Shown: one piece after another, positions 1 through 64,000 of the stretch
How positions within the stretch are numbered: the first letter of the stretch is position 1
Layout of the letters: each line of letters starts with the position of its first letter
NCBI GenBank assembly: GCA_023251455.1
Contig: JAHEYT010000024.1
Location: 105,219-169,218, forward strand
Direction of reading: 5' to 3'
From: Bacteroidota bacterium
Lineage (GTDB): Bacteria; Bacteroidota; Bacteroidia; Bacteroidales; Prolixibacteraceae
DNA length: 64,000 nucleotides
Translations under genes and position numbers: made by a program
Notes under the pieces: model-generated
Told to the model about the DNA's origin: nothing
Seen by the model: only the letters and a program-made list of their open reading frames with translations
Database searches by the model: none

Positions 1-1
1 T

Positions 2-1618
2 GTGAAACCGAATGGTTCGTTCCGCTCGTCAGCCGACCCGATTTTGGTGAACTACAAAGGCGAATATTTCCTGTTCTCGACCAACCAGGGCGGATTTCAT
101 TATTCGAAAGATTTAAGTCACTGGGAATTTGTGTATGCCAGTTTCCAGCGCATACCCACCGACGACGACCAGTGCGCCCCGTCGGCATTCATGAGCGGCG
201 ACACCCTATTTTATACCGGATCGACTTACCGCGGACTGCCGGTTTGGTATAGCACCGACCCCAAAAGCGGCCGATTCAAACGCAAAATCGAATCGGTTTC
301 ATTGCCATTCTGGGACCCGGGATTTTTCCTCGACGACGATCAGCGCTTGTACATGTATTACGGATCGAGCAACGAGTTCCCGCTGAAAGCTGTTGAACTG
401 AACCGTAGCAACTTTTACCCGAAAAGCAAAATTATCGATGCGATGATGCTTAAACCCGAGCTGCACGGGTGGGAACGTTTTGGCATGAACAACGACGACA
501 GCACCACGCTGGCGCCCTTTACCGAAGGTACTTTCGTGAATAAACACAAGGGCAAATACTATTTTCAGTACGGCGCCCCCGGAACCGAATTTAAAGTTTA
601 TGCCGACGGCGTTTATGTGGCCGACCATCCGTTGGGACCGTTTACTTACCAGAGACACAACCCGATGTCGTACAAACCCGGCGGTTTTGTGCAGGGTGCC
701 GGTCATGGCGGAACATTTGCCGATAACTTCGGAAATTACTGGCATGTGGCGACCTGCATGGTATCGCTCAAATACAAGTTCGAGCGGCGCATTGGCATTT
801 ACCCTGCCGGTTTCGACGAAGATGGAACGATGTACGCATCCACTGGCTACGGCGATTATCCTTGCCTAAACCCGACCAAGGCCCTCGACCACCGCAGCGG
901 AACCTTTTCCGGATGGATGCTCCTCTCCTATCAAAAACCAGTCACGGTTTCTTCTACGGATGGCGATTTAGTGGCAAAAAATGCTTCGGACGAAAATATG
1001 CGCACCTATTGGGCAGCCCAAAGTGGCAATCCCGGCGAATGGCTGGAAATGGATTTGGGTGCAGTGAAAGAAGTGCACGCTTTGCAGGTAAATTATTACG
1101 AGCACAAGGCTTTTCAGCACAACAAAGCGATGGATTTGTACCACCAGTACCGCATTTATCAGTCGGTTGACGGCCAAAGCTGGACGCTGTTGGTGGATAA
1201 AAGCGACAACGACCGCGATGTGCCGCACGACTATGTGGAGCTGCTGAAACCGGTTAACACCCGTTTCCTGAAAATCGAAAACATCAACATGCCAACAGGC
1301 TCGTTTGCCATCGGCGATTTCCGCGTATTTGGCCTGGACAAAGGCGAAAAACCCGAAGAAGTTCATAATTTTAAAGTGGATCGTTCTTCAGCCGACCCGC
1401 GCAATGCACAAATCAACTGGAGCCCATCAGCCCGCGCTTATGGCTACAACATTTGGTACGGTGTCGCTCCCGGCAAACTCTACAACTGCATCACGGTGAA
1501 TGGCGAAACCAGCTACAATTTCCGTGGACTGGATAAAGGAACTACATATTATTTTTCGATTGAAGCACTGGGCGAAAGTGGCAGGTCGGAGATGGGGAAA
1601 GAGGTGGAGGTTAGGTGA
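2..1618 (+). CDS. Glycoside hydrolase family 43 protein with discoidin and FN3 domains (5' partial)
   Basis: Secreted-type five-bladed beta-propeller glycosidase, probably acting on arabinose-, xylose- or galactose-containing side chains. The open frame runs off the left edge. The first codon in the track is GTG and the protein begins inside the first propeller blade (SSADPIL, holding the expected catalytic-base Asp), so the true start and signal peptide lie outside the window. Residues about 1-310 are the GH43 propeller (WDPGFF and TEGTFV blocks). About 320-445 is an F5/8 type C (discoidin) sugar-binding domain (NASDENMRTYWAA, WLEMDLG). About 455-538 is a fibronectin type III domain. The three-domain order is common in Bacteroidota polysaccharide loci. 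The exact substrate cannot be read. The family call is firm, the substrate is not. Confidence 0.88.
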   Translation: MKPNGSFRSSADPILVNYKGEYFLFSTNQGGFHYSKDLSHWEFVYASFQRIPTDDDQCAPSAFMSGDTLFYTGSTYRGLPVWYSTDPKSGRFKRKIESVSLPFWDPGFFLDDDQRLYMYYGSSNEFPLKAVELNRSNFYPKSKIIDAMMLKPELHGWERFGMNNDDSTTLAPFTEGTFVNKHKGKYYFQYGAPGTEFKVYADGVYVADHPLGPFTYQRHNPMSYKPGGFVQGAGHGGTFADNFGNYWHVATCMVSLKYKFERRIGIYPAGFDEDGTMYASTGYGDYPCLNPTKALDHRSGTFSGWMLLSYQKPVTVSSTDGDLVAKNASDENMRTYWAAQSGNPGEWLEMDLGAVKEVHALQVNYYEHKAFQHNKAMDLYHQYRIYQSVDGQSWTLLVDKSDNDRDVPHDYVELLKPVNTRFLKIENINMPTGSFAIGDFRVFGLDKGEKPEEVHNFKVDRSSADPRNAQINWSPSARAYGYNIWYGVAPGKLYNCITVNGETSYNFRGLDKGTTYYFSIEALGESGRSEMGKEVEVR

Positions 1619-1673
1619 TAAATAATCTGGACGAGTCACAATGCTTTTAAAGTAGTTGTTAATCTTGCATTTG

Positions 1674-2249
1674 TTATTTAAATTCAATGTCAACTCCATC
1701 AAATCTATCTAGCATTTGAGGTAAGTTCAGAGTTTCAATTTCTAAAATTCTACAAATTGCGGGAATCTTCTTAAAAACTTTTGAATCATTACTATCCTCA
1801 GTCTCTTCAGTTACCAAATAGATTTCTTGCTGAGGATTGATCTTTTTTAAATTTAGACAGAACAGAATCAACCTCATATCAGCTGAATTTAGAAAGTCAC
1901 TCTTGCGATTTTCATATTCAACTGGAGTAAGCTTATTCTTTATTACACCATTTATAAACTGATTATCAATTTGTCTATAGAATTTTGCCGGAGCTGGCGG
2001 TAGTATGTATTCGGTGTTTACGGGTATTTTAAATGACTTGAGAAAAGATTTTTCGGCCAAGAAACCTAGCGAGCTTAAAACCATTCCTTTTGATATGTAC
2101 TCACATTCTTCCAGTATTTTATCAATAATGATTATTTCACCAGAAGAAATTTTCTCTTTTATAAACGAAAATAAAACGGAGTTCTTATCGAATGGTAAGT
2201 AGTAACGAACCAACGACAATAATGAGTTTGTGTCGATTACTACTTTCAT
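1674..2249 (-). CDS. PIN-domain protein (putative toxin-like nuclease), partner of the ImmA-type peptidase
   Basis: A 191-residue protein starting with the PIN signature VVIDTNSLL (first catalytic Asp). Further acidic candidates for the metal site lie in LEECEY, SADMRLI and the TEETEDSND stretch near the C-terminus. PIN domains are Mg-dependent ribonucleases, frequently toxins of type II toxin-antitoxin systems. The length and this partner resemble the DUF4411-type PIN proteins that travel with ImmA/IrrE peptidases. Its ATG overlaps the TGA of the upstream gene by four bases (ATGA), showing translational coupling. Base composition is AT-richer than the flanking GH43 and kinase genes, consistent with accessory DNA. 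The toxin role is inferred. Confidence 0.75.
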   Translation of the reverse strand: MKVVIDTNSLLSLVRYYLPFDKNSVLFSFIKEKISSGEIIIIDKILEECEYISKGMVLSSLGFLAEKSFLKSFKIPVNTEYILPPAPAKFYRQIDNQFINGVIKNKLTPVEYENRKSDFLNSADMRLILFCLNLKKINPQQEIYLVTEETEDSNDSKVFKKIPAICRILEIETLNLPQMLDRFDGVDIEFK

Positions 2250-3403
2250 TGAATATACTTTTCTAGTTTATCTGGTTTAATATTTAGTCGTTTGCAAACT
2301 TCATATTCATTAATAACACCTTCATAAAAAGCTGTTTGTATTGTTGAAATTAATAAAGGAGAATTAATTGGTTTCGGGGTTGAGCCTCCTGGTTTAATCC
2401 CATTTTGCTTTTCTAATTCTCTTTGTTTTTTTTCTTCCTCTTGTCTTACTTTGAACTGTTCGTCAAAATCAGCCTTTATGGTATTGTAGTTGGCTTTAGA
2501 AATCTTGTTTTGAAAAAGAAGTCTTGTGAAAAGTGCGATCTGACTTAAATGAGTTTTATTAGAAACTTTTTCTATAATCTCAAAATGATAATCATTTGAA
2601 GAATCGGCTCTGTCAATTTTATCAATTAAGTTGTCATAACTTCCTGCCAAATAATAATAGGCAAACTCATTACACCAATTTTCAATTTTACTCAAATTGG
2701 GTTTAGCCAAGCTATTATAATCCAGTTGTTCAACTTCTTCTTCATTTAGCAGGAAATGACCAAGCTCATGTATGAGAGTAAAAATCTCCCGTCTAAAGGA
2801 CGTTTGCTGACGTTTTAAAACAATGACATTTGGGTTTAAAAAGAATCCGTCTATATTCGCTTTGTCCTTTTTGTTCCATGTCTCAACAAACTCGAATACA
2901 AGAATATTATTTTCAGCAAATTTTGCGATTAGTGCTTTTAGAAACTCTTTTTTATCCGTAGTAAATTCAGGATAAAATTGATTCCTGATTTGCTTGGCAA
3001 CAGCTTTAGGATTGTCAGTAATATTATATATGGGCAATGTTCTATCAACATTCAGTTCAGCAAGTTTGGCAATTGCTGATAATGATATTTTAAATTCCTC
3101 AAACTGATTAACAATTTTCTTAGCTCCAATATTTAGATCTAAGTCAAATTTCTGTTTACGAAAAAATATACTTGCATCTTTTGAAATCTCTGGCGATTTA
3201 GGATCCAAATAAAAATGAAGTCCTTTAGTAAATACTTTATCTATTCTTTTCAAATACCCTAGTTCAATCTCAGGAGAAAAAATACTTTCTTCAGATATCG
3301 GCTTCTTGAGTCCTTCATTTATTATAATGAGCAAGTCGTCCACTGACATTTTGTATAATGCCAACAGATACCTGAGCCTCGATATGTTTTGTTCTATTTT
3401 CAA
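2246..3403 (-). CDS. ImmA/IrrE family zinc metallopeptidase with divergent N-terminal helical region
   Basis: A 385-residue protein with a zinc-peptidase motif HELGHFLLNEEE at about residue 212, typical of the ImmA/IrrE (DUF955) family that cleaves repressors or regulators. The first about 60 residues are helical and could be a degenerate XRE-like helix-turn-helix. A charged linker (EEEKKQRELEKQNG) precedes a C-terminal segment. The gene overlaps the PIN gene by 4 bp and forms a two-gene unit with it. The track start is a TTG codon. An in-frame stop lies just upstream and the first ATG is 18 codons further in (about base 3349), so the start is uncertain. A combined regulator/antitoxin role for this pair is an inference from neighbourhood and family. 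Confidence 0.78.
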   Translation of the reverse strand: MKIEQNISRLRYLLALYKMSVDDLLIIINEGLKKPISEESIFSPEIELGYLKRIDKVFTKGLHFYLDPKSPEISKDASIFFRKQKFDLDLNIGAKKIVNQFEEFKISLSAIAKLAELNVDRTLPIYNITDNPKAVAKQIRNQFYPEFTTDKKEFLKALIAKFAENNILVFEFVETWNKKDKANIDGFFLNPNVIVLKRQQTSFRREIFTLIHELGHFLLNEEEVEQLDYNSLAKPNLSKIENWCNEFAYYYLAGSYDNLIDKIDRADSSNDYHFEIIEKVSNKTHLSQIALFTRLLFQNKISKANYNTIKADFDEQFKVRQEEEKKQRELEKQNGIKPGGSTPKPINSPLLISTIQTAFYEGVINEYEVCKRLNIKPDKLEKYIQ

Positions 3404-3688
3404 GAAGTCAAAAATTTTAAGTCTTCAAAAATACATTTTTGGATTGATTTTCAACGAGTCTCCTCGTCTCTAAAGATCACGTTCCAATATAACACTAACA
3501 AATGTAATGATATTCATTGATTTTATAGCTATCTAATTTTTGCTAATCCCATTCATGAAAATCAGTCAAATGACTGTCATTGTAGTCTTTTACAAGCATC
3601 CGCCTTCGTCATTCTAATCGAGAACTCCCTACGACTGCTCCAGTCTTAGTTTCTTCCTTTAATCAGGCTTCCGGTGAGTATCGCGTTA

Positions 3689-3910
3689 TTCTAAAAGAAT
3701 AAAATTTTCGGCTCGGAGTGAAGAACGTGACTCTTTTAGTGAGAATTGTGCCCGCTAAAAGAGAGAAAATCGTCGCTTCGAGAGCCAATGACCTCACTCG
3801 GAGAACCAAATTTGCCACTCAAAGAAGGGGTCATTGACTCTCGGAGTGGGGTGCTTGAGTCTTTTTGCCGGAAATTAATCTCTTTGAGCAGGGTAGCTTC
3901 ATGTTGAGAT
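3689..3910. repeat. 21-22 bp periodic array of CTnnnAG cores in a 547-bp gene-free gap
   Basis: The gap 3404-3950 holds no credible ORF. Within it, ten 7-mers of the form CTnnnAG start at 3691, 3712, 3733, 3755, 3776, 3797, 3818, 3840, 3861 and 3882 (CTAAAAG, CTCGGAG, CTTTTAG, CTAAAAG, CTTCGAG, CTCGGAG, CTCAAAG, CTCGGAG, CTTTTTG, CTTTGAG). Spacings are 21,21,22,21,21,21,22,21,21. CT is invariant and AG is present in nine of ten. The 14-15 nt between cores are not conserved. Some segments pair: 3731-3739 with 3755-3763 (perfect 9 bp) and 3780-3793 with 3829-3842 (one mismatch). The array starts about 40 bp past the stop codon of the 156-residue gene. Function unknown. Confidence 0.7.
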
Positions 3911-3950
3911 GCTGAACTTGTTTCAATATCTATAAAATGGCTGCTTGAAA

Positions 3951-4421
3951 CTAATAATAGTTCCGGTACACACTCGAATTTATCAAATCATCCAGTTGTG
4001 CTTTGATAAGCACGATTCCAATGAAGACAAACATCAGGAAAAATAGGATTCCAGAGCCTACGGAGATAACCAATTCAGCATTTGCATATAAACTTATGGC
4101 TGTTCCGGCAATAACAGAACAGCATAAAGCAAAAAAATACAAACTATCAAGCTTGACTGTCCAGCTTATTTTTAATTCTTCTTTTTGTTTGTCGATGATA
4201 ATGTTTCCTTCCTTATAAATCCGAAACAGGATTGGATTCGTTTCAATATAACCAGAAACAGATAATATGCTAATGGTCTTAAATTCAATTACATTTCCAG
4301 ATACATAGGTTCTTGCCTTCATTGAATTTAGCCGGGACTCCATTTTTGATTTGATGGTACTGATGTCGTTGATTTTTCTTTCAGTAATGATTGATGTTCC
4401 ACGCAGTTCAAAAAAATTCAT
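3951..4421 (-). CDS. Small membrane protein of unknown function
   Basis: A 156-residue protein that I do not recognise. Residues 1-90 are soluble, with a beta-rich stretch (VSGNVIEFKTISILSVSGYI). Two closely spaced hydrophobic helices follow (about 94-112, FFALCCSVIAGTAI; about 118-140, SGILFFLMFVFIGIVLI), then a short polar tail. The topology suggests an inner-membrane protein with most of its mass on one side. It starts at an ATG, stands alone with more than 200 bp on both sides, and its 3' end leads directly into the CTnnnAG array. No catalytic motif is visible, and I cannot assign a function. Confidence 0.6.
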   Translation of the reverse strand: MNFFELRGTSIITERKINDISTIKSKMESRLNSMKARTYVSGNVIEFKTISILSVSGYIETNPILFRIYKEGNIIIDKQKEELKISWTVKLDSLYFFALCCSVIAGTAISLYANAELVISVGSGILFFLMFVFIGIVLIKAQLDDLINSSVYRNYY

Positions 4422-4623
4422 ACGGTCGGGTTCTGAGTTTATTGGCTACTAAAGATAATGATAACTACGAACTTTCAGTGTAATTATATGACTATATTAC
4501 AGTATCTGAATTATATACTGACATTGCCATCGGCTTTAGCATTCCACAAAAAAACTTTGCTCTGGCAGAACCAAGTAACCAATTAAAAATGCTTGTTTTT
4601 CGCTTTTGGTGCTCAAATCGTGT

Positions 4624-5247
4624 TTAGGTCAATTTCATGAAATTCAGAATAAGCTCTACCGTTTTATCAATACCTATTTTACCGGTATCAACAGAAAGGT
4701 CGTAATTTCTGGCGTCTGTCCATTCCGTGTTGGTAAACGTTTTGCAATAAATCGCCCTTTCTTTGTCGCTTTGAGCAATCATCTTATCCGCATAATCCTT
4801 CGACACACTGTATTGATCCTGAATCTGCTCACTTCGAAATGCGCTGTTGGCATGCAAAAATATGCTCACACAGTTCGAATGCTCCCGAAGGATATGGAAA
4901 CCACAACGCCCCACAATAACCGCAGAACGTTCTTTTGCAATGTGTTCGATTACTCCGGCTTGGGCATCAAACAACTCACGGTCGGTGGGAAGCACTGTTT
5001 GGGGGGCTATGAAGGTTTCCGGGGCAAATGCAGTGGTGAACAAAAATGACTGCCAAAATGAAAGTGTTTTTTCATCACGCGATTCGATATCTTCTTCCAA
5101 TACCGAAAGCATTTGGGCAGCCTTGCTGATGATCTCACGATCGGCAAAAAAAATATTCAATTGTTTCGCGAGTTTTTGTCCTACAACCGATCCACCGCTT
5201 CCCAACTGACGACTAATTGTAATCACAAATGGCGTAGTTGTTTTCAT
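4624..5247 (-). CDS. Cytidylate kinase-like family protein
   Basis: A 207-residue P-loop protein of the cytidylate-kinase-like family (Cytidylate_kin2 type). The nucleotide loop is the N-terminal ITISRQLGSGGSVVGQ, followed by a FFADREII segment typical of the family. VIVGRCG and a later SKDYADKMI lid-like region are also present. Members are found widely in Bacteroidota and Firmicutes; the substrate is not firmly established, so a CMP kinase role is only a family-based guess (the housekeeping cmk would be elsewhere). The gene is monocistronic. It is preceded by an unusually strong Shine-Dalgarno site. Confidence 0.85.
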   Translation of the reverse strand: MKTTTPFVITISRQLGSGGSVVGQKLAKQLNIFFADREIISKAAQMLSVLEEDIESRDEKTLSFWQSFLFTTAFAPETFIAPQTVLPTDRELFDAQAGVIEHIAKERSAVIVGRCGFHILREHSNCVSIFLHANSAFRSEQIQDQYSVSKDYADKMIAQSDKERAIYCKTFTNTEWTDARNYDLSVDTGKIGIDKTVELILNFMKLT

Positions 5248-5254
5248 TTTAAAT

Positions 5255-5261
5255 ACCTCCT
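5255..5261 (-). promoter_or_regulatory. Strong Shine-Dalgarno site for the cytidylate-kinase-like gene
   Basis: On the minus strand the sequence AGGAGGT ends 7 nt before the ATG at 5247. A full anti-16S match is rare in Bacteroidota, and the other genes examined here have A-rich leaders. The site fixes the start codon. Confidence 0.7.
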
Positions 5262-5500
5262 ATACTTTAATGCTTTTTCTGAAATGCAATAAATAATAGA
5301 ATAACAGATCTAACAACTCATTTTTGCCACATAAATTCACATCATCGATCTCTAAATGACTTCAACTTTCATTTATTTACTACGATTTACCACATCTTTT
5401 GTTCGACTTAGCATTCTAAATATCAGTTAAATAATCCTCATTTACGACTTTTAAAGAAACACTGCCCCAAAGATTCTCATTGACCGCAAAATCACACCAA

Positions 5501-5531
5501 AAAAGCCACTCCAAAATCTGGAATGGCTTTT
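5501..5531 (-). terminator. Rho-independent terminator of the sigma/anti-sigma/DUF4097 operon
   Basis: Stem AAAAGCCAyTCC / GGArTGGCTTTT with a short loop, followed on the minus strand by a run of Ts. It lies about 38 bp after the stop of the last DUF4097-type gene. The rest of the 321-bp gap 5248-5568 shows nothing else recognisable. Confidence 0.75.
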
Positions 5532-5568
5532 AATGAGCACCGAATATGATCTTAATTCAAAACCGATT

Positions 5569-6231
5569 TTAGTTCATTTGTTTCGATTTCCGGAGGTAAA
5601 TATCGCCGCTCACGGTTTTGAGTTCAACAGGTAAAGTTCCGCCGTTGAGGGTTAAATCGCGTTTGGTGCCAACCCAAGAAATTTCTTTCGAAGCGCTTTT
5701 GTCGAACTTCACATCCGAATACACATCGCCCGTTACGGTTGACAAATTGATGCGGGCTTTGAGTGCGGCCGGAATGGTATAATCGATAAAACCACTGATC
5801 GAATTAATCGACATCTTGCCCACAGAACCAACCAGTTCAATTTTGCCTGAAATGGTTTTCAGGTTGAATTCCAGGTTGGCAGGCACTTTCAGCTTATAGT
5901 TGATCTTCGTATCGAAATTGCAGCAATCTTTCTGGCCTTTCACTTTTTTGATGCCCTCGAAATCAACTTTCTCAATCAGGTCGGCACTTCCGGCGTGTTC
6001 AGTCACGTTCAGGGTATAATAATCGTTATACCGGTTATCGTCGATATTGACGCTTACTTCCAGTTCAACGGTGCTTTTATCCCAGGCTTCCACCCGAATA
6101 TTTTCAGCAAAATCGAATTTCATCTCCACTTTTTTGCCCTGAACTTCCAACTTTTTGGTAATCACTTTCTGGGAAAAGGACACGACGATTGCAGCCACTA
6201 TCAGGATAGCGGTTAAAATATACTTTTTCAT
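5569..6231 (-). CDS. DUF4097-type beta-repeat protein (adhesin-like), exported
   Basis: A 220-residue protein with a Sec signal peptide (hydrophobic stretch ILTAILIVAAIVVSFS) followed by repeated short beta strands. The recurring phrase is S(G)xI: TISGKIEL, SISGFIDY, TVTGDVYS and TVSGDIYLR near the C-terminus. This right-handed beta-repeat pattern is characteristic of DUF4097/DUF4098 proteins. It is the last gene of an operon with an ECF sigma factor, its anti-sigma factor and a longer paralogue (gap 110 bp), and ends at a strong terminator. The role is unknown; an envelope-stress output or sensor is plausible from context only. Confidence 0.72.
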   Translation of the reverse strand: MKKYILTAILIVAAIVVSFSQKVITKKLEVQGKKVEMKFDFAENIRVEAWDKSTVELEVSVNIDDNRYNDYYTLNVTEHAGSADLIEKVDFEGIKKVKGQKDCCNFDTKINYKLKVPANLEFNLKTISGKIELVGSVGKMSINSISGFIDYTIPAALKARINLSTVTGDVYSDVKFDKSASKEISWVGTKRDLTLNGGTLPVELKTVSGDIYLRKSKQMN

Positions 6232-6341
6232 TTGTGAATAATTTGTTTTTTAATGGTCAAATGGAATAGCCATGATTGAAATTTTATTCTCGTTTCCGGT
6301 TGGCGTTTGCCAAATCATGACTATTTCATGGTTCCCGATTT

Positions 6342-7139
6342 TTACTTTTTGCGCAGGTAAATGTTTCCTGAAATGCTTTTCAGATAGACTTTCTGGCCAC
6401 CGCCATTCAGGGTGTACGAATTTCCCCCTTGCATCCGGATGGCATCCATTCCATAAGCATGGCGGTCTTTCTCAACCGGTTTGGCAGCGCTTTTCAGGTC
6501 GAGGTTATTGAACACGTTTCCGTTGATTGTGCTGATTTCGATATTGGCCTTGTCCGAACCTGGCAGCGTAACGTCAATTAACCCGCTCACCGAAGCCAAA
6601 GACGTAGGCTCGTTCTGGTTAATTTTGTCAAAAACCACCTCCACGCTTCCGCTGATGGAATTGACCGTAAACGGACCCGATGATTTGGTAATTTTCACAT
6701 TCGCGTTGAGCGTTTTGATCTCCAGGCTTCCGGTAAACGAATCGACATTTACATCCTCTTTGGCAAATGGGCTTCCGTAGTCGAGGCTCACAGCCATTCC
6801 GGCCGGAACAAGGATTTTGTACTTGTAATCGCGCACCTGGCGGGTTGCTCCCTGAATGCTGACAATGCCGTTTTCCTCGCTCACATTAACACCCAGTTCG
6901 GTATTGTCTTCCATGGCACCCAACAATTTGAGTCCTGCTGCACGATCTGGCCGTTCCATGTTAAAATCAGATTCGACAACAATGGCGTTGCCGGTAGAGT
7001 TTTGTAATGAGATTTCACCCAGCAAATTAGAGATCTCGATCTTGTTTTTCACCTTGGGGGTGTACTCAAATTTTTTGGTCTGCCCCATCAATAAAAAGGG
7101 AAAGACAAGCGCTGTAAATATGATAGCAATACGTTTCAT
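6342..7139 (-). CDS. DUF4097-type beta-repeat protein, exported
   Basis: A 265-residue paralogue of the downstream gene, with a signal peptide (IAIIFTALVFPFLLMG) and the same repeating beta-strand signature: NLLGEISLQ, SFTGSLEIK, SISGSVEVV, SVSGLIDVT, TINGNVFN, and the C-terminal SISGNIYLRKK, nearly identical to the neighbour's ending. It probably arose by tandem duplication. It follows the anti-sigma gene by about 77 bp, in the same direction. It is likely periplasmic or surface-exposed. No enzymatic residues are visible. Confidence 0.75.
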   Translation of the reverse strand: MKRIAIIFTALVFPFLLMGQTKKFEYTPKVKNKIEISNLLGEISLQNSTGNAIVVESDFNMERPDRAAGLKLLGAMEDNTELGVNVSEENGIVSIQGATRQVRDYKYKILVPAGMAVSLDYGSPFAKEDVNVDSFTGSLEIKTLNANVKITKSSGPFTVNSISGSVEVVFDKINQNEPTSLASVSGLIDVTLPGSDKANIEISTINGNVFNNLDLKSAAKPVEKDRHAYGMDAIRMQGGNSYTLNGGGQKVYLKSISGNIYLRKK

Positions 7140-7216
7140 GGCTAATAATTTTTAAGTGTTTAATTTAACTGATCAGGGTTACGAGTCCGCGCCGGCTGTT
7201 TCGTCGTTACCTGATT

Positions 7217-7984
7217 TTATATGATAATTTTCATCATATCCTTTGCATAAGCTTTTACGCTTTCATCGGTTTTTTCATTGTTTGTAATCGTTTCAATTTG
7301 CTGTTTGGCTTCTTTCACACCCTTCTCTGTCAACACCTGGATCAGCGATATTTGCAGAAGTGGATTTTCCTGAACCGCAAGCGATTTGATGAGTTCCGTT
7401 TTTACACGCCCGTCTTTATCCATCATTCCTGAAAGGGCCGAAATAGCCGCCAGACGTACATTGGTATTTTTATCGCTGTTCATGGTGTGAACCAGGGCAT
7501 CGATCAATTCAGCGCTTACATTTTCGGTGGTGCTGATGCTGTACACCGCTTCAATTTTCTGTGGCCCGGTGTAGTCGCGTAAACTGGCCAATAAAACCTG
7601 CTGCTTTTGAGTCGAAAGTTCAGACGTCAGTTGATTTTGAACGATTTCGCTTTTGTGAGACCCAACCTGAAAACCCAGCCAATAAGTACCAAACGCGAAT
7701 ACCACCATTGCTGCAATCTTTGTCCACATTGGGATGAGGCGAATTTTCTTATTTTCCCGATTCCCAAGCGAAGCCATCATTCCCTCAAATTCTTCCTTCA
7801 TTCCTTCCGGAACTTCCGGAGCGGGAAACGAATCCATATAGTTTAAGAATGAGCTCAACTCGCGGTGAAGTGCCTTGCATGACGGGCAACTTTCCAGGTG
7901 ACTCCGGATGGCGCCCGATGTGGTTTCATCCAATTTCCTGTCGATGTATTCAGGAAGATTTATTTTTACCAATTCGCAGTCCAT
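7217..7984 (-). CDS. Anti-sigma factor with zinc-finger and HEAT-repeat domain
   Basis: A 255-residue single-pass membrane anti-sigma factor. The N-terminus carries a zf-HC2/ZAS-type zinc site (HLESCPSCKALH). One transmembrane helix lies at about 87-105 (IAAMVVFAFGTYWLGF), followed by a periplasmic domain of HEAT-like helical repeats (NTNVRLAAISALSGM, NPLLQISLIQVLTEKG). It should bind and hold the sigma factor encoded 2 bp upstream until an envelope signal releases it. The HEAT-type sensor half replaces the more usual FecR domain. Starts at ATG just after the sigma stop codon. The sequestration role follows from family and operon position. Confidence 0.85.
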   Translation of the reverse strand: MDCELVKINLPEYIDRKLDETTSGAIRSHLESCPSCKALHRELSSFLNYMDSFPAPEVPEGMKEEFEGMMASLGNRENKKIRLIPMWTKIAAMVVFAFGTYWLGFQVGSHKSEIVQNQLTSELSTQKQQVLLASLRDYTGPQKIEAVYSISTTENVSAELIDALVHTMNSDKNTNVRLAAISALSGMMDKDGRVKTELIKSLAVQENPLLQISLIQVLTEKGVKEAKQQIETITNNEKTDESVKAYAKDMMKIII

Positions 7985-7986
7985 AA

Positions 7987-8538
7987 TTATTCCATTATTA
8001 TTTGGGTATAAATCTCTTTCAGCTTTTGTATTGCCCTGAAGGTTTTCACTTTCACAGCATTTTCATTCGATTCGATGGTCGCGGCAATTTCTTTGTACGA
8101 AAAACCCTGAAACCGGCTCAATTCAATCAGTTCGCGATAACCGGGCGGAAGCTTTTCCATGGCTTCGAGCAAAAAGTCGTACGACTCGCGGGCTTCCATC
8201 GCCCTTACCGAATCGTCGTTGTCGCGCGCTGCAATTTCAGGTTCATCGTTCAAATCGTAAAATTTTCGTGCTCCCCTGAAATAGTCAACCATGATGTTTC
8301 GCGCAATCCGGAAAAGCCAGTGCACAAACACCCGATCTTCTTTCCAACTTTGACTGTAGCGGATAATTTTCATGAAGACATTCTGCGTCAAATCGCGGCT
8401 GGCATCGGCATCGCGTGTCATGCGGACAAAATATCCGTACACGTTTTTGTAGTACCTGTCGTAAAGCACGGCGGCCGCTTTGTTGTCGCCCTGCGCCAGA
8501 TGCTTCATCAGTTGTTCGTCGCTTAACCGTTCAGTCAT
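7987..8538 (-). CDS. ECF RNA polymerase sigma factor
   Basis: A 183-residue sigma-70 family factor of the ECF type. Region 2 shows YGYFVRMTRDADASRDLTQNVF and the -10-recognition helix (WLFRIARNIMVDYFRG). Region 4 shows PPGYRELIELSRFQGFSYKEIA, a helix-turn-helix for the -35 element. It is the first gene of a four-gene operon with its anti-sigma partner and two exported DUF4097 proteins. This suggests an envelope-responsive regulon with autoregulation. A near-consensus -7 box (TATTTTG) lies in the upstream minus-strand sequence. Confidence 0.93.
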   Translation of the reverse strand: MTERLSDEQLMKHLAQGDNKAAAVLYDRYYKNVYGYFVRMTRDADASRDLTQNVFMKIIRYSQSWKEDRVFVHWLFRIARNIMVDYFRGARKFYDLNDEPEIAARDNDDSVRAMEARESYDFLLEAMEKLPPGYRELIELSRFQGFSYKEIAATIESNENAVKVKTFRAIQKLKEIYTQIIME

Positions 8539-8773
8539 GTAAATTTTGGAATCAGTTTGCTTTAAAATTCACTTATCTGAAAACAATACCTGCAAAATAG
8601 TCAATTGGTTACTCGACCCGAAAAATAATTTTAGATTTTTTTCCTTCGATGTTTTTTCTTCGATCCTGACTTCATAGCCCTCCATTTCATTCCGGGTCAT
8701 GCTTTTACATTTCGGGGCGTTGCCCTTTAAGGGTTTTCGAAGGTTTGTTCGTCGAATCAGAGTCTATTGAACT

Positions 8774-8802
8774 GCGCTTAGCGGTCCAAAACCGCTAAGT
8801 GC
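8774..8802. other. Hairpin downstream of the GNAT-like gene
   Basis: A 12-bp stem (GCGCTTAGCGGT / ACCGCTAAGTGC, one G-T type mismatch) with a 5-nt loop. It lies 34 bp past the stop of the minus-strand GNAT-like gene, without a T tract on either side. It could be a weak terminator or mRNA 3'-end stabiliser. The rest of the 297-bp gap up to the sigma gene shows no gene. Confidence 0.45.
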
Positions 8803-8835
8803 ATGTAGTAAGAAATGAAACCCTGTGTGGCGAAA

Positions 8836-9315
8836 TTATTTAGCCCATTTATACAGCGGAAGTCCTGCTAATTGAGCGATGGTTTCGGCTGCCAAATCAC
8901 CTTCGGGACTAAATGCCCATACGAATGCAGCTTTCAGCGGGTGATCTTTGCGAATGATTTCAATGGCGGACATCGCCAGGTTTTTAGTAATTCCTTTTCG
9001 GCGGTATTCTTCCAGAACCAGGGCCGAGCACAGGTAAATAGCATCGTATTGAATATTCAACGGGGTCAGGTTGAACAATTCTTTTTCTGAAATCTGATTG
9101 TCCAGAAACCGGTTCATCAATTCGAGTGTGGTGGTGATGAGCAAAACCCAGGCTACCGGACCATTTCCATCGTCGAATGCCGAAACTGTGGCTGGATGCA
9201 TTTTTTGTAGTCGCTCCAATACTTCCGGATTTACATCGAGCTGACTCGGATCACTTTTAACGGCAAAAACTTCGTCTGCCAATTGCACCAACCGTTCAAA
9301 ATTGCTTAAAGTCAT
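8836..9315 (-). CDS. GNAT-like acetyltransferase fold protein
   Basis: A 159-residue cytosolic protein. The segment CSALVLEEYRRKGITKNLA matches the acetyl-CoA-binding motif A of GNAT enzymes (R-x-x-G-x-x-x-x-L). The preceding strand and the FVWAFSPEG strand fit the same fold. The N-terminal half (SQLDVNPEVLERLQKMHP) is unlike typical GNAT proteins and no substrate can be named. Monocistronic, convergent with nothing, and divergent from the DUF2797 gene. Confidence 0.6.
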   Translation of the reverse strand: MTLSNFERLVQLADEVFAVKSDPSQLDVNPEVLERLQKMHPATVSAFDDGNGPVAWVLLITTTLELMNRFLDNQISEKELFNLTPLNIQYDAIYLCSALVLEEYRRKGITKNLAMSAIEIIRKDHPLKAAFVWAFSPEGDLAAETIAQLAGLPLYKWAK

Positions 9316-9454
9316 GCAATAAAATTATAAAATTTATCAATTTGTCGAACACTTTTTCGTTCAAGGTATTGTTGGCCGTCAAACCTTTTCATTCGGGCAA
9401 CTGTTCCATTTCAGCAACAATTCTTTTCTTTGTATTGAAATAAACACAACGAGT

Positions 9455-10258
9455 ATGCTTGCTTCCGGAAATATCATCAAAATGCGGTCGGAATTTGCCG
9501 ATCCGGTTCAGTATTTTTTGCCATTGGGCGAAACAGAATTGCCAATGAACGATTTGATCGGGAAAACGATCAGCATGAAATTTACCGGGCAAATCAACTG
9601 CATCGCGTGCGGCAAGCGTACCAAAACATCTTTCGGACAAGGCTTTTGCTACAACTGCCTGCAAACGGCTCCCGAAGCCAGCGAAACGGTGATGCGTCCC
9701 GAATTGTCGAAAGCGCACCTTGGCATTGCCCGCGATATGGACTGGGCACGTGAACACGACCTGATTGACCATTACGTTTACCTTGCCGTTTCAGGAGAAT
9801 TGAAGGTTGGCGTAACCCGCCATCACCAAGTGCCAACGCGCTGGATCGATCAGGGCGCAAGCGAAGCCATCATTCTGGCGCGGACTCCGAACCGCCACAT
9901 TTCAGGAGTGATTGAAGTTTACCTGAAAAACTTCTTCTCGGACAAGACGAACTGGCGTTCGATGCTTCAGAATAAGGACATTCAGGAATACAACCTTCCG
10001 GAGGAAAAAGAAAAAGCTTACCAATTGCTTCCGGCCGAATTGCAGCAATATTTGCACCCCGACAACCAAATCTGGAAAATGAACTATCCATGTTCCGACT
10101 TTCCGGCAAAAAATACCAGTGTTACGTTTGATAAGGATCCGGAGATTTCAGGAATTCTGAACGGAATAAAAGGGCAATACCTCATTTTTTCGGATGGAAG
10201 AGTGTTGAACATTCGTAAGCACAACGGGTACTTTCTGGAAGTCAGTGTAATTGACTAA
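9455..10258 (+). CDS. DUF2797 domain-containing protein
   Basis: A 267-residue cytosolic protein of the DUF2797 family. Diagnostic blocks are present in order: SGNIIKM at the start, GQINCIACGKRT, GQGFCYNC (together a four-cysteine zinc site), MRPELSKAHLG, and the LKVGVTRHHQVPTRWIDQGA block. The family function is not established. The ATG at 9455 gives the family's usual N-terminus, so the start is well supported. It stands alone, and the downstream ilvE has its own leader. Confidence 0.9.
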   Translation: MLASGNIIKMRSEFADPVQYFLPLGETELPMNDLIGKTISMKFTGQINCIACGKRTKTSFGQGFCYNCLQTAPEASETVMRPELSKAHLGIARDMDWAREHDLIDHYVYLAVSGELKVGVTRHHQVPTRWIDQGASEAIILARTPNRHISGVIEVYLKNFFSDKTNWRSMLQNKDIQEYNLPEEKEKAYQLLPAELQQYLHPDNQIWKMNYPCSDFPAKNTSVTFDKDPEISGILNGIKGQYLIFSDGRVLNIRKHNGYFLEVSVID

Positions 10259-10367
10259 ATTGGTAAATTTAAGGATGCCGGCATTTTGTCCTTCCTTCTC
10301 CGGTTTTTTTTTCGTTAATTTATAACTCCAAAAAGAAACCTTGGATTGACAAACTACTTTTTTGATT

Positions 10368-11387
10368 ATGGAAACTATAGACTGGAAAAATTTGGGCTTT
10401 GGGTACATGAAAACGGATTACAACATCCGCTGTACATACAAAGACGGAGCATGGGGCGAGCTGGAAGTTAGCGACAGCGAAATGGTAACGATGCACATGG
10501 CAGCTACTTGCATTCACTACGGACAGGAATCGTTTGAAGGATTGAAAGCATTTCGCGGAGCCGACAATAAAATACGGGTATTTCGTATGGATGAAAATGC
10601 CAAACGGATGCAGGATTCGAGCGTTGGAACCATGATGGCCATTCTTCCGATTGAAAAATTTGAAGAAGCTGTTATTAAAGCGGTGAAATTGAACGAGCGT
10701 TTTGTGCCGCCTTACGAATCAGGAGCAGCCTTGTATATTCGTCCGTTTTTGTTCGGAACCGGAGCTCAGGTAGGCGTTAAACCTGCTTCAGAATATATGT
10801 TCATTATTTTTGTAACACCTGTAGGACCATATTTTAAAGGAGGTTTCCAAACTACGCCATTCGTCATCATGCGCGAGTTCGACCGTTCGGCGCCGCTCGG
10901 AATGGGAAAATATAAAGTGGGCGGAAATTATGCCGCCAGCCTGGTTGCTGGTGCCAAAGCGCACGAATTGGGTTATTCAAACGTGTTTTATCTCGATGCC
11001 ATCGAAAAGAAATACATCGACGAATGTGGCGCTGCCAATTTCTTCGGAATTAAAAACAACACGTATATCACACCAAAATCGAGTTCAATTTTGCCTTCGA
11101 TAACCAACAAAAGCTTGATGGTTTTGGCCGAAGACATGGGAATGAAGGTGGAACGCCGCCAGATTCCGGTGGAAGAACTAGCCACTTTTGAAGAAGCCGG
11201 TGCCTGCGGAACAGCCGCTGTAATTAGCCCGATTGAACGGATTGACGATTACGACGAGAAAAAATCCTACGTTTTCTCTACCGATGGGAAGCCTGGCCCG
11301 ATCAGCGAAAAACTCTACAAAAAATTGCGCGGCATTCAATATGGCGACGAACCCGATACACACGGTTGGGTTACAATTATTGAATAA
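10368..11387 (+). CDS. ilvE: Branched-chain amino acid aminotransferase (PLP fold type IV)
   Basis: A cytosolic pyridoxal-phosphate enzyme converting 2-oxo acids to leucine, isoleucine and valine. Fold-type IV markers are visible: YGQESFEGLKAF near the start, YIRPFLFG, YKVGGNYAAS (containing the lysine expected to carry PLP), YIDECGAANFF, and the phosphate-binding CGTAAVISPI near the C-terminus. The track begins at a TTG two codons upstream; the ATG at 10368 is preferred. It gives about 339 residues, normal for the family. A terminator follows 24 bp after the stop. Confidence 0.93.
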   Translation: METIDWKNLGFGYMKTDYNIRCTYKDGAWGELEVSDSEMVTMHMAATCIHYGQESFEGLKAFRGADNKIRVFRMDENAKRMQDSSVGTMMAILPIEKFEEAVIKAVKLNERFVPPYESGAALYIRPFLFGTGAQVGVKPASEYMFIIFVTPVGPYFKGGFQTTPFVIMREFDRSAPLGMGKYKVGGNYAASLVAGAKAHELGYSNVFYLDAIEKKYIDECGAANFFGIKNNTYITPKSSSILPSITNKSLMVLAEDMGMKVERRQIPVEELATFEEAGACGTAAVISPIERIDDYDEKKSYVFSTDGKPGPISEKLYKKLRGIQYGDEPDTHGWVTIIE

Positions 11388-11410
11388 ATAAGCACAAAAA
11401 CGATATTTTT

Positions 11411-11444
11411 AAAGCCCTGTTTGGAAGTTCCGAACAGGGCTTTT
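11411..11444 (+). terminator. Terminator after ilvE
   Basis: AAAGCCCTGTT / AACAGGGCTTTT stem with a GGAAGTTCCG-type loop; the 3' arm ends in a short T run. It separates ilvE from the GH2 gene. Confidence 0.8.
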
Positions 11445-11568
11445 GCATTAATCTCCTGAAATCACTTCCCAAAACCTGTTCTGCAACTTATTTTTCGATT
11501 TCACATAAGGGATTTAACGTCTGAACTCGTCTATAATTTGTAATTTGCACACAACCTGAAATCAATAA

Positions 11569-14772
<3,204 letters not shown>

Positions 14773-14790
14773 GTCCAGACATTTTGCAAA

Positions 14791-14831
14791 GAAGCCCTGT
14801 CAGTTTATAATGTCTGACAGGGCTTCTTTTT
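14791..14831. terminator. Bidirectional terminator between GH2 and nadA
   Basis: GAAGCCCTGTCAG / CTGACAGGGCTTC perfect 13-bp stem followed by TTTTTT. It serves the plus-strand GH2 gene and overlaps the end of the convergent nadA. Confidence 0.85.
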
Positions 14832-15832
14832 TATTTCGAGATCTCCAACATTCGGAGAATTGGAAGCTGAGCTTTTCTGATCACTTCATCTGAAAGTGTT
14901 ATTTCAGGCAATTCGTTTTTCAGACAAATGTATAATTTTTGAAGACTGTTCAGTTTCATGTACGAACAATCATTGCAGCCACAGGTTGAATCGATTGATG
15001 GAGCCGGAATAAAAATTTTATCCGGACAGGCTTTGTTCATCTGGTGCAAAATACCGCTTTCGGTGGCCACAATGAATTTCTTCGATTCACTCTTGGTTAC
15101 ATAATTCAGTAGAGCTGTGGTAGAACCAATGTATTTAGCAACCAACAAAACCGGTTTTTCGCACTCCGGATGGGCAATAAATTCGGCATCCGGATGCTGA
15201 TCCATCAACTCGATAATCTTTTCAACCGAATATTTTTCGTGAACCATGCAGGCGCCATCCCAAAGAACCATTTCGCGTCCAGTCAGGCTATTGATGTAGT
15301 TACCCAGGTTTTTATCAGGCGCAAAAATCAGTTTTTGTTCCGGAGGAAAACTGTTGACGATCTTCAGCGCGTTGGCCGAGGTACAAACCACGTCGGTCAT
15401 GGTTTTTAGGTCGGCAGTACAATTGATATACGAAATCACCTGATGGTCGGGGTATTGGGCTTTAAATTCAGCGAATTTATTGGCAGGCGCTGAATCGGCG
15501 AGCGAGCAGCCTGCTTTCAGGTCGGGCAAAATCACCTTTTTTGATGGGTTAATGATTTTTGCAGTTTCTGCCATAAAATGAACACCCACAAAAACAATCA
15601 TGTCAGCTTCAGTTTTGGCAGCTTCCTGCGCTAAACCAAGGCTGTCGCCAACAAAATCAGCTATATCCTGAAGGTCGCTCTCCACATAATAGTGACTAAG
15701 AATGACCGCATTCTTTTCTTTTTTCAAGCGATTGATTTCTTCAACCAGCTTTAATTCCGGACTAATTTGCTCCTCAATAAATCCCTTTTCATCAAGCATT
15801 TGCCGGATTTGTTTTTCTTCCATCACATGCAA
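14831..15832 (-). CDS. nadA: Quinolinate synthase NadA
   Basis: A 333-residue [4Fe-4S] enzyme condensing iminoaspartate and dihydroxyacetone phosphate to quinolinate in de novo NAD synthesis. The three cluster cysteines occur in [18 protein letters not shown] and the [10 protein letters not shown] block. The [25 protein letters not shown] and [13 protein letters not shown] blocks are also typical. The start could be the ATG at 15832 or the second Met three codons in. It is monocistronic, with a perfect -7 box (TAATTTTG) just upstream. nadB/nadC are not in the window. Confidence 0.95.
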
Positions 15833-15845
15833 TTTTTAGTTCGCA

Positions 15846-15853
15846 CAAAATTA
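15846..15853 (-). promoter_or_regulatory. Bacteroidota -7 promoter box for nadA
   Basis: On the minus strand TAATTTTG matches the TAnnTTTG consensus, 13 bp before the nadA ATG. No clear TTTG -33 element is seen. Confidence 0.4.
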
Positions 15854-16308
15854 AGGCTGCAAAAATATGATTTTCGAGTGAAAATGAAATGATAAAATAA
15901 TAATATCGCCTTCCCGATCAACCAACTTCAACCCTTTTGTACCAAGTTATGAATTAAAACAGATCAGAAATCGAATTGTTTGAAGTCAGCATCATTGTAA
16001 CCCGCCGAAAGTCATTCGATTGTTTTATAATAATTTTATTTAGAAATAAAATGATTATCGAATTAAATTTTTAATATTTATTAACACTTTATCAGCAACG
16101 ATCCTGTTCATAACTATCCTTTTGAGAATCAGCAAATAGTTGTAATTTTCAACAGGGAAGAGGGTCCTATTAGACTGCATTTTTATCAGACTTCGGCTGC
16201 TGAATTTAATCGAATTGACACAGAATAGTAACATTATAGTAAGGAACAAATTACACATATTATACATCTATTAACTTTCTTTGTGCAGAAATTAAAATCA
16301 ATTTTTCT
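15854..16308. other. Long AT-rich leader upstream of the Oar-like receptor
   Basis: About 455 bp between nadA and the TonB receptor. It contains a near-consensus TAnCTTTC/TTTG pair close to base 16270-16283, about 30 bp before the receptor ATG. A 70-codon minus-strand ORF there lacks any protein-like pattern. No RNA gene was recognised. Confidence 0.3.
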
Positions 16309-19300
16309 ATGAAAAAGATGCTAAAAGTTTATTTAGTGCTAATTGCATTTTTTGCATTTGTTTTTTCAGGTTATTCGCAGGTTACAACCTCTGGAATTTC
16401 CGGAAAAATTACAGATGCAAACAACGAGGCTCTGCCGGGAGCTACAGTTTTGGCAGTGCATCAGCCTTCTGGTACCCAATATGGTACTATTGCTAATTCG
16501 GAAGGTCGTTTTGCTCTACAAGGAATGCGTTCCGGTGGCCCATACAAGGTAGAAATTTCATTTGTTGGTTATAACAAAGCAACTTATACTGAAATTACAC
16601 TTTACCTTGGAGAATCATTTGTACTTAATGCTTCTCTTAAGGAGCAAAGTGTTGACGTAGCAGAAGTTATTGTTGTTGGATCAAAACCTTCAGCTTTTGG
16701 AACTGGCAAAACAGGAGCTTCAACCAACATTTCAACTGAGCAAATGACTCTTCTTCCATCGATCAACCGCAGTTTGGATGATTTTACCCGTCTTTCACCC
16801 TATTCCGGTGCAGGAAATTCATTCGGCGGACGTGATGGTCGTTTGAATAATGTAACGATTGACGGAGCAAACTTCAATAATAATTTCGGACTAAGTTCCA
16901 GCCTTCCAGGAGGTGGCAACCCGATTTCACTTGATGCGATTGATGAACTTCAGGTAACAATTGCTCCTTATGATGTAAAACAAGCTAACTTTGTAGGTGC
17001 TGGTATCAACGCAATTACCAAAAGTGGTAACAACCAGTTTAAAGGTTCAGCCTATACTTTTATGCGTAACCAGGATTATCGTGGAAATACAGTTGATGGA
17101 TACGATCTTGGTGTTCGTCCGACAGAAAAGACAACAACCACTGGATTTACCTTAGGTGGTCCGATTATCAAAAATAAATTATTCTTCTTTGTTAACGGAG
17201 AGCGCACCAATTCGCCTTCTCCAATTCAGCAGTGGAAGTTGTCGACTGATGGCGTTGCCAATGCCGATCAAAATATCACCCGGGTTACTGCAAACGATAT
17301 GGAAGCATTTAAAACCGGATTGGCTAAATATGGTTATGATCCGGGATCTTATACCGATTATGATGGTGGTAATTTAAATAAAAAAATGCTTGCACGCATC
17401 GACTGGAACATTAACGACAATAACAAATTCACCATTCGTTACAACTACACCAAAAACGTAGCTGATATCCCAACTAATGCAACTTCCACCGCAGCTACAA
17501 AAATGACTTCTGGCCGTATTTCGCAGAATGCAATGTCATTCAGAAACAACAGCTATTCGATGGACAACCTGGTTCATTCATTGACTGCTGAATTGAACAC
17601 ACGCATCAACAACAACATGTCGAATCAACTGTTAGGAACCTTCACCCGTATTGAAGATGTTCGTGGTTCGCTTTCTTCTCCATTTCCACATATCGACATA
17701 ATGAAAGACGGTGACGCCTTTATGTCAGCCGGTTATGAACTTTTTTCATGGAATAATGGTGTAAAAAATAATGTTACAAGTATCGTTGACAACTTCACTT
17801 ATTCTTTAGGTGTACATACTATTACTGCTGGTGCTAGTTATGAAGATCAGTATGTTTCAAATTCTTTCCAACGATTTGGCACTGGTTATTACCGTTTTAA
17901 AAGTCTTGATGACTTTGTTAACGGAGCAACTCCTGAATCATGGGGACTTACCTACGGATACGGTGGTGAATTAAATCCCGTTGCTGATTTACGTTTTGGA
18001 CAACTTTCAATCTATGCCCAGGACGAATGGAATATTACGAAAAACTTTAAATTGACCTATGGTGTTCGTGGCGATTTAACTTCGTACCTGAATGATCTGG
18101 TTGAAAATACCGAAGTATCGAAATTAACTTTCCTTGATAATAGAAAAATTAATACAGGATTGTGGCCAAATTCAAAATTCCTGCTGTCTCCACGTGTTGG
18201 ATTCAGCTATGATGTAAAAGGCGACAAATCATTGAAAGTCAGAGGAGGAACAGGTATTTTTACTGGTCGTATTCCTTTGGTATTCTTCACCAACATGCCA
18301 ACAAACGGAGGTATGGTTCAAAATACTGTAACCAAAAGTGGAGCAACTGCCACTGCAGATTTAGCTAAATTGGTACCAGGTGGTAAAATAATTACAGATG
18401 TAAATGAAATGGTAAGTGTACTTGGATTACCAACGACCGCTACAGCAGCTCTTCCGAGTTCAATTGCAGCTGTTGATCCTGACTTCAAGCTTCCTCAGGT
18501 ATGGAAAAGCACTTTAGCCGTTGATTATCAAATACCAACTTCATTCCCAATGGCTTTGACTCTTGAAGGTATGTATTCTAAAGACATCAATGCTGTTTGT
18601 CAGGTAAACGCCAATATGCCAGATCCGGTTGCCTTAGGTTATAGCCGGTTCAATGGTCCTGATAATCGATACATCTATTCAAGCACCAAGATTAACAGTA
18701 AAGTTACTGATGCAATGGTACTGATGAACACAGATAAAGGTTATGGTTATACACTTAATGCTACCTATACTACTGAGCCTGTTAAGGATTTGAAAATGAT
18801 GTTCGCCTACACTCATACTGTAGTTAAAGAAATTTCGGGTAACCCTGGAAGTCAGGCCAATTCAGCATGGCAAAACCAGGCTTCTGTTGATGGCCCTAAC
18901 CAACTTGGCTTACAAAACTCACAGTATGTAACTCCAAATAAAGTTGTGGGATCGATTAGTTACCGCAAAGCATACGGAAAATATTTCGCAACCAACATTG
19001 GTCTTTATTACAATGGGTTTAATACAGGAAGTTACAGTTGGGTATATTCATCTGACATGAACAAGGACGGTGTAAACAACGACTTAATGTATATTCCTGC
19101 TAGCAAGGATGAAATCCTGTTTAAAGATATTATCGACAGTAAAACAAAAGAAGTCTTCTTTACAGCAGCACAGCAATCTGAAGCATTGTGGAGCTTTATT
19201 GAACAAGATTCATATTTGAGCAAAAATAAAGGTAAATATGCTGAAGCTTATTCCGCAAAAATGCCTTGGGTTAATCGTTTTGACTTAAAAATTGCTCAGG

Positions 19301-19593
19301 ATTTCAGAGTAAAAGCTGGCAAAACATTAAATACTTTACAAATAAGTTTGGATATTCTGAACTTTGGAAACATGCTAAATGATTCATGGGGTGTTACTCA
19401 AACCAGTGCCCCGTCAAATTATGGCAAAATTCTAAAATACGAAAGTGTTGATGCTTCCAATCACCCAATTTATTCTATGTATTACACTACTGTTGATGGC
19501 GTTAAAAAGCTTCCAACAAAATCTTTCAGCGTTTATAATAACCAATCAAACTGCTGGCAGCTTCAACTTGGACTTAGATATATCTTTAACTAG
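16309..19593 (+). CDS. Oar-like TonB-dependent outer-membrane receptor
   Basis: A 1094-residue outer-membrane protein. After a signal peptide (VLIAFFAFVFSGYSQ) comes a carboxypeptidase-regulatory-like domain (SGKITDANNEALPGATVLA, about 29-110). A plug domain follows (STEQMTLLPSINRSLDDFTRLSP and DELQVTIAPYDVKQANFVGAGINAITKSG). The rest is a large beta-barrel with alternating aromatic strands ending in LQLGLRYIFN, the expected C-terminal barrel signal. The NVTIDGANFNN and IAPYDVKQ blocks are those of Oar-type receptors rather than SusC. No SusD partner is adjacent, so it is not part of a classical sugar-uptake pair. Its cargo is unknown; peptides are sometimes proposed. It ends at a good terminator. 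Confidence 0.9.
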   Translation: MKKMLKVYLVLIAFFAFVFSGYSQVTTSGISGKITDANNEALPGATVLAVHQPSGTQYGTIANSEGRFALQGMRSGGPYKVEISFVGYNKATYTEITLYLGESFVLNASLKEQSVDVAEVIVVGSKPSAFGTGKTGASTNISTEQMTLLPSINRSLDDFTRLSPYSGAGNSFGGRDGRLNNVTIDGANFNNNFGLSSSLPGGGNPISLDAIDELQVTIAPYDVKQANFVGAGINAITKSGNNQFKGSAYTFMRNQDYRGNTVDGYDLGVRPTEKTTTTGFTLGGPIIKNKLFFFVNGERTNSPSPIQQWKLSTDGVANADQNITRVTANDMEAFKTGLAKYGYDPGSYTDYDGGNLNKKMLARIDWNINDNNKFTIRYNYTKNVADIPTNATSTAATKMTSGRISQNAMSFRNNSYSMDNLVHSLTAELNTRINNNMSNQLLGTFTRIEDVRGSLSSPFPHIDIMKDGDAFMSAGYELFSWNNGVKNNVTSIVDNFTYSLGVHTITAGASYEDQYVSNSFQRFGTGYYRFKSLDDFVNGATPESWGLTYGYGGELNPVADLRFGQLSIYAQDEWNITKNFKLTYGVRGDLTSYLNDLVENTEVSKLTFLDNRKINTGLWPNSKFLLSPRVGFSYDVKGDKSLKVRGGTGIFTGRIPLVFFTNMPTNGGMVQNTVTKSGATATADLAKLVPGGKIITDVNEMVSVLGLPTTATAALPSSIAAVDPDFKLPQVWKSTLAVDYQIPTSFPMALTLEGMYSKDINAVCQVNANMPDPVALGYSRFNGPDNRYIYSSTKINSKVTDAMVLMNTDKGYGYTLNATYTTEPVKDLKMMFAYTHTVVKEISGNPGSQANSAWQNQASVDGPNQLGLQNSQYVTPNKVVGSISYRKAYGKYFATNIGLYYNGFNTGSYSWVYSSDMNKDGVNNDLMYIPASKDEILFKDIIDSKTKEVFFTAAQQSEALWSFIEQDSYLSKNKGKYAEAYSAKMPWVNRFDLKIAQDFRVKAGKTLNTLQISLDILNFGNMLNDSWGVTQTSAPSNYGKILKYESVDASNHPIYSMYYTTVDGVKKLPTKSFSVYNNQSNCWQLQLGLRYIFN

Positions 19594-19612
19594 TATTAGT
19601 TTAACCAATCAT

Positions 19613-19646
19613 AAAAAAGGGGTCTCCGCACAGAGATCCCTTTTTT
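19613..19646. terminator. Bidirectional terminator between the Oar-like receptor and GH5
   Basis: AAAAAAGGGGTCTC / GAGATCCCTTTTTT stem (one mismatch) with a six-base loop between convergent genes, with T runs in both directions. Confidence 0.8.
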
Positions 19647-19671
19647 CGTTTGGGTAAATGTGAAAAACTTA

Positions 19672-20928
19672 TTATGGCTTCATCCCCATCGCTTTCACAT
19701 AACCTTCATTCACTTTACAATTACTGAATTTGCAGTTTTCAATCAGCTGAAGCATGGCTTTTTTAACCAATTCCTGATCGGGACGGGCTTTCCTTATCTC
19801 ATCAAATCCGTTTCTCGGACTTTCGGTAAATTCGATGATTTTATCCCAATTCTCCGGCTGTACTATATTCATTACTGAGCTTGGATTTCCCATCCGTTTA
19901 AATGGCCAATACGTCCAGCCAATGTTGTTGCGTTCCATTAATCGGGTCCAGGCGCCAATCCATTGATCAGAATTTTCACCGGTTTCGCCCATGTATATTG
20001 GTAAATTCACAGAATCGCGGAAATTGACAAAATCCTGAATGTTGGCCTGCAAAGTGTCGCACCAATAGCGGTGACAGGTGTACATCAATTTATCGTCGAA
20101 CTTCGAATCGTGAAAAACGGTGAAGTTGCTGTTCCATTGAGCGCCTCCCAACAAAACAATGTGGTTTTTATCCACTTCGCGAATGGCAGCTACAGCGCGT
20201 TTATATATAGGTTCTAGCGCGGCATTCAGCTTTTCTTTTTCGTCGGGAAAGTAGGTAGCAATAGGTTCGTTCAATAAATCGTAACCCAGAATAACCGGTT
20301 CATTTTTGTAGTGGTCAGCAATCCTCTTCCAGATTTCGGTGAATTGTTGCTGACTGGTTTCGCTGGTCATCAACCACGGATAGCCATAACTGTCGTCGAT
20401 GTTATCACCGGTTTGCCCGCCCGGTGCATCGTGCATGTCCAGAATCAGGTAAATATCCGACTCGCGACACCACGACACCAAGCTATCCAAACGCTGAAAC
20501 CCATCCTGATTGGAGTTCAACCCCATGTAATCTTCATCGGTAAATAACTTGTAGTGAAACGGTATCCGAATGGTATTCATCCCTGTTTTGCGAATGTAAC
20601 GAATGTCGTTGCGGGTAATATAATTGTCCTTAAACTGCTTCCAGAACTCGTTGGTAAAATCGGGGCTCACCATTTCGCAAAATGCCTGATTGATCAAACG
20701 GGCTGAACTTGTTTTCTTAAACCCGAACATGTAGCCTTCAGGGTTGAGCCAATTGCCCAGATTGATGCCTTGAATGAAAATTTTTTTGCCATCAGGAGTA
20801 ATCAGGTTTTGCCCTTCAACTTTGATGAAGCTCTGATTCACTGACGATTCGGGTTTAATAGCCGGACTGCAGGCGGATAAAAATAGAATTCCAGCCAGAA
20901 AGAAATTGAATAACAGATTTTTAGTCAT
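19672..20928 (-). CDS. GH5 family cellulase-like hydrolase (lipoprotein)
   Basis: A 418-residue surface or periplasmic lipoprotein: signal peptide with lipobox LSAC (Cys about 20) and a polar linker. A GH5-type TIM barrel follows: IQGINLGNWLNPEGYM, MNTIRIPFHYKLF, ILDMHDAPGG, the acid/base Glu in YDLLNEP and the nucleophile in YMGETGENSDQW. The IQGINLGNWL and LDMHDAPGG motifs fit exo-glucanase or endoglucanase-like GH5 subfamilies. It is probably a beta-glucan or manno-glucan hydrolase. It is monocistronic and convergent with the Oar-like receptor. Substrate specificity cannot be read. Confidence 0.88.
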   Translation of the reverse strand: MTKNLLFNFFLAGILFLSACSPAIKPESSVNQSFIKVEGQNLITPDGKKIFIQGINLGNWLNPEGYMFGFKKTSSARLINQAFCEMVSPDFTNEFWKQFKDNYITRNDIRYIRKTGMNTIRIPFHYKLFTDEDYMGLNSNQDGFQRLDSLVSWCRESDIYLILDMHDAPGGQTGDNIDDSYGYPWLMTSETSQQQFTEIWKRIADHYKNEPVILGYDLLNEPIATYFPDEKEKLNAALEPIYKRAVAAIREVDKNHIVLLGGAQWNSNFTVFHDSKFDDKLMYTCHRYWCDTLQANIQDFVNFRDSVNLPIYMGETGENSDQWIGAWTRLMERNNIGWTYWPFKRMGNPSSVMNIVQPENWDKIIEFTESPRNGFDEIRKARPDQELVKKAMLQLIENCKFSNCKVNEGYVKAMGMKP

Positions 20929-21012
20929 GTTGATTTTGGTTTGTGGTTAGTAAATTCAGGATAAAGTTATCGAATATTTTAATTGCTGATATTCGTTCTG
21001 TAAATGACAAAA

Positions 21013-21047
21013 AAAAGACAGTTTTCCGAGTTCGAAAAACTGTCTTT
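21013..21047 (-). terminator. Terminator after the M23 peptidase gene
   Basis: AAAGACAGTTTT / AAAACTGTCTTT stem, followed on the minus strand by a run of Ts. It lies about 40 bp past the peptidase stop codon. Confidence 0.8.
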
Positions 21048-21087
21048 CCTATATCCGGATTGATTTTCCGGAGAAATTAATATTGCT

Positions 21088-22002
21088 CTAATTGATTCGA
21101 AGAACCGAACCAACCTTTAATGTTTTTTGTGCGGTAATTTTATTGGCAGCACAAAGTTTTTTCACGGTAGTATTGTACTTTTTGGCAATCGTCCAAAGGT
21201 TATCACCTTTCCTGATCACATGTTTAGAAGCGCCACTTCCGGAAGCCAAAAGAAGTTTATTTTCAGGAGCCGGTTTATCCCTGAGGTCCCTTAAGTCGGT
21301 TACAAACTGTTTGTTTTTGTAATATACTTTGTCCGACCTGAGAGCACACGTTTCATAATCGATGTATTTATTCGAATCGAATGGTTCACCAAAAAGTCGT
21401 GTTTCAAAGTGAAGGTGATTGCAGGATGCCCTACCAGTCCTTCCACCTAAACCGACTAAATCTCCTGCCTTAATGGTGTCATTCACTTTTACCTTAATTG
21501 CTTTCAGGTGGGCATAAATGGTTTCGAGACCATTACTATGCCTTACCAGCACTAAATTTCCGTACCCCCGAAAACTTTTTGCAAGCCTCACACGACCATC
21601 AAACGCACAGCGAACGGTATCGCCCGAATTCAGCCTGATGTCAGTTCCGGTGTGCATTCTCCGGTGACGCCAGCCAAATTTCGAAAGTATCTGGCCTTTA
21701 AAAGGCATAACAAACTGACTGTCGCCCGAATTCAGCAGTGAAATAACAATGGTGTCATTTTTATTGGGGAGAGTATTTGCAGGGTATTTTATCTGGGTTG
21801 AGTTCCAGATATTTTTGTAAATCGTCTCGTCAGTGGTTTTAAGGGAGTCAACTTCTAAGTCTTCGTTATCGTTGGTCAGAGTGTCGACTTGAAAAGTTTC
21901 GTTTATTGGATCAATCGTAGCAGGAAGTGGTTCTTGTGCAGTGCTATACAAAGAAAATAGTATGCCAATTGCCAGTGTTATTGCGGTTTTCTTCATTTTC
22001 AA
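21088..22002 (-). CDS. M23 family (LytM) peptidoglycan endopeptidase with C-terminal LysM
   Basis: A 304-residue exported cell-wall hydrolase. The N-terminus is a signal peptide (TAITLAIGILFSLYS), followed by an acidic low-complexity linker. The M23 domain at about 105-205 has complete zinc ligands: HTGTD (His and Asp) and HLHFE (HxH). The flanking strands GWRHRRMHTG and GLGGRTGRASCNHLHF are typical. A LysM peptidoglycan-binding domain closes the protein (HVIRKGDNLWTIAKKYNTTVKKLCAAN). Because the active site is complete it is likely a genuine endopeptidase rather than an EnvC-like activator. Divergent from the next gene and ends at a terminator. Confidence 0.93.
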   Translation of the reverse strand: MKMKKTAITLAIGILFSLYSTAQEPLPATIDPINETFQVDTLTNDNEDLEVDSLKTTDETIYKNIWNSTQIKYPANTLPNKNDTIVISLLNSGDSQFVMPFKGQILSKFGWRHRRMHTGTDIRLNSGDTVRCAFDGRVRLAKSFRGYGNLVLVRHSNGLETIYAHLKAIKVKVNDTIKAGDLVGLGGRTGRASCNHLHFETRLFGEPFDSNKYIDYETCALRSDKVYYKNKQFVTDLRDLRDKPAPENKLLLASGSGASKHVIRKGDNLWTIAKKYNTTVKKLCAANKITAQKTLKVGSVLRIN

Positions 22003-22123
22003 AATTTGGGTTAATACTTAGCTCAAAAATTTGAACGGGAAGCGAAGGTAACCTTTTCATTAATAAATCTACCACTTTCTGCTAAAAGACATGCTCATTT
22101 TAACAAACTATAACACCATTTTG

Positions 22124-22131
22124 TACATTTG
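22124..22131 (+). promoter_or_regulatory. -7 promoter box for the 22161 gene pair
   Basis: TACATTTG is an exact TAnnTTTG match, 29 bp before the ATG at 22161, in the 158-bp divergent gap with the M23 gene. Confidence 0.45.
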
Positions 22132-22160
22132 CAACTGTTATTAAGAAGTTAATTGAAAAG

Positions 22161-23279
22161 ATGAAAAGCAGTGTTTTCCGCAAGATTTTGAAGTACTTAG
22201 GGTTTGGATTTGCGGGTATTTTCGCATTAATTGGATTGGGTTTGACCGTTGGATTTTTTGCAGTAAAATTTCACCTGACGAACGACCCCGGAGTTGTTGA
22301 CCTGAACGACCGGTATTTTCAGGAAATAAAAGATAAATATGGTCGGGGTACCGATGGAGGCGACTCAAAAGTTGACCTCAGTGAAGCTAAATTGCTTCAT
22401 AATCTCTCCGTTTTAAGTAAGTATTATCCTACCAATGCTTACTACATTCAGAATGCCTATTTCGAAAGCCATAAGCTGAAGGAAGCTCAACGAATGCTTG
22501 AGGCTGTTGATATGTACATGCAGCAAGATCCGGAATACATTAAAGAAGTAAATTCATTTGTTGAAAATGGCGATGCAAAACAGGCAAAGCTCAAAGCAAA
22601 GAGTGTTTTCGAATGGATGAATATTCCGGAATGGCAGGATTTCAAACTGGCTGTGGCTAAAGACAAACCGCTGATTGATTCGGTAGCTGAGGTTACTGGC
22701 GTAGAACCACGCTTAATTGTCTCGGTGTTGGTTGGCGAACAAATCCGTTTGTTCAATTCGAGCCGCGAAGCCTATAAAAAATGGATTGGGCCATTGAAAA
22801 TCCTTTCGGTAGAAACGACTTTTTCACTTGGAGTGACAGGTATAAAAGTGCCTACCGCTCAAACAATCGAAAGGAATCTAAAAGACAGCACATCGATTTT
22901 TTATCTGGGCAAACCTTACGAGAACCTACTCGATTTTCAAACCAACAATATTAATCAGGAGCGTTTTAACCGGCTCACATCATACAAAAATCACTTTTAT
23001 TCCTATTTATACGCTGCCCTTAACGTAAAGCAAATCAATGCGCAGTGGGAAAGATCTGGATTCCCAATCAGCGAACGCCCTGAAATTTTGGCGACTCTTT
23101 ACAATATCGGATACGAAGTTTCGGTACCTAAAGAAAATCCGGTAGTCGGCGGTTCTGGTATAAATATCAAGGGGAAAAAGTACTCCTTTGGATCAGTTGC
23201 CTACGAATTTTACTATTCCGGAGAATTATTCGATCTGTTCCCATTCAAGAACTCCAGATTCGATTTCACGGATGTTTAG
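22161..23279 (+). CDS. Membrane-anchored protein, possible lysozyme-like (DUF1402-like) fold
   Basis: A 372-residue protein with one N-terminal transmembrane helix (FGFAGIFALIGLGLTVGFFAV) and a large extracytoplasmic part. The first half is helical (LSEAKLLHNLSVLSKYYPTN, LKEAQRMLEAVDMYMQQ). The middle (VTGVEPRLIVSVLVGEQIR ... FSLGVTGIKVPTAQTIE) resembles the catalytic core layout of lytic-transglycosylase-like folds, with a conserved-looking Glu in GEQ. This is weak pattern recognition, not a firm family call. The stop codon overlaps the start of the next gene by 8 bp, so the two are translationally coupled. Location next to an M23 peptidase is consistent with a cell-wall role. Confidence 0.55.
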   Translation: MKSSVFRKILKYLGFGFAGIFALIGLGLTVGFFAVKFHLTNDPGVVDLNDRYFQEIKDKYGRGTDGGDSKVDLSEAKLLHNLSVLSKYYPTNAYYIQNAYFESHKLKEAQRMLEAVDMYMQQDPEYIKEVNSFVENGDAKQAKLKAKSVFEWMNIPEWQDFKLAVAKDKPLIDSVAEVTGVEPRLIVSVLVGEQIRLFNSSREAYKKWIGPLKILSVETTFSLGVTGIKVPTAQTIERNLKDSTSIFYLGKPYENLLDFQTNNINQERFNRLTSYKNHFYSYLYAALNVKQINAQWERSGFPISERPEILATLYNIGYEVSVPKENPVVGGSGINIKGKKYSFGSVAYEFYYSGELFDLFPFKNSRFDFTDV

Positions 23280-24144
23280 AGCCAAAAATATCCATTGGCA
23301 GTCCGGAAAAATTACTTTCCTGGTCTTGCTTTTTCTCCTGAATCTGTTGGACGGAAAAGCACAAACCACATGGGGAAGTGAAATTCCGTGGAAAAACCTG
23401 ATGGATGGTTTGCAAATCGCCGAATTGGAAACTCCGGAGAAATCGGTTGTGGGCGATTCAAAAATAAGTATCCTGAAAATCGATGCCCGGAAATTTGATT
23501 TTGAGTTTTTGACCGCATCCGAACACAAAAACCTGCCAAGAACTGCTCCTGAATGGGCACAGGAATTCGACAAGAACATCATTGTCAATGCGGGAATGTA
23601 CAAGTACAACAAGACGCAATCGAATAAAGGGTTCATGCAGAATTATAAACACCTGAACAACCCGGTCAGGAATAATTATTACAACGCTTTGCTGGCCATG
23701 CACCCGAAAGATCCGAAGAAACCGCCTTTCGAAATTATTGATACCTACCAAAAAGATTGGGAAAAGATTAAAAATGAGTACTACTCGGTTTGCCAGGGAA
23801 TGCGCATGATTAACGACAAAGGTGAAGGAATGGCTTTTACAAAGCGACCCGATCAGTCGTGCAGCATGATTTTAGCAGCCACCGATGCCGAGAGTAACCT
23901 GTACTTCATCTTTACGCGATCGCCATACACACACCTCAAAATGATCTCGTTACTGAAAGAGCTTCCGATTAATATCCGCACAACAGTTTACCTCGAAGGC
24001 GGACCGGAAACCAGCTTTTATGTGAATACTGGCGATACCGTAATTGCCAAGTTCGGAAGCTACGTATCGAACACTTGCGACAACGACGACAATGATCATT
24101 TCCGGAAAATGCCAAATGTAATTGCGATTAAGAAGAAAAAATAA
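23272..24144 (+). CDS. Phosphodiester glycosidase (NAGPA-like) family protein, exported
   Basis: A 290-residue protein. The track ORF starts further upstream (23188), but the ATG at 23272 gives a good signal peptide (ITFLVLLFLLNLLDGKAQ) and an 8-bp ATGTTTAG overlap with the previous stop, so it is preferred. The fold is that of the phosphodiester glycosidase / NAGPA domain: IIVNAGMYKYN, NYYNALLAMHP, YSVCQGMRMI, and the diagnostic YLEGGPETSFYV block (equivalent of NxDGGGSST). Such proteins act on sugar-phosphodiester or N-acetylglucosamine linkages in the envelope. The actual substrate is unknown. Confidence 0.75.
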   Translation: MFRAKNIHWQSGKITFLVLLFLLNLLDGKAQTTWGSEIPWKNLMDGLQIAELETPEKSVVGDSKISILKIDARKFDFEFLTASEHKNLPRTAPEWAQEFDKNIIVNAGMYKYNKTQSNKGFMQNYKHLNNPVRNNYYNALLAMHPKDPKKPPFEIIDTYQKDWEKIKNEYYSVCQGMRMINDKGEGMAFTKRPDQSCSMILAATDAESNLYFIFTRSPYTHLKMISLLKELPINIRTTVYLEGGPETSFYVNTGDTVIAKFGSYVSNTCDNDDNDHFRKMPNVIAIKKKK

Positions 24145-24163
24145 CAAGGAAATTGCCCTCAGC

Positions 24164-24185
24164 TCCGTCACATAAATGTGACGGA
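24164..24185. other. Hairpin between convergent genes
   Basis: Perfect 9-bp stem TCCGTCACA / TGTGACGGA with a TAAA loop, 20 bp after the phosphodiester glycosidase stop. A T tract is lacking, so a terminator role is possible but not clear. Confidence 0.45.
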
Positions 24186-24270
24186 CATTAGCAAAATAAA
24201 AATCAATTATTTTTCGCCTCCGCAATCCTAAAAAATACAAAATGCAAATTGTCACTAGCGGATTCTCTCC

Positions 24271-26067
24271 TTATAACTTTTCTTGTCTGATAAAACTATA
24301 AGGAAGGGTAAAATAAAAAGCTGATCCAATTTCAGAATCCTTGTCAATCCAGATCCTTCCACCCAGCATTTCGACATAAGCTTTTGATATGGCTAATCCG
24401 AGCCCTGCTCCTTCATAACTTCTGTTGAGCGATTCGCTTCCTTGCCTGAATCTTTCGAAAATAACATCCTTGAGTTCAGATGATATACCACTCCCGGTAT
24501 CTTTTACGAAAAAAACTAATTCGGGCGATGAAGTCAAACTGTTAGTCTCGATGTGTTTGTAGCCAAATTCAATAGTACCGGTACTGGTAAATTTTATCGC
24601 ATTCTTTACCAAGTTAGTAAGGACAGCATAAAGCTTTTCGCGATCGGTCCTTATGATGGCTTCATTTGATGGCAGGGAATTACTCAAGATAAGTGATAAC
24701 CCTTTTTTTTCGGCTTCTGGCTTAAAGAATTTAGAAATAAACTTGGTTTGATCATTTACATTCGTTTCCGTCAAATAAATTCCCATCGTTCCGGATTCAA
24801 TCTTCGAAATTTCAATTAGGTCGTTAATAATGTTCAGCATTCGAACACCACTGCTTTCTATAATGGATATATACTCTTGTGATGTTTTGCTGGAAAGCCG
24901 GGGTTCCTTTAGTAATTCGGCAAAACCCAGAATGCCATTCATTGGGGTGCGGATTTCATGGCTCATGTTGGCCAGAAAGGCTGATTTCAAGCGGTCACTT
25001 TCTTCAGCATGTTCTTTGGCTTTGATTAATTCCAGCTCAGCTTGTTTCTGTTCGGTAATGTCGCGAATTACCACCAGACGACTTTCCGACTGATTCTTTA
25101 TTTTGTGTTTAAGTATCCTGAAGATTTTAAATTCAGCACTACTTGGAACTTCCTGTGTCAGATCATCAGTTTCATGATCGATTACCGCATTGATTAGTTG
25201 CGTTTCTGCTGAACCTGAGAATTGAGCAGGTAGCCCAATGATATTTTTATTTTGTATGCCAAAAAAAAGTAAGGCAGCCCTGTTAATGTCCAGTATCCTA
25301 TTCTTACCATCTAAAACCAGTATTCCATCAGGTAAAGTTTCAAAAAGTGTATCGTGGGCCACAGGCACCAGATCAAGAAATTGAATGTTTAAAATGGCGT
25401 AGGCTGCCAGAATTCCGCTTAGCAAAATACTCACAGGCGTAATATCTAAGCCCGTTACAGGATTGTTTCCTGTAAGATATATTAAACTGGTTATCCAGGG
25501 ACAAAGACCTCCTGCTAAAACAATTAATCCCTGTTTAAGGAATGGATTGTTTTGGCGAATAATAAAATGAACAAGGCTAATTGTAGCCAAAAGGATTATG
25601 AGGTAGGAATAGGCAATATATCCAAACCAGAATCCAATCCCATGATAATATTCCATAAGATTTGTTTCCGCTGAAATTTCAGAATAACCCGTCCATATCA
25701 AATGGTGCATCTCATTGGTTATCGAGAGTACCAAAGTAATAGCCGGAACAATGAATAAAAGGATTACATGTTTTCGCGAAAGAAATTTGTCTTTGCCAGT
25801 ATATCGAAGTGAAAAGATTAAATAAAGTACTGGAGTGGCAATACCTCCCAAAAATTCGAGTTTCGACCAGAATATTTTTTCGTTTATGGAAGGTGCCGCA
25901 GTCTCAAAAATGAGACAAAATGCGCCAATACCAGCGGCAAACATCAGGTAAGCAAGCTCTTTAGCACCCCTTATTAATCGTCTTTGCCGTGCAAGAAATG
26001 CAACAAAAAAAGAAACTAAAGCAGTAGCTAAGAAGAATACAGAATAAACTGTAAAAACTAGGTTCAT
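24271..26067 (-). CDS. Sensor histidine kinase with 7TM input domain and PAS domain
   Basis: A 598-residue membrane kinase. Residues about 1-225 form seven hydrophobic helices of the HisKA_7TM type. A PAS domain follows ([30 protein letters not shown], about 240-340). HisKA contains the phospho-accepting His in [11 protein letters not shown]. The HATPase domain has the N box ([15 protein letters not shown]), G1 (VKDTGSGIS) and G2 ([12 protein letters not shown]). No receiver domain or neighbouring response regulator is present, so the partner is encoded elsewhere. Autophosphorylation and phosphotransfer are expected from the family. The signal is unknown. Monocistronic. Confidence 0.93.
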
Positions 26068-26300
26068 GGTTGGTTGTTGATTTTATCCTTTCAGAGCGGT
26101 AAAGTTAATCGAGTATATGATTAAACAGCATAGTTGGTTTGTGCTCAAAAAATTTATTTTATGAATTTTTAAGCATAGGAAGAGGGAGTCCCTCATTTTA
26201 AGACACTCTCTTCTTGAGTTCACTCCAAAAAGTCAAAAACTCCTAACTGAAGGGGACTTCGAAAAGGTCATTGATTTCCCGGGGTTGGCAATCAGAAATG

Positions 26301-28793
26301 CTAGGAAGGATTTTCGGGGTTCATATTTTTTGCCTCCACAATCCGCTGCCTGACCAGTTCATTCAGTTCTTCTGGAGTCATTCCTTCAGGATAAACAGCC
26401 GGTAAAAACTCAATGCTGATGCGCTCACCCTTTTTGATTTTTTTAGCTCCGGACGACATGGCTGCATAAGCTCCGGTAATCACAACCGGAACAACCGGAA
26501 CATTGAGTTCAGTGCTTAAAATAGCATAGGTTTTATGGAATTTCCCAAGATTTCCGCTCAAAGTGCGGGTTCCTTCCGGGAAAATCAGAATCTTCTTTCC
26601 CTGTTTCACCACTTCGGCCATTTTCAGGATGGAATGTTTCAGGTCTTTCGACAAATCCATCACAATTACGTTACTGCGACTAGCCAGATAACGACGTGCA
26701 CGGCTTTTTACATGATCTTTTTTAGCATACGAAAAGGTATTTTTCAAGGTCGGCTTGTCGAGGTACGAAAGCACCAGAAATGCATCGAGTTTGCTTTCGT
26801 GGTTGGGTGCGAAAAAGCAAGGTCCTTCCGGAATATTCTCCATTCCTTTTCCTTCGAACTGGAAAAACATGCGAAAAACTCCTCTAACCGCGTTAACGAT
26901 TGGCCGAAGCAAAAAGGACGTTTTGGGTAAAATCACATCCGAATCGTCTTTTAAATCGCCTGTCCAGCCCGAATCCTGATCGGTTTTATGAAACAGCTTA
27001 TTGCTCTGGATGTGCTCTGCAATTTTCCGGATAGATGGAAATTTGAGTAGTTGTTCTTCGTCTAATTTAATCCCGAAGCTTTTTTCGATAAAGTCTATCA
27101 GGCTTAATTTGCTCAGCGAATCCATCGAGATGTCGAATACCAGGTGATGATCGGGTAAAATATCCATATCGACCTGACTTTCGATGAATGATTTGATGGC
27201 ATGATATTCTTTGGTATCCGGCTCGTTCGAAGTGGTTTTCTTCTGCTCTTTTTGCTTGATCAGCTCCTCAAACTTGAAACGCTGAAGCTTCGATAAACGT
27301 GTTCGTGGCAATTCAGAATTCACGAGCGTAAACTGCATAATCCGCTTGTACGAACTCATCTCGGCGTTGAAAGGCGAAATCACATTTTCACGGAAATACA
27401 GATTAATATCCTGAACACCATTCGACGAAAGGAAACTAAAATCGGGCAGGATGACCGCGTGACGCATTTCGTTGTGCATGAAAACGCCAGCTTCTTTAAT
27501 AGCCGGTGAAAAGCCATCGAGCTTCATTTCAATTTCAACCGGATTGATGTTTTTGCCGTTGGGCAAAACAATAATTTCCTTTTTACGGCCTGTGATGTAT
27601 AGAAATCCGTTTTGATCGAGATATCCCAAATCGCCGGTATGCAGCCAGCCATCTATAACGACTTCGGCAGTTTCTTCAGGACGGTTGTAATAACCTTTCA
27701 TGATGCTCGGACCTTTGGCAACAACCTCTCCATCGCGTATTTCGATGGTCAATCCCGGCAAAGCTTGGCCAGTAGCGCCAATCACAATGTTCCCGGGACG
27801 CGGAAATGCAATCATCGGCGCAGCCTCGGTCATTCCGAAACCTTCCATAATATCAAAACCCAGACTATAAAAGAATGTCCCAACCTCTTTATTCAGGGCA
27901 GCTCCCCCGGAAATCATATATTGCAAATGACCACCAAATCCATCATGTACTTTTTTGAAAAGCGTCTTCCCCAGTTTTCGGTTTTTAGTCTTCAGCACAA
28001 TCCAAAACATGAACCGGGCAATCGCACTTTTATCGATTTTAGCTTTGATTCCACGGTACATCAGTTCGTACAATCGCGGAACACCAAGAAAAACGCCGAC
28101 TTCGTTATCGGCGAAAGTTTTCATCAGGTCGGCCGATTGCATAGAAGGAGCCATCGGAACGGTACATCCCACATACAAAGAAACCATCATGGAACCAACA
28201 AGTGGGAAAATATGGTGCAATGGCAAAAAAATCATGACTTGCCGCTCCGGAATGAAGATCTTACAATCGATCACCCCATTCATATTCTGGTGAATATTGG
28301 TGTACGATAGCATTACTCCTTTCGGGCTGCCGGTTGTTCCGGAGGTATAAATGATTACCGCCGTTGTATAGTTATCTTCCGGCCCGAGCCACTTACTTTC
28401 GGGCGTAGTTTCATCGATCACAACTTCTTCAAAAACCAAAACTTCAGGTTTATGCTGAATTTTCAGATCGACTTTCTCAAACGTTTCCTTCATTCCGGAG
28501 CTTATAAACAGCAATTCGGGCTGGCAATCGTCGATGATATAAGCCACATCCTCTGCCGAAGCCAGAAAATCAATCGGGATGGAAACGCAACCGTTTTGCA
28601 GCGCAGCATAGAAGGCATAAATCCACGACGGAGAATTCTCTGCATAAATGGCAACCTTGGTAAAACCCTTATCCTGAAATAACAGTGCAAACTGCTGAAC
28701 CCGTTTCAGTAACTGGCTGTAGGTAATGTCGCCCTGAGTAGTAATCAGTGCCTTTTTATCGGGAAACGACCGGTTTATAATGGCTTTCGTCAT
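26301..28793 (-). CDS. Fused AMP-forming acyl ligase, acyl carrier and 1-acylglycerol-phosphate acyltransferase
   Basis: An 830-residue three-domain protein. Residues about 1-500: AMP-binding adenylating enzyme (IIYTSGTTGSPKGVML, MISGGAALNKEV, GFGMTEAAP, GWLHTGDLGYLD). About 530-600: carrier domain with the phosphopantetheine site in ISMDSLSKLSL. About 640-830: PlsC-type acyltransferase (PNHESKLDAF, an HX4D motif; IFPEGTRTLSG). The likely role is to activate a free fatty acid, load it on the built-in carrier and transfer it to a lysophospholipid or another acceptor, analogous to Aas but with an added carrier. Cytoplasmic or membrane-peripheral. The acceptor is unknown. All three active sites look intact. 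Confidence 0.9.
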   Translation of the reverse strand: MTKAIINRSFPDKKALITTQGDITYSQLLKRVQQFALLFQDKGFTKVAIYAENSPSWIYAFYAALQNGCVSIPIDFLASAEDVAYIIDDCQPELLFISSGMKETFEKVDLKIQHKPEVLVFEEVVIDETTPESKWLGPEDNYTTAVIIYTSGTTGSPKGVMLSYTNIHQNMNGVIDCKIFIPERQVMIFLPLHHIFPLVGSMMVSLYVGCTVPMAPSMQSADLMKTFADNEVGVFLGVPRLYELMYRGIKAKIDKSAIARFMFWIVLKTKNRKLGKTLFKKVHDGFGGHLQYMISGGAALNKEVGTFFYSLGFDIMEGFGMTEAAPMIAFPRPGNIVIGATGQALPGLTIEIRDGEVVAKGPSIMKGYYNRPEETAEVVIDGWLHTGDLGYLDQNGFLYITGRKKEIIVLPNGKNINPVEIEMKLDGFSPAIKEAGVFMHNEMRHAVILPDFSFLSSNGVQDINLYFRENVISPFNAEMSSYKRIMQFTLVNSELPRTRLSKLQRFKFEELIKQKEQKKTTSNEPDTKEYHAIKSFIESQVDMDILPDHHLVFDISMDSLSKLSLIDFIEKSFGIKLDEEQLLKFPSIRKIAEHIQSNKLFHKTDQDSGWTGDLKDDSDVILPKTSFLLRPIVNAVRGVFRMFFQFEGKGMENIPEGPCFFAPNHESKLDAFLVLSYLDKPTLKNTFSYAKKDHVKSRARRYLASRSNVIVMDLSKDLKHSILKMAEVVKQGKKILIFPEGTRTLSGNLGKFHKTYAILSTELNVPVVPVVITGAYAAMSSGAKKIKKGERISIEFLPAVYPEGMTPEELNELVRQRIVEAKNMNPENPS

Positions 28794-28975
28794 GTATGTT
28801 TTTCTATAGAGTCAAAAAGTTTAGTCGGATGCAAATGGCCACACAAAGTAAGTAAATCCAAAATAATTCCTTCACCGGCAGAAAAAGAATTGCCGGAAGT
28901 CATTCATAGCAGACTCCAGCTCTCGAATTTATTGCAAAATTCTGGCAAAAAGCGAGAAGTTTGTACCAAAAATTT

Positions 28976-29013
28976 GGGAGGGAAGTCAACCTAAATGATA
29001 TGACTTCCCTCCC
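28976..29013 (-). terminator. Terminator after the GH35 gene
   Basis: GGGAGGGAAGTCA / TGACTTCCCTCCC perfect 13-bp stem followed on the minus strand by AAATTTTTGG. It lies about 45 bp past the GH35 stop. Confidence 0.75.
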
Positions 29014-29057
29014 ATAATATCAGGATAAATACTAATCTTCGGAGAAAACAAATTCGT

Positions 29058-30872
29058 TTATTCCATGCTTTTTACCCCTTTTACAGGTTTTGGTGAAAGC
29101 TGGTGCATGTCGAAAATTACGATCTCGTTCTTTCCTTTTTTCAACCACGGTGCCGGACAATACAGCTGTTTCTGAGGACCAATATTCCAGTAACGACCAA
29201 GGTTGTGGCCATTCACCCAAACCACTCCCTTTTCCCACAGACTAACATCCAGATAGGTATCGCCAGTTGTTGCCAAATCGAATTCGCCTTTAAAGAAAGT
29301 TCCCGGTTGGGTCTTTTCTCCTGAAGTAAATTTCAGGCTCTGCACATAGTTTTCGTCCAACGGAAGTGTAAAAATCTGCCAGTCCATCAGGGTCATTCCA
29401 TTAAGCGAAACGCGATCGGTAATTCCTTTTCGGTCGATCATGTATTCGGCAAAATTGATATGCCCCATGCCTTCAACCAGAATATCGAGTTGTGGGTTTG
29501 CCGAAGTTGAAGCAGGCAATTCGATGATGTTTTCGGCTTTGGCCCGGTCGAGTTTCCCAATGTATTTTCCATCAACAAAAACCGTTGCGTAGTCGTGCAG
29601 TTCGGTAATGCGGAGTTTGCCCTTTTTGTGACCAATCAGCTTGGTCCGGTAAAGGATAAAACCGCCCTTTTGCCCAAACATTTCCATTGGCTTTGGCTGT
29701 GGCGACTGAATGGCTGCCGGAAGATTATCCCAAACCGAAGCCGATGCCGTCATTGTTATCTCCGGAATTTCAATCACCGGAATGGCTGCCGGAACTGCCG
29801 GAAGTTTTTGTTTGGCCGGAAGGTATTTGGCCAGTAAATTCCGCAGCGCATAATATTTTGGTGTTGCCTGTCCCATTTCGTTGATAGGCGCATCGTAGTC
29901 GTAGCTAGTTACATCAGGCTGGTATTGTGTTGGGCTAAAAGCATTCGCTCCGGCCCAATAACCAAAGTTCGTCCCGCCATGAATCACATAAAAGTTGAAC
30001 GACTTTTTGTTGTCCATCAGCCATTTTACATCTTTCAGCAATTCAGTCGTATCCGGTTTTTGCCATTTTTCGCCCCAATGCGTGAGCCATCCGGGGTACA
30101 ATTCGCTGCAAAACGACGGAACGTTCGGGTTGATTTTGGTTGCTTCGGCAAAGTTTCCGGCATTAGCTCCCGGATCCAATCCGATAGCGGCATCAGGTAA
30201 CGATCCGGCTTCGAGCATAAACGGAGTAGCCCCGTCTGCGGTATAAAACGGAACTTCAATGCCGTTTTTCTTCCACTCGTCCTGAACCCATTTCATGTAA
30301 GTACGGTCGTTCCCGTAGCTTCCATATTCATTCTCAACCTGAACCATTACAATTGGTCCGCCTTTGGTTACCTGAAAATCTTTCACCTGAAGAGCCAGCG
30401 TTTTGATGTAGCGATCAACTGCTTCGGTATATCGCGGATCCATGCAGCGCACTTTAATATCAGGAATGCTGAGCAGGTACGATGGCAATCCGCCAAAATC
30501 CCATTCGGCACAAACATACGGACCGGGGCGAAGCATCAGCCACATGCCTTCTTCCTGAACAATTTGAATAAATCGGACAATATTATGGTTTCCGGTCTGA
30601 AAATCGAACACTCCGGGTTCCGATTCATGGTAATTCCAGAAGACATAAGCCGCAATGGTGTTGCAGCCCATCGCTTTGGCCATTTGGATGCGGTGACGCC
30701 AATATTCGGCAGGTATACGGGCCGGATGAATTTCCCCTGAGATCATTTGGAAGGGCTTTCCGTCGAGCAGGAATTCGGATTTTTCGAGTTTAAACGAATG
30801 TTTGGTATTCTGGCCAGAAAGACTGAACCCTAGTATTAATGAAATACAAACGAATAGAATAAATTTATTCAT
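29058..30872 (-). CDS. GH35 beta-galactosidase, exported
   Basis: A 604-residue exported enzyme (signal peptide FILFVCISLILGFSLSG). The GH35 TIM barrel has the usual opening (FLLDGKPFQMISGEIHPARIP), the acid/base Glu in VQVENEYGSYG and the nucleophile Glu in FCSELYPGWLTHWGE. GGTNFGYWAGAN is also diagnostic. C-terminal beta-domains include WVNGHNLGRYWNIGPQ. It removes terminal beta-galactose from oligo- or polysaccharides, complementing the GH2 enzyme. It sits after a terminator and has a perfect -7 box, so it is transcribed separately from the SusC/D-CstA operon upstream. Confidence 0.95.
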   Translation of the reverse strand: MNKFILFVCISLILGFSLSGQNTKHSFKLEKSEFLLDGKPFQMISGEIHPARIPAEYWRHRIQMAKAMGCNTIAAYVFWNYHESEPGVFDFQTGNHNIVRFIQIVQEEGMWLMLRPGPYVCAEWDFGGLPSYLLSIPDIKVRCMDPRYTEAVDRYIKTLALQVKDFQVTKGGPIVMVQVENEYGSYGNDRTYMKWVQDEWKKNGIEVPFYTADGATPFMLEAGSLPDAAIGLDPGANAGNFAEATKINPNVPSFCSELYPGWLTHWGEKWQKPDTTELLKDVKWLMDNKKSFNFYVIHGGTNFGYWAGANAFSPTQYQPDVTSYDYDAPINEMGQATPKYYALRNLLAKYLPAKQKLPAVPAAIPVIEIPEITMTASASVWDNLPAAIQSPQPKPMEMFGQKGGFILYRTKLIGHKKGKLRITELHDYATVFVDGKYIGKLDRAKAENIIELPASTSANPQLDILVEGMGHINFAEYMIDRKGITDRVSLNGMTLMDWQIFTLPLDENYVQSLKFTSGEKTQPGTFFKGEFDLATTGDTYLDVSLWEKGVVWVNGHNLGRYWNIGPQKQLYCPAPWLKKGKNEIVIFDMHQLSPKPVKGVKSME

Positions 30873-30895
30873 GGTTTATTTTGATTTAGTGGCAG

Positions 30896-30903
30896 CAAAA
30901 GTA
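30896..30903 (-). promoter_or_regulatory. -7 promoter box for the GH35 gene
   Basis: Minus-strand TACTTTTG matches TAnnTTTG exactly, 23 bp upstream of the ATG and just downstream of the CstA terminator. Confidence 0.5.
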
Positions 30904-30946
30904 ATAATTTGTTTTTGGTTAAAACGGAATTTTAGTCAATGAAAAA

Positions 30947-30972
30947 CCCCTTTGATATTTCTACCAAAGGGG
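30947..30972 (-). terminator. Terminator after cstA
   Basis: CCCCTTTG / CAAAGGGG stem (with an A/T loop), followed on the minus strand by TTTTTC. It ends the ECF-FecR-SusC-SusD-FAD-CstA transcription unit. Confidence 0.8.
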
Positions 30973-31025
30973 CCAATTATAAATTTCGATCCATTATCAG
31001 TCTATTTTCTCAAACTTTCAAATTT

Positions 31026-32834
31026 CTATTCAGCCTTTTTAGTATAATTTTTTACCCATTTAGGAATCGCATTTGCCAAAATTACGATGGCACACACCAT
31101 GATAATTCCAGTAAGAACAAGGTTTATCAGTCCTTTTACGTATGTTCCGTCAACCTGAATTTGTGGCAGATAAATGTTTTTCATGTTCAACCAACAGGCA
31201 GTTAGAGTGGTTATTCCCAAAAAGATCATTGGAGCCATGGTAAACCAGGCATATTTTTTCTTTCCTGAATTGATAATAAACGATGTACCTACCGTAAGTG
31301 CTATGGTTGCCAGCAACTGATTGGCTGCTCCAAACATGGGCCAGATGGTGGCTACACTTCCGGAGTAAATGAAATACCCCCACAGAAAAACAAACATCGC
31401 ACTGGCAATTAAATTTCCGGGTAACCAGTTGGTCCGGCCAAAAGGTTTGTAAACTTTACCAATCGCTTCCTGAATAATGAACCGGCCAATACGCGTTCCG
31501 GCATCGATGGTGGTAAGGATAAACAAAGCTTCGAACATGATGGCAAAATGGTACCAATAGCTCATCAAGGATTTTAATCCTGGAATGGCTGAGAAGATTT
31601 TGGCCATCCCAACGGCCAGGGTAACTGCACCACCAGTGCGGCCTGCCAGGTTTTCGCCTACTTCTTTTGAAAGCTCGTTGATATTGGAATCCACAAAACC
31701 CATCGCATGAAGCTGTGGGGCAAACTGACTAAACTTTTCGACAGGAATGTTGATGATGAAATAGTCGAGTGGCAACAAACTGGCTGCTGCCAGTAAAGCC
31801 ATGATACTTACAACACCTTCGGCCAACATGGCACCCGAGCTGATCATTTTGATGTGAGTAACACTCGACAACATTTTGGATGTTGTTCCTGAACTAACCA
31901 AGGCATGAAATCCGGAGATAGCTCCGCAGGCAATGGTAATGAACAGATAGGGGAATAATGTACCCGAAATTACCGGTCCACCACCGTGAATGAAAGTGGT
32001 AAAAGCTGGCATATTTAATTCAGGAGAAACAATTACAATACCGATGGCAAGCAAACCAATGACTCCCAGTTTCATAAACGAGCTCAGGTAATCGCGTGGC
32101 GAAAGCAACAGCCATACCGGCAAGGCAGAAGCCAGAAATCCGTATCCGCCCAATATCAGGGTTAAAGTTTTACGGTCGTAAGTAAACCACGACTCCAAAA
32201 CAGATCCCGGAATAAACCGGCCAACAATGACTGCACCAATAAGCATAATAACCCCGGCAATAGTGGCTGCAGTAGTTTTACCCGGGGTCAGTTTGAACAT
32301 CCATACCCCCATCAGTAGAGCAATCGGAATGGTTGAAGCAATGGTAAAGGTTCCCCACGAACTTTCGGCAAGGGCATTCACAACCACCATTCCCAGTCCG
32401 GCGAGGGCAACAACCAGGATAATCAATACCGCAATCGAAGCAGTAATACCACTGGTTTTATTGATTTCGGCACGGGCAATCTCGACCAGCGATTTACCAT
32501 CGTGTTTAACCGAAGCCAATAAAATTACCAGGTCGTGCATGGCCCCAGCCATTACTGCCCCAGCCAATATCCAGAGCAATCCGGGCGCAAAACCAAACTG
32601 AACAGCCAGAACTGGCCCAACCAAAGGACCGGCGCCAGCAATGGCTGCAAAATGGTGTCCAAAAAGTACCCATTTGCTCATCGGGTAATAATTGTTGCCA
32701 TCGTACATCCGGGTGGCAGGGGTGATCATATCGTCTTTAAAAATGGCCAGGCGGGCCATTACAAATCCGTAGTAATACCGATAGGCCAATATGAAAACCA
32801 AAATGGTGCCAATTATTATCGGGGTTGCATTCAT
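31026..32834 (-). CDS. cstA: CstA family carbon-starvation transporter
   Basis: A 602-residue polytopic inner-membrane protein with many hydrophobic helices across its length. The N-terminal block PATRMYDGNNYYPMSKWVLFGHHFAAIAGAGPLVGP is the CstA signature, and MHDLVILLASVKHDGKSL follows. Family members import pyruvate or peptides. The protein is shorter than E. coli CstA (about 700) but complete in its core. It is the last gene before a strong terminator and 44 bp after the FAD oxidoreductase, so it is co-transcribed with the SusC/SusD genes. This is an uncommon place for CstA. Confidence 0.9.
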   Translation of the reverse strand: MNATPIIIGTILVFILAYRYYYGFVMARLAIFKDDMITPATRMYDGNNYYPMSKWVLFGHHFAAIAGAGPLVGPVLAVQFGFAPGLLWILAGAVMAGAMHDLVILLASVKHDGKSLVEIARAEINKTSGITASIAVLIILVVALAGLGMVVVNALAESSWGTFTIASTIPIALLMGVWMFKLTPGKTTAATIAGVIMLIGAVIVGRFIPGSVLESWFTYDRKTLTLILGGYGFLASALPVWLLLSPRDYLSSFMKLGVIGLLAIGIVIVSPELNMPAFTTFIHGGGPVISGTLFPYLFITIACGAISGFHALVSSGTTSKMLSSVTHIKMISSGAMLAEGVVSIMALLAAASLLPLDYFIINIPVEKFSQFAPQLHAMGFVDSNINELSKEVGENLAGRTGGAVTLAVGMAKIFSAIPGLKSLMSYWYHFAIMFEALFILTTIDAGTRIGRFIIQEAIGKVYKPFGRTNWLPGNLIASAMFVFLWGYFIYSGSVATIWPMFGAANQLLATIALTVGTSFIINSGKKKYAWFTMAPMIFLGITTLTACWLNMKNIYLPQIQVDGTYVKGLINLVLTGIIMVCAIVILANAIPKWVKNYTKKAE

Positions 32835-32878
32835 TTATTCCGATGAGTTTAATTGATTTTTGAATTGTGAAATTTAAT

Positions 32879-34558
32879 TTATTTTGTCAATACGGCTTGT
32901 GACGCAATAACGACTTGTCCAGCTTTTAACAATTTTTCCTTCAATAACTCATAAGACACCTGCTGCACTCCAACCTTGTTATCAATCGCTAACACAGCCG
33001 CCATTGCTGCCGATTGTCCCAATATCATAAATACGGGTTCCATTCGGATAGACCCATAGGCAATATGACTGGACGAAACACAAACCGGAACCAGTAAATT
33101 GGTGCATTCTTCTTTCTTTGGAATGATAGAGCCATAAGAAATAGAATACGGAGCCTTTGGATCGACACCTATATCGCCTTCATCCTGAACGAATCCTTCA
33201 GAAGTGACATAGCGCTGAACATTGTGCGAATCCATCGCATACGAGCCCATCCCAACAGGTTGGGGAACTTCGCGTTTGGCAAGTACGTCGTTTTCAGTAG
33301 TCACATAAACACCAATCATGCGACGAGCTTCACGGATGTACAGCTGGCGCGACCAATTTCCATTATCCGGAAATTCATCTTTAGCCAAACCCCACTTTTG
33401 CATTTCATCGTGAATCTCCTTTGGAACCCGCGGATCGTTTGCCACATAATAGAGCAAACCTTTCTGATAATCTTCGTGTTCCCTAATGATTTCTTTCCGG
33501 CGTTCGTAGGTTGCCTCGGGATAATCGTAGTTCATGCCAATAAAGTCGCTACTGAACGGGCCATGGTTATTGGTGTCGGTTTTGCGGTTTGGAATCAGGT
33601 CAAACTTGTTAAACCACTCTCTCCAACCGGCATCAAAAACGCGACCAAGCAATTCGTAGTTGGCCGGATAATAATTGTCGGGTTTCGGGAAAGGCACTAA
33701 ATTATCGGGATTACTGCTCATGCACAAACGGAAACAATAAGCCTGAATTTTAGTATCGCCGGTGCAGTTGGCGGCAATCTTTTCAGAAGAAATGCCATAC
33801 AATAAGCCACTTTCGGGTTTGCCAGGAATCTTGTAAGGATCAATTTTCGTTTTAAAATGATGACCGTGTTGAAAAACTTCGCCTTGAACGCCATTCCATG
33901 TTTCATTATACACCGAACATGCCTCGCGGCCAACATGATATGATACACCAGCCACAGCCATCAGATCGCCTTCGTAAGTAGCATCAATAAACATTTTTCC
34001 TGAAAACGTTTTTCCTGAAAGGGTCTTAAACGAAACAATCTGACCATTTTCTTTTACCAACCCGTTGCTTCTGTCGAGCCATTCGTCGCGCAAAACGGTA
34101 ATTTTATTTTCCACAACAAAGTCTTCGAAAACCTGCTCAGCCACGTGAGGTTCGAAAATCCACATCGTGCGGTTTTCTCCGTCCATAGCAACAGTTCCTT
34201 GACCTTTGTTGCCAAATTCCGAATGTTTCTGCCATTTCCAGGCTGCTGAATCATTGTAGTGCAACCAAACCCGGTGATAAAACTCACGCGAAAGGCCACC
34301 AATAGTCGATTTGTTTCCGGTATCAGTAAAGCCCAATCCCCCGGAAGAAAGCCCGCCCAAATGGGTATCGGGCGACACCACCAAAACTGTTTTACCTGAT
34401 TTTACTGCCTCGACCGCCGAAACGACCGCTGCCGAAGTGCCACCGTAAATGATAATATCGGCCTCGAATTCATTAGGATTTTTAGGTTTGTTGTCACAAC
34501 TACTAAAAAGGAAAACAAAGGCCATGAAGGCGATAAGAAATATTTTGCTCATGTTCAT
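32879..34558 (-). CDS. FAD-dependent oxidoreductase (lipoprotein)
   Basis: A 559-residue exported flavoprotein of the FAD_oxidored (PF12831-like) group. The signal peptide ends in a lipobox (LFSSC, Cys about 21). The dinucleotide-binding region is IIIYGGTSAAVVSAVEAVKSGKTVLVV, a GxGxxG-like loop with an unusual GGTSAA. HLGGLSSGGLGFTDTG and the later FIDATYEGDLMAVAGVSYHVGREA are family hallmarks. GQSAAMAAVLAI closes the FAD site. Such enzymes are frequent in Bacteroidota polysaccharide loci, with mostly unknown sugar substrates. It lies between SusD (88 bp) and CstA (44 bp) in one operon. Confidence 0.87.
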   Translation of the reverse strand: MNMSKIFLIAFMAFVFLFSSCDNKPKNPNEFEADIIIYGGTSAAVVSAVEAVKSGKTVLVVSPDTHLGGLSSGGLGFTDTGNKSTIGGLSREFYHRVWLHYNDSAAWKWQKHSEFGNKGQGTVAMDGENRTMWIFEPHVAEQVFEDFVVENKITVLRDEWLDRSNGLVKENGQIVSFKTLSGKTFSGKMFIDATYEGDLMAVAGVSYHVGREACSVYNETWNGVQGEVFQHGHHFKTKIDPYKIPGKPESGLLYGISSEKIAANCTGDTKIQAYCFRLCMSSNPDNLVPFPKPDNYYPANYELLGRVFDAGWREWFNKFDLIPNRKTDTNNHGPFSSDFIGMNYDYPEATYERRKEIIREHEDYQKGLLYYVANDPRVPKEIHDEMQKWGLAKDEFPDNGNWSRQLYIREARRMIGVYVTTENDVLAKREVPQPVGMGSYAMDSHNVQRYVTSEGFVQDEGDIGVDPKAPYSISYGSIIPKKEECTNLLVPVCVSSSHIAYGSIRMEPVFMILGQSAAMAAVLAIDNKVGVQQVSYELLKEKLLKAGQVVIASQAVLTK

Positions 34559-34646
34559 TTGATTTAGGTTAGTTTCCTCGAAAATAAAAATAATGAAGTG
34601 ATCAGAAATGAATCGATCACCTCATTATTAAAATATAGTATCAATA

Positions 34647-36092
34647 TTAATAGCCTGGATTTTGATCTTTTGCAGGATCAATTGCCGAGTTGTAGTTCAA
34701 TTCAGAAACAGGTATTGGCCACAGCAGGTGTTTATCAGCAACATCCTTGCCTGTAGCCGCCTTGATAATCTCTTTTACTTTACCTGTTCGTTTTAAATCG
34801 TGCCAGCGTTTGGCCTCAAACTGAGTTTCATATCCGCGTTCTCTGATAACAAGATCAATAAATGAATCTTTGTTATAATCCGAGATTTTAAAATCGACAG
34901 TAGCCTCAGCTAAAACAGGATTCTTGCCATAAGCCCGGCGATGTACCATATTGAGTTTCTCAATTGCATCATCTGATATTGAACCCAAGGCACGACAATC
35001 AGCCTCGGCATACAACAACAAAATATCGGTGTAACGGTATAACGGGAAATCGTTACCGCCACCATTTGCATTTGGGGCAAGCGGATCGACAAATTTCTTC
35101 GTCAGGATTGAATTTGATCCAAGTCCGATGTTATACGGATACCAAAGCGAATAACGTAGATCGTTTTTATCCCAACCGGCAATTACCGGGTTGCTGGTAG
35201 TGCTGAAAACAGTATAATAACCGCCACCACCGTAATATTTTGTCCCCGAATGATTAAGGTACATCAAATAGCCAAACCCCTGAGAACTTCCAAGTCTTGA
35301 AAATTTCAGATAGAAAATTTCTTCCGGGGTGGTTATTACTTCAGGCCCAAATATTTTTGAAAAATCATCGGCAGTGGTAACCGGAACCAGCGAATACTTA
35401 CCCGACAAAATGACCTCTTTGGCTTTGTCGCGTGCTTCAGCATTTTTACCCTGATAAAAGTACACATCGGCCAGCAATGACTTTGCTGCCCATTTTGATG
35501 GTTTTCCGGCTATCGACGGACTATCGGGCAAATTAGACTCAGCAAATAGTAAATCGCTGTAAATTAACTGATAAACTTCATCGGCCGTATTTCTTTTAAT
35601 GTTTTGTACGGTCATGTTTTCTTCGGTACGAATTGGCACACCGCCCCAGTTCCGAACCATGGTAAAATAAGTAAAAGCCCGCAAAAATTTAGATTCAGCA
35701 GTGTATTTTGCCACCTCAGCCGCAGACAATTTTTTCCCGTTCGGCGCATTTTTGATCACAATATTGGCATTCCTGATACTTAAATAAAACTTGTCCCAAA
35801 ACCCGCCAATACGGGTCTGGTTTGATCCATCGAGTCCCTGGAAATTACTTAAAACGGCATGACTACCGCGACCATAGCCGTAATCGGTGTAGCATTCCAA
35901 CTGTGTTGGATACAGACCACCCATACATCCGGGATCGCGTAAAGGGGTATAAATAGCAGCAATAGCTGACTCAACTTCGGCCGGGGTATTGTAAAAGGTC
36001 TCAACAGCCAGCGATTTTGGAGATTCAACCAAAGCATCTTCACAAGATAACAGGATGAAAGATGCGAAAATGATATATATTATTTTCTTCAT
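34647..36092 (-). CDS. SusD/RagB family outer-membrane sugar-binding lipoprotein
   Basis: A 481-residue SusD homologue with lipobox LLSC (Cys 17). The N-terminal NTPAEVESAIAAIYTPL and the TPR-like helices (YTAESKFLRAFTYFTMVRNWGGVPI) match the family, as does the C-terminal DILLLYAEADCRALG ... RERGYETQFEAKRWHDLKR block. It binds glycans at the cell surface and caps the SusC channel encoded 18 bp upstream. The ligand cannot be read. Neighbouring GH26 and GH51/GH43 genes suggest hemicellulose such as mannan or arabinan. Confidence 0.95.
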   Translation of the reverse strand: MKKIIYIIFASFILLSCEDALVESPKSLAVETFYNTPAEVESAIAAIYTPLRDPGCMGGLYPTQLECYTDYGYGRGSHAVLSNFQGLDGSNQTRIGGFWDKFYLSIRNANIVIKNAPNGKKLSAAEVAKYTAESKFLRAFTYFTMVRNWGGVPIRTEENMTVQNIKRNTADEVYQLIYSDLLFAESNLPDSPSIAGKPSKWAAKSLLADVYFYQGKNAEARDKAKEVILSGKYSLVPVTTADDFSKIFGPEVITTPEEIFYLKFSRLGSSQGFGYLMYLNHSGTKYYGGGGYYTVFSTTSNPVIAGWDKNDLRYSLWYPYNIGLGSNSILTKKFVDPLAPNANGGGNDFPLYRYTDILLLYAEADCRALGSISDDAIEKLNMVHRRAYGKNPVLAEATVDFKISDYNKDSFIDLVIRERGYETQFEAKRWHDLKRTGKVKEIIKAATGKDVADKHLLWPIPVSELNYNSAIDPAKDQNPGY

Positions 36093-36110
36093 GATTCTTT
36101 ATTTAACCGA

Positions 36111-39100
36111 TTAGAAACCTACTTTTATTCCGAATGTTACCGTTTTTGCTGTTGGGTACGAATAATGGTCGATACCCTGAGCGGTCGAATTAGACCCTCC
36201 CTGCGAGTTTACCTCGGGATCCCACCATGAGTACTTTGTGAATGTCAGCAGATTTTGTCCGCTGGCATAAACTTGCATATTGCGAAGCCAATTCATCCCC
36301 ATTTTTTGGGTTGGTACATTGTACATTAACTGGATATTTCTTAACCTGAGGAACGAACCATCTTCGACCAAACGATCGGAATATCGCATCGATGCATTTC
36401 GGGAAATTACCGGATATTTTGCATCGGTATTTGTCGTGGTCCAATGGTCATTGTATACATCTTTAGTCATATTCAGCCCAAAACCATAGTCAAGTGTATT
36501 GCCAATTGAACTTACATTAACAATGTCATTCCCCTGTGATCCCTGGAAAAACAAAGTCAGTTCGAAATTTTTATACGACATGGTGGAGTTTAACCCATAA
36601 ATAAAATCAGGGTTTGGATCGCCAATAATGGCTTTATCGAACTGGTTAATAATACCATCAGGGGTTCCGGCTGGTCCGGATAAATCTTTGTAGATTTCCT
36701 TTCCATTAGCATCGTACCCATCTTTTTTATATCCGTAGAATACGCCCATTGGAAGGCCCTCTCTCAGTAAGCTCGAATTGTCGGATATAAAAGAAACATC
36801 AATGCTTCCAGTCAAAATTTCCTGTCCGCCATATAACTTAATGACTTTACTCCTGTTAACAGCAATGTTGGCGTTCATATCCCACTTGAATTTGCCGGTT
36901 AAAATTTTCGCATCCAACGAGAATTCTAACCCTTTATTACGAATTTGACCAACATTCTGGATGGTTTGTGTAAAACCAAGAGATGATGGTAGCTTTACTG
37001 TATTCAACAAATCACGGGTATTTTTCAGATAAGCATCGGCACTTAACCGGAACCGGTTATTTAAAATGGCGATGTCAAACCCCAAATCAGCCTGCTCTGT
37101 GGTTTCCCATTTCAAATCGCCAGGCAGAGTTGTTCCCGGAGCAATGGCATTGTACAAGGCATCGCCAAAAATGGTTTTACCCGACGAAAGCTGATTTAAA
37201 GTAGCATACGCATTAATAGCCTGGCTTCCGGTGTAACCATAGCTGCTGCGGAACTTCAAATCAGAAATAAGGTTAACATCCTTCAGGAAACCTTCTTCTT
37301 TTATTTTCCATGCAAAAGCACCCGATGGGAAATATCCCCATTTACTGCCTGCACTGTACTTTGACGAACCATCGGCACGTAAACTTGCGGTTAATAAATA
37401 TCTGTTTTTGAATGAATAGTTTATACGTCCCAGATATGACATCAACGCTGATTTTGTATAACTTGAACTTGGGATGCCCGGATTACTGGCAGATCCTAAG
37501 TCGTAAGTCTCAGGAACATTACTTAAATAGCCATTTCCTGAACCGCCCAGATATCGGTATAAAAAGTTCTGGTAAGTAAAGCCGATCACCGCGCCAATGG
37601 TGTGATTCTCATTGATCGTTTTATTGTAGCTAAGCGTATTCTCGTTCAAAAGGCTGATATTGTTTGACATTGAGACCGAAGCAACACCCTGAGAATTAAC
37701 AAAATTGGTCGATTGATAATAATCGCTTCGGTAATCAGTATTTTCAACACCACCATAAATTTTCAATTTAAGGTCTTTTACCGGCTCAAAAATTAAAGAG
37801 GTATTGGCAAGTACAATATTACTTTCACCTTTGTCAATTTGCTCGTTCAGGAAATTTAAAGGGTTGGTAATTACGTTGGAGATAAAAGGGTAGGCAGTGG
37901 CCAACACCCGATAGGTTCCATCGGTATTGTATGGGGTAAGCGTTGGTGGGGCCGAAATTGCGCCTCCAATAAGCGATTGCCCCCGGTTACCTCCCGAAGA
38001 GTTTTGACGTGAAGTTGTATTTTTCGTTAACGTTGCACCATATTCGAGCGATAACATTTTATTGATCTCGGTGGTGAAATAAGCCCGAAGGGAATATTTT
38101 TTATAATTGCTGTCTGCAATAATTCCCTGCTGGTCGAAGACGTTTCCTGAGATAGAAAATTTAGTTTTCTCGTTACCTCCATTAATCGACAAGGTGTTGC
38201 TGATAATTGGAGCCGACCTAAAAACCATATCCTGCCATTGGTAACCATTGCCAAAGCTGTTAATTTGATCCTGGGTAAAATAAGGGGCCAGCTTATCATT
38301 GGTAGCTTGCTCGTTATAAAAATTAGCATACTCTGTGGCATTCATCATTTCAAGCTTTTTGCGCAAAGTTTGAACACCGTAGCTTGATTCAAAATCAACC
38401 GTTGTTTTTCCAGCTTTTCCTCGCTTGGTAGTAATCAGAATTACACCATTTGCACCCCGCGAACCATAAATGGCGGTTGCTGAAGCATCTTTCAGAATCT
38501 CAACACTTTCGATATCGCCATTGCTTAAAACCGTAGGGTTGCTTCCTGAAAACGGGAACCCATCAATAACATATAGTGGTTCGTTACTACCCTGAATTGA
38601 ATTTGTTCCGCGAATTCGAACGCTTACTGAACCTCCAGGCGCTCCTGTATTTTGGGAAACTTGTACTCCGGGAGCGCGGCCCGACAGCGATTGCATGACA
38701 TTGGATGTTGCAAATGCCTTAATTTCATCACTTTTAACCGATGTGACAGAACCAGTTAAATCGCTCTTTTTTACAGTCCCGTAACCAACTGCCACAACTT
38801 CCTCAATACCGATGGTCTCTTCCTCAAGAACTACATTAATTGTTGATTTATTACCAACAGCAACTTCCTGCATTTTCATACCCACAAACGAGAACTGCAA
38901 GGTTGTATTTTCAGTAACTCGCGGAAGAGTATATTTCCCATCCATATCAGTAATTACCCCAGTCGTTGTACCTTTAACAACAACCGAAACTCCGGGAAGA
39001 GAATTGCCCGATAGATCAGTAACTTTTCCGGAGACAGATTTTTGTTGCTGATTTGATCCCGGAACGTTGGATGGAACTCCAGACCGTTCAATAAGAATCA

Positions 39101-39446
39101 GTTTATTTTCCATCTCTTTGAAAGAATACGGCAACCCTTCGAGTGCAGCAGTCAAAATCTTGCCAACCGTCTTTGAATCAACATCAACCGAAATCCGCTG
39201 ATTAACATCAACTTCGTCGTTGTTGTAGAAAAAACGGTAATTGCTGCTTTTTTCAATTTGTATAAACAACTCCTGCAAGGTCGAATTTTTCAATTTAACA
39301 CTCATGGTGGTGGTTTGCGACCAAACCGACGCACTCAACTGCAAGGTCAGAATCAGGATAAGTAATGAGGTTAGTCTCATAATCAAAAAATACTTTTTTA
39401 ACCATCCACTTCGATAAAGGGACAGGTCAATTCGATTTAATTTCAT
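36111..39446 (-). CDS. SusC-type TonB-dependent receptor with N-terminal STN domain
   Basis: An 1111-residue outer-membrane transporter. Order: signal region, STN domain (LKNSTLQELFIQIEKSSNYRF, about 50-120) that can contact the FecR anti-sigma protein, carboxypeptidase-regulatory domain (VSGKVTDLSGNSLPGVSVVVKG), plug (GYGTVKKSDLTGSVTSV, VRIRGTNSI, YGSRGANGVILITTKRG), and the barrel ending in VTFGIKVGF. The STN domain together with the adjacent FecR and ECF genes indicates transport-coupled induction: ligand binding releases the sigma factor. It is paired with SusD 18 bp downstream and imports oligosaccharides. Confidence 0.95.
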   Translation of the reverse strand: MKLNRIDLSLYRSGWLKKYFLIMRLTSLLILILTLQLSASVWSQTTTMSVKLKNSTLQELFIQIEKSSNYRFFYNNDEVDVNQRISVDVDSKTVGKILTAALEGLPYSFKEMENKLILIERSGVPSNVPGSNQQQKSVSGKVTDLSGNSLPGVSVVVKGTTTGVITDMDGKYTLPRVTENTTLQFSFVGMKMQEVAVGNKSTINVVLEEETIGIEEVVAVGYGTVKKSDLTGSVTSVKSDEIKAFATSNVMQSLSGRAPGVQVSQNTGAPGGSVSVRIRGTNSIQGSNEPLYVIDGFPFSGSNPTVLSNGDIESVEILKDASATAIYGSRGANGVILITTKRGKAGKTTVDFESSYGVQTLRKKLEMMNATEYANFYNEQATNDKLAPYFTQDQINSFGNGYQWQDMVFRSAPIISNTLSINGGNEKTKFSISGNVFDQQGIIADSNYKKYSLRAYFTTEINKMLSLEYGATLTKNTTSRQNSSGGNRGQSLIGGAISAPPTLTPYNTDGTYRVLATAYPFISNVITNPLNFLNEQIDKGESNIVLANTSLIFEPVKDLKLKIYGGVENTDYRSDYYQSTNFVNSQGVASVSMSNNISLLNENTLSYNKTINENHTIGAVIGFTYQNFLYRYLGGSGNGYLSNVPETYDLGSASNPGIPSSSYTKSALMSYLGRINYSFKNRYLLTASLRADGSSKYSAGSKWGYFPSGAFAWKIKEEGFLKDVNLISDLKFRSSYGYTGSQAINAYATLNQLSSGKTIFGDALYNAIAPGTTLPGDLKWETTEQADLGFDIAILNNRFRLSADAYLKNTRDLLNTVKLPSSLGFTQTIQNVGQIRNKGLEFSLDAKILTGKFKWDMNANIAVNRSKVIKLYGGQEILTGSIDVSFISDNSSLLREGLPMGVFYGYKKDGYDANGKEIYKDLSGPAGTPDGIINQFDKAIIGDPNPDFIYGLNSTMSYKNFELTLFFQGSQGNDIVNVSSIGNTLDYGFGLNMTKDVYNDHWTTTNTDAKYPVISRNASMRYSDRLVEDGSFLRLRNIQLMYNVPTQKMGMNWLRNMQVYASGQNLLTFTKYSWWDPEVNSQGGSNSTAQGIDHYSYPTAKTVTFGIKVGF

Positions 39447-39553
39447 AAATTTAAACGCTTTTAAAAGTTAAACTTCGGTTTAATGATTACTGGAGGGAGG
39501 TGTTGGTAGCACTTCCCTTTTTCATTTCAATAAGAGATCATACGCATTGAATC

Positions 39554-40546
39554 TTAATTATTTTGAGAGTTAATTATTATTTTATTGCCTTGAATCTGGC
39601 AGGAGACAAAGTTGGAAAGATCGAAATAGGAAACCGCTTCCAAAATGCTTTCACGACCCAGAACCCCTGTAAATCTCCGGTCTTTCACCATATCGTCGCC
39701 AAAAACAATATCCACGTCAAACCAGCGCTCCAGCTTGGGTTTTAATTCAGCCAGCGATTCGTTGCGGAAAACAAAGCGGCCATCTTTCCATTCTGTCTCC
39801 GGAGCCGTATCGGTTAGCTCCTGAACCACCAGTTTCTTACTTTCCTTATCATACACCAGTTTCTGGTCTGGTTTCATAAGGGTACTCTGATATTTACTTG
39901 ATATGTTTACGCTACCTTCGACCAATGTGGTCGAAACAGATTTTTCTTCAGGATAAGCTTTCAGGTTAAACTTGGTACCCAAAACTTCAACCTCAACTTC
40001 GGCAGTCTTTACTCGGAAAGGATGATTTTTATCCTTCGCAACCGAAAAGAATGCTTCACCTTCCAGCGAAACCTTTCGGCCATTTTTAAAGTTCGAACTG
40101 AAGGTTAATTTACTGCCTGAATTCAGCCAAACACGGGAGCTATCCGGCAAAATGATGCTTGATTTATCACCAAAAGCGCAGGAAATCGTTGTTATTGAAT
40201 CATCTGTATTATTTCGGGTTCCGATGTAATAGCTAAACGGAAGCGACAGTAACAGGATGAGAATAGCGGCATACTTTAAGAACCGATTGAAGTCGATTTG
40301 CTTTGGTTTTCCTGATTTCTCTTTCCTGATTTCATTTCTGAATTTTCGGATTGCATCTTCCAAATGATAGTCATCGGCATTCGTTTCAATGCCTGAACTC
40401 AGCCAGATTTCCCGCAAATCGGAATACAGCTTTTTATTCTCAGCCGACAGGTCAAGCCAATCAGCAATTTCCTTCTTTTCTTCAGGTTCTGCTTCACCTG
40501 AAAACAAGCGGATAAGCAATACATTTATATCAGGGTTGTTTTCCAT
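39554..40546 (-). CDS. FecR family anti-sigma factor
   Basis: A 330-residue single-pass membrane protein. The cytoplasmic N-terminus (IRLFSGEAEPEEKKEIADWLDLS) is followed by a transmembrane helix at about 90-108 (AAILILLLSLPFSYYIG), the FecR domain (LPDSSRVWLNSGSKLTF, LEGEAFFSVAKD, LGTKFNLKAYPEE) and a C-terminal DUF4974-like domain (RRFTGVLGRESILEAVSYF). It should sequester the adjacent ECF sigma factor and receive the signal from the SusC STN domain. It lies between the sigma gene (75 bp) and SusC (107 bp) in the same orientation. Confidence 0.93.
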   Translation of the reverse strand: MENNPDINVLLIRLFSGEAEPEEKKEIADWLDLSAENKKLYSDLREIWLSSGIETNADDYHLEDAIRKFRNEIRKEKSGKPKQIDFNRFLKYAAILILLLSLPFSYYIGTRNNTDDSITTISCAFGDKSSIILPDSSRVWLNSGSKLTFSSNFKNGRKVSLEGEAFFSVAKDKNHPFRVKTAEVEVEVLGTKFNLKAYPEEKSVSTTLVEGSVNISSKYQSTLMKPDQKLVYDKESKKLVVQELTDTAPETEWKDGRFVFRNESLAELKPKLERWFDVDIVFGDDMVKDRRFTGVLGRESILEAVSYFDLSNFVSCQIQGNKIIINSQNN

Positions 40547-40621
40547 TTTTGAGTCTTTTCAATAGCAAGATGCAAGAATTGAAAAAACCCTGTATGCGGG
40601 ATGAAAATAAAATGAAAATTT

Positions 40622-41221
40622 TTATTTCAGCAAAAGGAAAAGAAGGAAAGAAGGTAGATAGTCTTTCAGGTTTTTGCGCAAATTGAGTGTGGCTTTCGAG
40701 AGGTGCATTTCTACCGTTTTAATTGACAATCCCATTATTTCAGCTACTTCCTTATTTTTTTTACCTTCAAAACGCTTCAGTCTGAACACTTTTTGTTGTT
40801 GCTCGGGAAGCAAATTAACGGCATTTTCAATCTTTTCGCTGATGCCATCCATCGTCAGGCTTTGCTCTTCAACTACTTCAGAAATAGATGCAAAACCGAT
40901 ATTTTCCGAAGACGTTTCCAGAAAATATTCATCAAGAGTCTGTTCTTTTTTGAGCTTTCGCAGATAATTGAGCGAATTGTTGCACACCGCCTGGAAAAGG
41001 TAAGCTTTAACTGAAGTATTTATTTGAAGAGATTCGCGGGTTTCCCAGATTTTAAGGAAGGTGTCGGAAACAATTTCCTCAGCAACATCTTTGCGGCCAA
41101 CATACCTTCTGGAGTAGGAACAAAGGCTCACATAGTATTCCCGAAACAAGAAAATGTAGGTTTCCTCATCACCGATGATCAAACCCTTGATACTGTTGGA
41201 AGGCAAATTTTTCGCAATCAT
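40622..41221 (-). CDS. ECF RNA polymerase sigma factor (SusC/FecR-linked)
   Basis: A 199-residue ECF sigma factor. Region 2: SRRYVGRKDVAEEIVSDTFLKIWE and AYLFQAVCNNSLNYLR. Region 4: LPEQQQKVFRLKRFEGKKNKEVAEIMGLSIKTVEMHLSKAT, a textbook helix-turn-helix. It is the first gene of the sigma-FecR-SusC-SusD-FAD-CstA unit and likely activates it when released by FecR. It differs from the second ECF/FecR pair of the window, so each polysaccharide locus has its own switch. Confidence 0.94.
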   Translation of the reverse strand: MIAKNLPSNSIKGLIIGDEETYIFLFREYYVSLCSYSRRYVGRKDVAEEIVSDTFLKIWETRESLQINTSVKAYLFQAVCNNSLNYLRKLKKEQTLDEYFLETSSENIGFASISEVVEEQSLTMDGISEKIENAVNLLPEQQQKVFRLKRFEGKKNKEVAEIMGLSIKTVEMHLSKATLNLRKNLKDYLPSFLLFLLLK

Positions 41222-41381
41222 TTGCCGTAAATGTATAAATTATTCCAGAAGATTTAACCCAATTGATGCCGGCTGAAAATTACTCTCACTTTGAGATATT
41301 ACTATTCTAATTTCCAGAAAGTAAACTTCTCACAAAGCTTTTGAATTGGGAATTTCGGTCGAAAAGTAACGGATCGTCGGT

Positions 41382-41400
41382 TTTCCCGGGAACCGGGAAA
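41382..41400. other. Perfect GC hairpin in the GH26-sigma gap
   Basis: TTTCCCGG / CCGGGAAA 8-bp stem with a 3-nt loop in the 283-bp gap between GH26 and the ECF sigma gene. No T tract follows. It may be a regulatory or mRNA 3'-end structure. Confidence 0.4.
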
Positions 41401-41504
41401 TTGATTTTCCACGATTACCCGCCCTGTACGCCTTTCAAGTTTTATCCTGATGTTTGAGGAACAAATCGAAGAAATGTTATTAACCGTGGCAATCCTGATG
41501 ATAT

Positions 41505-42515
41505 TTACTTCTCAATGTCATGTGACCATCCCGGCATCTGATCTAAAACAAGCACCTTGGAAGATCCGTACAGTTCTTTTATTTGCGCAATTGTGTTGTG
41601 CTTTATCGTGAGTTCGGCCCAACTCATAAAAAATGTCCATTTGGGTTGCTCCTCTAATTCTGCTGAAGTAGGCAGCACCTGACACTCTCCAATGGCGATT
41701 GGTTTTCCACCGGCAGCCTGTAAACAGGCATTGTATTTGGCGAGCGTATATCCTTTACCATCGCTGCTATACATGTCGAATGCCAAAACATCCCAATATT
41801 CATTTCCGGGATTATAATCTTTCAAATCAGCTTCCAGTGTGCTGAAATCCTGAAGATCCCAGACCCAAATCAGGTTCGTCAATCCTTTGTTGTACTTCAG
41901 GTAATCATGAGTTATTCGATATAATTTGGAAGTTCCGTTACCACCTTTCCGGCCGGCCCACCAGAAAACAGGCTGGTTCATCTCGTGAAACGGACGGAAC
42001 AAAACTTCCACGTTCTTATCTTCGAGGTACTGCAAATAGACCGCAATGCCATCCAATCTTTTTTTCCAAGTGTTGTTCAATGTGCCGCCATCGGTTATCA
42101 ATGAAGTCCATTCCTCGTCTGACAAATGATCAAGCACTCCGGTACTATCCCAGGCGCAAGGTTCAGTGAATACCGGAGAACAGGTATGCCACATGATGTT
42201 CACAATCGACCCTTTCTTCCAGGCTTTTTCGGCCTGATAAATCATATTCCATCGTGCATCTACGTCGTCATTCAGGAATAGAAAATCACCACTCCAAAGG
42301 CCAGGCGTTTTTCCACTTAATACCGAAATTGAATCGGTCCAAAGACATGGATTGGCATTTGGTTCCCGGTTGTGAATGCCAGCCACCGTTTTGGAGCCGG
42401 AAATGCGATAGAGATAATTGAGTGATTTAAAATTCGTTTGAGCAGAACCCTGAAAATACAGAACTGCAAAAAGGGCCGTCAAACAAAATTGCCGTATAAT
42501 ATTGAAGTTTTTCAT
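41505..42515 (-). CDS. GH26 beta-mannanase-like hydrolase, exported
   Basis: A 336-residue exported GH26 enzyme (signal peptide ending FQGSAQ). The TIM barrel carries the acid/base Glu in FRPFHEMN (about residue 178) and the nucleophile Glu in AIGECQVLP (about 277). ISGSKTVAGIHNREP and WVWDLQDF are also typical of GH26. The family is mostly beta-1,4-mannanases. It lies between the GH51/GH43 fusion and the sigma gene, all in one direction. It would work with the SusC/SusD pair on a mannose-containing hemicellulose. Confidence 0.92.
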   Translation of the reverse strand: MKNFNIIRQFCLTALFAVLYFQGSAQTNFKSLNYLYRISGSKTVAGIHNREPNANPCLWTDSISVLSGKTPGLWSGDFLFLNDDVDARWNMIYQAEKAWKKGSIVNIMWHTCSPVFTEPCAWDSTGVLDHLSDEEWTSLITDGGTLNNTWKKRLDGIAVYLQYLEDKNVEVLFRPFHEMNQPVFWWAGRKGGNGTSKLYRITHDYLKYNKGLTNLIWVWDLQDFSTLEADLKDYNPGNEYWDVLAFDMYSSDGKGYTLAKYNACLQAAGGKPIAIGECQVLPTSAELEEQPKWTFFMSWAELTIKHNTIAQIKELYGSSKVLVLDQMPGWSHDIEK

Positions 42516-42704
42516 TGAATATCGCGGTTTAGTTTCCGGATAAAAATAGGCAATTTATAACGATACCCCAACACAACACAAATTGCGATTATTCCACAAA
42601 TAACAATCGCCGTCTTTCAGGTCCGGTTCTTCAAATTTCAGGATACTGAGAATGCATTTGCTGCGCCATCGCAACTAAAATAATCAGGCTGCGAAAATTC
42701 GCTC

Positions 42705-45700
42705 TTATTTTGATATACCTTTTATTCCCTGAAGGGTTGAAATCACCTGTTTGATCGATCCATCGGCATTGAATTCCAGTTTGTCGATGCAAACTTCGCG
42801 GTTAAATCCGGCAGGGCTTCCCATTTTAATTCCTTTGGGGCGGTTAAACCGGTGATAAACCAGGTACCATTCGTCTTTCCCCGGAATCTGGACGACCGAA
42901 TTGTGTCCGGTAGCAAATATTTCCTGTTCTGGATTTTGGGTAATCACCACGTTTTTCTCTGAAATGGTCAGTTTCCCAAGCGGCGAATCTGATGTAGCGT
43001 AGCGTACTTTGTAGTTTGGACTGCGGGTATCGTCCTCCGACCACATGAAATAATAGGTTCCTTTCCGGTAAATCACATAAGTTCCTTCGCGATAGGTATT
43101 ATCGATATTCATCTGTTTAAGTGTACTGAAGTTGATGGAGATCATGTCGCTGTTCAGCTCGGCGGCAGCCATGTAGCCATTTCCCCAATACAGGTAGCTT
43201 TTGCCCGAAACCGGGTCGGTAAATACATCGGGATCAATTTCCTGACCGCAATTGACGTTTAAAGTTTTAAAATCGACCAGCGCTTTGCCACTATCCACAA
43301 ACGGTCCGGTAGGATTGTCGGCCACAGCCACACCAATTTTCTGCGCCGCCGTGAAATAATAGAAATACTTGAATACTCCGTTTATCTTCTTCTCCACGAT
43401 ACACGGCGCCCAGGCATTCCGGTTTGCCCAGCTGACATCCTTTTTCAGATCGAGAATGATGCCTTCGTCTTTCCAGTCGACCAGATTTTCCGAAGAAAAA
43501 ACTTTGAAATAGTCGCCCGACCAGTTGTTAAACCCGTCGCTGGTGGGGTAGAGGTAATATTTGCCTGTTTTTTCAGAATACAGGATTTCAGGGTCTGCAT
43601 AAAAACCTTCCAACACCGGGTTGTGGTCTCCGGAAGCTGTAACCTGATAGGTTTCTTTCCCGGTGGTCGTTTTGAACGTATAATTTACCGGACCTTTTGC
43701 AAAATTCTGTGCTCCGGAAGGACTGAATGAAAAGCCTTCAGCCGCTTTAAATTCAGGATTAAACTGGCTCAGATTTGTACCTCGTTTAACCGGCAGGTAA
43801 ATTTTCTTTGCTTCGGTCTGGAAGTACACATTCTGCTTTTTCAATAGGCTGGATTTTGGTTCAGCAGGCAGATTTTCAGGCTGAATGCGAATTACCGTAA
43901 ATGAATAAGCCGGCAAAGTACACGGAAATTCGCCGCTGACAGTTATATGATCGGTTACCGGCCTCGCTTTTTTATCGGTTGGAGTTCCGGAGAGCACAGT
44001 CCGGATTGCCGAAGAATGAAAGTCGCTCATTCCATCTAACCGGACATTTGTGTTAACCGCCACCGGAAGCATGTTTACCATTTTCACGATCAGGTCGCCG
44101 GTCTTGCTGTCGCTTACCACCGATACTGCAACCCGTTTCCTGACGGCATCGCTTTTATCCGAAATCCGCACATCGCTGGCCAGATAAGTATCTCCGGAGT
44201 TTTGCCCGTAAAGTTGTTGCACAAAATAATCGACCGTTGGTTTTACTTCCGAATTGTTGAAATAAATCAGGTCGGGATTCCATTGGGTGTGCCCCTCTTT
44301 GGCCAACAAAGGCGCGTACGAAGTCATGCTCACCACGTCGCCATTGCGCTCGCAGGCGGTCAGGTAAAGCGCCTCGGATAAAGCTGTTTCAATGTTGGTA
44401 ACTCGTCCGGGCAAGTGCGAAGCATATTCGCCCAGGTACACTTTTGGTTTCGAGCGGTCGTATTTGTCGTAGTAATCCTGATTGTGAATAAACCAGCCCG
44501 GCGTTTGATAGTAATGCTCGTCAACCATCGAAACATGCAACTTAGTAGCAATTTTCCAGCCTTCCACATAGTCGGTTCCTTCGAACGATGGCCCAACAGT
44601 TCCAATAACCGTAATTTCAGGATACTTTTCTTTCACCGCATTAAAGATCATGGTGAAACGCTCCTCAAAAATATCGTTGATCAGGTCTTCATTGCCAATC
44701 CCCACATATTTCAGGTTGAACGGTTTGGGGTGACCGGCTTCAGCACGAATCTTTCCCCATTTGGTTGTTGCATCTCCGTTGGCCCACTCAATCAGGTCGA
44801 GCACTTCCTGGACATAGTCGTCCATGTCGCACATTGGGATACCGCCCTGCTGACCAGCGCCACCTGTTGCTGAATTCTGGCAGGGAACTCCGGCCGCAAT
44901 GACTGGAAGCGGTGCCGCTCCGATATCTTCGCAGAACTGAAAATATTCGAAATAACCCAATCCGACGGTTTGGTGGTAACCCCACAGATTTTTCAGTGGT
45001 TTACGCGATTCCAGCGGTCCAACCGTGTTCTTCCAGCGATAAATGTTGTCGAGCCCATCGCCGTGAGCCACACAACCGCCCGGAAAGCGAATGAACCGCG
45101 GACGAATGTCGGCAATGGTTTGAGCCAAGTCGGCTCGCAGTCCATTTTTGCGACCCAGAAAAGTCTTTTGCGGAAACAGCGAAACCATATCCAGATGAAC
45201 GGTTCCAGTGGTTTGCGGAACAATTTCCAGTTGAGCATCTGTTGCAGTTTGCTGGACAATTAGCACTGCTTCGTACTTTTTCCATCCGGAAGAACTGGCC
45301 GAAACGGTTACCTCTCCATAGTTTTCGCCGTTTTTACCAATCAGTCGTACGATCAATTTTTTACTCGTTTTATCCGGAGTACGCACAAAAACAGAGAAAT
45401 CATATTTTTCTCCTGATTTAATGGCGATTCCATCAAATCCTTCATTGACCAATCCGGTAGCCACTTCCGTAGTTTTCAGCACGGCATAATGCGCGTTGTT
45501 TGCATGAATCGGAGAAACGGAATCGATAGAAAATGTAGTTCCGCTGCCGTTCAAATGCCAGGCTTTGCTGCTGTTCCAGGTTTTATCTTTTCCTTCCTTG
45601 TCGCTTAACGCATATTCAAAATCACGGTTTTGAAGCAATTCGGCATAAAGTCCACCATCGGCTGCATAGTTGATGTCTTCGAAGAACACACCGATCAGCA

Positions 45701-46478
45701 TGTCGCTGATCTTTTTGCTTTTAGAATTGTCAACAGTGATAGTTGCTTCCAGAGTTTTCAGCGCTGCAAAACGTATCGAATCGGTTTTGGTTGTTTCGCC
45801 CCACAGCTGATCGCGGTACGCATTTAGTTTCTGTTTATTCAATAAACTTTCAACCAATGCCCAGGCCACTTTATGCACAGTTCCGGTTTCGGTATTTCCT
45901 GAAATGTTCACTCTCTTTCTCTGGTTCAAGCGATTGTTCAACGTTATTTCATTCGCCTGACTGTAGTTTTTAAAATCAGTAGTTGTTACGCTAAAAGCCT
46001 TTTTTGCTCCGTTGGCCGTGCTCAACCAGCTTATTTCATATTTCCCATCTGCTTTAGCTGACACTTCCGGTTCAAGGCAATTGTTGTCCTTCATCACGAT
46101 GGGGTAAGTCTGCGGCAACCAGTAAATCAAATCCGTAGATTCGGCGTGGGCATACGTTCCGGTATGTTCATTCAAACTCCATATGCAGTGCCACATTTTG
46201 TCCGTAGTCTGAAATAAAAAGGGAGTGATCATGCGCTTTTCGACGCCCCAACGGCCGTAGTCACAAAACAGGAAACGCATCTCCGGTCCAATGGAAGTCC
46301 AGCTTTCCTGATCGGTACTCCAGGCAAAATGCAATCCGTTTGTATTCGAGTTTTTGGTTGTTGCGTAGGAAAAAAGGTAAACCGAGTCGGGTTCGTTGGT
46401 CATTGGCATGATAGCGCTAAAAGCAGACTGCCCAAAAAGTAATGCGATTAGACAAAAGAGTATGAAAATTCGTTTCAT
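42705..46478 (-). CDS. Multi-modular arabinan-type hydrolase: GH43-like, GH51 and GH43 modules
   Basis: A 1257-residue exported protein (signal peptide FILFCLIALLFGQSAFSA). Residues about 20-165 resemble part of a GH43 propeller (HFAWSTDQESW, EKRMITPFLF). About 240-870 is a GH51 alpha-L-arabinofuranosidase: an inserted beta-sandwich carbohydrate-binding-like region, RPRFIRFPGGCVAHG, the acid/base Glu in VGIGNED and the nucleophile in VYLGEYASH. About 950-1257 is a full GH43 module (FYADPEILY base; NCGQEIDPDVF; REGTYVIYRKGTYYF acid). Two catalytic centres on one chain would remove arabinose from hemicellulose or pectin side chains. The N-terminal module looks incomplete and may be non-catalytic. 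Confidence 0.88.
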   Translation of the reverse strand: MKRIFILFCLIALLFGQSAFSAIMPMTNEPDSVYLFSYATTKNSNTNGLHFAWSTDQESWTSIGPEMRFLFCDYGRWGVEKRMITPFLFQTTDKMWHCIWSLNEHTGTYAHAESTDLIYWLPQTYPIVMKDNNCLEPEVSAKADGKYEISWLSTANGAKKAFSVTTTDFKNYSQANEITLNNRLNQRKRVNISGNTETGTVHKVAWALVESLLNKQKLNAYRDQLWGETTKTDSIRFAALKTLEATITVDNSKSKKISDMLIGVFFEDINYAADGGLYAELLQNRDFEYALSDKEGKDKTWNSSKAWHLNGSGTTFSIDSVSPIHANNAHYAVLKTTEVATGLVNEGFDGIAIKSGEKYDFSVFVRTPDKTSKKLIVRLIGKNGENYGEVTVSASSSGWKKYEAVLIVQQTATDAQLEIVPQTTGTVHLDMVSLFPQKTFLGRKNGLRADLAQTIADIRPRFIRFPGGCVAHGDGLDNIYRWKNTVGPLESRKPLKNLWGYHQTVGLGYFEYFQFCEDIGAAPLPVIAAGVPCQNSATGGAGQQGGIPMCDMDDYVQEVLDLIEWANGDATTKWGKIRAEAGHPKPFNLKYVGIGNEDLINDIFEERFTMIFNAVKEKYPEITVIGTVGPSFEGTDYVEGWKIATKLHVSMVDEHYYQTPGWFIHNQDYYDKYDRSKPKVYLGEYASHLPGRVTNIETALSEALYLTACERNGDVVSMTSYAPLLAKEGHTQWNPDLIYFNNSEVKPTVDYFVQQLYGQNSGDTYLASDVRISDKSDAVRKRVAVSVVSDSKTGDLIVKMVNMLPVAVNTNVRLDGMSDFHSSAIRTVLSGTPTDKKARPVTDHITVSGEFPCTLPAYSFTVIRIQPENLPAEPKSSLLKKQNVYFQTEAKKIYLPVKRGTNLSQFNPEFKAAEGFSFSPSGAQNFAKGPVNYTFKTTTGKETYQVTASGDHNPVLEGFYADPEILYSEKTGKYYLYPTSDGFNNWSGDYFKVFSSENLVDWKDEGIILDLKKDVSWANRNAWAPCIVEKKINGVFKYFYYFTAAQKIGVAVADNPTGPFVDSGKALVDFKTLNVNCGQEIDPDVFTDPVSGKSYLYWGNGYMAAAELNSDMISINFSTLKQMNIDNTYREGTYVIYRKGTYYFMWSEDDTRSPNYKVRYATSDSPLGKLTISEKNVVITQNPEQEIFATGHNSVVQIPGKDEWYLVYHRFNRPKGIKMGSPAGFNREVCIDKLEFNADGSIKQVISTLQGIKGISK

Positions 46479-46596
46479 TTCAGGTTTAGATTACTTAGTT
46501 AATTGCCAACAAATATGGTGAAATAATTAGAAGCGTCAAAACGACATTAATTTGTTTTACGAACAAAATCTCTGGGAGTGGAAATTGCAAAAACGA

Positions 46597-46628
46597 AAAC
46601 CCCTTTGCTAATTCGAACAAAGGGGTTT
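46597..46628 (-). terminator. Terminator downstream of the 247-residue gene and its array
   Basis: AAACCCCTTTG / CAAAGGGGTTT perfect 11-bp stem followed on the minus strand by TTCGTTTTTG. It lies just beyond the 21-bp array, so the array is probably transcribed with the unknown gene up to this point. Confidence 0.65.
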
Positions 46629-46698
46629 CGATCATGAGAAAAAGAGTGATCGTTTCAATATTGACTTTGGGTAATTCAAAAATATTTATCGGTATTTC

Positions 46699-46908
46699 AG
46701 GATTCCCTTTGCGTAATACATAAATCGCTTTCTAAATTACATAAATCCCTCTACATATTTTAATTTATATGATGTTAATTTTATAATTCCCTCTTTGTCT
46801 TTCATAATTCCATTTGCGGTTTTTGAAATATGTATTAGATGATTTATAATTCCCTTTCTATTATTTGATTTTCGCTGTACATAAAACAAAAATCGCTGTG
46901 GCCTTTTG
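46699..46908 (-). repeat. 21-bp period array with 12-nt core and 9-nt variable segment
   Basis: Ten consecutive 21-bp units in exact register (starts 46699, 46720, 46741, 46762, 46783, 46804, 46825, 46846, 46867, 46888). Read on the minus strand each unit is nine variable bases then a core close to AAAGGGAWTTAT. Core matches to the consensus by plus-strand start: 46846 12/12; 46720, 46741, 46783 and 46804 11/12; 46699 10/12; 46888 9/12. Units 46762, 46825 and 46867 are eroded. No indels break the 21-bp phase. The array begins 28 bp after the stop codon of the 247-residue gene and is followed by a terminator. The 457-bp gap holds no credible gene. It is too short-period for CRISPR. Confidence 0.75.
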
Positions 46909-46935
46909 AAAGATCGGAAAGGGATATTCAGGAAA

Positions 46936-47679
46936 TTACCGGGGTTTACTAAACTGCAGGGAAGTGACTTGTTTATACTGGGGGCTTGTTGCGCCAAACA
47001 CCGATTTGGTATAAAGTTTTGCTGCATTGGCCACATTAACAATTCCCGTATTTTCGTTGTAAAGCAGTTCATTACGAGTGATCCGCAGGTTGTTTAAAGG
47101 TTGTTCGGCATCGATTACGGCCTGGTTTTTTGCAAACATGTCATTGTAATGTGCAGTCAGCGAGGAAACTGTTAATTCGGTTTCGTTGGGAGCATATTCG
47201 GGAATGGATGCCAGTAGTTTGATGAGTTTATCGAAGTTCTCCAAAAGGTTGTCGATGCTGGTTTGCGCCGATGAGATTTCAACGACTTCCTGCCCGGCGG
47301 CCAGTGCAGCCTGCTTTTCTTCTTCCGACAATTTAGGTGTAGCACGCCGTCCCTGCAACTTGCGGACAATTGCCGTGACCTGATCTTGTGTTTGTTTGGA
47401 AACACCTGATACTTTCACTGCATTCCCAATACGGGTAACCAGCGCCTTAAATGGTTTAAACACTCCTCCCCTGGCTGAAAGTGCATTGGAAAGTGTTGCC
47501 TGTACCGTGTTTAGTGATGACATGCATTCTTTGGACAGAGCCAGGGAACTGGTCATTTGAGGAAGCTGAAGAGGAGGATTGCTTGGGTTGTACTTTGCAC
47601 CAAAAGATTTACAGATGCTGAGCATTTGTGAAAAGTTGGCCACATTTTTTGCATGGCCGGATTCTGAATTGGATGCCAT
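46936..47679 (-). CDS. Conserved-looking protein of unknown function, array-associated
   Basis: A 247-residue protein without signal peptide or membrane segment. It is largely alpha-helical (LSKECMSSLNTVQATLSNALSA, QTQDQVTAIVRKLQG, IDNLLENFDKLIKLLASI), with a basic patch RKLQGRRATPK in the middle. The C-terminus is compact (RNELLYNEN, KSVFGATSPQYKQV). It looks like a complete, well-folded protein. I believe it belongs to a multicopy Bacteroidota family of hypothetical proteins but cannot give a function. It is monocistronic, with a perfect -7 box about 104 bp upstream. The gene is followed within 28 bp by the 21-bp array, then by a terminator. A nucleic-acid-binding role is a guess from the basic patch and array. 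Confidence 0.75.
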   Translation of the reverse strand: MASNSESGHAKNVANFSQMLSICKSFGAKYNPSNPPLQLPQMTSSLALSKECMSSLNTVQATLSNALSARGGVFKPFKALVTRIGNAVKVSGVSKQTQDQVTAIVRKLQGRRATPKLSEEEKQAALAAGQEVVEISSAQTSIDNLLENFDKLIKLLASIPEYAPNETELTVSSLTAHYNDMFAKNQAVIDAEQPLNNLRITRNELLYNENTGIVNVANAAKLYTKSVFGATSPQYKQVTSLQFSKPR

Positions 47680-47782
47680 AAATTAAAGATTTGAGTTAAT
47701 AAAAATTGTTCATTAAATTTTACATATACAAGTTCGAACAATCCGATTGATAAATTGATATTTAACACCGATTATTTATTAA

Positions 47783-47790
47783 CAAAATTA
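47783..47790 (-). promoter_or_regulatory. -7 promoter box for the 247-residue gene
   Basis: Minus-strand TAATTTTG matches TAnnTTTG exactly. It would give a leader of roughly 100 nt. The -33 element is not clear. Confidence 0.4.
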
Positions 47791-47857
47791 TAAACAAGTA
47801 AATTTTGGCAATAATAGATTGGGATTTAGACGCCTGATGGGCTGGTTTAAAACAAAA

Positions 47858-47885
47858 ACCCCCTTGCCGGTGAAGGCAAAGGGGT
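47858..47885 (-). terminator. Terminator of the second polysaccharide-utilisation operon
   Basis: ACCCCTTTGCC / GGCAAGGGGGT stem (one mismatch), followed on the minus strand by TTTTTGTTTT. It lies downstream of the GH-A-clan hydrolase gene and of the possible small ORF. Confidence 0.8.
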
Positions 47886-47949
47886 AAATCTACAATCTAA
47901 ACCTAACTAAACTTCCAACCAACTATCTATTGCTAGAGCAAACCTGATG

Positions 47950-48084
47950 TCACTCCAGAATAGCTTCTTTTTCTTCATCACTTAAATTATCAACCCCTCT
48001 TACTTTTACCCTAAATGAAAGATGTTCCACCTGCTTTAAGGGGCAATCAATCTGCCTTTCAAGACATGGATAATTGTACACCAT
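47950..48084 (-). CDS. Possible small ORF of 44 codons at the end of the sulfatase operon
   Basis: Too short for the ORF track. On the minus strand an ATG at 48084, 18 bp past the stop of the GH-A-clan hydrolase gene, opens a 44-codon frame ending in TGA at 47950, before the operon terminator. The predicted peptide contains two cysteines (YPCLERQIDCPL) and a charged C-terminus (DNLSDEEKEAILE) that reads like a helix. Position and composition make it a candidate small protein. Chance cannot be excluded and no family is recognised. Confidence 0.35.
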   Translation of the reverse strand: MVYNYPCLERQIDCPLKQVEHLSFRVKVRGVDNLSDEEKEAILE

Positions 48085-48102
48085 ATATTTACCGGTATAA
48101 TC

Positions 48103-49191
48103 TTATTCAGTCAGAGTTAATTTTTTAATTACATCAACCTCTTCCTGTTTATAAGGTGTTCCGTCAGGATGGAAAATCTCGTGAAACCAAAGCGGTGGTT
48201 CCGATCCATCTGGGATGGGCTCACTCCACGCATATTTGGTATTTGATTTTCCTGAAACCAAGCCCCAGTTGATGGCACCAATGTTTTGCTCTTTCAGAAT
48301 AGGCATAATATTGGTAAACAGACTGTTGTTTCGGCGTGCCATGTATTCGGTACAAACCAGCGGGCGGTTGTATCGTTTCAGCGTATCAATGGCTACCTGG
48401 TGTTTTTCAGGACTTTCGTAATTGTGGTAAGTGATAATGTCGGAGTTTTCAACCTGAAATTTATTCAAATCAGACAAAGCCAGTCTCCAGACTCCTGCTG
48501 ACATTGGTTGCGACGGACGCACTTCCCACCCCCATTGAAACACTTTTTTCAGCAATGGCAGCGATTTATTTCCATATTTCGAGTTTCCGGATTCGTTATA
48601 CAGATCCCAAATAGTAATACGTTTGTCATCTTTAAACGTGGTCAGTACATCTTTTACGTAAGCTTCGAGTGTTTTTACAAGTGTTGTATCGCTGAACAAC
48701 AAATCACCCGGATCGCGAACCCAGCCTGAGTTGTGGATGCCCGGTTTTGGATCGGGCTGTTTGCCAGCCTCATAGGTTGGGTTCCAGCAATCGTCGAAAA
48801 ACACGAAAATGGTTTTAATACCGTGCTTCGACGCAATATCGAGATAGGTATTCATGCGACCTTTGAAGCCTTCTTTGTCAACTTCCCAAGCCACGTGATG
48901 CAGATAAACACGCATAGCATTCATTCCAATTTCGGCAGCCCAGCCCAATTCTCGGTTAATGGTGGCAGTGTCGAACGATTCGGCCTGCCAAGTTTCCAAC
49001 TGATTAATGGCAGTACTCGGATTGAAATTACTTCCGCGTAACCAACCTGTTTTTTCACTCCAGGCTTTGGCCTGTTCATCGTTCCAACGTGTTGAAACCG
49101 GCTCTGCTTTTTCGGTCCTTTTCGGTGCTGTGTTGCAAGCCATAAAAAACAGGGAGCCTGCAATCAGAATAAGAGAAATTTGTACTTTCAT
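48103..49191 (-). CDS. Clan GH-A (GH5-like) glycoside hydrolase lipoprotein
   Basis: A 362-residue lipoprotein with lipobox FMAC (Cys 19). TIM-barrel motifs: WLRGSNFNPSTAINQLETWQ, MNAMRVYLHHVAWE, IFVFFDDCWNP, the acid/base Glu in IWDLYNESGNS and the probable nucleophile Glu in LVCTEYMAR, then INWGLVSGKSNT. Such proteins are often annotated as cellulase-family or 1,4-beta-xylanase-like, but the exact family and bond cleaved are uncertain. It follows the sulfatase by 31 bp and is part of the SusC/SusD-sulfatase operon, suggesting a sulfated or decorated glycan substrate. Confidence 0.8.
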   Translation of the reverse strand: MKVQISLILIAGSLFFMACNTAPKRTEKAEPVSTRWNDEQAKAWSEKTGWLRGSNFNPSTAINQLETWQAESFDTATINRELGWAAEIGMNAMRVYLHHVAWEVDKEGFKGRMNTYLDIASKHGIKTIFVFFDDCWNPTYEAGKQPDPKPGIHNSGWVRDPGDLLFSDTTLVKTLEAYVKDVLTTFKDDKRITIWDLYNESGNSKYGNKSLPLLKKVFQWGWEVRPSQPMSAGVWRLALSDLNKFQVENSDIITYHNYESPEKHQVAIDTLKRYNRPLVCTEYMARRNNSLFTNIMPILKEQNIGAINWGLVSGKSNTKYAWSEPIPDGSEPPLWFHEIFHPDGTPYKQEEVDVIKKLTLTE

Positions 49192-49222
49192 GGATTTAAG
49201 TATTTATTGGGCTATTCATATT

Positions 49223-50680
49223 CTATTTAAAAATGTATGGTGCAATCGGTTCTTTGTTATCTGTTTTAGGAAATAGATATGTTCCCGTTTCCTGATCACC
49301 TTGCTGAAGTCGCCAATGATTCATCTGAGAGCGGAATTTCTTCATTATTTCCTCATAATGGGTATCATTAGCAAGGTTTCTGGTTTCATCAGGGTCTTTT
49401 TGCACATCGTATAATTCTTCAGCCGGACGATTGTGATAGCGCCACAATACGGAGGCTGCATGTTCGTTTTCATACGATCTGTTTACCCACGACTGCCAGT
49501 ATTGACGTCCACCGTTATGATCTTTTGCTTTGTCAATATGAGTTGTATAAAGAGTTTTCGGAGCCAGGTTCAGTATGTATTTGTACCGCGTTGTCCGAAT
49601 CATACGCAATGGACACTGGTTCATGGTGCCATCGCCCGTGTGGGATGCAAATACGACATCCCTGTGACTGTTTTTCTCACCTGACATCAGAGAAAGGAGA
49701 CTTCTTCCATCAATCTCTTCAGGCTCTTTAGGAGCAACACCTCCGGCCAGTTCAACGACAGTTGGCAGCAAATCAACCAGCGAGACCAACGCATCTGTTT
49801 CTGTTCCCCCGCTTATCTTACCCGGCCACCTGATCAGTAAGGGTACCCGGATACCATAGTCATACAAGTTCCATTTTCCGAAAGCCCATTGGGGTCCCTG
49901 ATCGCAGGTGAAAATTATTACCGTATTTTCGGCTAGCGCATACTTTTCCAAACTACTTAAAAGTTTTCCAACGTTTCCGTCCATTTTGGAAATATCGGTA
50001 TAATAACGAGCTCTTGATTTCCGGGTATCTTCCGTATCGATGTGAACTGATGGAATATCCACTTCCGAAGCCTTATATTCAGCCTTTTCAGGCCACATAA
50101 CATGTGGGCTGTGATCGTTAACAATCAGCATGAAAGGATCTTTGGACTTTGAGCTTTGAGATAGCCACTCATCAACCGGTGTCATGTTCAAATCGGTCCA
50201 AAGCACTCCCTTGTCTTCGTAACCAGGTTCAGGAACATTCGAATCGTGAATTAATTCGAAGGGATAGGCACTCATAGGCCCAACATGCAATTTTCCTGCA
50301 ATGGCAACCTTGTACCCAAGTGGCTTGAGGTAGTTAGGTAGTGTTTGTACTTCCTCTTTTATTCCGGCGTGATTGGCATGTGCCCCATTGCGAAATGGCA
50401 TCAATCCGGTATAAATGGAGGCTCTTGAAGGCGAGCAGGTAGGTGAACTTGCAAATGCTCTGGAAAACAACAGCGACTCATTTGCCAACCGTCCAATATT
50501 GGGTGTACGCACCACTTTATTGCCATACGGACTGATATCGTTAGCACCAAGATCATCAGCGACAAATAAGACTATATTAACAGGTGTTTTCTTAGTTTTT
50601 GATATTTTCTGCGCCCAGGCATTCGGTATTCCTGCCAGGATTAAGGCTGTTATTGCAATTCCTTTTTTATTCATTTTCAT
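49223..50680 (-). CDS. Sulfatase (arylsulfatase / N-sulfoglucosamine sulfohydrolase-like), exported
   Basis: A 485-residue exported sulfatase (signal peptide ending IPNAWAQ). Active-site features: VADDLGANDISPYG metal Asps; TCSPSRASIYTG with the CxPxR formylglycine motif (Cys to be converted to formylglycine); GKLHVG; and the second metal cluster around IIFTCDQGPQWAFGKW. The motif is of the cysteine type, so it needs an anaerobic sulfatase-maturing radical SAM enzyme or an FGE; neither is clearly present in the window. It removes sulfate from a glycan. It lies 288 bp after SusD, with a hairpin between. Confidence 0.92.
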   Translation of the reverse strand: MKMNKKGIAITALILAGIPNAWAQKISKTKKTPVNIVLFVADDLGANDISPYGNKVVRTPNIGRLANESLLFSRAFASSPTCSPSRASIYTGLMPFRNGAHANHAGIKEEVQTLPNYLKPLGYKVAIAGKLHVGPMSAYPFELIHDSNVPEPGYEDKGVLWTDLNMTPVDEWLSQSSKSKDPFMLIVNDHSPHVMWPEKAEYKASEVDIPSVHIDTEDTRKSRARYYTDISKMDGNVGKLLSSLEKYALAENTVIIFTCDQGPQWAFGKWNLYDYGIRVPLLIRWPGKISGGTETDALVSLVDLLPTVVELAGGVAPKEPEEIDGRSLLSLMSGEKNSHRDVVFASHTGDGTMNQCPLRMIRTTRYKYILNLAPKTLYTTHIDKAKDHNGGRQYWQSWVNRSYENEHAASVLWRYHNRPAEELYDVQKDPDETRNLANDTHYEEIMKKFRSQMNHWRLQQGDQETGTYLFPKTDNKEPIAPYIFK

Positions 50681-50790
50681 GAGAAAAGATTAAATAAGAT
50701 ATTCTTATAATTTATGTGGGCTTGATGCGGATTGTCCCATCAATAATCTAATTGATATGTGCTATAAGATACTTTCCCTTTTATTTTAAA

Positions 50791-50817
50791 TAACCCAGGG
50801 ATCAGTTCCCTGGGTTA
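50791..50817 (-). terminator. Hairpin between SusD and the sulfatase gene (partial terminator?)
   Basis: Perfect 11-bp stem TAACCCAGGGA / TCCCTGGGTTA with a 5-nt loop in the 288-bp gap. On the minus strand it is followed by only an interrupted T/A stretch. It may attenuate transcription or stabilise the susCD mRNA. Confidence 0.5.
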
Positions 50818-50968
50818 AGATGGGATTTATAAACGTTATTCTTTCTTGTGCCTTTATTTCAGGTTCACTATCTTCACTTGTATTCTCTTTCGGAGCAAAT
50901 GCAAAACAGAAATAACAACATCGACTTATGGTTCGGACTCACCGTGTACTGATAATAAAACTAACACA

Positions 50969-52447
50969 TTAATAACCATCGTTTTGTACCAATTCTGAAT
51001 CAGAGTCCATTGCCTGCTGAGGAATCGGATATCGCACATGAGTTGCTTTCGCATTTGTAATCCCTCTTGCCTGCGCATAGCTTATAAATTTACCAGATCT
51101 AATCAAATCCTGTCTTCTTAAACCTTCACAATAAAATTCCCATCCTCTCTCGTTTATAATGTGATCACGTAAAGCATCTTTCCCCGCAAAGTCTGCCAAT
51201 TGGATGCCAGCAAGTCCCGCACGTAACCGGATTTGGTTAATTAAAGATATACTTTCTGGATTTGGGCCACTAATCTCATTTAAGGCTTCTGCACGTGAAA
51301 GCAATATATCAGCATATCTGATAACTGGGATATCATTACCGCCACCGCCATCAATAGCTGCCGGATCTGGCCAATATTTTAAAGGACGAGTATTATTCGT
51401 ATTATTCAGTAACGAGATAGTTTTGCCTTGTGTATTAATGTATGAGGTAAGAATGGTTGATTTTCGTTTATCATCCGCAGCAAATGAATTATAGAAGGCA
51501 TCCCTCAGTGAATATTGTGCAGCATAATTGCGCCAATTATTGAGATAAACAAGTCCACTGACAACATCTTTCTGAAATCCTACCGGGAAAACATAGGCTT
51601 CCCAATCATTCCCTGCCCCACTGCCCGTTGAACTGGCAATACAAGGCCTAACCCAAATGTATTCTTTGTTCCTCTCATTTTCGACACGAAACATAGCAGA
51701 ATAATCTGCGCTCAACTGATAATAATTCAGGTCAATGATTTGTTTGGCCATATCCGCGCATTTTTGCCATTGCTTTGTATTCAGGAAAAACTTGCACCGA
51801 AAAGCGAGTGCAGCACCTTTATTTGCCCTACCATACTCTTCCGTACCCTGAGTTGGAAGATTTGGAGCAACTTCAAGAAGCTCAGTTTCAATAAATGACA
51901 ACAATTGCGCTTCTGTCGCTTTGGCAAGGTTCTCAGACCCATTGACTGTAGTGGTCCGTAAAGGTACAGGTCCAAAGAACATATATAAACTATAATAACT
52001 AATAGCTCTGACAAACCTTGCTTCGGATATATATTGCTTTTTATTTGTTTCGCTAATATTGGCTTTATCAATATTATCCAAAACAGAATTAGCATCTCTG
52101 ATCGCCAGATAATATGGATTCCACAACATACTAAAAATCCAGTCAAGATTTGCATCCCAGGTAAAGTTTATAAATTGCAGCATTTGTCTGTTATCAGCTC
52201 CTGCAATCTCATACATTATATCAGTGGTGCTTTCTTGCGAAAGAATAGTGCCTTTGTTTGCATTTTGATTTTGCACATGACTTTCTTGAACATATGCGGC
52301 TTTTAACACGCTTATAATTCCATCATTGGTAGTTAAAAAGTTTTCAGGCACAAGCTGAGAATAAATTGGTTCTTCAAGTATTTCTTTACATGACGAAAAG
52401 GGCAGTAAAATAATACTAAACAGGATAAAAAGTTTTAATATTTTCAT
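50969..52447 (-). CDS. SusD/RagB family outer-membrane sugar-binding lipoprotein
   Basis: A 492-residue SusD homologue. The track start is a TTG; the ATG at 52447 gives a clean lipoprotein signal (FILFSIILLPFSSC). Family blocks: LTTNDGIISVLKAAYVQES, RFVRAISYYSLYMFFGPVPL, the C-terminal IRYADILLSRAEALNEI and INERGWEFYCEGLRRQDLIRSGKF. It partners the SusC encoded 65 bp upstream. The ligand is unknown; the adjacent sulfatase points to a sulfated glycan. Confidence 0.95.
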   Translation of the reverse strand: MKILKLFILFSIILLPFSSCKEILEEPIYSQLVPENFLTTNDGIISVLKAAYVQESHVQNQNANKGTILSQESTTDIMYEIAGADNRQMLQFINFTWDANLDWIFSMLWNPYYLAIRDANSVLDNIDKANISETNKKQYISEARFVRAISYYSLYMFFGPVPLRTTTVNGSENLAKATEAQLLSFIETELLEVAPNLPTQGTEEYGRANKGAALAFRCKFFLNTKQWQKCADMAKQIIDLNYYQLSADYSAMFRVENERNKEYIWVRPCIASSTGSGAGNDWEAYVFPVGFQKDVVSGLVYLNNWRNYAAQYSLRDAFYNSFAADDKRKSTILTSYINTQGKTISLLNNTNNTRPLKYWPDPAAIDGGGGNDIPVIRYADILLSRAEALNEISGPNPESISLINQIRLRAGLAGIQLADFAGKDALRDHIINERGWEFYCEGLRRQDLIRSGKFISYAQARGITNAKATHVRYPIPQQAMDSDSELVQNDGY

Positions 52448-52512
52448 TTTAAAGAATTTTTGTTTTAAAAATGTACGCAATACAAAATAATACTATTTCA
52501 GTGGTGAGTCTG

Positions 52513-55500
52513 TTAAAAATCAATATTCACACCTAGAAGAACTGTTGTAGATAAAGGATAAGAATTAAAATCTACCCTAAAATTAGCATTCCCGTTGGGG
52601 TTGACTGCAGGATCCATACCATCATAGCCTGTAAGAGTTAAAAGGTTTTGTCCGGTCAAATAAATTCTTCCTGACTTAATAAATCCCTTAATTGCAGGAA
52701 TTGTATAGCTCAGTGTCACTGTTTGGAGCCTGATGTAGGAGGCATCCTGAACAGTATAAGAGTTAATGATTTTTTGTCCCTGACTCAATGGCGTAACAAA
52801 AGATGGATAGGTATTGGAGGGATTTTCAGGAGTCCACCTTTCCAAATATGGAACAGCAAATTTATTTCTTCTAAAATTTACAGGAAAATAAACATCTACA
52901 AGATTATTATTAAGCATTTTCACACCAGATACACCCTCAATCTGAACATCAAGGGAAAATTGTCTGTACGTAAAACTATTCCCAAGTCCAAAGCTTAGTT
53001 TTGGGAACCCATTTCCAAGGATAACGCGATCACTGGCATTTACCGTACCATCTTTATTGACATCGAGAAACTTCAAATCTCCCGGATGCACAGCATCAGT
53101 TGTTTTAGTATAATCATCAGTAGTTTGCCAAACTCCTATAACCTTATACCCATAAAATGAATATAATGCTTCGCCTGGTCTAATTATTGCCGGCTGTGTA
53201 CCTAAAACCCCAGCCGATCCGGCAAGTATTTCTGAGACCCCACCAAGGCTAAGCACCTTATTCTTTAATGTAGCCAAGTTAAATGAGGTATTCCACTTAA
53301 ATGCTTTGTTTATGTTTCTTGAGTTTATTGTAAGTTCAAACCCTGTGTTCTTAATGCTTCCAATATTAGTTAACTGGCTGGTATAGCCACTGGTAGTACT
53401 AACTGGCTTATAAAGAAGCATATCAAATGTGCGTTTAGTGAAATAATCCACACTGGCAGATAACCTGTCATTCAATATGCCGATGTCAAACCCAACATTT
53501 GTTTGTTCAGTTGTTTCCCACTTTAAATCTGGGTTTGGCAAACGTGCCGGCTCCTGAGTCGAATTTTTAGTACCATTGAATACTCCATCAGGTCCTGAAA
53601 CATATGTTACGAACGACTGATAGTCTGCAATTGACTGATTTCCGGTTCGACCCCAGCTCCCCCTAAATTTCAGGTTATTGATAACTGATACACTTTTAAA
53701 GAAATTTTCCTGATTTATTCTCCATGCACCGCCAAAAGATGGAAAATACCCAAATCGGTTATTTGCACCAAATCTGGATGATCCATCAGCTCTGAAAGAT
53801 GCCGTAAATAAGTATTTGTCCATTAGTGAATAATTCAATCGTCCTAAATATGACAGTAACCGATTTGATATTTTATTGCTGTTAACGTTATATGTACTTT
53901 GAGTGCCTGAACCAACATTATTTGAAGTCATTGCATCCGAAGGAAACCCACTTGATTCAAGAGAGTTTCTATTTGTTACAAACCTTTGGGTTGTGGACCC
54001 AGCTAATAAAGTAAAATGATGAACTCCAATATTCTTATTGTATGTAAGCGTTCCCTCTACCAGATAATTGCTTACTACTCCATTTAAAACAGAGGCGACA
54101 CCACTTGCGGCAAGACCATCAACAGTAGACCTGTCAACATAAACATCTCTTCGTTGTGTCTGAACATCTCCTCCAATATTAAGTTTTGCCACCAGTCCAG
54201 GAATTATAGAATAATCTCCATACAGAGTTCCATAGGTCCTGTAACTTGAAGCAGTAGCCCTTTTGCCATAAAGGATGGCCAAAGGACTGTCAGTAGTAAT
54301 ATATGGCGAACGCTGATATCTTCCCGTAGAAGGATCAACTATTGAAATCGTTGGATCCATGTTTAGTGCCGAATAAATTACTCCGCTGTTTTCATTGAAC
54401 CCATTCCCTTCTGCAGCAAAGTTATCCTGAGTATAACTCGAACTAAAGTTAACCCCAAAGTTAAATTTATCAGAAACCTTATTTGTCAGGTTAAATCTGG
54501 CCGCATACCTTTTCATTCCTGAAGTTTTTACAACTCCATTCTGATCAAAATAATTTAAACCAACAAAGAAATTTGATTTACTGTTACCTCCAGATAGGGA
54601 TAAATTATGATTTTGAATCTGTGCATTCGATTGAAATATCTGATCTTGCCAGTCGATACCGTTGCCTTGTATTTCGGCTACTTTCTCATTTGCTGAACCA
54701 CCACCATGAGCAATAATATCATTTAAAACACTCATATATTCCTTCGCATTCAGCAATCTCAAAGTACTGGCTACATTCTGAATTCCAAAATCGCTGGAGT
54801 AATTGATCTTGGTACCTCCGTCTTTTCCTTTTTTAGTTGTAATCATAATGACTCCATTGGCCCCTCTTGCGCCATAAATTGCCGTAGAGGACGCATCTTT
54901 TAGAATCTCAATAGATTCAATGTCTGAAGGATTAATTGAGTTTAACGGACTACGATTAGTATTTGATGTAACATAATTTTTACCAGTTCCAACCACAGGT
55001 GAAGTATTGTCGATTGGCAATCCATCAATAACATATAGAGGTTCAGATCCTGCACTAACAGAACCGGCACCCCTGATGTTGACGGAAATACCACCACCCG
55101 GCTCATTACTATTCTGAATTATGCGCACTCCTGCAGCCTTTCCAGCCATTAATTGATTTAATGAAGCAGAGCTACCCTTATTAAAATTATCTGACCGCAA
55201 AGAAGATGCTGATCCTGTAACATCACTTTTTTTCATCGTACCGTAACCAACAGCTACCACTTCTTCAATTCCAATTGTTTCATCAACTAGAATAACATTA
55301 AGTGAAGTTTTATTTCCAACTACAATTTCTTGTGCTTTCATCCCAACAAAAGAAAATTGCAAAATAGCGTTCTCTGGAATGTTGGAAATTGAATATTTCC
55401 CATCACCACCAGTAATTGTTCCGTTAGTAGTACCTTTTAAAACAACAGAAACACCAGGTAAAGTGCCTCCAGAAGAATCGGTTACTTTACCGGAAACGTT

Positions 55501-55917
55501 TTTTTGCTGCTGAGAATTGATTGACTCTTTTCCCAGATTCTTCATCTGGGTTTCCGATGGATTGATCAAAATCAGGTTATTATCCGTTATCGAATAATTG
55601 ATCCCATCTTTTTCGAACAACTGTTTCAGAATTTTTTCAACCACTTCATCGGTTACCCAGATACTTACTTTGGTGTCGAGATTCACTTTCTCGTTCTCGT
55701 AAATAAACCGGTACTCCGACTGTGCTTCTATTTGCTGAAGCACTTCTTTGATAGAGTTTCCCTGCATGTTCAACGACAACTTTTTATTCTGCGAATAAAC
55801 TGTTGCTGTGACTTGCATCGTAAGAACCACAATTAAAAAGGCAGTTAGCTTCATAACCAACAATAGCTTTTTGGGAATATGGCATACGCCTTTCCCTGAT
55901 TCATAAATTTTTTTCAT
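52513..55917 (-). CDS. SusC-type TonB-dependent receptor with N-terminal STN domain
   Basis: An 1134-residue outer-membrane transporter. The track start is a TTG; the ATG five codons in (55917) is preferred. Order: signal region (AFLIVVLTMQVTATVYSQ), STN domain (GNSIKEVLQQIEAQSEYRFIYEN), carboxypeptidase-regulatory domain (VSGKVTDSSGGTLPGVSVVLKG), plug (GYGTMKKSDVTGSASSL, VNIRGAGSV, YGARGANGVIMITTKKG) and the barrel ending in TTVLLGVNIDF. It differs from the first SusC in its barrel, consistent with a different glycan. The STN domain connects it to FecR signalling. Confidence 0.95.
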   Translation of the reverse strand: MKKIYESGKGVCHIPKKLLLVMKLTAFLIVVLTMQVTATVYSQNKKLSLNMQGNSIKEVLQQIEAQSEYRFIYENEKVNLDTKVSIWVTDEVVEKILKQLFEKDGINYSITDNNLILINPSETQMKNLGKESINSQQQKNVSGKVTDSSGGTLPGVSVVLKGTTNGTITGGDGKYSISNIPENAILQFSFVGMKAQEIVVGNKTSLNVILVDETIGIEEVVAVGYGTMKKSDVTGSASSLRSDNFNKGSSASLNQLMAGKAAGVRIIQNSNEPGGGISVNIRGAGSVSAGSEPLYVIDGLPIDNTSPVVGTGKNYVTSNTNRSPLNSINPSDIESIEILKDASSTAIYGARGANGVIMITTKKGKDGGTKINYSSDFGIQNVASTLRLLNAKEYMSVLNDIIAHGGGSANEKVAEIQGNGIDWQDQIFQSNAQIQNHNLSLSGGNSKSNFFVGLNYFDQNGVVKTSGMKRYAARFNLTNKVSDKFNFGVNFSSSYTQDNFAAEGNGFNENSGVIYSALNMDPTISIVDPSTGRYQRSPYITTDSPLAILYGKRATASSYRTYGTLYGDYSIIPGLVAKLNIGGDVQTQRRDVYVDRSTVDGLAASGVASVLNGVVSNYLVEGTLTYNKNIGVHHFTLLAGSTTQRFVTNRNSLESSGFPSDAMTSNNVGSGTQSTYNVNSNKISNRLLSYLGRLNYSLMDKYLFTASFRADGSSRFGANNRFGYFPSFGGAWRINQENFFKSVSVINNLKFRGSWGRTGNQSIADYQSFVTYVSGPDGVFNGTKNSTQEPARLPNPDLKWETTEQTNVGFDIGILNDRLSASVDYFTKRTFDMLLYKPVSTTSGYTSQLTNIGSIKNTGFELTINSRNINKAFKWNTSFNLATLKNKVLSLGGVSEILAGSAGVLGTQPAIIRPGEALYSFYGYKVIGVWQTTDDYTKTTDAVHPGDLKFLDVNKDGTVNASDRVILGNGFPKLSFGLGNSFTYRQFSLDVQIEGVSGVKMLNNNLVDVYFPVNFRRNKFAVPYLERWTPENPSNTYPSFVTPLSQGQKIINSYTVQDASYIRLQTVTLSYTIPAIKGFIKSGRIYLTGQNLLTLTGYDGMDPAVNPNGNANFRVDFNSYPLSTTVLLGVNIDF

Positions 55918-56040
55918 AAATTTGTAATGCAATTAGTTAATTACTCAAATTGAATGTTCGTAGCATTCAATTTTATTATCTAAAAAACAGACGGGAGATG
56001 CTGAAACATCTTCCGTTTTTCGTTGAAATGAATCAGGGTT

Positions 56041-57030
56041 TTATCTTCCTGAAATCACAATATCTTTTCCCTTTAATTCATATCGGATTGAACTCAACTG
56101 GCACAAGGCATTCAATACATCCAACACAGTTTGCTCTTTCAACACTCCTGTGTAATGGATCTTTTCGCCCAAGCTTTTATCGCTGAGCGTAATCTTTACA
56201 TCGTACCAACGTTCCATTTTGGTGCAAACATCCTGAAGCGACATGTTTTCCATGTACAGCTTGTTTTCCATCCAGCTTGTGATGTGCGAAATTTCTCCTT
56301 TGGTGTATTTTATTTCATTCGATTTTTTATCCAGTGTAGCAATCTGCCCAGGCATCAGTATCAGGCTGGGTGATCCGTTCTGGCGCAGTTCAACTTTTCC
56401 TTCAACCAGCGAAGTCTGAGCCAGTCGGTCTTCCGGATAAGTACTGAGGTTGAATTTGGTTCCCAGAACTCTCACTTTCAAGCCCTCAGCGGTTTCAATC
56501 ACAAACGGTTTTTTGCTTTTGGCGACTTCAAAAAATGCTTCGCCGCTAAAATCAACTTTTCGGGTTTGGCTGATTTTGTCGTAGTGGTATTCCAGATTCG
56601 ATCCGGCATTGAGTTTAACCACTGATCCATCGGGAAGAACCACTTCGGAGCGGCTTCCATAAGTAGTAGTCATTGCGATAGTAGCTTCTGAATTTGAAAA
56701 CAGATTGGTATAAAAAGTAAGGCTGAGGAAAATCAGCAGCGATGCAGCCATTCCTGATACGACCAGGGCTATATTTTTAAGCTGTCGGGTGCGGTTCTTG
56801 CGGATTTCTAGCTTCGAATCGACCTGATTCCATGCTTTTTCGGAATCGAATTTGTTTAGGGTTGAAACATCGGCTGTTGCAGTCCATATTTTTTGATATT
56901 TCCCCAAATCATTCTTATTTTCAGGATTGGCCTTTTGCCATTCATCCAGTTTTGGATCTCCTGGCGAGGACTGTTTTCCCTCCAGCAAATGATCAACCAA
57001 GTGTTCTCCAATCGGAAATTGCTCTTCCAT
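56041..57030 (-). CDS. FecR family anti-sigma factor
   Basis: A 329-residue single-pass membrane protein: cytoplasmic N-terminus, transmembrane helix at about 85-105 (IALVVSGMAASLLIFLSL), FecR domain (VLPDGSVVKLNAGSNLEY, FSGEAFFEVAKSK, LGTKFNLSTYPED) and a C-terminal DUF4974-like domain (HYTGVLKEQTVLDVLNALCQL). It is paired with the ECF sigma gene about 435 bp upstream and SusC 123 bp downstream. The wide gap to the sigma gene contains the four-arm palindrome, so the two may not be co-transcribed tightly. Confidence 0.93.
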   Translation of the reverse strand: MEEQFPIGEHLVDHLLEGKQSSPGDPKLDEWQKANPENKNDLGKYQKIWTATADVSTLNKFDSEKAWNQVDSKLEIRKNRTRQLKNIALVVSGMAASLLIFLSLTFYTNLFSNSEATIAMTTTYGSRSEVVLPDGSVVKLNAGSNLEYHYDKISQTRKVDFSGEAFFEVAKSKKPFVIETAEGLKVRVLGTKFNLSTYPEDRLAQTSLVEGKVELRQNGSPSLILMPGQIATLDKKSNEIKYTKGEISHITSWMENKLYMENMSLQDVCTKMERWYDVKITLSDKSLGEKIHYTGVLKEQTVLDVLNALCQLSSIRYELKGKDIVISGR

Positions 57031-57149
57031 TTTTCTGCTTATTTATACTGCTGACACATTAAAACAGAAAAGGTCCTATTGGGAAATGCATTTTTTTTGA
57101 AAAGAATAAATGAAGCAATCAAAATGAAATATTTTCGCGTTTTAAATTC

Positions 57150-57235
57150 ACTCACCCCAAAGACCGAAGGCTCGGTCTTTCTCCCCTCTCTACGTGTAGA
57201 GAGGGGGAACGTCCGCTCGCGGACGTGGGGTGAGT
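57150..57235. repeat. Four-arm cloverleaf palindromic element
   Basis: An 86-bp element with a closing stem and three internal perfect hairpins. Outer stem ACTCACCCC / GGGGTGAGT (57150-57158 with 57227-57235, 9 bp). Arm 1 AAAGACCGA / TCGGTCTTT (57159-57180). Arm 2 CCCCTCTCTAC / GTAGAGAGGGG (57183-57206). Arm 3 ACGTCCGC / GCGGACGT (57209-57226). Every arm is mismatch-free. It sits in the 435-bp gap between the ECF sigma and FecR genes. The rest of the gap has a short CATTTCG/CGAAATG hairpin near 57310 and no gene. The element looks like a mobile palindromic repeat (REP/MITE-like). Confidence 0.85.
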
Positions 57236-57465
57236 CGTCAAAAAAAATACGACAAAAATTGTTCTTATTAATTAGATGATTGCTTTAACCTCTTGGAGAA
57301 GATCAATTCCATTTCGTTCGAAATGAGGTTTAGACTATATTCAGCTTCATCGCGCGAACGATTTCTTAAATAGCTTTATCTTTCTACAAATATTCCGCAC
57401 CTCTGGTGCTTCTTCTTGTTTTCCGGTCTTCGGTCTTCCGACTCCAAGCCCCTTGCCCCCTGCGC

Positions 57466-58011
57466 TCAATGCTCAAACGCGTCGTGTAGTTCCAGGCAGG
57501 CTTTCAGGAATTGCAGCGATTTCCAGATTTGGTTTTTGATGGTTTTTACCGAAATACCCAGTTGGTCAGATATTTCCTGTTGTTTGAGGCCGTCGAAACG
57601 GCTTTTCATAAATACGTCGCGGCTTCGTTCGGGCAATTGACTAATACATTGATTTAGCGCCGCGCTGAATTCGATCTGTTCAATCAGGCTCTCGTCGGTT
57701 TGCCACTCCTGAACAGGCATATTTTGAATTGATCTCTGACGGCTTTTCTCCGCCCGAAGGTAGTTGAGAGCTGCATTCTTCGAAGCCTTGTATAAATATC
57801 CGGAAATGTTTTCTGTAATCTCAAGCTTTCCGCGCTGAATCCAAAGTCGGATGAAAAGCTCCTGAACCACATCTTCAGAAGCACTGTAGTTTTGAGTCAG
57901 TGTAAAAACAAAAGCACAGAGCCGACTGTAATAGCGCATAAAAAGCTGATTATAGCTCGAATAATCATCCCTTTTTATACCCGTTATTAATATCTCGTCG
58001 GTCAGTTCCAT
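57466..58011 (-). CDS. ECF RNA polymerase sigma factor (SusC/FecR-linked)
   Basis: A 181-residue ECF sigma factor. Region 2: MRYYSRLCAFVFTLTQNYSASEDVVQELFIRLWIQ and SGYLYKASKNAALNYLR. Region 4: LPERSRDVFMKSRFDGLKQQEISDQLGISVKTIKNQIWKS. It is the likely activator of the second SusC/SusD operon and partner of the FecR encoded downstream. Its C-terminus is close to other Bacteroidota PUL sigma factors. The upstream CBM9-like gene stops 65 bp before its start. Confidence 0.92.
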   Translation of the reverse strand: MELTDEILITGIKRDDYSSYNQLFMRYYSRLCAFVFTLTQNYSASEDVVQELFIRLWIQRGKLEITENISGYLYKASKNAALNYLRAEKSRQRSIQNMPVQEWQTDESLIEQIEFSAALNQCISQLPERSRDVFMKSRFDGLKQQEISDQLGISVKTIKNQIWKSLQFLKACLELHDAFEH

Positions 58012-58076
58012 TTTTCTCGATCAATTTCCGGAATGCAATAATAGGTAAATTATTCTGCCAAACTCTTTGTACTTCG

Positions 58077-58841
58077 CTACTCAAACTCCAGTCCGCCAAA
58101 AAATTCAGGATTATGGAAACTTGGGTTTTCGGTTTTTATTTTGGTCCACGACACGAAATGTGGAACGCTTAACTCATCGCCACATTTATAAAAGTTGCCG
58201 CGCATTTTCGTTCCTGAGCCCGGCTTTAAGTCGTGTTTAAAAAATACTTCCCATGGAATGGCCACGGTAATCTGCCATTCCGTTTGCTTTTTCAGCTCCG
58301 GGAAAGGTGAACTCCCGAGTGAAGAAATACGGCGGATGGAGGCAATTTGTTCTTCTGATACATGAACTGTTGGATCACCTTTCTTGCGGTAACCAAATAA
58401 AGCAGTTCCGATACAGTTCATCTCAAGGTTGTAATATACGTCGTTTCCTTCAGGGGAAAGGAAAAACTCGACACAGCTGTCAGTCCAAACCCGGCCATTG
58501 CTTTTTGTGACTTCGGCTTTTACCGATTGTTCGCTAACCTTGTATTGCAGAAATAATTCGTCGTCGTTATATGCAATTTGCACGGTAACATCCGGATGGT
58601 ACGGAAACTCTTCCCAGTTCACCACATCTAGCTTTAGCGATTCAATTTCTAAATCGAGTGTTTCGGAAATCAATTCCAGTGGAGGATTTGAAAAGCCTTC
58701 GAGTATCTGCTGAATTTTCATCTGTTTGTTTTTATTTTCTGAATTCTCAATTTGTTGATTCCCCTTTTGACACGCAATTGATTCCGGAAGCTGACTAAGC
58801 CAGGCTATCAGCAACAGTGCGCACAATACGACACATTTCAT
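58077..58841 (-). CDS. CBM9-like carbohydrate-binding protein (possible lipoprotein)
   Basis: A 254-residue protein of the carbohydrate-binding family 9-like group. The core (about 60-254) has the DxxDxxW-like strand order with YNDDELFLQYKV, GRVWTDSCVEFFLSPEG, YYNLEMNCIGTALFGY, WQITVAIPWEVFF and MRGNFYKCGDELSVPHFVSW. Two starts are possible: 58841, giving a signal-like VVLCALLLIAWL with a Cys at 24 and a polar linker but overlapping the kinase gene by 47 bp; or ATG at 58721 (214 residues, cytosolic). I list the longer form. It probably binds a sugar; no catalysis is visible. Confidence 0.65.
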   Translation of the reverse strand: MKCVVLCALLLIAWLSQLPESIACQKGNQQIENSENKNKQMKIQQILEGFSNPPLELISETLDLEIESLKLDVVNWEEFPYHPDVTVQIAYNDDELFLQYKVSEQSVKAEVTKSNGRVWTDSCVEFFLSPEGNDVYYNLEMNCIGTALFGYRKKGDPTVHVSEEQIASIRRISSLGSSPFPELKKQTEWQITVAIPWEVFFKHDLKPGSGTKMRGNFYKCGDELSVPHFVSWTKIKTENPSFHNPEFFGGLEFE

Positions 58842-59895
58842 TGTACTGGTCCTCCATACTGGTCAGTAATTTATACTGAGCCACGGTTCGTTGGTAATTG
58901 TGTTCCGGATGTTTTATTTTGTAATAATTGTCGCCATCGATGTAATCCATCAGGAAGCGCAAAACCTGCTCGTAGGTGATGTATTTAGCCGAAAAAGCAA
59001 GGTATTCCAACTCCTTTTCAGTAAGGAAACTTATTGCCTGCGACAAATAGCCTTTGGTAAAGCCTTCAAAAATTGCAATATTACACGACACCGCATCCAG
59101 ATTTTCATCGTCTTCGGCGCCAGTATTGGCGTACGAACGCATGGCATCGCCAAAATCGTTCAGGCAAGTGCTGTTCAGAACGGTATCCAGATCGATCACG
59201 CACAAAACTTCGCCGTTCAGGTCGAAAAGAATGTTGTTGATTTTGGTATCGTTGTGGGTTACCCGGGTCGGAATTTCACCCGATTCAACCAGTTTCCAGA
59301 AATCGAGCATTTCGTCGCGGCGGCTTTCAATCCAGCCAATTTCCTTTGCCAATTTGGTTTTTCGGCCAGCAGGGTCTTTGGCCAAAACAGCATCCCACTG
59401 GTTAAAACGGTAGCGAATGTTATGGAATCCGGGTAAAATATCGGTGAGTGGTTCGTTCAAATCGGAAACCATCGACTGAAACAATCCAATTCCCTTTCCG
59501 CCCTGAAAAGCCAATTCAGGAGTTTTAGCCGATTGATAGGCGATGGTATCATTGATAAAAACACAAACCGCCCAGAATTCACTTTCTTCATCCTGAAAAT
59601 ACAATTTACCATCCACGGCAGGAATTACCGTCATTGCTTCGCGCATCGGATCGCCGCCTCGGTCGATTACCTTTTCCCGGATGTGAGAGCACACCTTTTC
59701 GATGTTCTCCATCATGGCCGGAACATTGGTGAAAATACGTTTGTTTTTCCGTTGCAAAAGATAATCAGGAGACTGAGTCCCGATGGTATGGATTATAAAA
59801 GTATCGTTGATGAATCCCTCTCCCATCGGTTCAACCCGATCGACTGTACCTTCCAGCTTAAAGTTTGCTGCTATTTTTTCCAGATTTATACTCAT
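58795..59895 (-). CDS. Aminoglycoside-phosphotransferase-fold sugar kinase (NahK-like)
   Basis: A 366-residue kinase of the APH superfamily. Catalytic loop VTHNDTKINNILFD (HxDxxxxN) and metal site CVIDLDTV are present. The N-terminus GEGFINDTF is the glycine-rich strand equivalent. The layout is close to N-acetylhexosamine 1-kinase (NahK/LnpB). It could phosphorylate a hexosamine or another released sugar. It is in one unit with the CBM9-like gene (47-bp overlap if the long start is used). The substrate cannot be read from sequence. Confidence 0.8.
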   Translation of the reverse strand: MSINLEKIAANFKLEGTVDRVEPMGEGFINDTFIIHTIGTQSPDYLLQRKNKRIFTNVPAMMENIEKVCSHIREKVIDRGGDPMREAMTVIPAVDGKLYFQDEESEFWAVCVFINDTIAYQSAKTPELAFQGGKGIGLFQSMVSDLNEPLTDILPGFHNIRYRFNQWDAVLAKDPAGRKTKLAKEIGWIESRRDEMLDFWKLVESGEIPTRVTHNDTKINNILFDLNGEVLCVIDLDTVLNSTCLNDFGDAMRSYANTGAEDDENLDAVSCNIAIFEGFTKGYLSQAISFLTEKELEYLAFSAKYITYEQVLRFLMDYIDGDNYYKIKHPEHNYQRTVAQYKLLTSMEDQYNEMCRIVRTVADSLA

Positions 59896-60129
59896 TGGTC
59901 AATTTGTTTAGATAAGCTCAAAGATATATTCCTTTTAAGAGTTTGAACAATGACTTTATGAATATTTGGATTTTCAATGATGATTTTGTTGCCTGATACA
60001 CTCGACATATTTCAGGGAGACTTCCTTCAAAACGAGGTACAAGTATGGACAAATACATTTTTATTATGGAGTTTTGTTCGCTATTGAAGTTTGTTTTGAA
60101 TCGGTTACTTGCAGTGCAGGTATTTTTAC

Positions 60130-60137
60130 TATTTTTG
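60130..60137 (+). promoter_or_regulatory. -7 promoter box for the cytochrome-SUMF1 operon
   Basis: TATTTTTG matches TAnnTTTG exactly, 43 bp before the ATG. A TTG close to base 60109 could be the -33 element. The 285-bp divergent gap upstream contains no gene. Confidence 0.45.
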
Positions 60138-60180
60138 GACAACCTAAAAATCCTCGTATTAATTATTAACCGAACCAACT

Positions 60181-61731
60181 ATGTTGAAAAAGACAGGAGA
60201 TTTCTTTCGTAAACATCTTTTCCTCCTATTATTCTGCGCATTCGCCATTGGAATTATGGCTACCATTTCAGGAAATAAAGCAATCGAATATACTTCAACC
60301 GACGAATTTTGTGCTTCGTGCCATGTTCATCCACATGTATTTCCTTCGTGGAAACTGTCAACTCACTACGATAACAAAGGCGGGATACAAGTGCATTGTG
60401 TCGATTGTCACCTTCCGCCCAAAGGACAAGGCTACCTTTTAGAAAAAACCAGGCTTGGACTCAAAGATGTTTACGGTTACCTCTTCAAAGATTCGGCTGA
60501 ATTTAACTGGGAGATGAAGTCTGAACTGGAACATGCCGTGAAGTATATTCCGAACACATCGTGTAAAAATTGCCACCAGAACCTGTTCCCGAAAGATTTA
60601 GTAGACGCAGGCATAGCTGCCCATCTTTACTACGAAAATAACGAGAAGAAACTGGATTTGCAGTGTATCAGTTGCCACCTCGACGTCGGGCATTATAACC
60701 CAAACTACAAGCACGGCAAGATGACCGGCATACCGGGGCAAGCTGACGGTACCGATAGTTTGAAAACCGCTTTTGAACAGGCAACCACCGTAACAACTTT
60801 TGCCGACTACACCGAGCAGATTCCCGGCACATCGGTATCCTTCAAGATGATTGCTATCAAAGGCGGCACCTTCAACATGGGCAGCCCCGAAAAAGAACCT
60901 TTCCACCAAGCCGATGAATCGCCGGTGCGTCAGGTTACGGTCAGCCCGTTTTTCATGGCTGAAGTGGAAACAACCTGGGAAGAGTATTGGGCATTTTACG
61001 GTAACACAATGAGCGAAGGACGCACCCCGCCCGAACAGATTTATGCCAACAACAGTAACCCGAACGTGGATGCCATTTCCGGCCCGACCCCGCCTTATGG
61101 ACGACCCGACCAGAACTGGGGCTTTGGTAAACGTCCGGCAATAACCATGACCCATTATGCTGCGGAAACCTTCTGCCAGTGGCTCTCAAAGAAAACCGGC
61201 AAAAAATACCGACTGCCCACAGAAGCCGAATGGGAATATGCAGCACGCGGTGGTACGGAAACACCGTATTTCTTTGACGGAAAACCGAATAAGTTCTCCA
61301 ACAAAGGATTATGGCGTAAAATCTCGGCTGCCGAAACCGAACCGATTTCGCAGTACATCATTTATGCAAACAATGGCAAAGGCAAAACGCATTTGCCCGA
61401 AGAGGTCAAGCCAAATCCATTCGGCCTGAAAAATATGCTGGGTAACGTTATGGAATATTGTGCCGACCGTTATGCACCCGACGCTTATGCCAAAAACAGC
61501 GGTAAAGTGTCTAACCCACTCGTAACCGAAGGCGAGGAATGGGTTGTGCGCGGGGGTAATTATATTTCGGATGCAGCCGACGTGCGCGCGGCAGCCCGCG
61601 ACCACAGCCAGCACGACGCATGGCTGAAAACCGACCCGCAACAGCCCAAAAGCATCTGGTGGTATTCCGATGTTAAAAGCATCGGGTTCAGGGTTATTTG
61701 TGAGCCTGATAATTCAATAAAAATTCAATAG
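60181..61731 (+). CDS. NapC/NrfH-like tetraheme cytochrome fused to a SUMF1-like domain
   Basis: A 516-residue protein. Residues 12-32 form a membrane anchor. Four CxxCH heme motifs follow: CASCH (44-48), CVDCH (73-77), CKNCH (128-132), CISCH (162-166), the layout of NapC/NirT/NrfH quinol-linked cytochromes. From about 216 a SUMF1/formylglycine-generating-like fold begins: FKMIAIKGGTFNMGSP, VETTWEEYWAFY, YRLPTEAEWEYAARGG, GLKNMLGNVMEYCAD, WVVRGGNYISDAADVRAAARD. The two cysteines expected after RGG in true FGE are absent, so sulfatase activation is unlikely. It is probably periplasmic, accepting or donating electrons. First gene of an operon; the next gene starts 34 bp on. Confidence 0.88.
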   Translation: MLKKTGDFFRKHLFLLLFCAFAIGIMATISGNKAIEYTSTDEFCASCHVHPHVFPSWKLSTHYDNKGGIQVHCVDCHLPPKGQGYLLEKTRLGLKDVYGYLFKDSAEFNWEMKSELEHAVKYIPNTSCKNCHQNLFPKDLVDAGIAAHLYYENNEKKLDLQCISCHLDVGHYNPNYKHGKMTGIPGQADGTDSLKTAFEQATTVTTFADYTEQIPGTSVSFKMIAIKGGTFNMGSPEKEPFHQADESPVRQVTVSPFFMAEVETTWEEYWAFYGNTMSEGRTPPEQIYANNSNPNVDAISGPTPPYGRPDQNWGFGKRPAITMTHYAAETFCQWLSKKTGKKYRLPTEAEWEYAARGGTETPYFFDGKPNKFSNKGLWRKISAAETEPISQYIIYANNGKGKTHLPEEVKPNPFGLKNMLGNVMEYCADRYAPDAYAKNSGKVSNPLVTEGEEWVVRGGNYISDAADVRAAARDHSQHDAWLKTDPQQPKSIWWYSDVKSIGFRVICEPDNSIKIQ

Positions 61732-61765
61732 ATAACTGACTATCCACATTTTAAATTTATCCGTT

Positions 61766-63175
61766 ATGAAAAAAGGTGTTGACAGACGTTCATTCTTAAA
61801 AAGCTCGGCTTTGGCCGGGGCATTGGGCGCAATTGGTACAGGAAGTGTTGCAGCGTTGGCATCATGCAGCAGTACTCCAAAAATACAGCCTTTGAAAGAG
61901 GCAGGCTCTTATTACCTACCCAACCTGGTTGATATGGCAACAGACGGAAAACCGCTAAGGGCCGGAATAATCGGCTGTGGTGGGCGTGGCTCCGGCGCAG
62001 CGTTTAATTTTCTTAATGCAGCCCCTAATGTTACTATTGTGGCTTTAGGCGATACTTATGCCGACCGTTTGGAAGGGTTAGCTGAAAAACTAAAAAAAGA
62101 GAAAAATATCGACATTGCAGCAGACAAAAAATTTGTTGGACTCGACTCTTATCAAAAAGTTATTGACAGCGATGTGGACGTGATTATTACCGCTACGCCA
62201 CCCAATTTCCGCCCGGAAATTTTCAAGTACGCGGTGGAGAAAAACAAACATTGCTTCCTCGAAAAACCGATTTGTGTTGATCCGGTGGGTTACCGCACCA
62301 TTGTGGCTACTGCCAAACAGGCTCAGGCAAAAGGCCTTTGCGTGGTAACCGGCACGCAACGTCACCATAAACGCGACTATGTAGCTTCATACGAACAAAT
62401 CATGAACGGGGCTATCGGCGAAATAACCGGAGGAACGGTTTACTGGTGTGGCGGTATGCTCTGGTTCAAGGAGCGCGACCCGAAATGGTCTGACCTGGAA
62501 TGGATGATTCGCGACTGGGTAAACTGGGGATGGCTTTCGGGCGATCATATTGTTGAACAGCATGTTCATAATTTAGATGTATTCACTTGGTTTTCAGGAT
62601 TAAAACCAAAATCAGCGCTTGGATTCGGCTCACGTCAGCGCCGCGTTACCGGTAACCAGTTCGACAATTTCAGCGTCGATTTTGAAATGGAAAATGGTAT
62701 CCACATTCACAGCACCTGCCGCCAGATCAGCGGAACGGAAGGTGGCGTATGGGAATTTATCCAGGGCACCAAAGGTTCGTGGAGTTCCGACGGACACATT
62801 ATCAAAGACCTGAAAGGCACCGAAATATGGAAATACGACTACGAAGCCGAAAAAGCCAAATTCACACAAACCGACCCATACACGTTGGAACACGTGAACT
62901 GGATTAACCACATCCGCGCCGGGAAACCGATTGAACAGGCATCTGAAACGGCTGTTGCCAACATGGCTGCCATCATGGGGCGCGAGTCGGCTTACACTGG
63001 AAAGAAAATCAGCTGGGATGAAATGACTGCTTCGCCGCTCGATCTTCTCCCGAAAGATATTGACATGACAAAAAGCATGGCTGCTGCCAAAGAAGGCTAC
63101 GGAGCAGGCAAAGAATTTAAACTGCCCGAATTTATTCACATCGCAGGAACGCCGCAGGGAAACCAAACACGATAA
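61766..63175 (+). CDS. Gfo/Idh/MocA family oxidoreductase, Tat-exported (possible lipoprotein)
   Basis: A 469-residue NAD(P)-type sugar oxidoreductase. The N-terminus has a twin-arginine motif DRRSFLKSSALAG and a possible lipobox ALASC. The Rossmann motif is AGIIGCGGRGSGAAFNFL. EKPICVDPVGYR carries the conserved Lys of the EKP motif, and a C-terminal alpha/beta domain follows (HIVEQHVHNLDVFTWF). Tat export usually means a cofactor is loaded in the cytoplasm, so it likely works in the periplasm with tightly bound cofactor, as in glucose-fructose oxidoreductase. The substrate is a sugar or glycoside, not identified. Second gene of the cytochrome operon, 3 bp before the isomerase gene. Confidence 0.93.
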   Translation: MKKGVDRRSFLKSSALAGALGAIGTGSVAALASCSSTPKIQPLKEAGSYYLPNLVDMATDGKPLRAGIIGCGGRGSGAAFNFLNAAPNVTIVALGDTYADRLEGLAEKLKKEKNIDIAADKKFVGLDSYQKVIDSDVDVIITATPPNFRPEIFKYAVEKNKHCFLEKPICVDPVGYRTIVATAKQAQAKGLCVVTGTQRHHKRDYVASYEQIMNGAIGEITGGTVYWCGGMLWFKERDPKWSDLEWMIRDWVNWGWLSGDHIVEQHVHNLDVFTWFSGLKPKSALGFGSRQRRVTGNQFDNFSVDFEMENGIHIHSTCRQISGTEGGVWEFIQGTKGSWSSDGHIIKDLKGTEIWKYDYEAEKAKFTQTDPYTLEHVNWINHIRAGKPIEQASETAVANMAAIMGRESAYTGKKISWDEMTASPLDLLPKDIDMTKSMAAAKEGYGAGKEFKLPEFIHIAGTPQGNQTR

Positions 63176-63178
63176 AGT

Positions 63179-64000
63179 ATGCCGCTTAATAGAAGATCTT
63201 TTTTAGGAACAGCCGTTTCAGGTGCAGCATTAGCTGCATCTGGCGGCCTTTTCTCTTCTTTCAAAGGCGAATCTTCTTCAGAGAAGAAACAATCCTCCAT
63301 TCTGAAAATTTCGTGTCAGGAAGGCGTTGCTCCAGGCAGTACGCTGACCGAAAAGCTCGACTTTATGGAATCATTGGGGATTGTCGGACTCGAAGTGGGA
63401 GGAAGAGACCTTGGGAAAAGAGTAAGTGAGATACAACAGGCCCTGCAAAACCGCAACATGAAAATGAGCGCCATTTGCGCTGGTTTTGATGGCTGGCTAA
63501 TTGCAGATGATCCTGCTATCCAGAAAAAATGCATGGATTCTTTAAAGGTGATCATTGCCGCTGCCGGAGAACTTGGTTCAACGGGAGTGATCTTTGTTCC
63601 TGCTTTCAACAATCAAAAATCGCTGCCAGACAAAGAAGCACGCGAACTGCTGATTGGTCAGATGAAAGAATTAGGCGATTATGCACTTCAGAATAAAACC
63701 CGGATTTTACTCGAACCATTAAACCGGAAAGAGTGCTATTTCTGCCGCCAAGTGGCCGATGGCGCTGCTATTGTACGCGATGTAAACAGCGCCGGAGCTG
63801 CCGTTATGGGCGATTTCTGGCACATGACCTGGGAAGAAACCAACGACCGTGCTGCTTTTCTGGCTGCTGGTGATTACCTGCACCATGTGCATATTGCCAG
63901 TAGCAAACGCCGGAAGATGCCCGGAGAAGATGGTGAAGCCGATAATTACATTAACGGATTCCGCGGACTGAAAGAAATCAACTATCAGGAATATGTGAGT
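63179..64000 (+). CDS. Sugar phosphate isomerase/epimerase (TIM barrel), Tat-exported, 3' partial
   Basis: Not in the ORF track because no stop lies in the window. The ATG at 63179 follows the upstream stop by 3 bp, and the frame stays open for 274 codons to the window end. The N-terminus has a twin-arginine motif LNRRSFLGTAVSGAALAASGG. The xylose-isomerase-like barrel shows VGLEVGGRDL, LLEPLNRKECYF (metal Glu), MGDFWHMTWEE (metal Asp/His) and LHHVHIASSKR. Family members isomerise, epimerise or cleave modified sugars. Tat export next to a Tat oxidoreductase and a cytochrome suggests a joint periplasmic role. Confidence 0.88.
   Translation, partial: MPLNRRSFLGTAVSGAALAASGGLFSSFKGESSSEKKQSSILKISCQEGVAPGSTLTEKLDFMESLGIVGLEVGGRDLGKRVSEIQQALQNRNMKMSAICAGFDGWLIADDPAIQKKCMDSLKVIIAAAGELGSTGVIFVPAFNNQKSLPDKEARELLIGQMKELGDYALQNKTRILLEPLNRKECYFCRQVADGAAIVRDVNSAGAAVMGDFWHMTWEETNDRAAFLAAGDYLHHVHIASSKRRKMPGEDGEADNYINGFRGLKEINYQEYVS

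Follow-up and report, generated by a model that had tools for sequence, protein, structure and literature searches.

In type III toxin-antitoxin systems of the ToxIN kind, a repeat array sits beside a gene with a terminator between the two; the array precedes the toxin and is built of units of about 36 nt. On the F plasmid, the sopC array lies just downstream of sopB. This array, the parS site of the plasmid, consists of twelve 43-bp repeats with ten 16-bp inverted repeats and is bound by SopB/ParB (PMC6238139). A RAYT gene is accompanied by its own extragenic palindromes (REP, or BIME), which have further copies in the genome and whose regularly spaced units alternate in orientation (PMC2817692). 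The nearest reported minisatellite in the Bacteroidota is BrickBuilt, a minisatellite-MITE of Porphyromonas gingivalis. It is a dispersed intergenic tandem repeat, near terminators in 10 of 19 cases, with a 23-nt unit of one sequence family, leader and tail segments, and an occurrence limited to P. gingivalis (PMC4596501).

Here we analyze a tandem array of 21/22-bp units at 3.69 kb of the window, by which we mean the whole 64,000-nt stretch of DNA under study (on contig C64 of the host genome, G000). It belongs to a group of arrays that are linked to three uncharacterized and mutually unrelated protein families, called A, B and C below. The F-plasmid parS and RAYT/REP are the nearest analogues of these arrays in logic. 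The likeness to parS is in the tandem arrangement of some 12 units and in palindromic binding motifs, which in parS are bound by a partition protein. However, the present arrays are chromosomal, have locus-specific sequences and go with three unrelated families; a plasmid search gave no match for A, B or the window array, neither A nor B has a ParB-type domain, and no conserved third gene such as ParA was found beside either. Palindromic repeats in alternating orientation, as in RAYT/REP, are seen in A-type arrays only and not in those of B or C. Moreover, no HUH/Y1 transposase is linked to the arrays, the Y1_Tnp genes of the genome are not beside the arrays sampled, and whereas two inverted REPs flank RAYT genes, the present arrays are one-sided, with a 21-bp unit in strict phase. 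That unit also differs from the unit of BrickBuilt, for which the accessible text describes no linkage to a protein family (PMC4596501). Unlike the ToxIN array, the arrays of A and B are 3' of their genes, and neither A nor B matches a toxin family. No system that we compared fits, since A and B lack ParB and Y1 domains and since unit length and arrangement differ. Literature searches, for which subscription papers were mostly outside coverage, returned no description of these arrays, and an earlier description is possible. To our knowledge, no system has been described in which three unrelated protein families go with locus-specific arrays that have nothing but a helical-phase rule in common. 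The link between these arrays and the three families points to an undescribed system of proteins and DNA arrays, and no known family fits it.

The array at 3.69 kb

The array lies within the intergenic stretch 3404-3950 (Table 1). A small membrane-protein gene, with its terminator-like hairpin, ends 41 bp before it, and it is itself upstream of a gene of the ImmA/IrrE type, which is followed by a DUF4411 PIN-like gene. These last two genes (1674-3403) are a probable toxin-antitoxin-type pair beside the array. The CT dinucleotides of its ten units start at 3691, 3712, 3733, 3755, 3776, 3797, 3818, 3840, 3861 and 3882, giving spacings of 21, 21, 22, 21, 21, 21, 22, 21 and 21; CTnnnAG is present in nine of the ten units, the exception being unit 9 at 3861, with CTTTTTG. 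The initial annotation of this DNA had placed all ten positions and nine spacings exactly to the base, and its count of nine CTs followed by AG after three bases is correct. It was also right in calling the core mostly palindromic; the cores are self-complementary or complementary to one another within the array (CTAAAAG/CTTTTAG, CTCAAAG/CTTTGAG, CTCGGAG). The right end of the array, CTTTGAGCAGGGTA, is common to related arrays.

Table 1. Coordinates of the features of the window
Feature	Position	Strand	Remarks
DUF4411/PIN-like protein	1674..2249	-	Start overlaps end of the 2246-3403 gene
ImmA/IrrE-type (Peptidase_M78) protein	2246..3403	-	Left neighbour of array; distantly like spr1629 repressor/antitoxin family
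Left flank of array	3649..3690	.	Similar, along with array, at G013:C19
Array of ten 21/22-bp units	3691..3903	not assigned	
Cores of units 1-5, in order	array 3691..3903		CTAAAAG, CTCGGAG, CTTTTAG, CTAAAAG, CTTCGAG
Cores of units 6-10, in order	array 3691..3903		CTCGGAG, CTCAAAG, CTCGGAG, CTTTTTG, CTTTGAG
Terminator-like hairpin, GTTTCAA...TTGAAAC	3920..3951	-	3' end of right-hand gene; array just beyond
Small membrane-like protein, 156 aa	3951..4421	-	Array 3' of gene; no firm family assignment
Second 21-bp array of window, TTATAATTCCC-type units	46700..46890	.	3' array of adjoining family-B gene
Family-B gene, 247 aa	46936..47679	-	Basic, predicted all-helical, internally duplicated

In this region, CTNNNAG recurs at 21/22-bp steps in a chain of up to 8 units. 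No chain exceeded 3 when the region was shuffled 20,000 times with dinucleotides preserved; therefore, a chance origin of the array is excluded. Across the remainder of the window the longest such chain is 1. At lag 21, identity amounts to 0.43, compared with a shuffled mean of 0.25, and none of the shuffles came up to 0.43 at any lag from 10 to 39. An excess of 21-22 bp periodicity over shuffled sequence, which the annotation had set as a test, was thus found.

A unit of 21 bp is a multiple of 3, and some arrays of this period do contain an open frame, so that one might read them as coding minisatellites in which each unit supplies the seven codons of a heptad-repeat peptide. We give this idea hardly any credence. 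Stop-free frames occur at close to the rate of a column-permuted null, and the variation among units has no codon-position periodicity. For the window it is rejected: no open frame runs through the 3.69-kb array on either strand or through the 46.7-kb array, and arrays of 22 and 43 bp also exist.

Relatives of the array and conservation of its core

A search of the host genome for three CTNNNAG units with 14-15-bp gaps gave 13 matches, as opposed to 3 with the reversed control, and these matches cluster into several arrays. Arrays of this kind are present in seven genomes of the genus, and many have cores that switch between CTAAAAG and CTTTTAG or are self-complementary (CTCNGAG), so that neighbouring cores are reverse complements of each other. 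Across the genus arrays, core complementarity at lag 1 is 5.21 of 7 against 4.45 when permuted (z=8.2), and at lag 2 it has a z of -5.6. Recurrence elsewhere in the genome and in relatives, the other test that had been proposed, is therefore seen in both.

When aligned locally and scored against shuffles, the window array is similar to an A gene's array on C80, a contig of the host genome (z = 8.5), to a second gene-less array, on C22 (z=22.6), to the array of an A-gene relative at G013:C65, G013 being the genome of a sister species (z=47.5), and to an orphan array at G013:C19 (z=69.8); it has no similarity to other array types. Because it resembles A-linked arrays and none of the other types, we assign the 3.69-kb array to the A type, with which it shares the 21/22-bp phase, the CT..AG core and likeness to a gene-linked array. 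We call it an orphan since no A gene adjoins it, its neighbours being the ImmA/IrrE-type protein and the small membrane protein. The nearest A gene of matching type is on contig C80 of the host genome (G000:C80:25637-26080), and the array behind this gene is the nearest gene-linked relative in that genome. The 3.69-kb array is thus a dispersed copy, with no gene of its own, of an array that goes with a protein family whose gene is at another place. The initial annotation had missed this, although what it said of the period, of the near-palindromic core and of the period shared with the other array of the window stands.

The G013:C19 array, found by BLAST, is 80% identical to the window array over positions 100-362 of the query, including about 40 bp of left flank, and is flanked by different genes. 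Since the left flank is similar together with the array, the dispersed unit exceeds the repeats and spans approximately 3649-3911. Between these two arrays none of 36 CT/AG core positions has changed, compared with 41 of 188 other positions (p=3e-4), and because the pair was found by BLAST and not through the motif, this comparison is unbiased by motif selection. When six array pairs are pooled, five of which involve arrays found through the motif, the core has changed at 13 of 200 positions (6.5%) and the remainder at 247 of 1259 (about 20%; p=7e-7). Homogenization between units could mimic part of this pattern of core conservation.

Gene-less arrays at several sites in one genome, and an array that shares its left flank between G000:C64 and G013:C19 while standing between different neighbours, are what one would expect of a mobile or selfish repeat. 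Gene and array would then move, with the orphans being non-autonomous copies spread by the linked protein in the manner of RAYT/REP. The patchy, multi-copy distribution agrees with such a history, as does the fixed orientation of window-type arrays at the 3' ends of genes. We nevertheless think it rather unlikely to be the explanation, as neither A nor B contains a transposase domain, the Y1 transposases of the host are far from the arrays, a non-exhaustive search found no target-site duplications or terminal repeats, plasmids and phages gave no matches (the phage search was made with B), and the strict phase would be left unexplained. A search of viral contigs gave one B relative, with a 21-bp array after the gene.

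Farther afield, long CTNNNAG tandem arrays with a 21-bp period are frequent in Nostocales and Oscillatoria (L113-L192), and a pattern scan of 85,000 species returned mostly ordinary near-perfect tandem repeats. Two related genomes (G253 and G334; loci L067 and L068) carry an orthologous array whose fourth core reads CTCTAAG in one and CTTAGAG in the other. The two are exact reverse complements, which suggests that a small inversion may have taken place at a hairpin.

Linkage to three protein families

Family A is an uncharacterized family of about 160 aa that adjoins arrays at G000:C80, G013:C65, G010:C21, G018:C67 and G014:C511, and also an array at L115, in a Bacteroidales genome from the termite gut. 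Family B, of about 250 aa, adjoins the 46.7-kb array of the window and an array at 93 kb of G000:C84. Family C was first met beside an array at 7 kb of G000:C84; its proteins begin with a region of about 210 aa, to which some members add a carboxypeptidase-regulatory-like domain. Families A and B have no match beyond noise in Pfam, NCBIfam or PHROG and no sequence match in the PDB, and profile comparison shows no significant homology among the three families. Family B has a clear internal duplication (E=8e-12), the sequence of family C is suggestive of one (E=0.003), and none was detected in family A. Family B is basic, with a pI of about 9.4, and family A is acidic. The predicted model of family B is all-helical (pLDDT 79), with no PDB fold match at E<=0.001 and no recognized DNA-binding fold; for family A, an AlphaFold model made from one sequence had a pLDDT of 40. 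Family B occurs in 15 of 22 genomes with C, at a p of about 6e-13 if the smaller genome sample is taken to be contained in the larger.

When 747 kb of the host genome, on contigs picked partly for holding arrays, were scanned for tandem periods of 10 to 63, periods of 21, 42 and 63 dominated, in arrays of quite different sequences. Linkage was tested by searching for the proteins, rather than the arrays, across the order or phylum and scoring the flanks for periodicity; a locus was counted when a 21-bp-class array was the top periodic signal within 700 bp of the gene. In the Bacteroidota, family A has an array 3' in 25 of 35 loci (20 of 29 when only loci from the protein search are taken) and 5' in 1 of 34. 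Family B is similar, with 22 of 30 loci 3' and 3 of 27 5'. Family C has the opposite arrangement, with arrays 5' in 19 of 29 loci and 3' in 1 of 29 (Fisher p=3e-7). Control genes of the host genome have a 3' array in 7 of 461 cases, giving Fisher p values of 6e-28 for A and 9e-26 for B, with controls all from the host genus, an array detector that uses thresholds and genomes that are partly fragmentary.

A segmentation model recognizes an array at 30 of 35 A, 23 of 29 B and 22 of 28 C loci, and none at the other 5, 6 and 6, respectively; the mean numbers of units are 11.4, 11.5 and 14.1. The median distance from the stop codon to the start of the array is 80 bp in A and 64 bp in B, and a terminator-like hairpin was found in 17 of 30 A and 9 of 23 B loci (2 and 1 when shuffled). 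The A and B arrays are therefore outside the transcription unit, beyond its terminators, and those of C are upstream of the gene. When any spacing of 16-27 bp was accepted, 603 of the 680 gaps measured exactly 21 bp, with means of 21.03 (A), 21.02 (B) and 20.93 (C). The period that the annotation had seen to be common to the two arrays of the window is in fact shared by the arrays of all three protein families and is their key feature. Besides this geometry of two helical turns and about a dozen units, the arrays have in common that they are outside the transcription unit and on one side of the gene.

In each family the array sequence is locus-specific and the period constant, a higher-order period of 42 bp is common, and near-perfect 21-bp repeats occur in other phyla too. 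All of this could follow if some intrinsic mutational process generated 21-bp tandem duplications and the arrays had no function. Such a process would not account for the linkage to genes and its sidedness, for the approximately 11 units in both A and B arrays, for the conserved cores or for a symmetry that tracks the protein family (see below), and we regard it as quite improbable.

Symmetry, folding and a model for the arrays

Array symmetry follows the linked protein family. A dyad with z>2 is present in 76% of 37 A arrays, a sample weighted to the genus of the window, and a dyad was found in 15 of 23 loci of a phylum-wide search, whereas z>2 was reached in 0 of 23 B arrays and 2 of 22 C arrays. 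The window array taken alone has a weak dyad (z=1.0, scored without modelling its 22-bp steps), with the core in register in 7 of 10 units. Family-A arrays fold strongly on both strands, with a mean z of about -4.6, and the 3.69-kb array does so with a z of about -3 to -4; folding of family-B arrays is weak and is partly due to terminator hairpins. The suggestion that parts of the array can form hairpins is thus borne out at 3.69 kb but carries over only weakly to the B arrays. Because hairpins are typical of A arrays and weak in B, they are not the shared function.

The strong folding of A arrays on both strands, together with the alternation of adjoining cores as reverse complements in the genus, would suit an action at the level of RNA, in which the arrays are transcribed into repeat RNAs (chains of hairpins in A) for the linked protein to bind or process, in a layout like that of type III toxin-antitoxin systems. 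We consider this unlikely. B arrays have neither a dyad nor more than weak folding and C arrays have no dyad, the arrays are beyond terminators or upstream of the gene, RNA would not need a strict 21.0-bp period, and an Rfam search of the window gave no match.

The explanation that we favour, although we would give it only about an even chance, is that the arrays are multivalent DNA-binding platforms for the linked proteins. Each array would offer about 10-14 binding sites two helical turns apart, and hence all on one face of the helix, on which the linked protein would form an ordered, multivalent assembly. Proteins of family A would act as symmetric dimers bound to dyad cores, such as CTnnnAG in the 3.69-kb array, and families B and C would bind as pseudo-dimers on asymmetric units, the internal duplication being clear for B. 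On orphan copies such as the 3.69-kb array the linked protein would act in trans. We favour a same-face protein-DNA assembly of this kind because it would explain why single-copy A proteins go with dyad sites and duplicated proteins with asymmetric ones. That the proteins bind the arrays, and bind them as DNA, is what we infer from these features; a downstream role, for example in local chromosome organization or in insulation beyond the transcription unit, may be inferred as well. Against a platform speak the lack of a recognized DNA-binding fold, the acidic nature of the A proteins, the different arrays of closely related B paralogues (see below) and the A, B and C loci that have no array. 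Moreover, that three families among which no homology was detected have the same period could be due instead to a host factor common to them or to a mutational mechanism.

More broadly, we put forward, with belief and doubt in about equal measure, that the Bacteroidota have an undescribed chromosomal system in which unrelated helical protein families keep private one-sided arrays and gene-less copies of them. What is conserved would be the geometry (a period of 21.0 bp, some 12 units, the presence or absence of a dyad) and not the sequence, and the proteins would either assemble on the arrays or write them. If they assemble on them, bacteria would have a nucleoprotein structure of a new kind, whose geometric code can be tested; if they generate them, it would be a new way to write repeats into chromosomes. 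Either way, the arrays provide a first handle on three multi-copy protein families and an explanation for a class of intergenic repeats in the Bacteroidota.

The 46.7-kb array and other loci

The product of the family-B gene beside the 46.7-kb array has no Pfam, NCBIfam or PHROG match and no match in the PDB by sequence or fold. A paralogous pair of B gene and array is present at G000:C84:92382-93400; the two proteins are 61% identical and their arrays differ in sequence, so that a recognition code between protein and array is not evident.

Several further loci were noted. In another Bacteroidales genome (L071 and G180 loci), two palindromes offset by 21 bp, ACCTGTCAGGT...ACCTGACAGGT, recur as a dispersed pair without forming longer arrays. 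At L078 (15240-15500; about 133 kb of G000:C39), a 42-bp tandem array stands behind a response-regulator gene, with no recognized A, B or C gene adjoining. A gene-less 21/42-bp array (TTTTGTTGGGTTATAATTTCG) lies between divergent genes at L056 (5999-6161; about 12.0 kb of G000:C39), and its units resemble those of the 46.7-kb array. Finally, L335 (G000:C92, 57.5-63.5 kb) carries a fragment of a family-B gene and a 21-bp array on one stretch, and looks like a decayed gene-array pair.

Follow-up and report, generated by a model that had tools for sequence, protein, structure and literature searches.

An uncharacterised helical protein gene and its exact 21-bp repeat array form a two-part module across Bacteroidota

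A two-part module, consisting of a gene for an uncharacterised helical protein and the gene's own array with an exact 21-bp pitch, occurs across Bacteroidota. Both the protein family and the array appear to be undescribed so far, and no description of the module was found in open-access papers. In the window (the whole stretch of 64,000 nucleotides of Prolixibacteraceae DNA that was analysed), the array lies at 46650..46901 on the minus strand, 3' of the gene at 46936..47679 on the same strand. Judged from sequence, the module would pair an orphan, basic, tandem-duplicated helical protein with a cognate array of about 6-24 direct 21-bp sites bound as double-stranded DNA, a reading to which a probability of about 0.5 is assigned.

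The window array and its adjoining gene

The row of 21-nt units at the window locus is genuine. The original prediction described ten units in 21-bp phase at 46699-46908, seven of them matching a 12-nt core (AAAGGGAWTTAT on the minus strand) at 9 or more positions, and the unit listing bears this out, with per-unit scores of 10, 11, 11, 3, 11, 11, 5, 12, 6, and 9 of 12. All good matches to AAAGGGAWTTAT share one 21-nt phase, out-of-phase matches at ≥9/12 being absent from the region, and 2000 shuffles gave at most 2 good units against the 7 observed. A likelihood fit that assumes no core and compares periods 17-24 recovers the same array in a different frame, as 12 units at 46650-46901 with a score of 57 at period 21, whereas periods 17-20 and 22-24 yield scores of -5 to -1 and 40 control stretches reach a maximum of 9.7. 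In the whole 64 kb, the runner-up 21-nt stretch scores 2.1, and the window array is the sole one of its kind. Tandem Repeats Finder reports no array at this locus because the units average just 50% identity. The spacing of two helical turns free of indels holds as predicted, as does the statement that the array fits no known CRISPR, REP, or VNTR form: it shows the defining feature of none of the three.

The predicted link of the array to an unnamed gene is also confirmed. The adjoining open reading frame (46936..47679, minus) encodes a basic protein of 247 aa that is all-helical and internally duplicated; it belongs to an unnamed family (median pI 9.4) and has a motif starting SETGHAKNVANF. 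Searches of Pfam, NCBIfam, PHROGs, and PADLOC returned no accepted match to this protein, and Pfam matches, Nop included, were likewise absent for 77 family members. The PDB sequence profile search of the family returned nothing convincing; its best match, to a bornavirus phosphoprotein (E 0.007, 64 residues), is read as chance coiled-coil similarity. The AlphaFold model is confident and all-helical (mean pLDDT 87.5), and its Foldseek comparison with PDB and BFVD gave nothing at E below 0.001 and no recognised DNA-binding fold, with the caveat that all-helical folds score poorly, so that a very remote Nop link could be missed. The two halves of the protein are homologous according to internal profile alignment (E 3.9e-8 vs 0.23 for the reversed control). 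Upstream of the gene, a small open reading frame ending in CSSNR (47933-48090, minus) is apparently conserved in G022 (L004).

Distribution of the gene family and placement of the arrays

The window's genome contains one further full gene copy and one decayed copy. Since the gene family is found in 16 of 61 sampled genomes of relatives and in just 6 of 297 across the phylum, its distribution is patchy. Scanning public genomes yielded 398 related loci; the 80 retained come almost entirely from Bacteroidota. Isolate matches sit on large chromosomal contigs; no plasmid or phage record matched the module and merely two viral contigs carry the family, on which grounds a mobile plasmid or phage module was rejected. 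No specific neighbour gene is conserved: the recurrent neighbours look generic, and each occurs at 9 loci at most. In G010, repeated fragments of the 5' part of the gene proved to be contig ends.

The search of other genomes for 21-nt units, proposed with the original prediction, finds arrays beside homologous genes across Bacteroidota. The strongest period over the 450 nt that follow the stop codon equals 21 or 42 nt in 71 of 81 homologous loci, and the match excess averaged over 70 arrays amounts to 0.29 at lag 21, 0.335 at lag 42, and 0.29 at lag 63, compared with ~0.01 at lags 20 and 22. For seven loci without an adjacent array according to the fit, an array was found nearby. Distant homologues from the phylum survey, fetched regardless of arrays, provide an independent check: a 21-nt array is present at 4 of these 5 loci (scores 105, 95, 94, and 43), with nothing at 20 or 22. 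No array was found up to about 3 kb from the G319 homologues, whether at the survey locus or at a second, very remote match.

The array is mobile with respect to the gene. Arrays are located upstream of the gene and on the opposite strand in L079, L106, and L096, and 0.7-1.7 kb downstream of it in L076, L051, L088, and L032. Solo arrays with the same core also occur away from the gene in Pedobacter (at two places in G062 and, with about 24 units, on contig 12 of G061). Given that the array may be downstream, upstream, inverted, distant, or in trans, it is not simply a 3' UTR. As for dispersed single sites, they show no excess over control in five genomes. On contig 92 of G000, near 60558 (L003), a decayed gene copy is still followed by a long 21-nt array.

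Unit sequence, conservation, and terminators

The arrays comprise 6-19 units (median 11) with a mean unit identity of 47-91%, the near-homogeneous extreme being represented by L076, a Pedobacter sandarakinus locus (91%), and L051 (88%). The core sequence varies from locus to locus and the 21-nt spacing is constant. Similarity between array position weight matrices (PWMs) climbs with protein identity. Arrays resemble one another more on the same strand than as reverse complements, even where protein identity falls below 50%, and the orientation to the gene is mostly kept. Two unit types, A and B, alternate significantly (p<0.01) in 9 of 76 arrays (p=0.39 for the window array). A weak 7-nt sub-period is present within arrays (z 7.7), and the unit itself shows the expected 10.5-bp signal only weakly.

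The claim that the nine bases outside the core differ freely needs correcting, because they are constrained and not entirely free: when the window array and L031 are compared unit by unit, identity over the most variable third of positions is 53%, vs 33% for mismatched units. Orthologous arrays keep their variable positions, preserve the order of their units, and are mostly conserved at least as well as the four-fold sites of the gene (66% vs 47% for the window and L031, 80% vs 65% for L044 and L063, and 74% vs 60% for L037 and L042), with L107/L109 and L067/L077 as exceptions. In L095 and L104, the stretch running from the stop codon through the array to the second hairpin described below is ~95% identical, compared with 43% at four-fold sites of the gene; strong selection on the 3' part, or its recombination, may account for this.

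In the window, an intrinsic terminator recognised by sequence (46585..46628, minus; hairpin AAAACCCCTTTG/CAAAGGGGTTT followed by a T-run) is scored after the array; the 3' arm of the hairpin is similar to the array core and keeps to the array phase within about one base. The array had been placed between the gene and its terminator and hence judged likely to be transcribed; the placement is correct for the window, L002, and other Prolixibacteraceae loci, but neither point is supported in general. Among the 36 homologous arrays with a detectable terminator, it lies before or inside the first units in 30 and after the array in 6, all of the latter in the window's clade, where the array is probably transcribed. 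Beyond arrays situated past the gene terminator, the next ~120 nt of the gene strand yielded no second terminator.

Proposed binding of the array and alternative readings

Among the three options originally offered, a same-face protein-binding array fits best, and a diversified guide-like element is disfavoured by the near-homogeneous arrays and the kept variable positions. The encoded protein would bind its own array as double-stranded DNA. With a pitch of two B-DNA turns, every site would lie on the same face, and monomers could align cooperatively into a regular nucleoprotein array. The halves of the duplicated protein may serve as two equivalent contact surfaces, and the locus-specific core tracks the protein lineage. 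Possible outcomes include autoregulation, silencing, and a centromere-like or anchoring function.

Variety of placement, a terminator ahead of the array, and exchange of AAA and TTT blocks together favour a dsDNA binding-site array of iteron- or centromere-like type. AAA and TTT replace each other at the same phase 114 times vs 41 expected, which is the top value among 635 fully different trinucleotide pairs, and the exchange is seen in 21 of 75 arrays vs 2.7 expected, with mixed A/T words depleted; the null for these figures is column shuffling, which breaks the linkage between unit types. Such exchange fits dsDNA, where it represents one A-tract read from either strand, while in RNA the two blocks are very unlike. 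Alternatively, it could result from a mutational mechanism. The minor-variant spectra of the arrays show no strong strand bias. RNA folding of both strands of the arrays gave no consistent structure (mean z -0.8 and -0.95), and a structured RNA was rejected on these inconsistent scores and an empty Rfam search. Weighing against dsDNA binding are the kept orientation, by which the transcribed strand could matter, the 7-nt sub-period, the A/B alternation in a minority of arrays, the weak 10.5-bp signal, the lack of a recognised DNA-binding fold, the array-less G319 homologues, and the probable transcription in the window's clade.

In plasmid iterons, direct repeats in helical register lie beside the gene of the protein that binds them, and gene and array are inherited together. 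The module likewise has helical-register direct repeats beside the gene of a putative binder, and its invariant, indel-free 21-bp pitch falls within the ~17-22 bp in helical phase typical of iterons. Unlike iterons, it has no Rep or winged-helix match, is chromosomal with no plasmid or phage record, and its site can be in trans or inverted. The parS site of pSM19035 consists of contiguous, non-palindromic, sequence-specific 7-bp repeats in 7-10 copies, which overlap gene promoters and are bound by ParB/Omega (PMC9499535). The module resembles it in its contiguous repeats and weak 7-nt sub-period; however, Omega is a small ribbon-helix-helix protein acting with ParA, in contrast to the 247-aa duplicated helical protein, and the ParA gene expected beside a ParABS/Omega-type centromere is not found next to the arrays.

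The module was rated as outside the known kinds of repeat array. Nameless and Bacteroidota-wide, it would add a new class of short-repeat array beside iterons, centromeres, CRISPR, and TIGR. The invariant 21-bp pitch, changing cores, and co-inherited protein make a recognition code testable over dozens of natural protein-site pairs. Should DNA binding be confirmed, the module would move nearer to iteron-type systems and may prove to be a novel type of iteron or centromere system.

According to a different and unlikely reading, the array is transcribed and processed into RNAs of 21 or 42 nt; the protein would carry these RNAs and the variable bases would act as guide, in the manner of TIGR-Tas with an unrelated protein. 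TIGR arrays, which lie upstream or downstream of one gene, are built of alternating 8-12-nt repeats and 9-nt spacers (PMC12045711), close to the 12+9 layout of the window array. The module shares with them a short repeat joined to a variable segment of similar size, A/B alternation at 42 nt in some arrays, and one small adjoining gene, and a guide RNA would also suit the mostly kept orientation, the variable positions conserved between orthologues, and the patchy, accessory family. Membership of TIGR-Tas was nevertheless rejected, as no Nop domain is matched by sequence or fold (77 members against Pfam, PDB profile, and Foldseek). Instead of two alternating repeats with diverse ~9-nt spacers, most arrays show no alternation at p<0.01, and the variable segments are not freely diverse and sometimes absent, leaving the near-homogeneous arrays without diverse guides. 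TIGR-Tas arrays are processed to a ~36-nt tigRNA. The module's terminator mostly precedes the array with no further terminator close behind, and the AAA/TTT exchange is hard to square with a conserved RNA. A guided or RNA-scaffolded system lacking Nop and convergent on TIGR-Tas, in which 21-/42-nt units would load the duplicated protein and its halves would take A and B, is considered quite unlikely. As for CRISPR-Cas, the likeness ends at a core-plus-variable array beside a gene: the unit is far too short, near-homogeneous arrays exist, and in place of adjacent cas genes there is no recurring cas neighbour family and a protein without a PADLOC match.

It is also unlikely that the array serves as a decoy RNA or as a leader or tail for autoregulation, its sites in the gene's own transcript titrating the protein or feeding back on the mRNA. 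The array's place in the window, L002, and other Prolixibacteraceae loci, after the stop codon and ahead of the terminator, agrees with this, as do terminator hairpins in or beside the array register at several loci (L040, L044, and L107). However, most terminators come before or within the first units, and inverted, upstream, and trans arrays occur. Type III toxin-antitoxin systems (ToxIN) similarly combine a small gene with a tandem repeat and a terminator, but the module has no ToxN-like fold or family and no consistent RNA structure, and repeat length and gene order differ.

A passive minisatellite, with copies made by slippage or unequal recombination and near the gene by chance, is very unlikely. 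Arrays in L076, L079, and L099 are clearly homogenised, and the near-identical head-to-tail copies that characterise a VNTR are seen in some relatives, e.g., L076, but not in the window, with its 50% identity. Moreover, the spacing is exactly 21 nt across families despite unrelated cores, linkage to one gene family is fixed with a sole array in 64 kb, and orthologous arrays are mostly no less conserved than four-fold sites. A decayed heptad-repeat peptide (21 nt being 7 codons) can practically be set aside: although the spurious 111-aa open reading frame that the window array partly overlaps contains a GII(K/N) repeat, stop codons interrupt all six frames in 40 of 76 arrays, no shared or conserved open frame is seen across arrays, and a terminator often separates gene and array.

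Several hairpins accompany the arrays. In L040, L044, L047, L107, and L109, the terminator hairpin is in array register, with one arm equal to an array unit. A dispersed, imperfectly palindromic element of about 150 bp (GCTGCTAACACACGCCTATG ... GTTAGCAGC) adjoins the array end, following it directly in L046, L050, L059, L065, L066, L073, L074, and L103; its copies in L046 and L059 have no Rfam match. A second hairpin after the array (AAGCACATTTGCAATT, loop TCGCACAAAGCCCACCCGCA, AATTGCAAAAGAGCTT), whose stems apparently show compensating changes, is present in L037, L042, L044, L048, L060, L063, L070, L107, and L109, with variants in L086, L095, L098, and L104.
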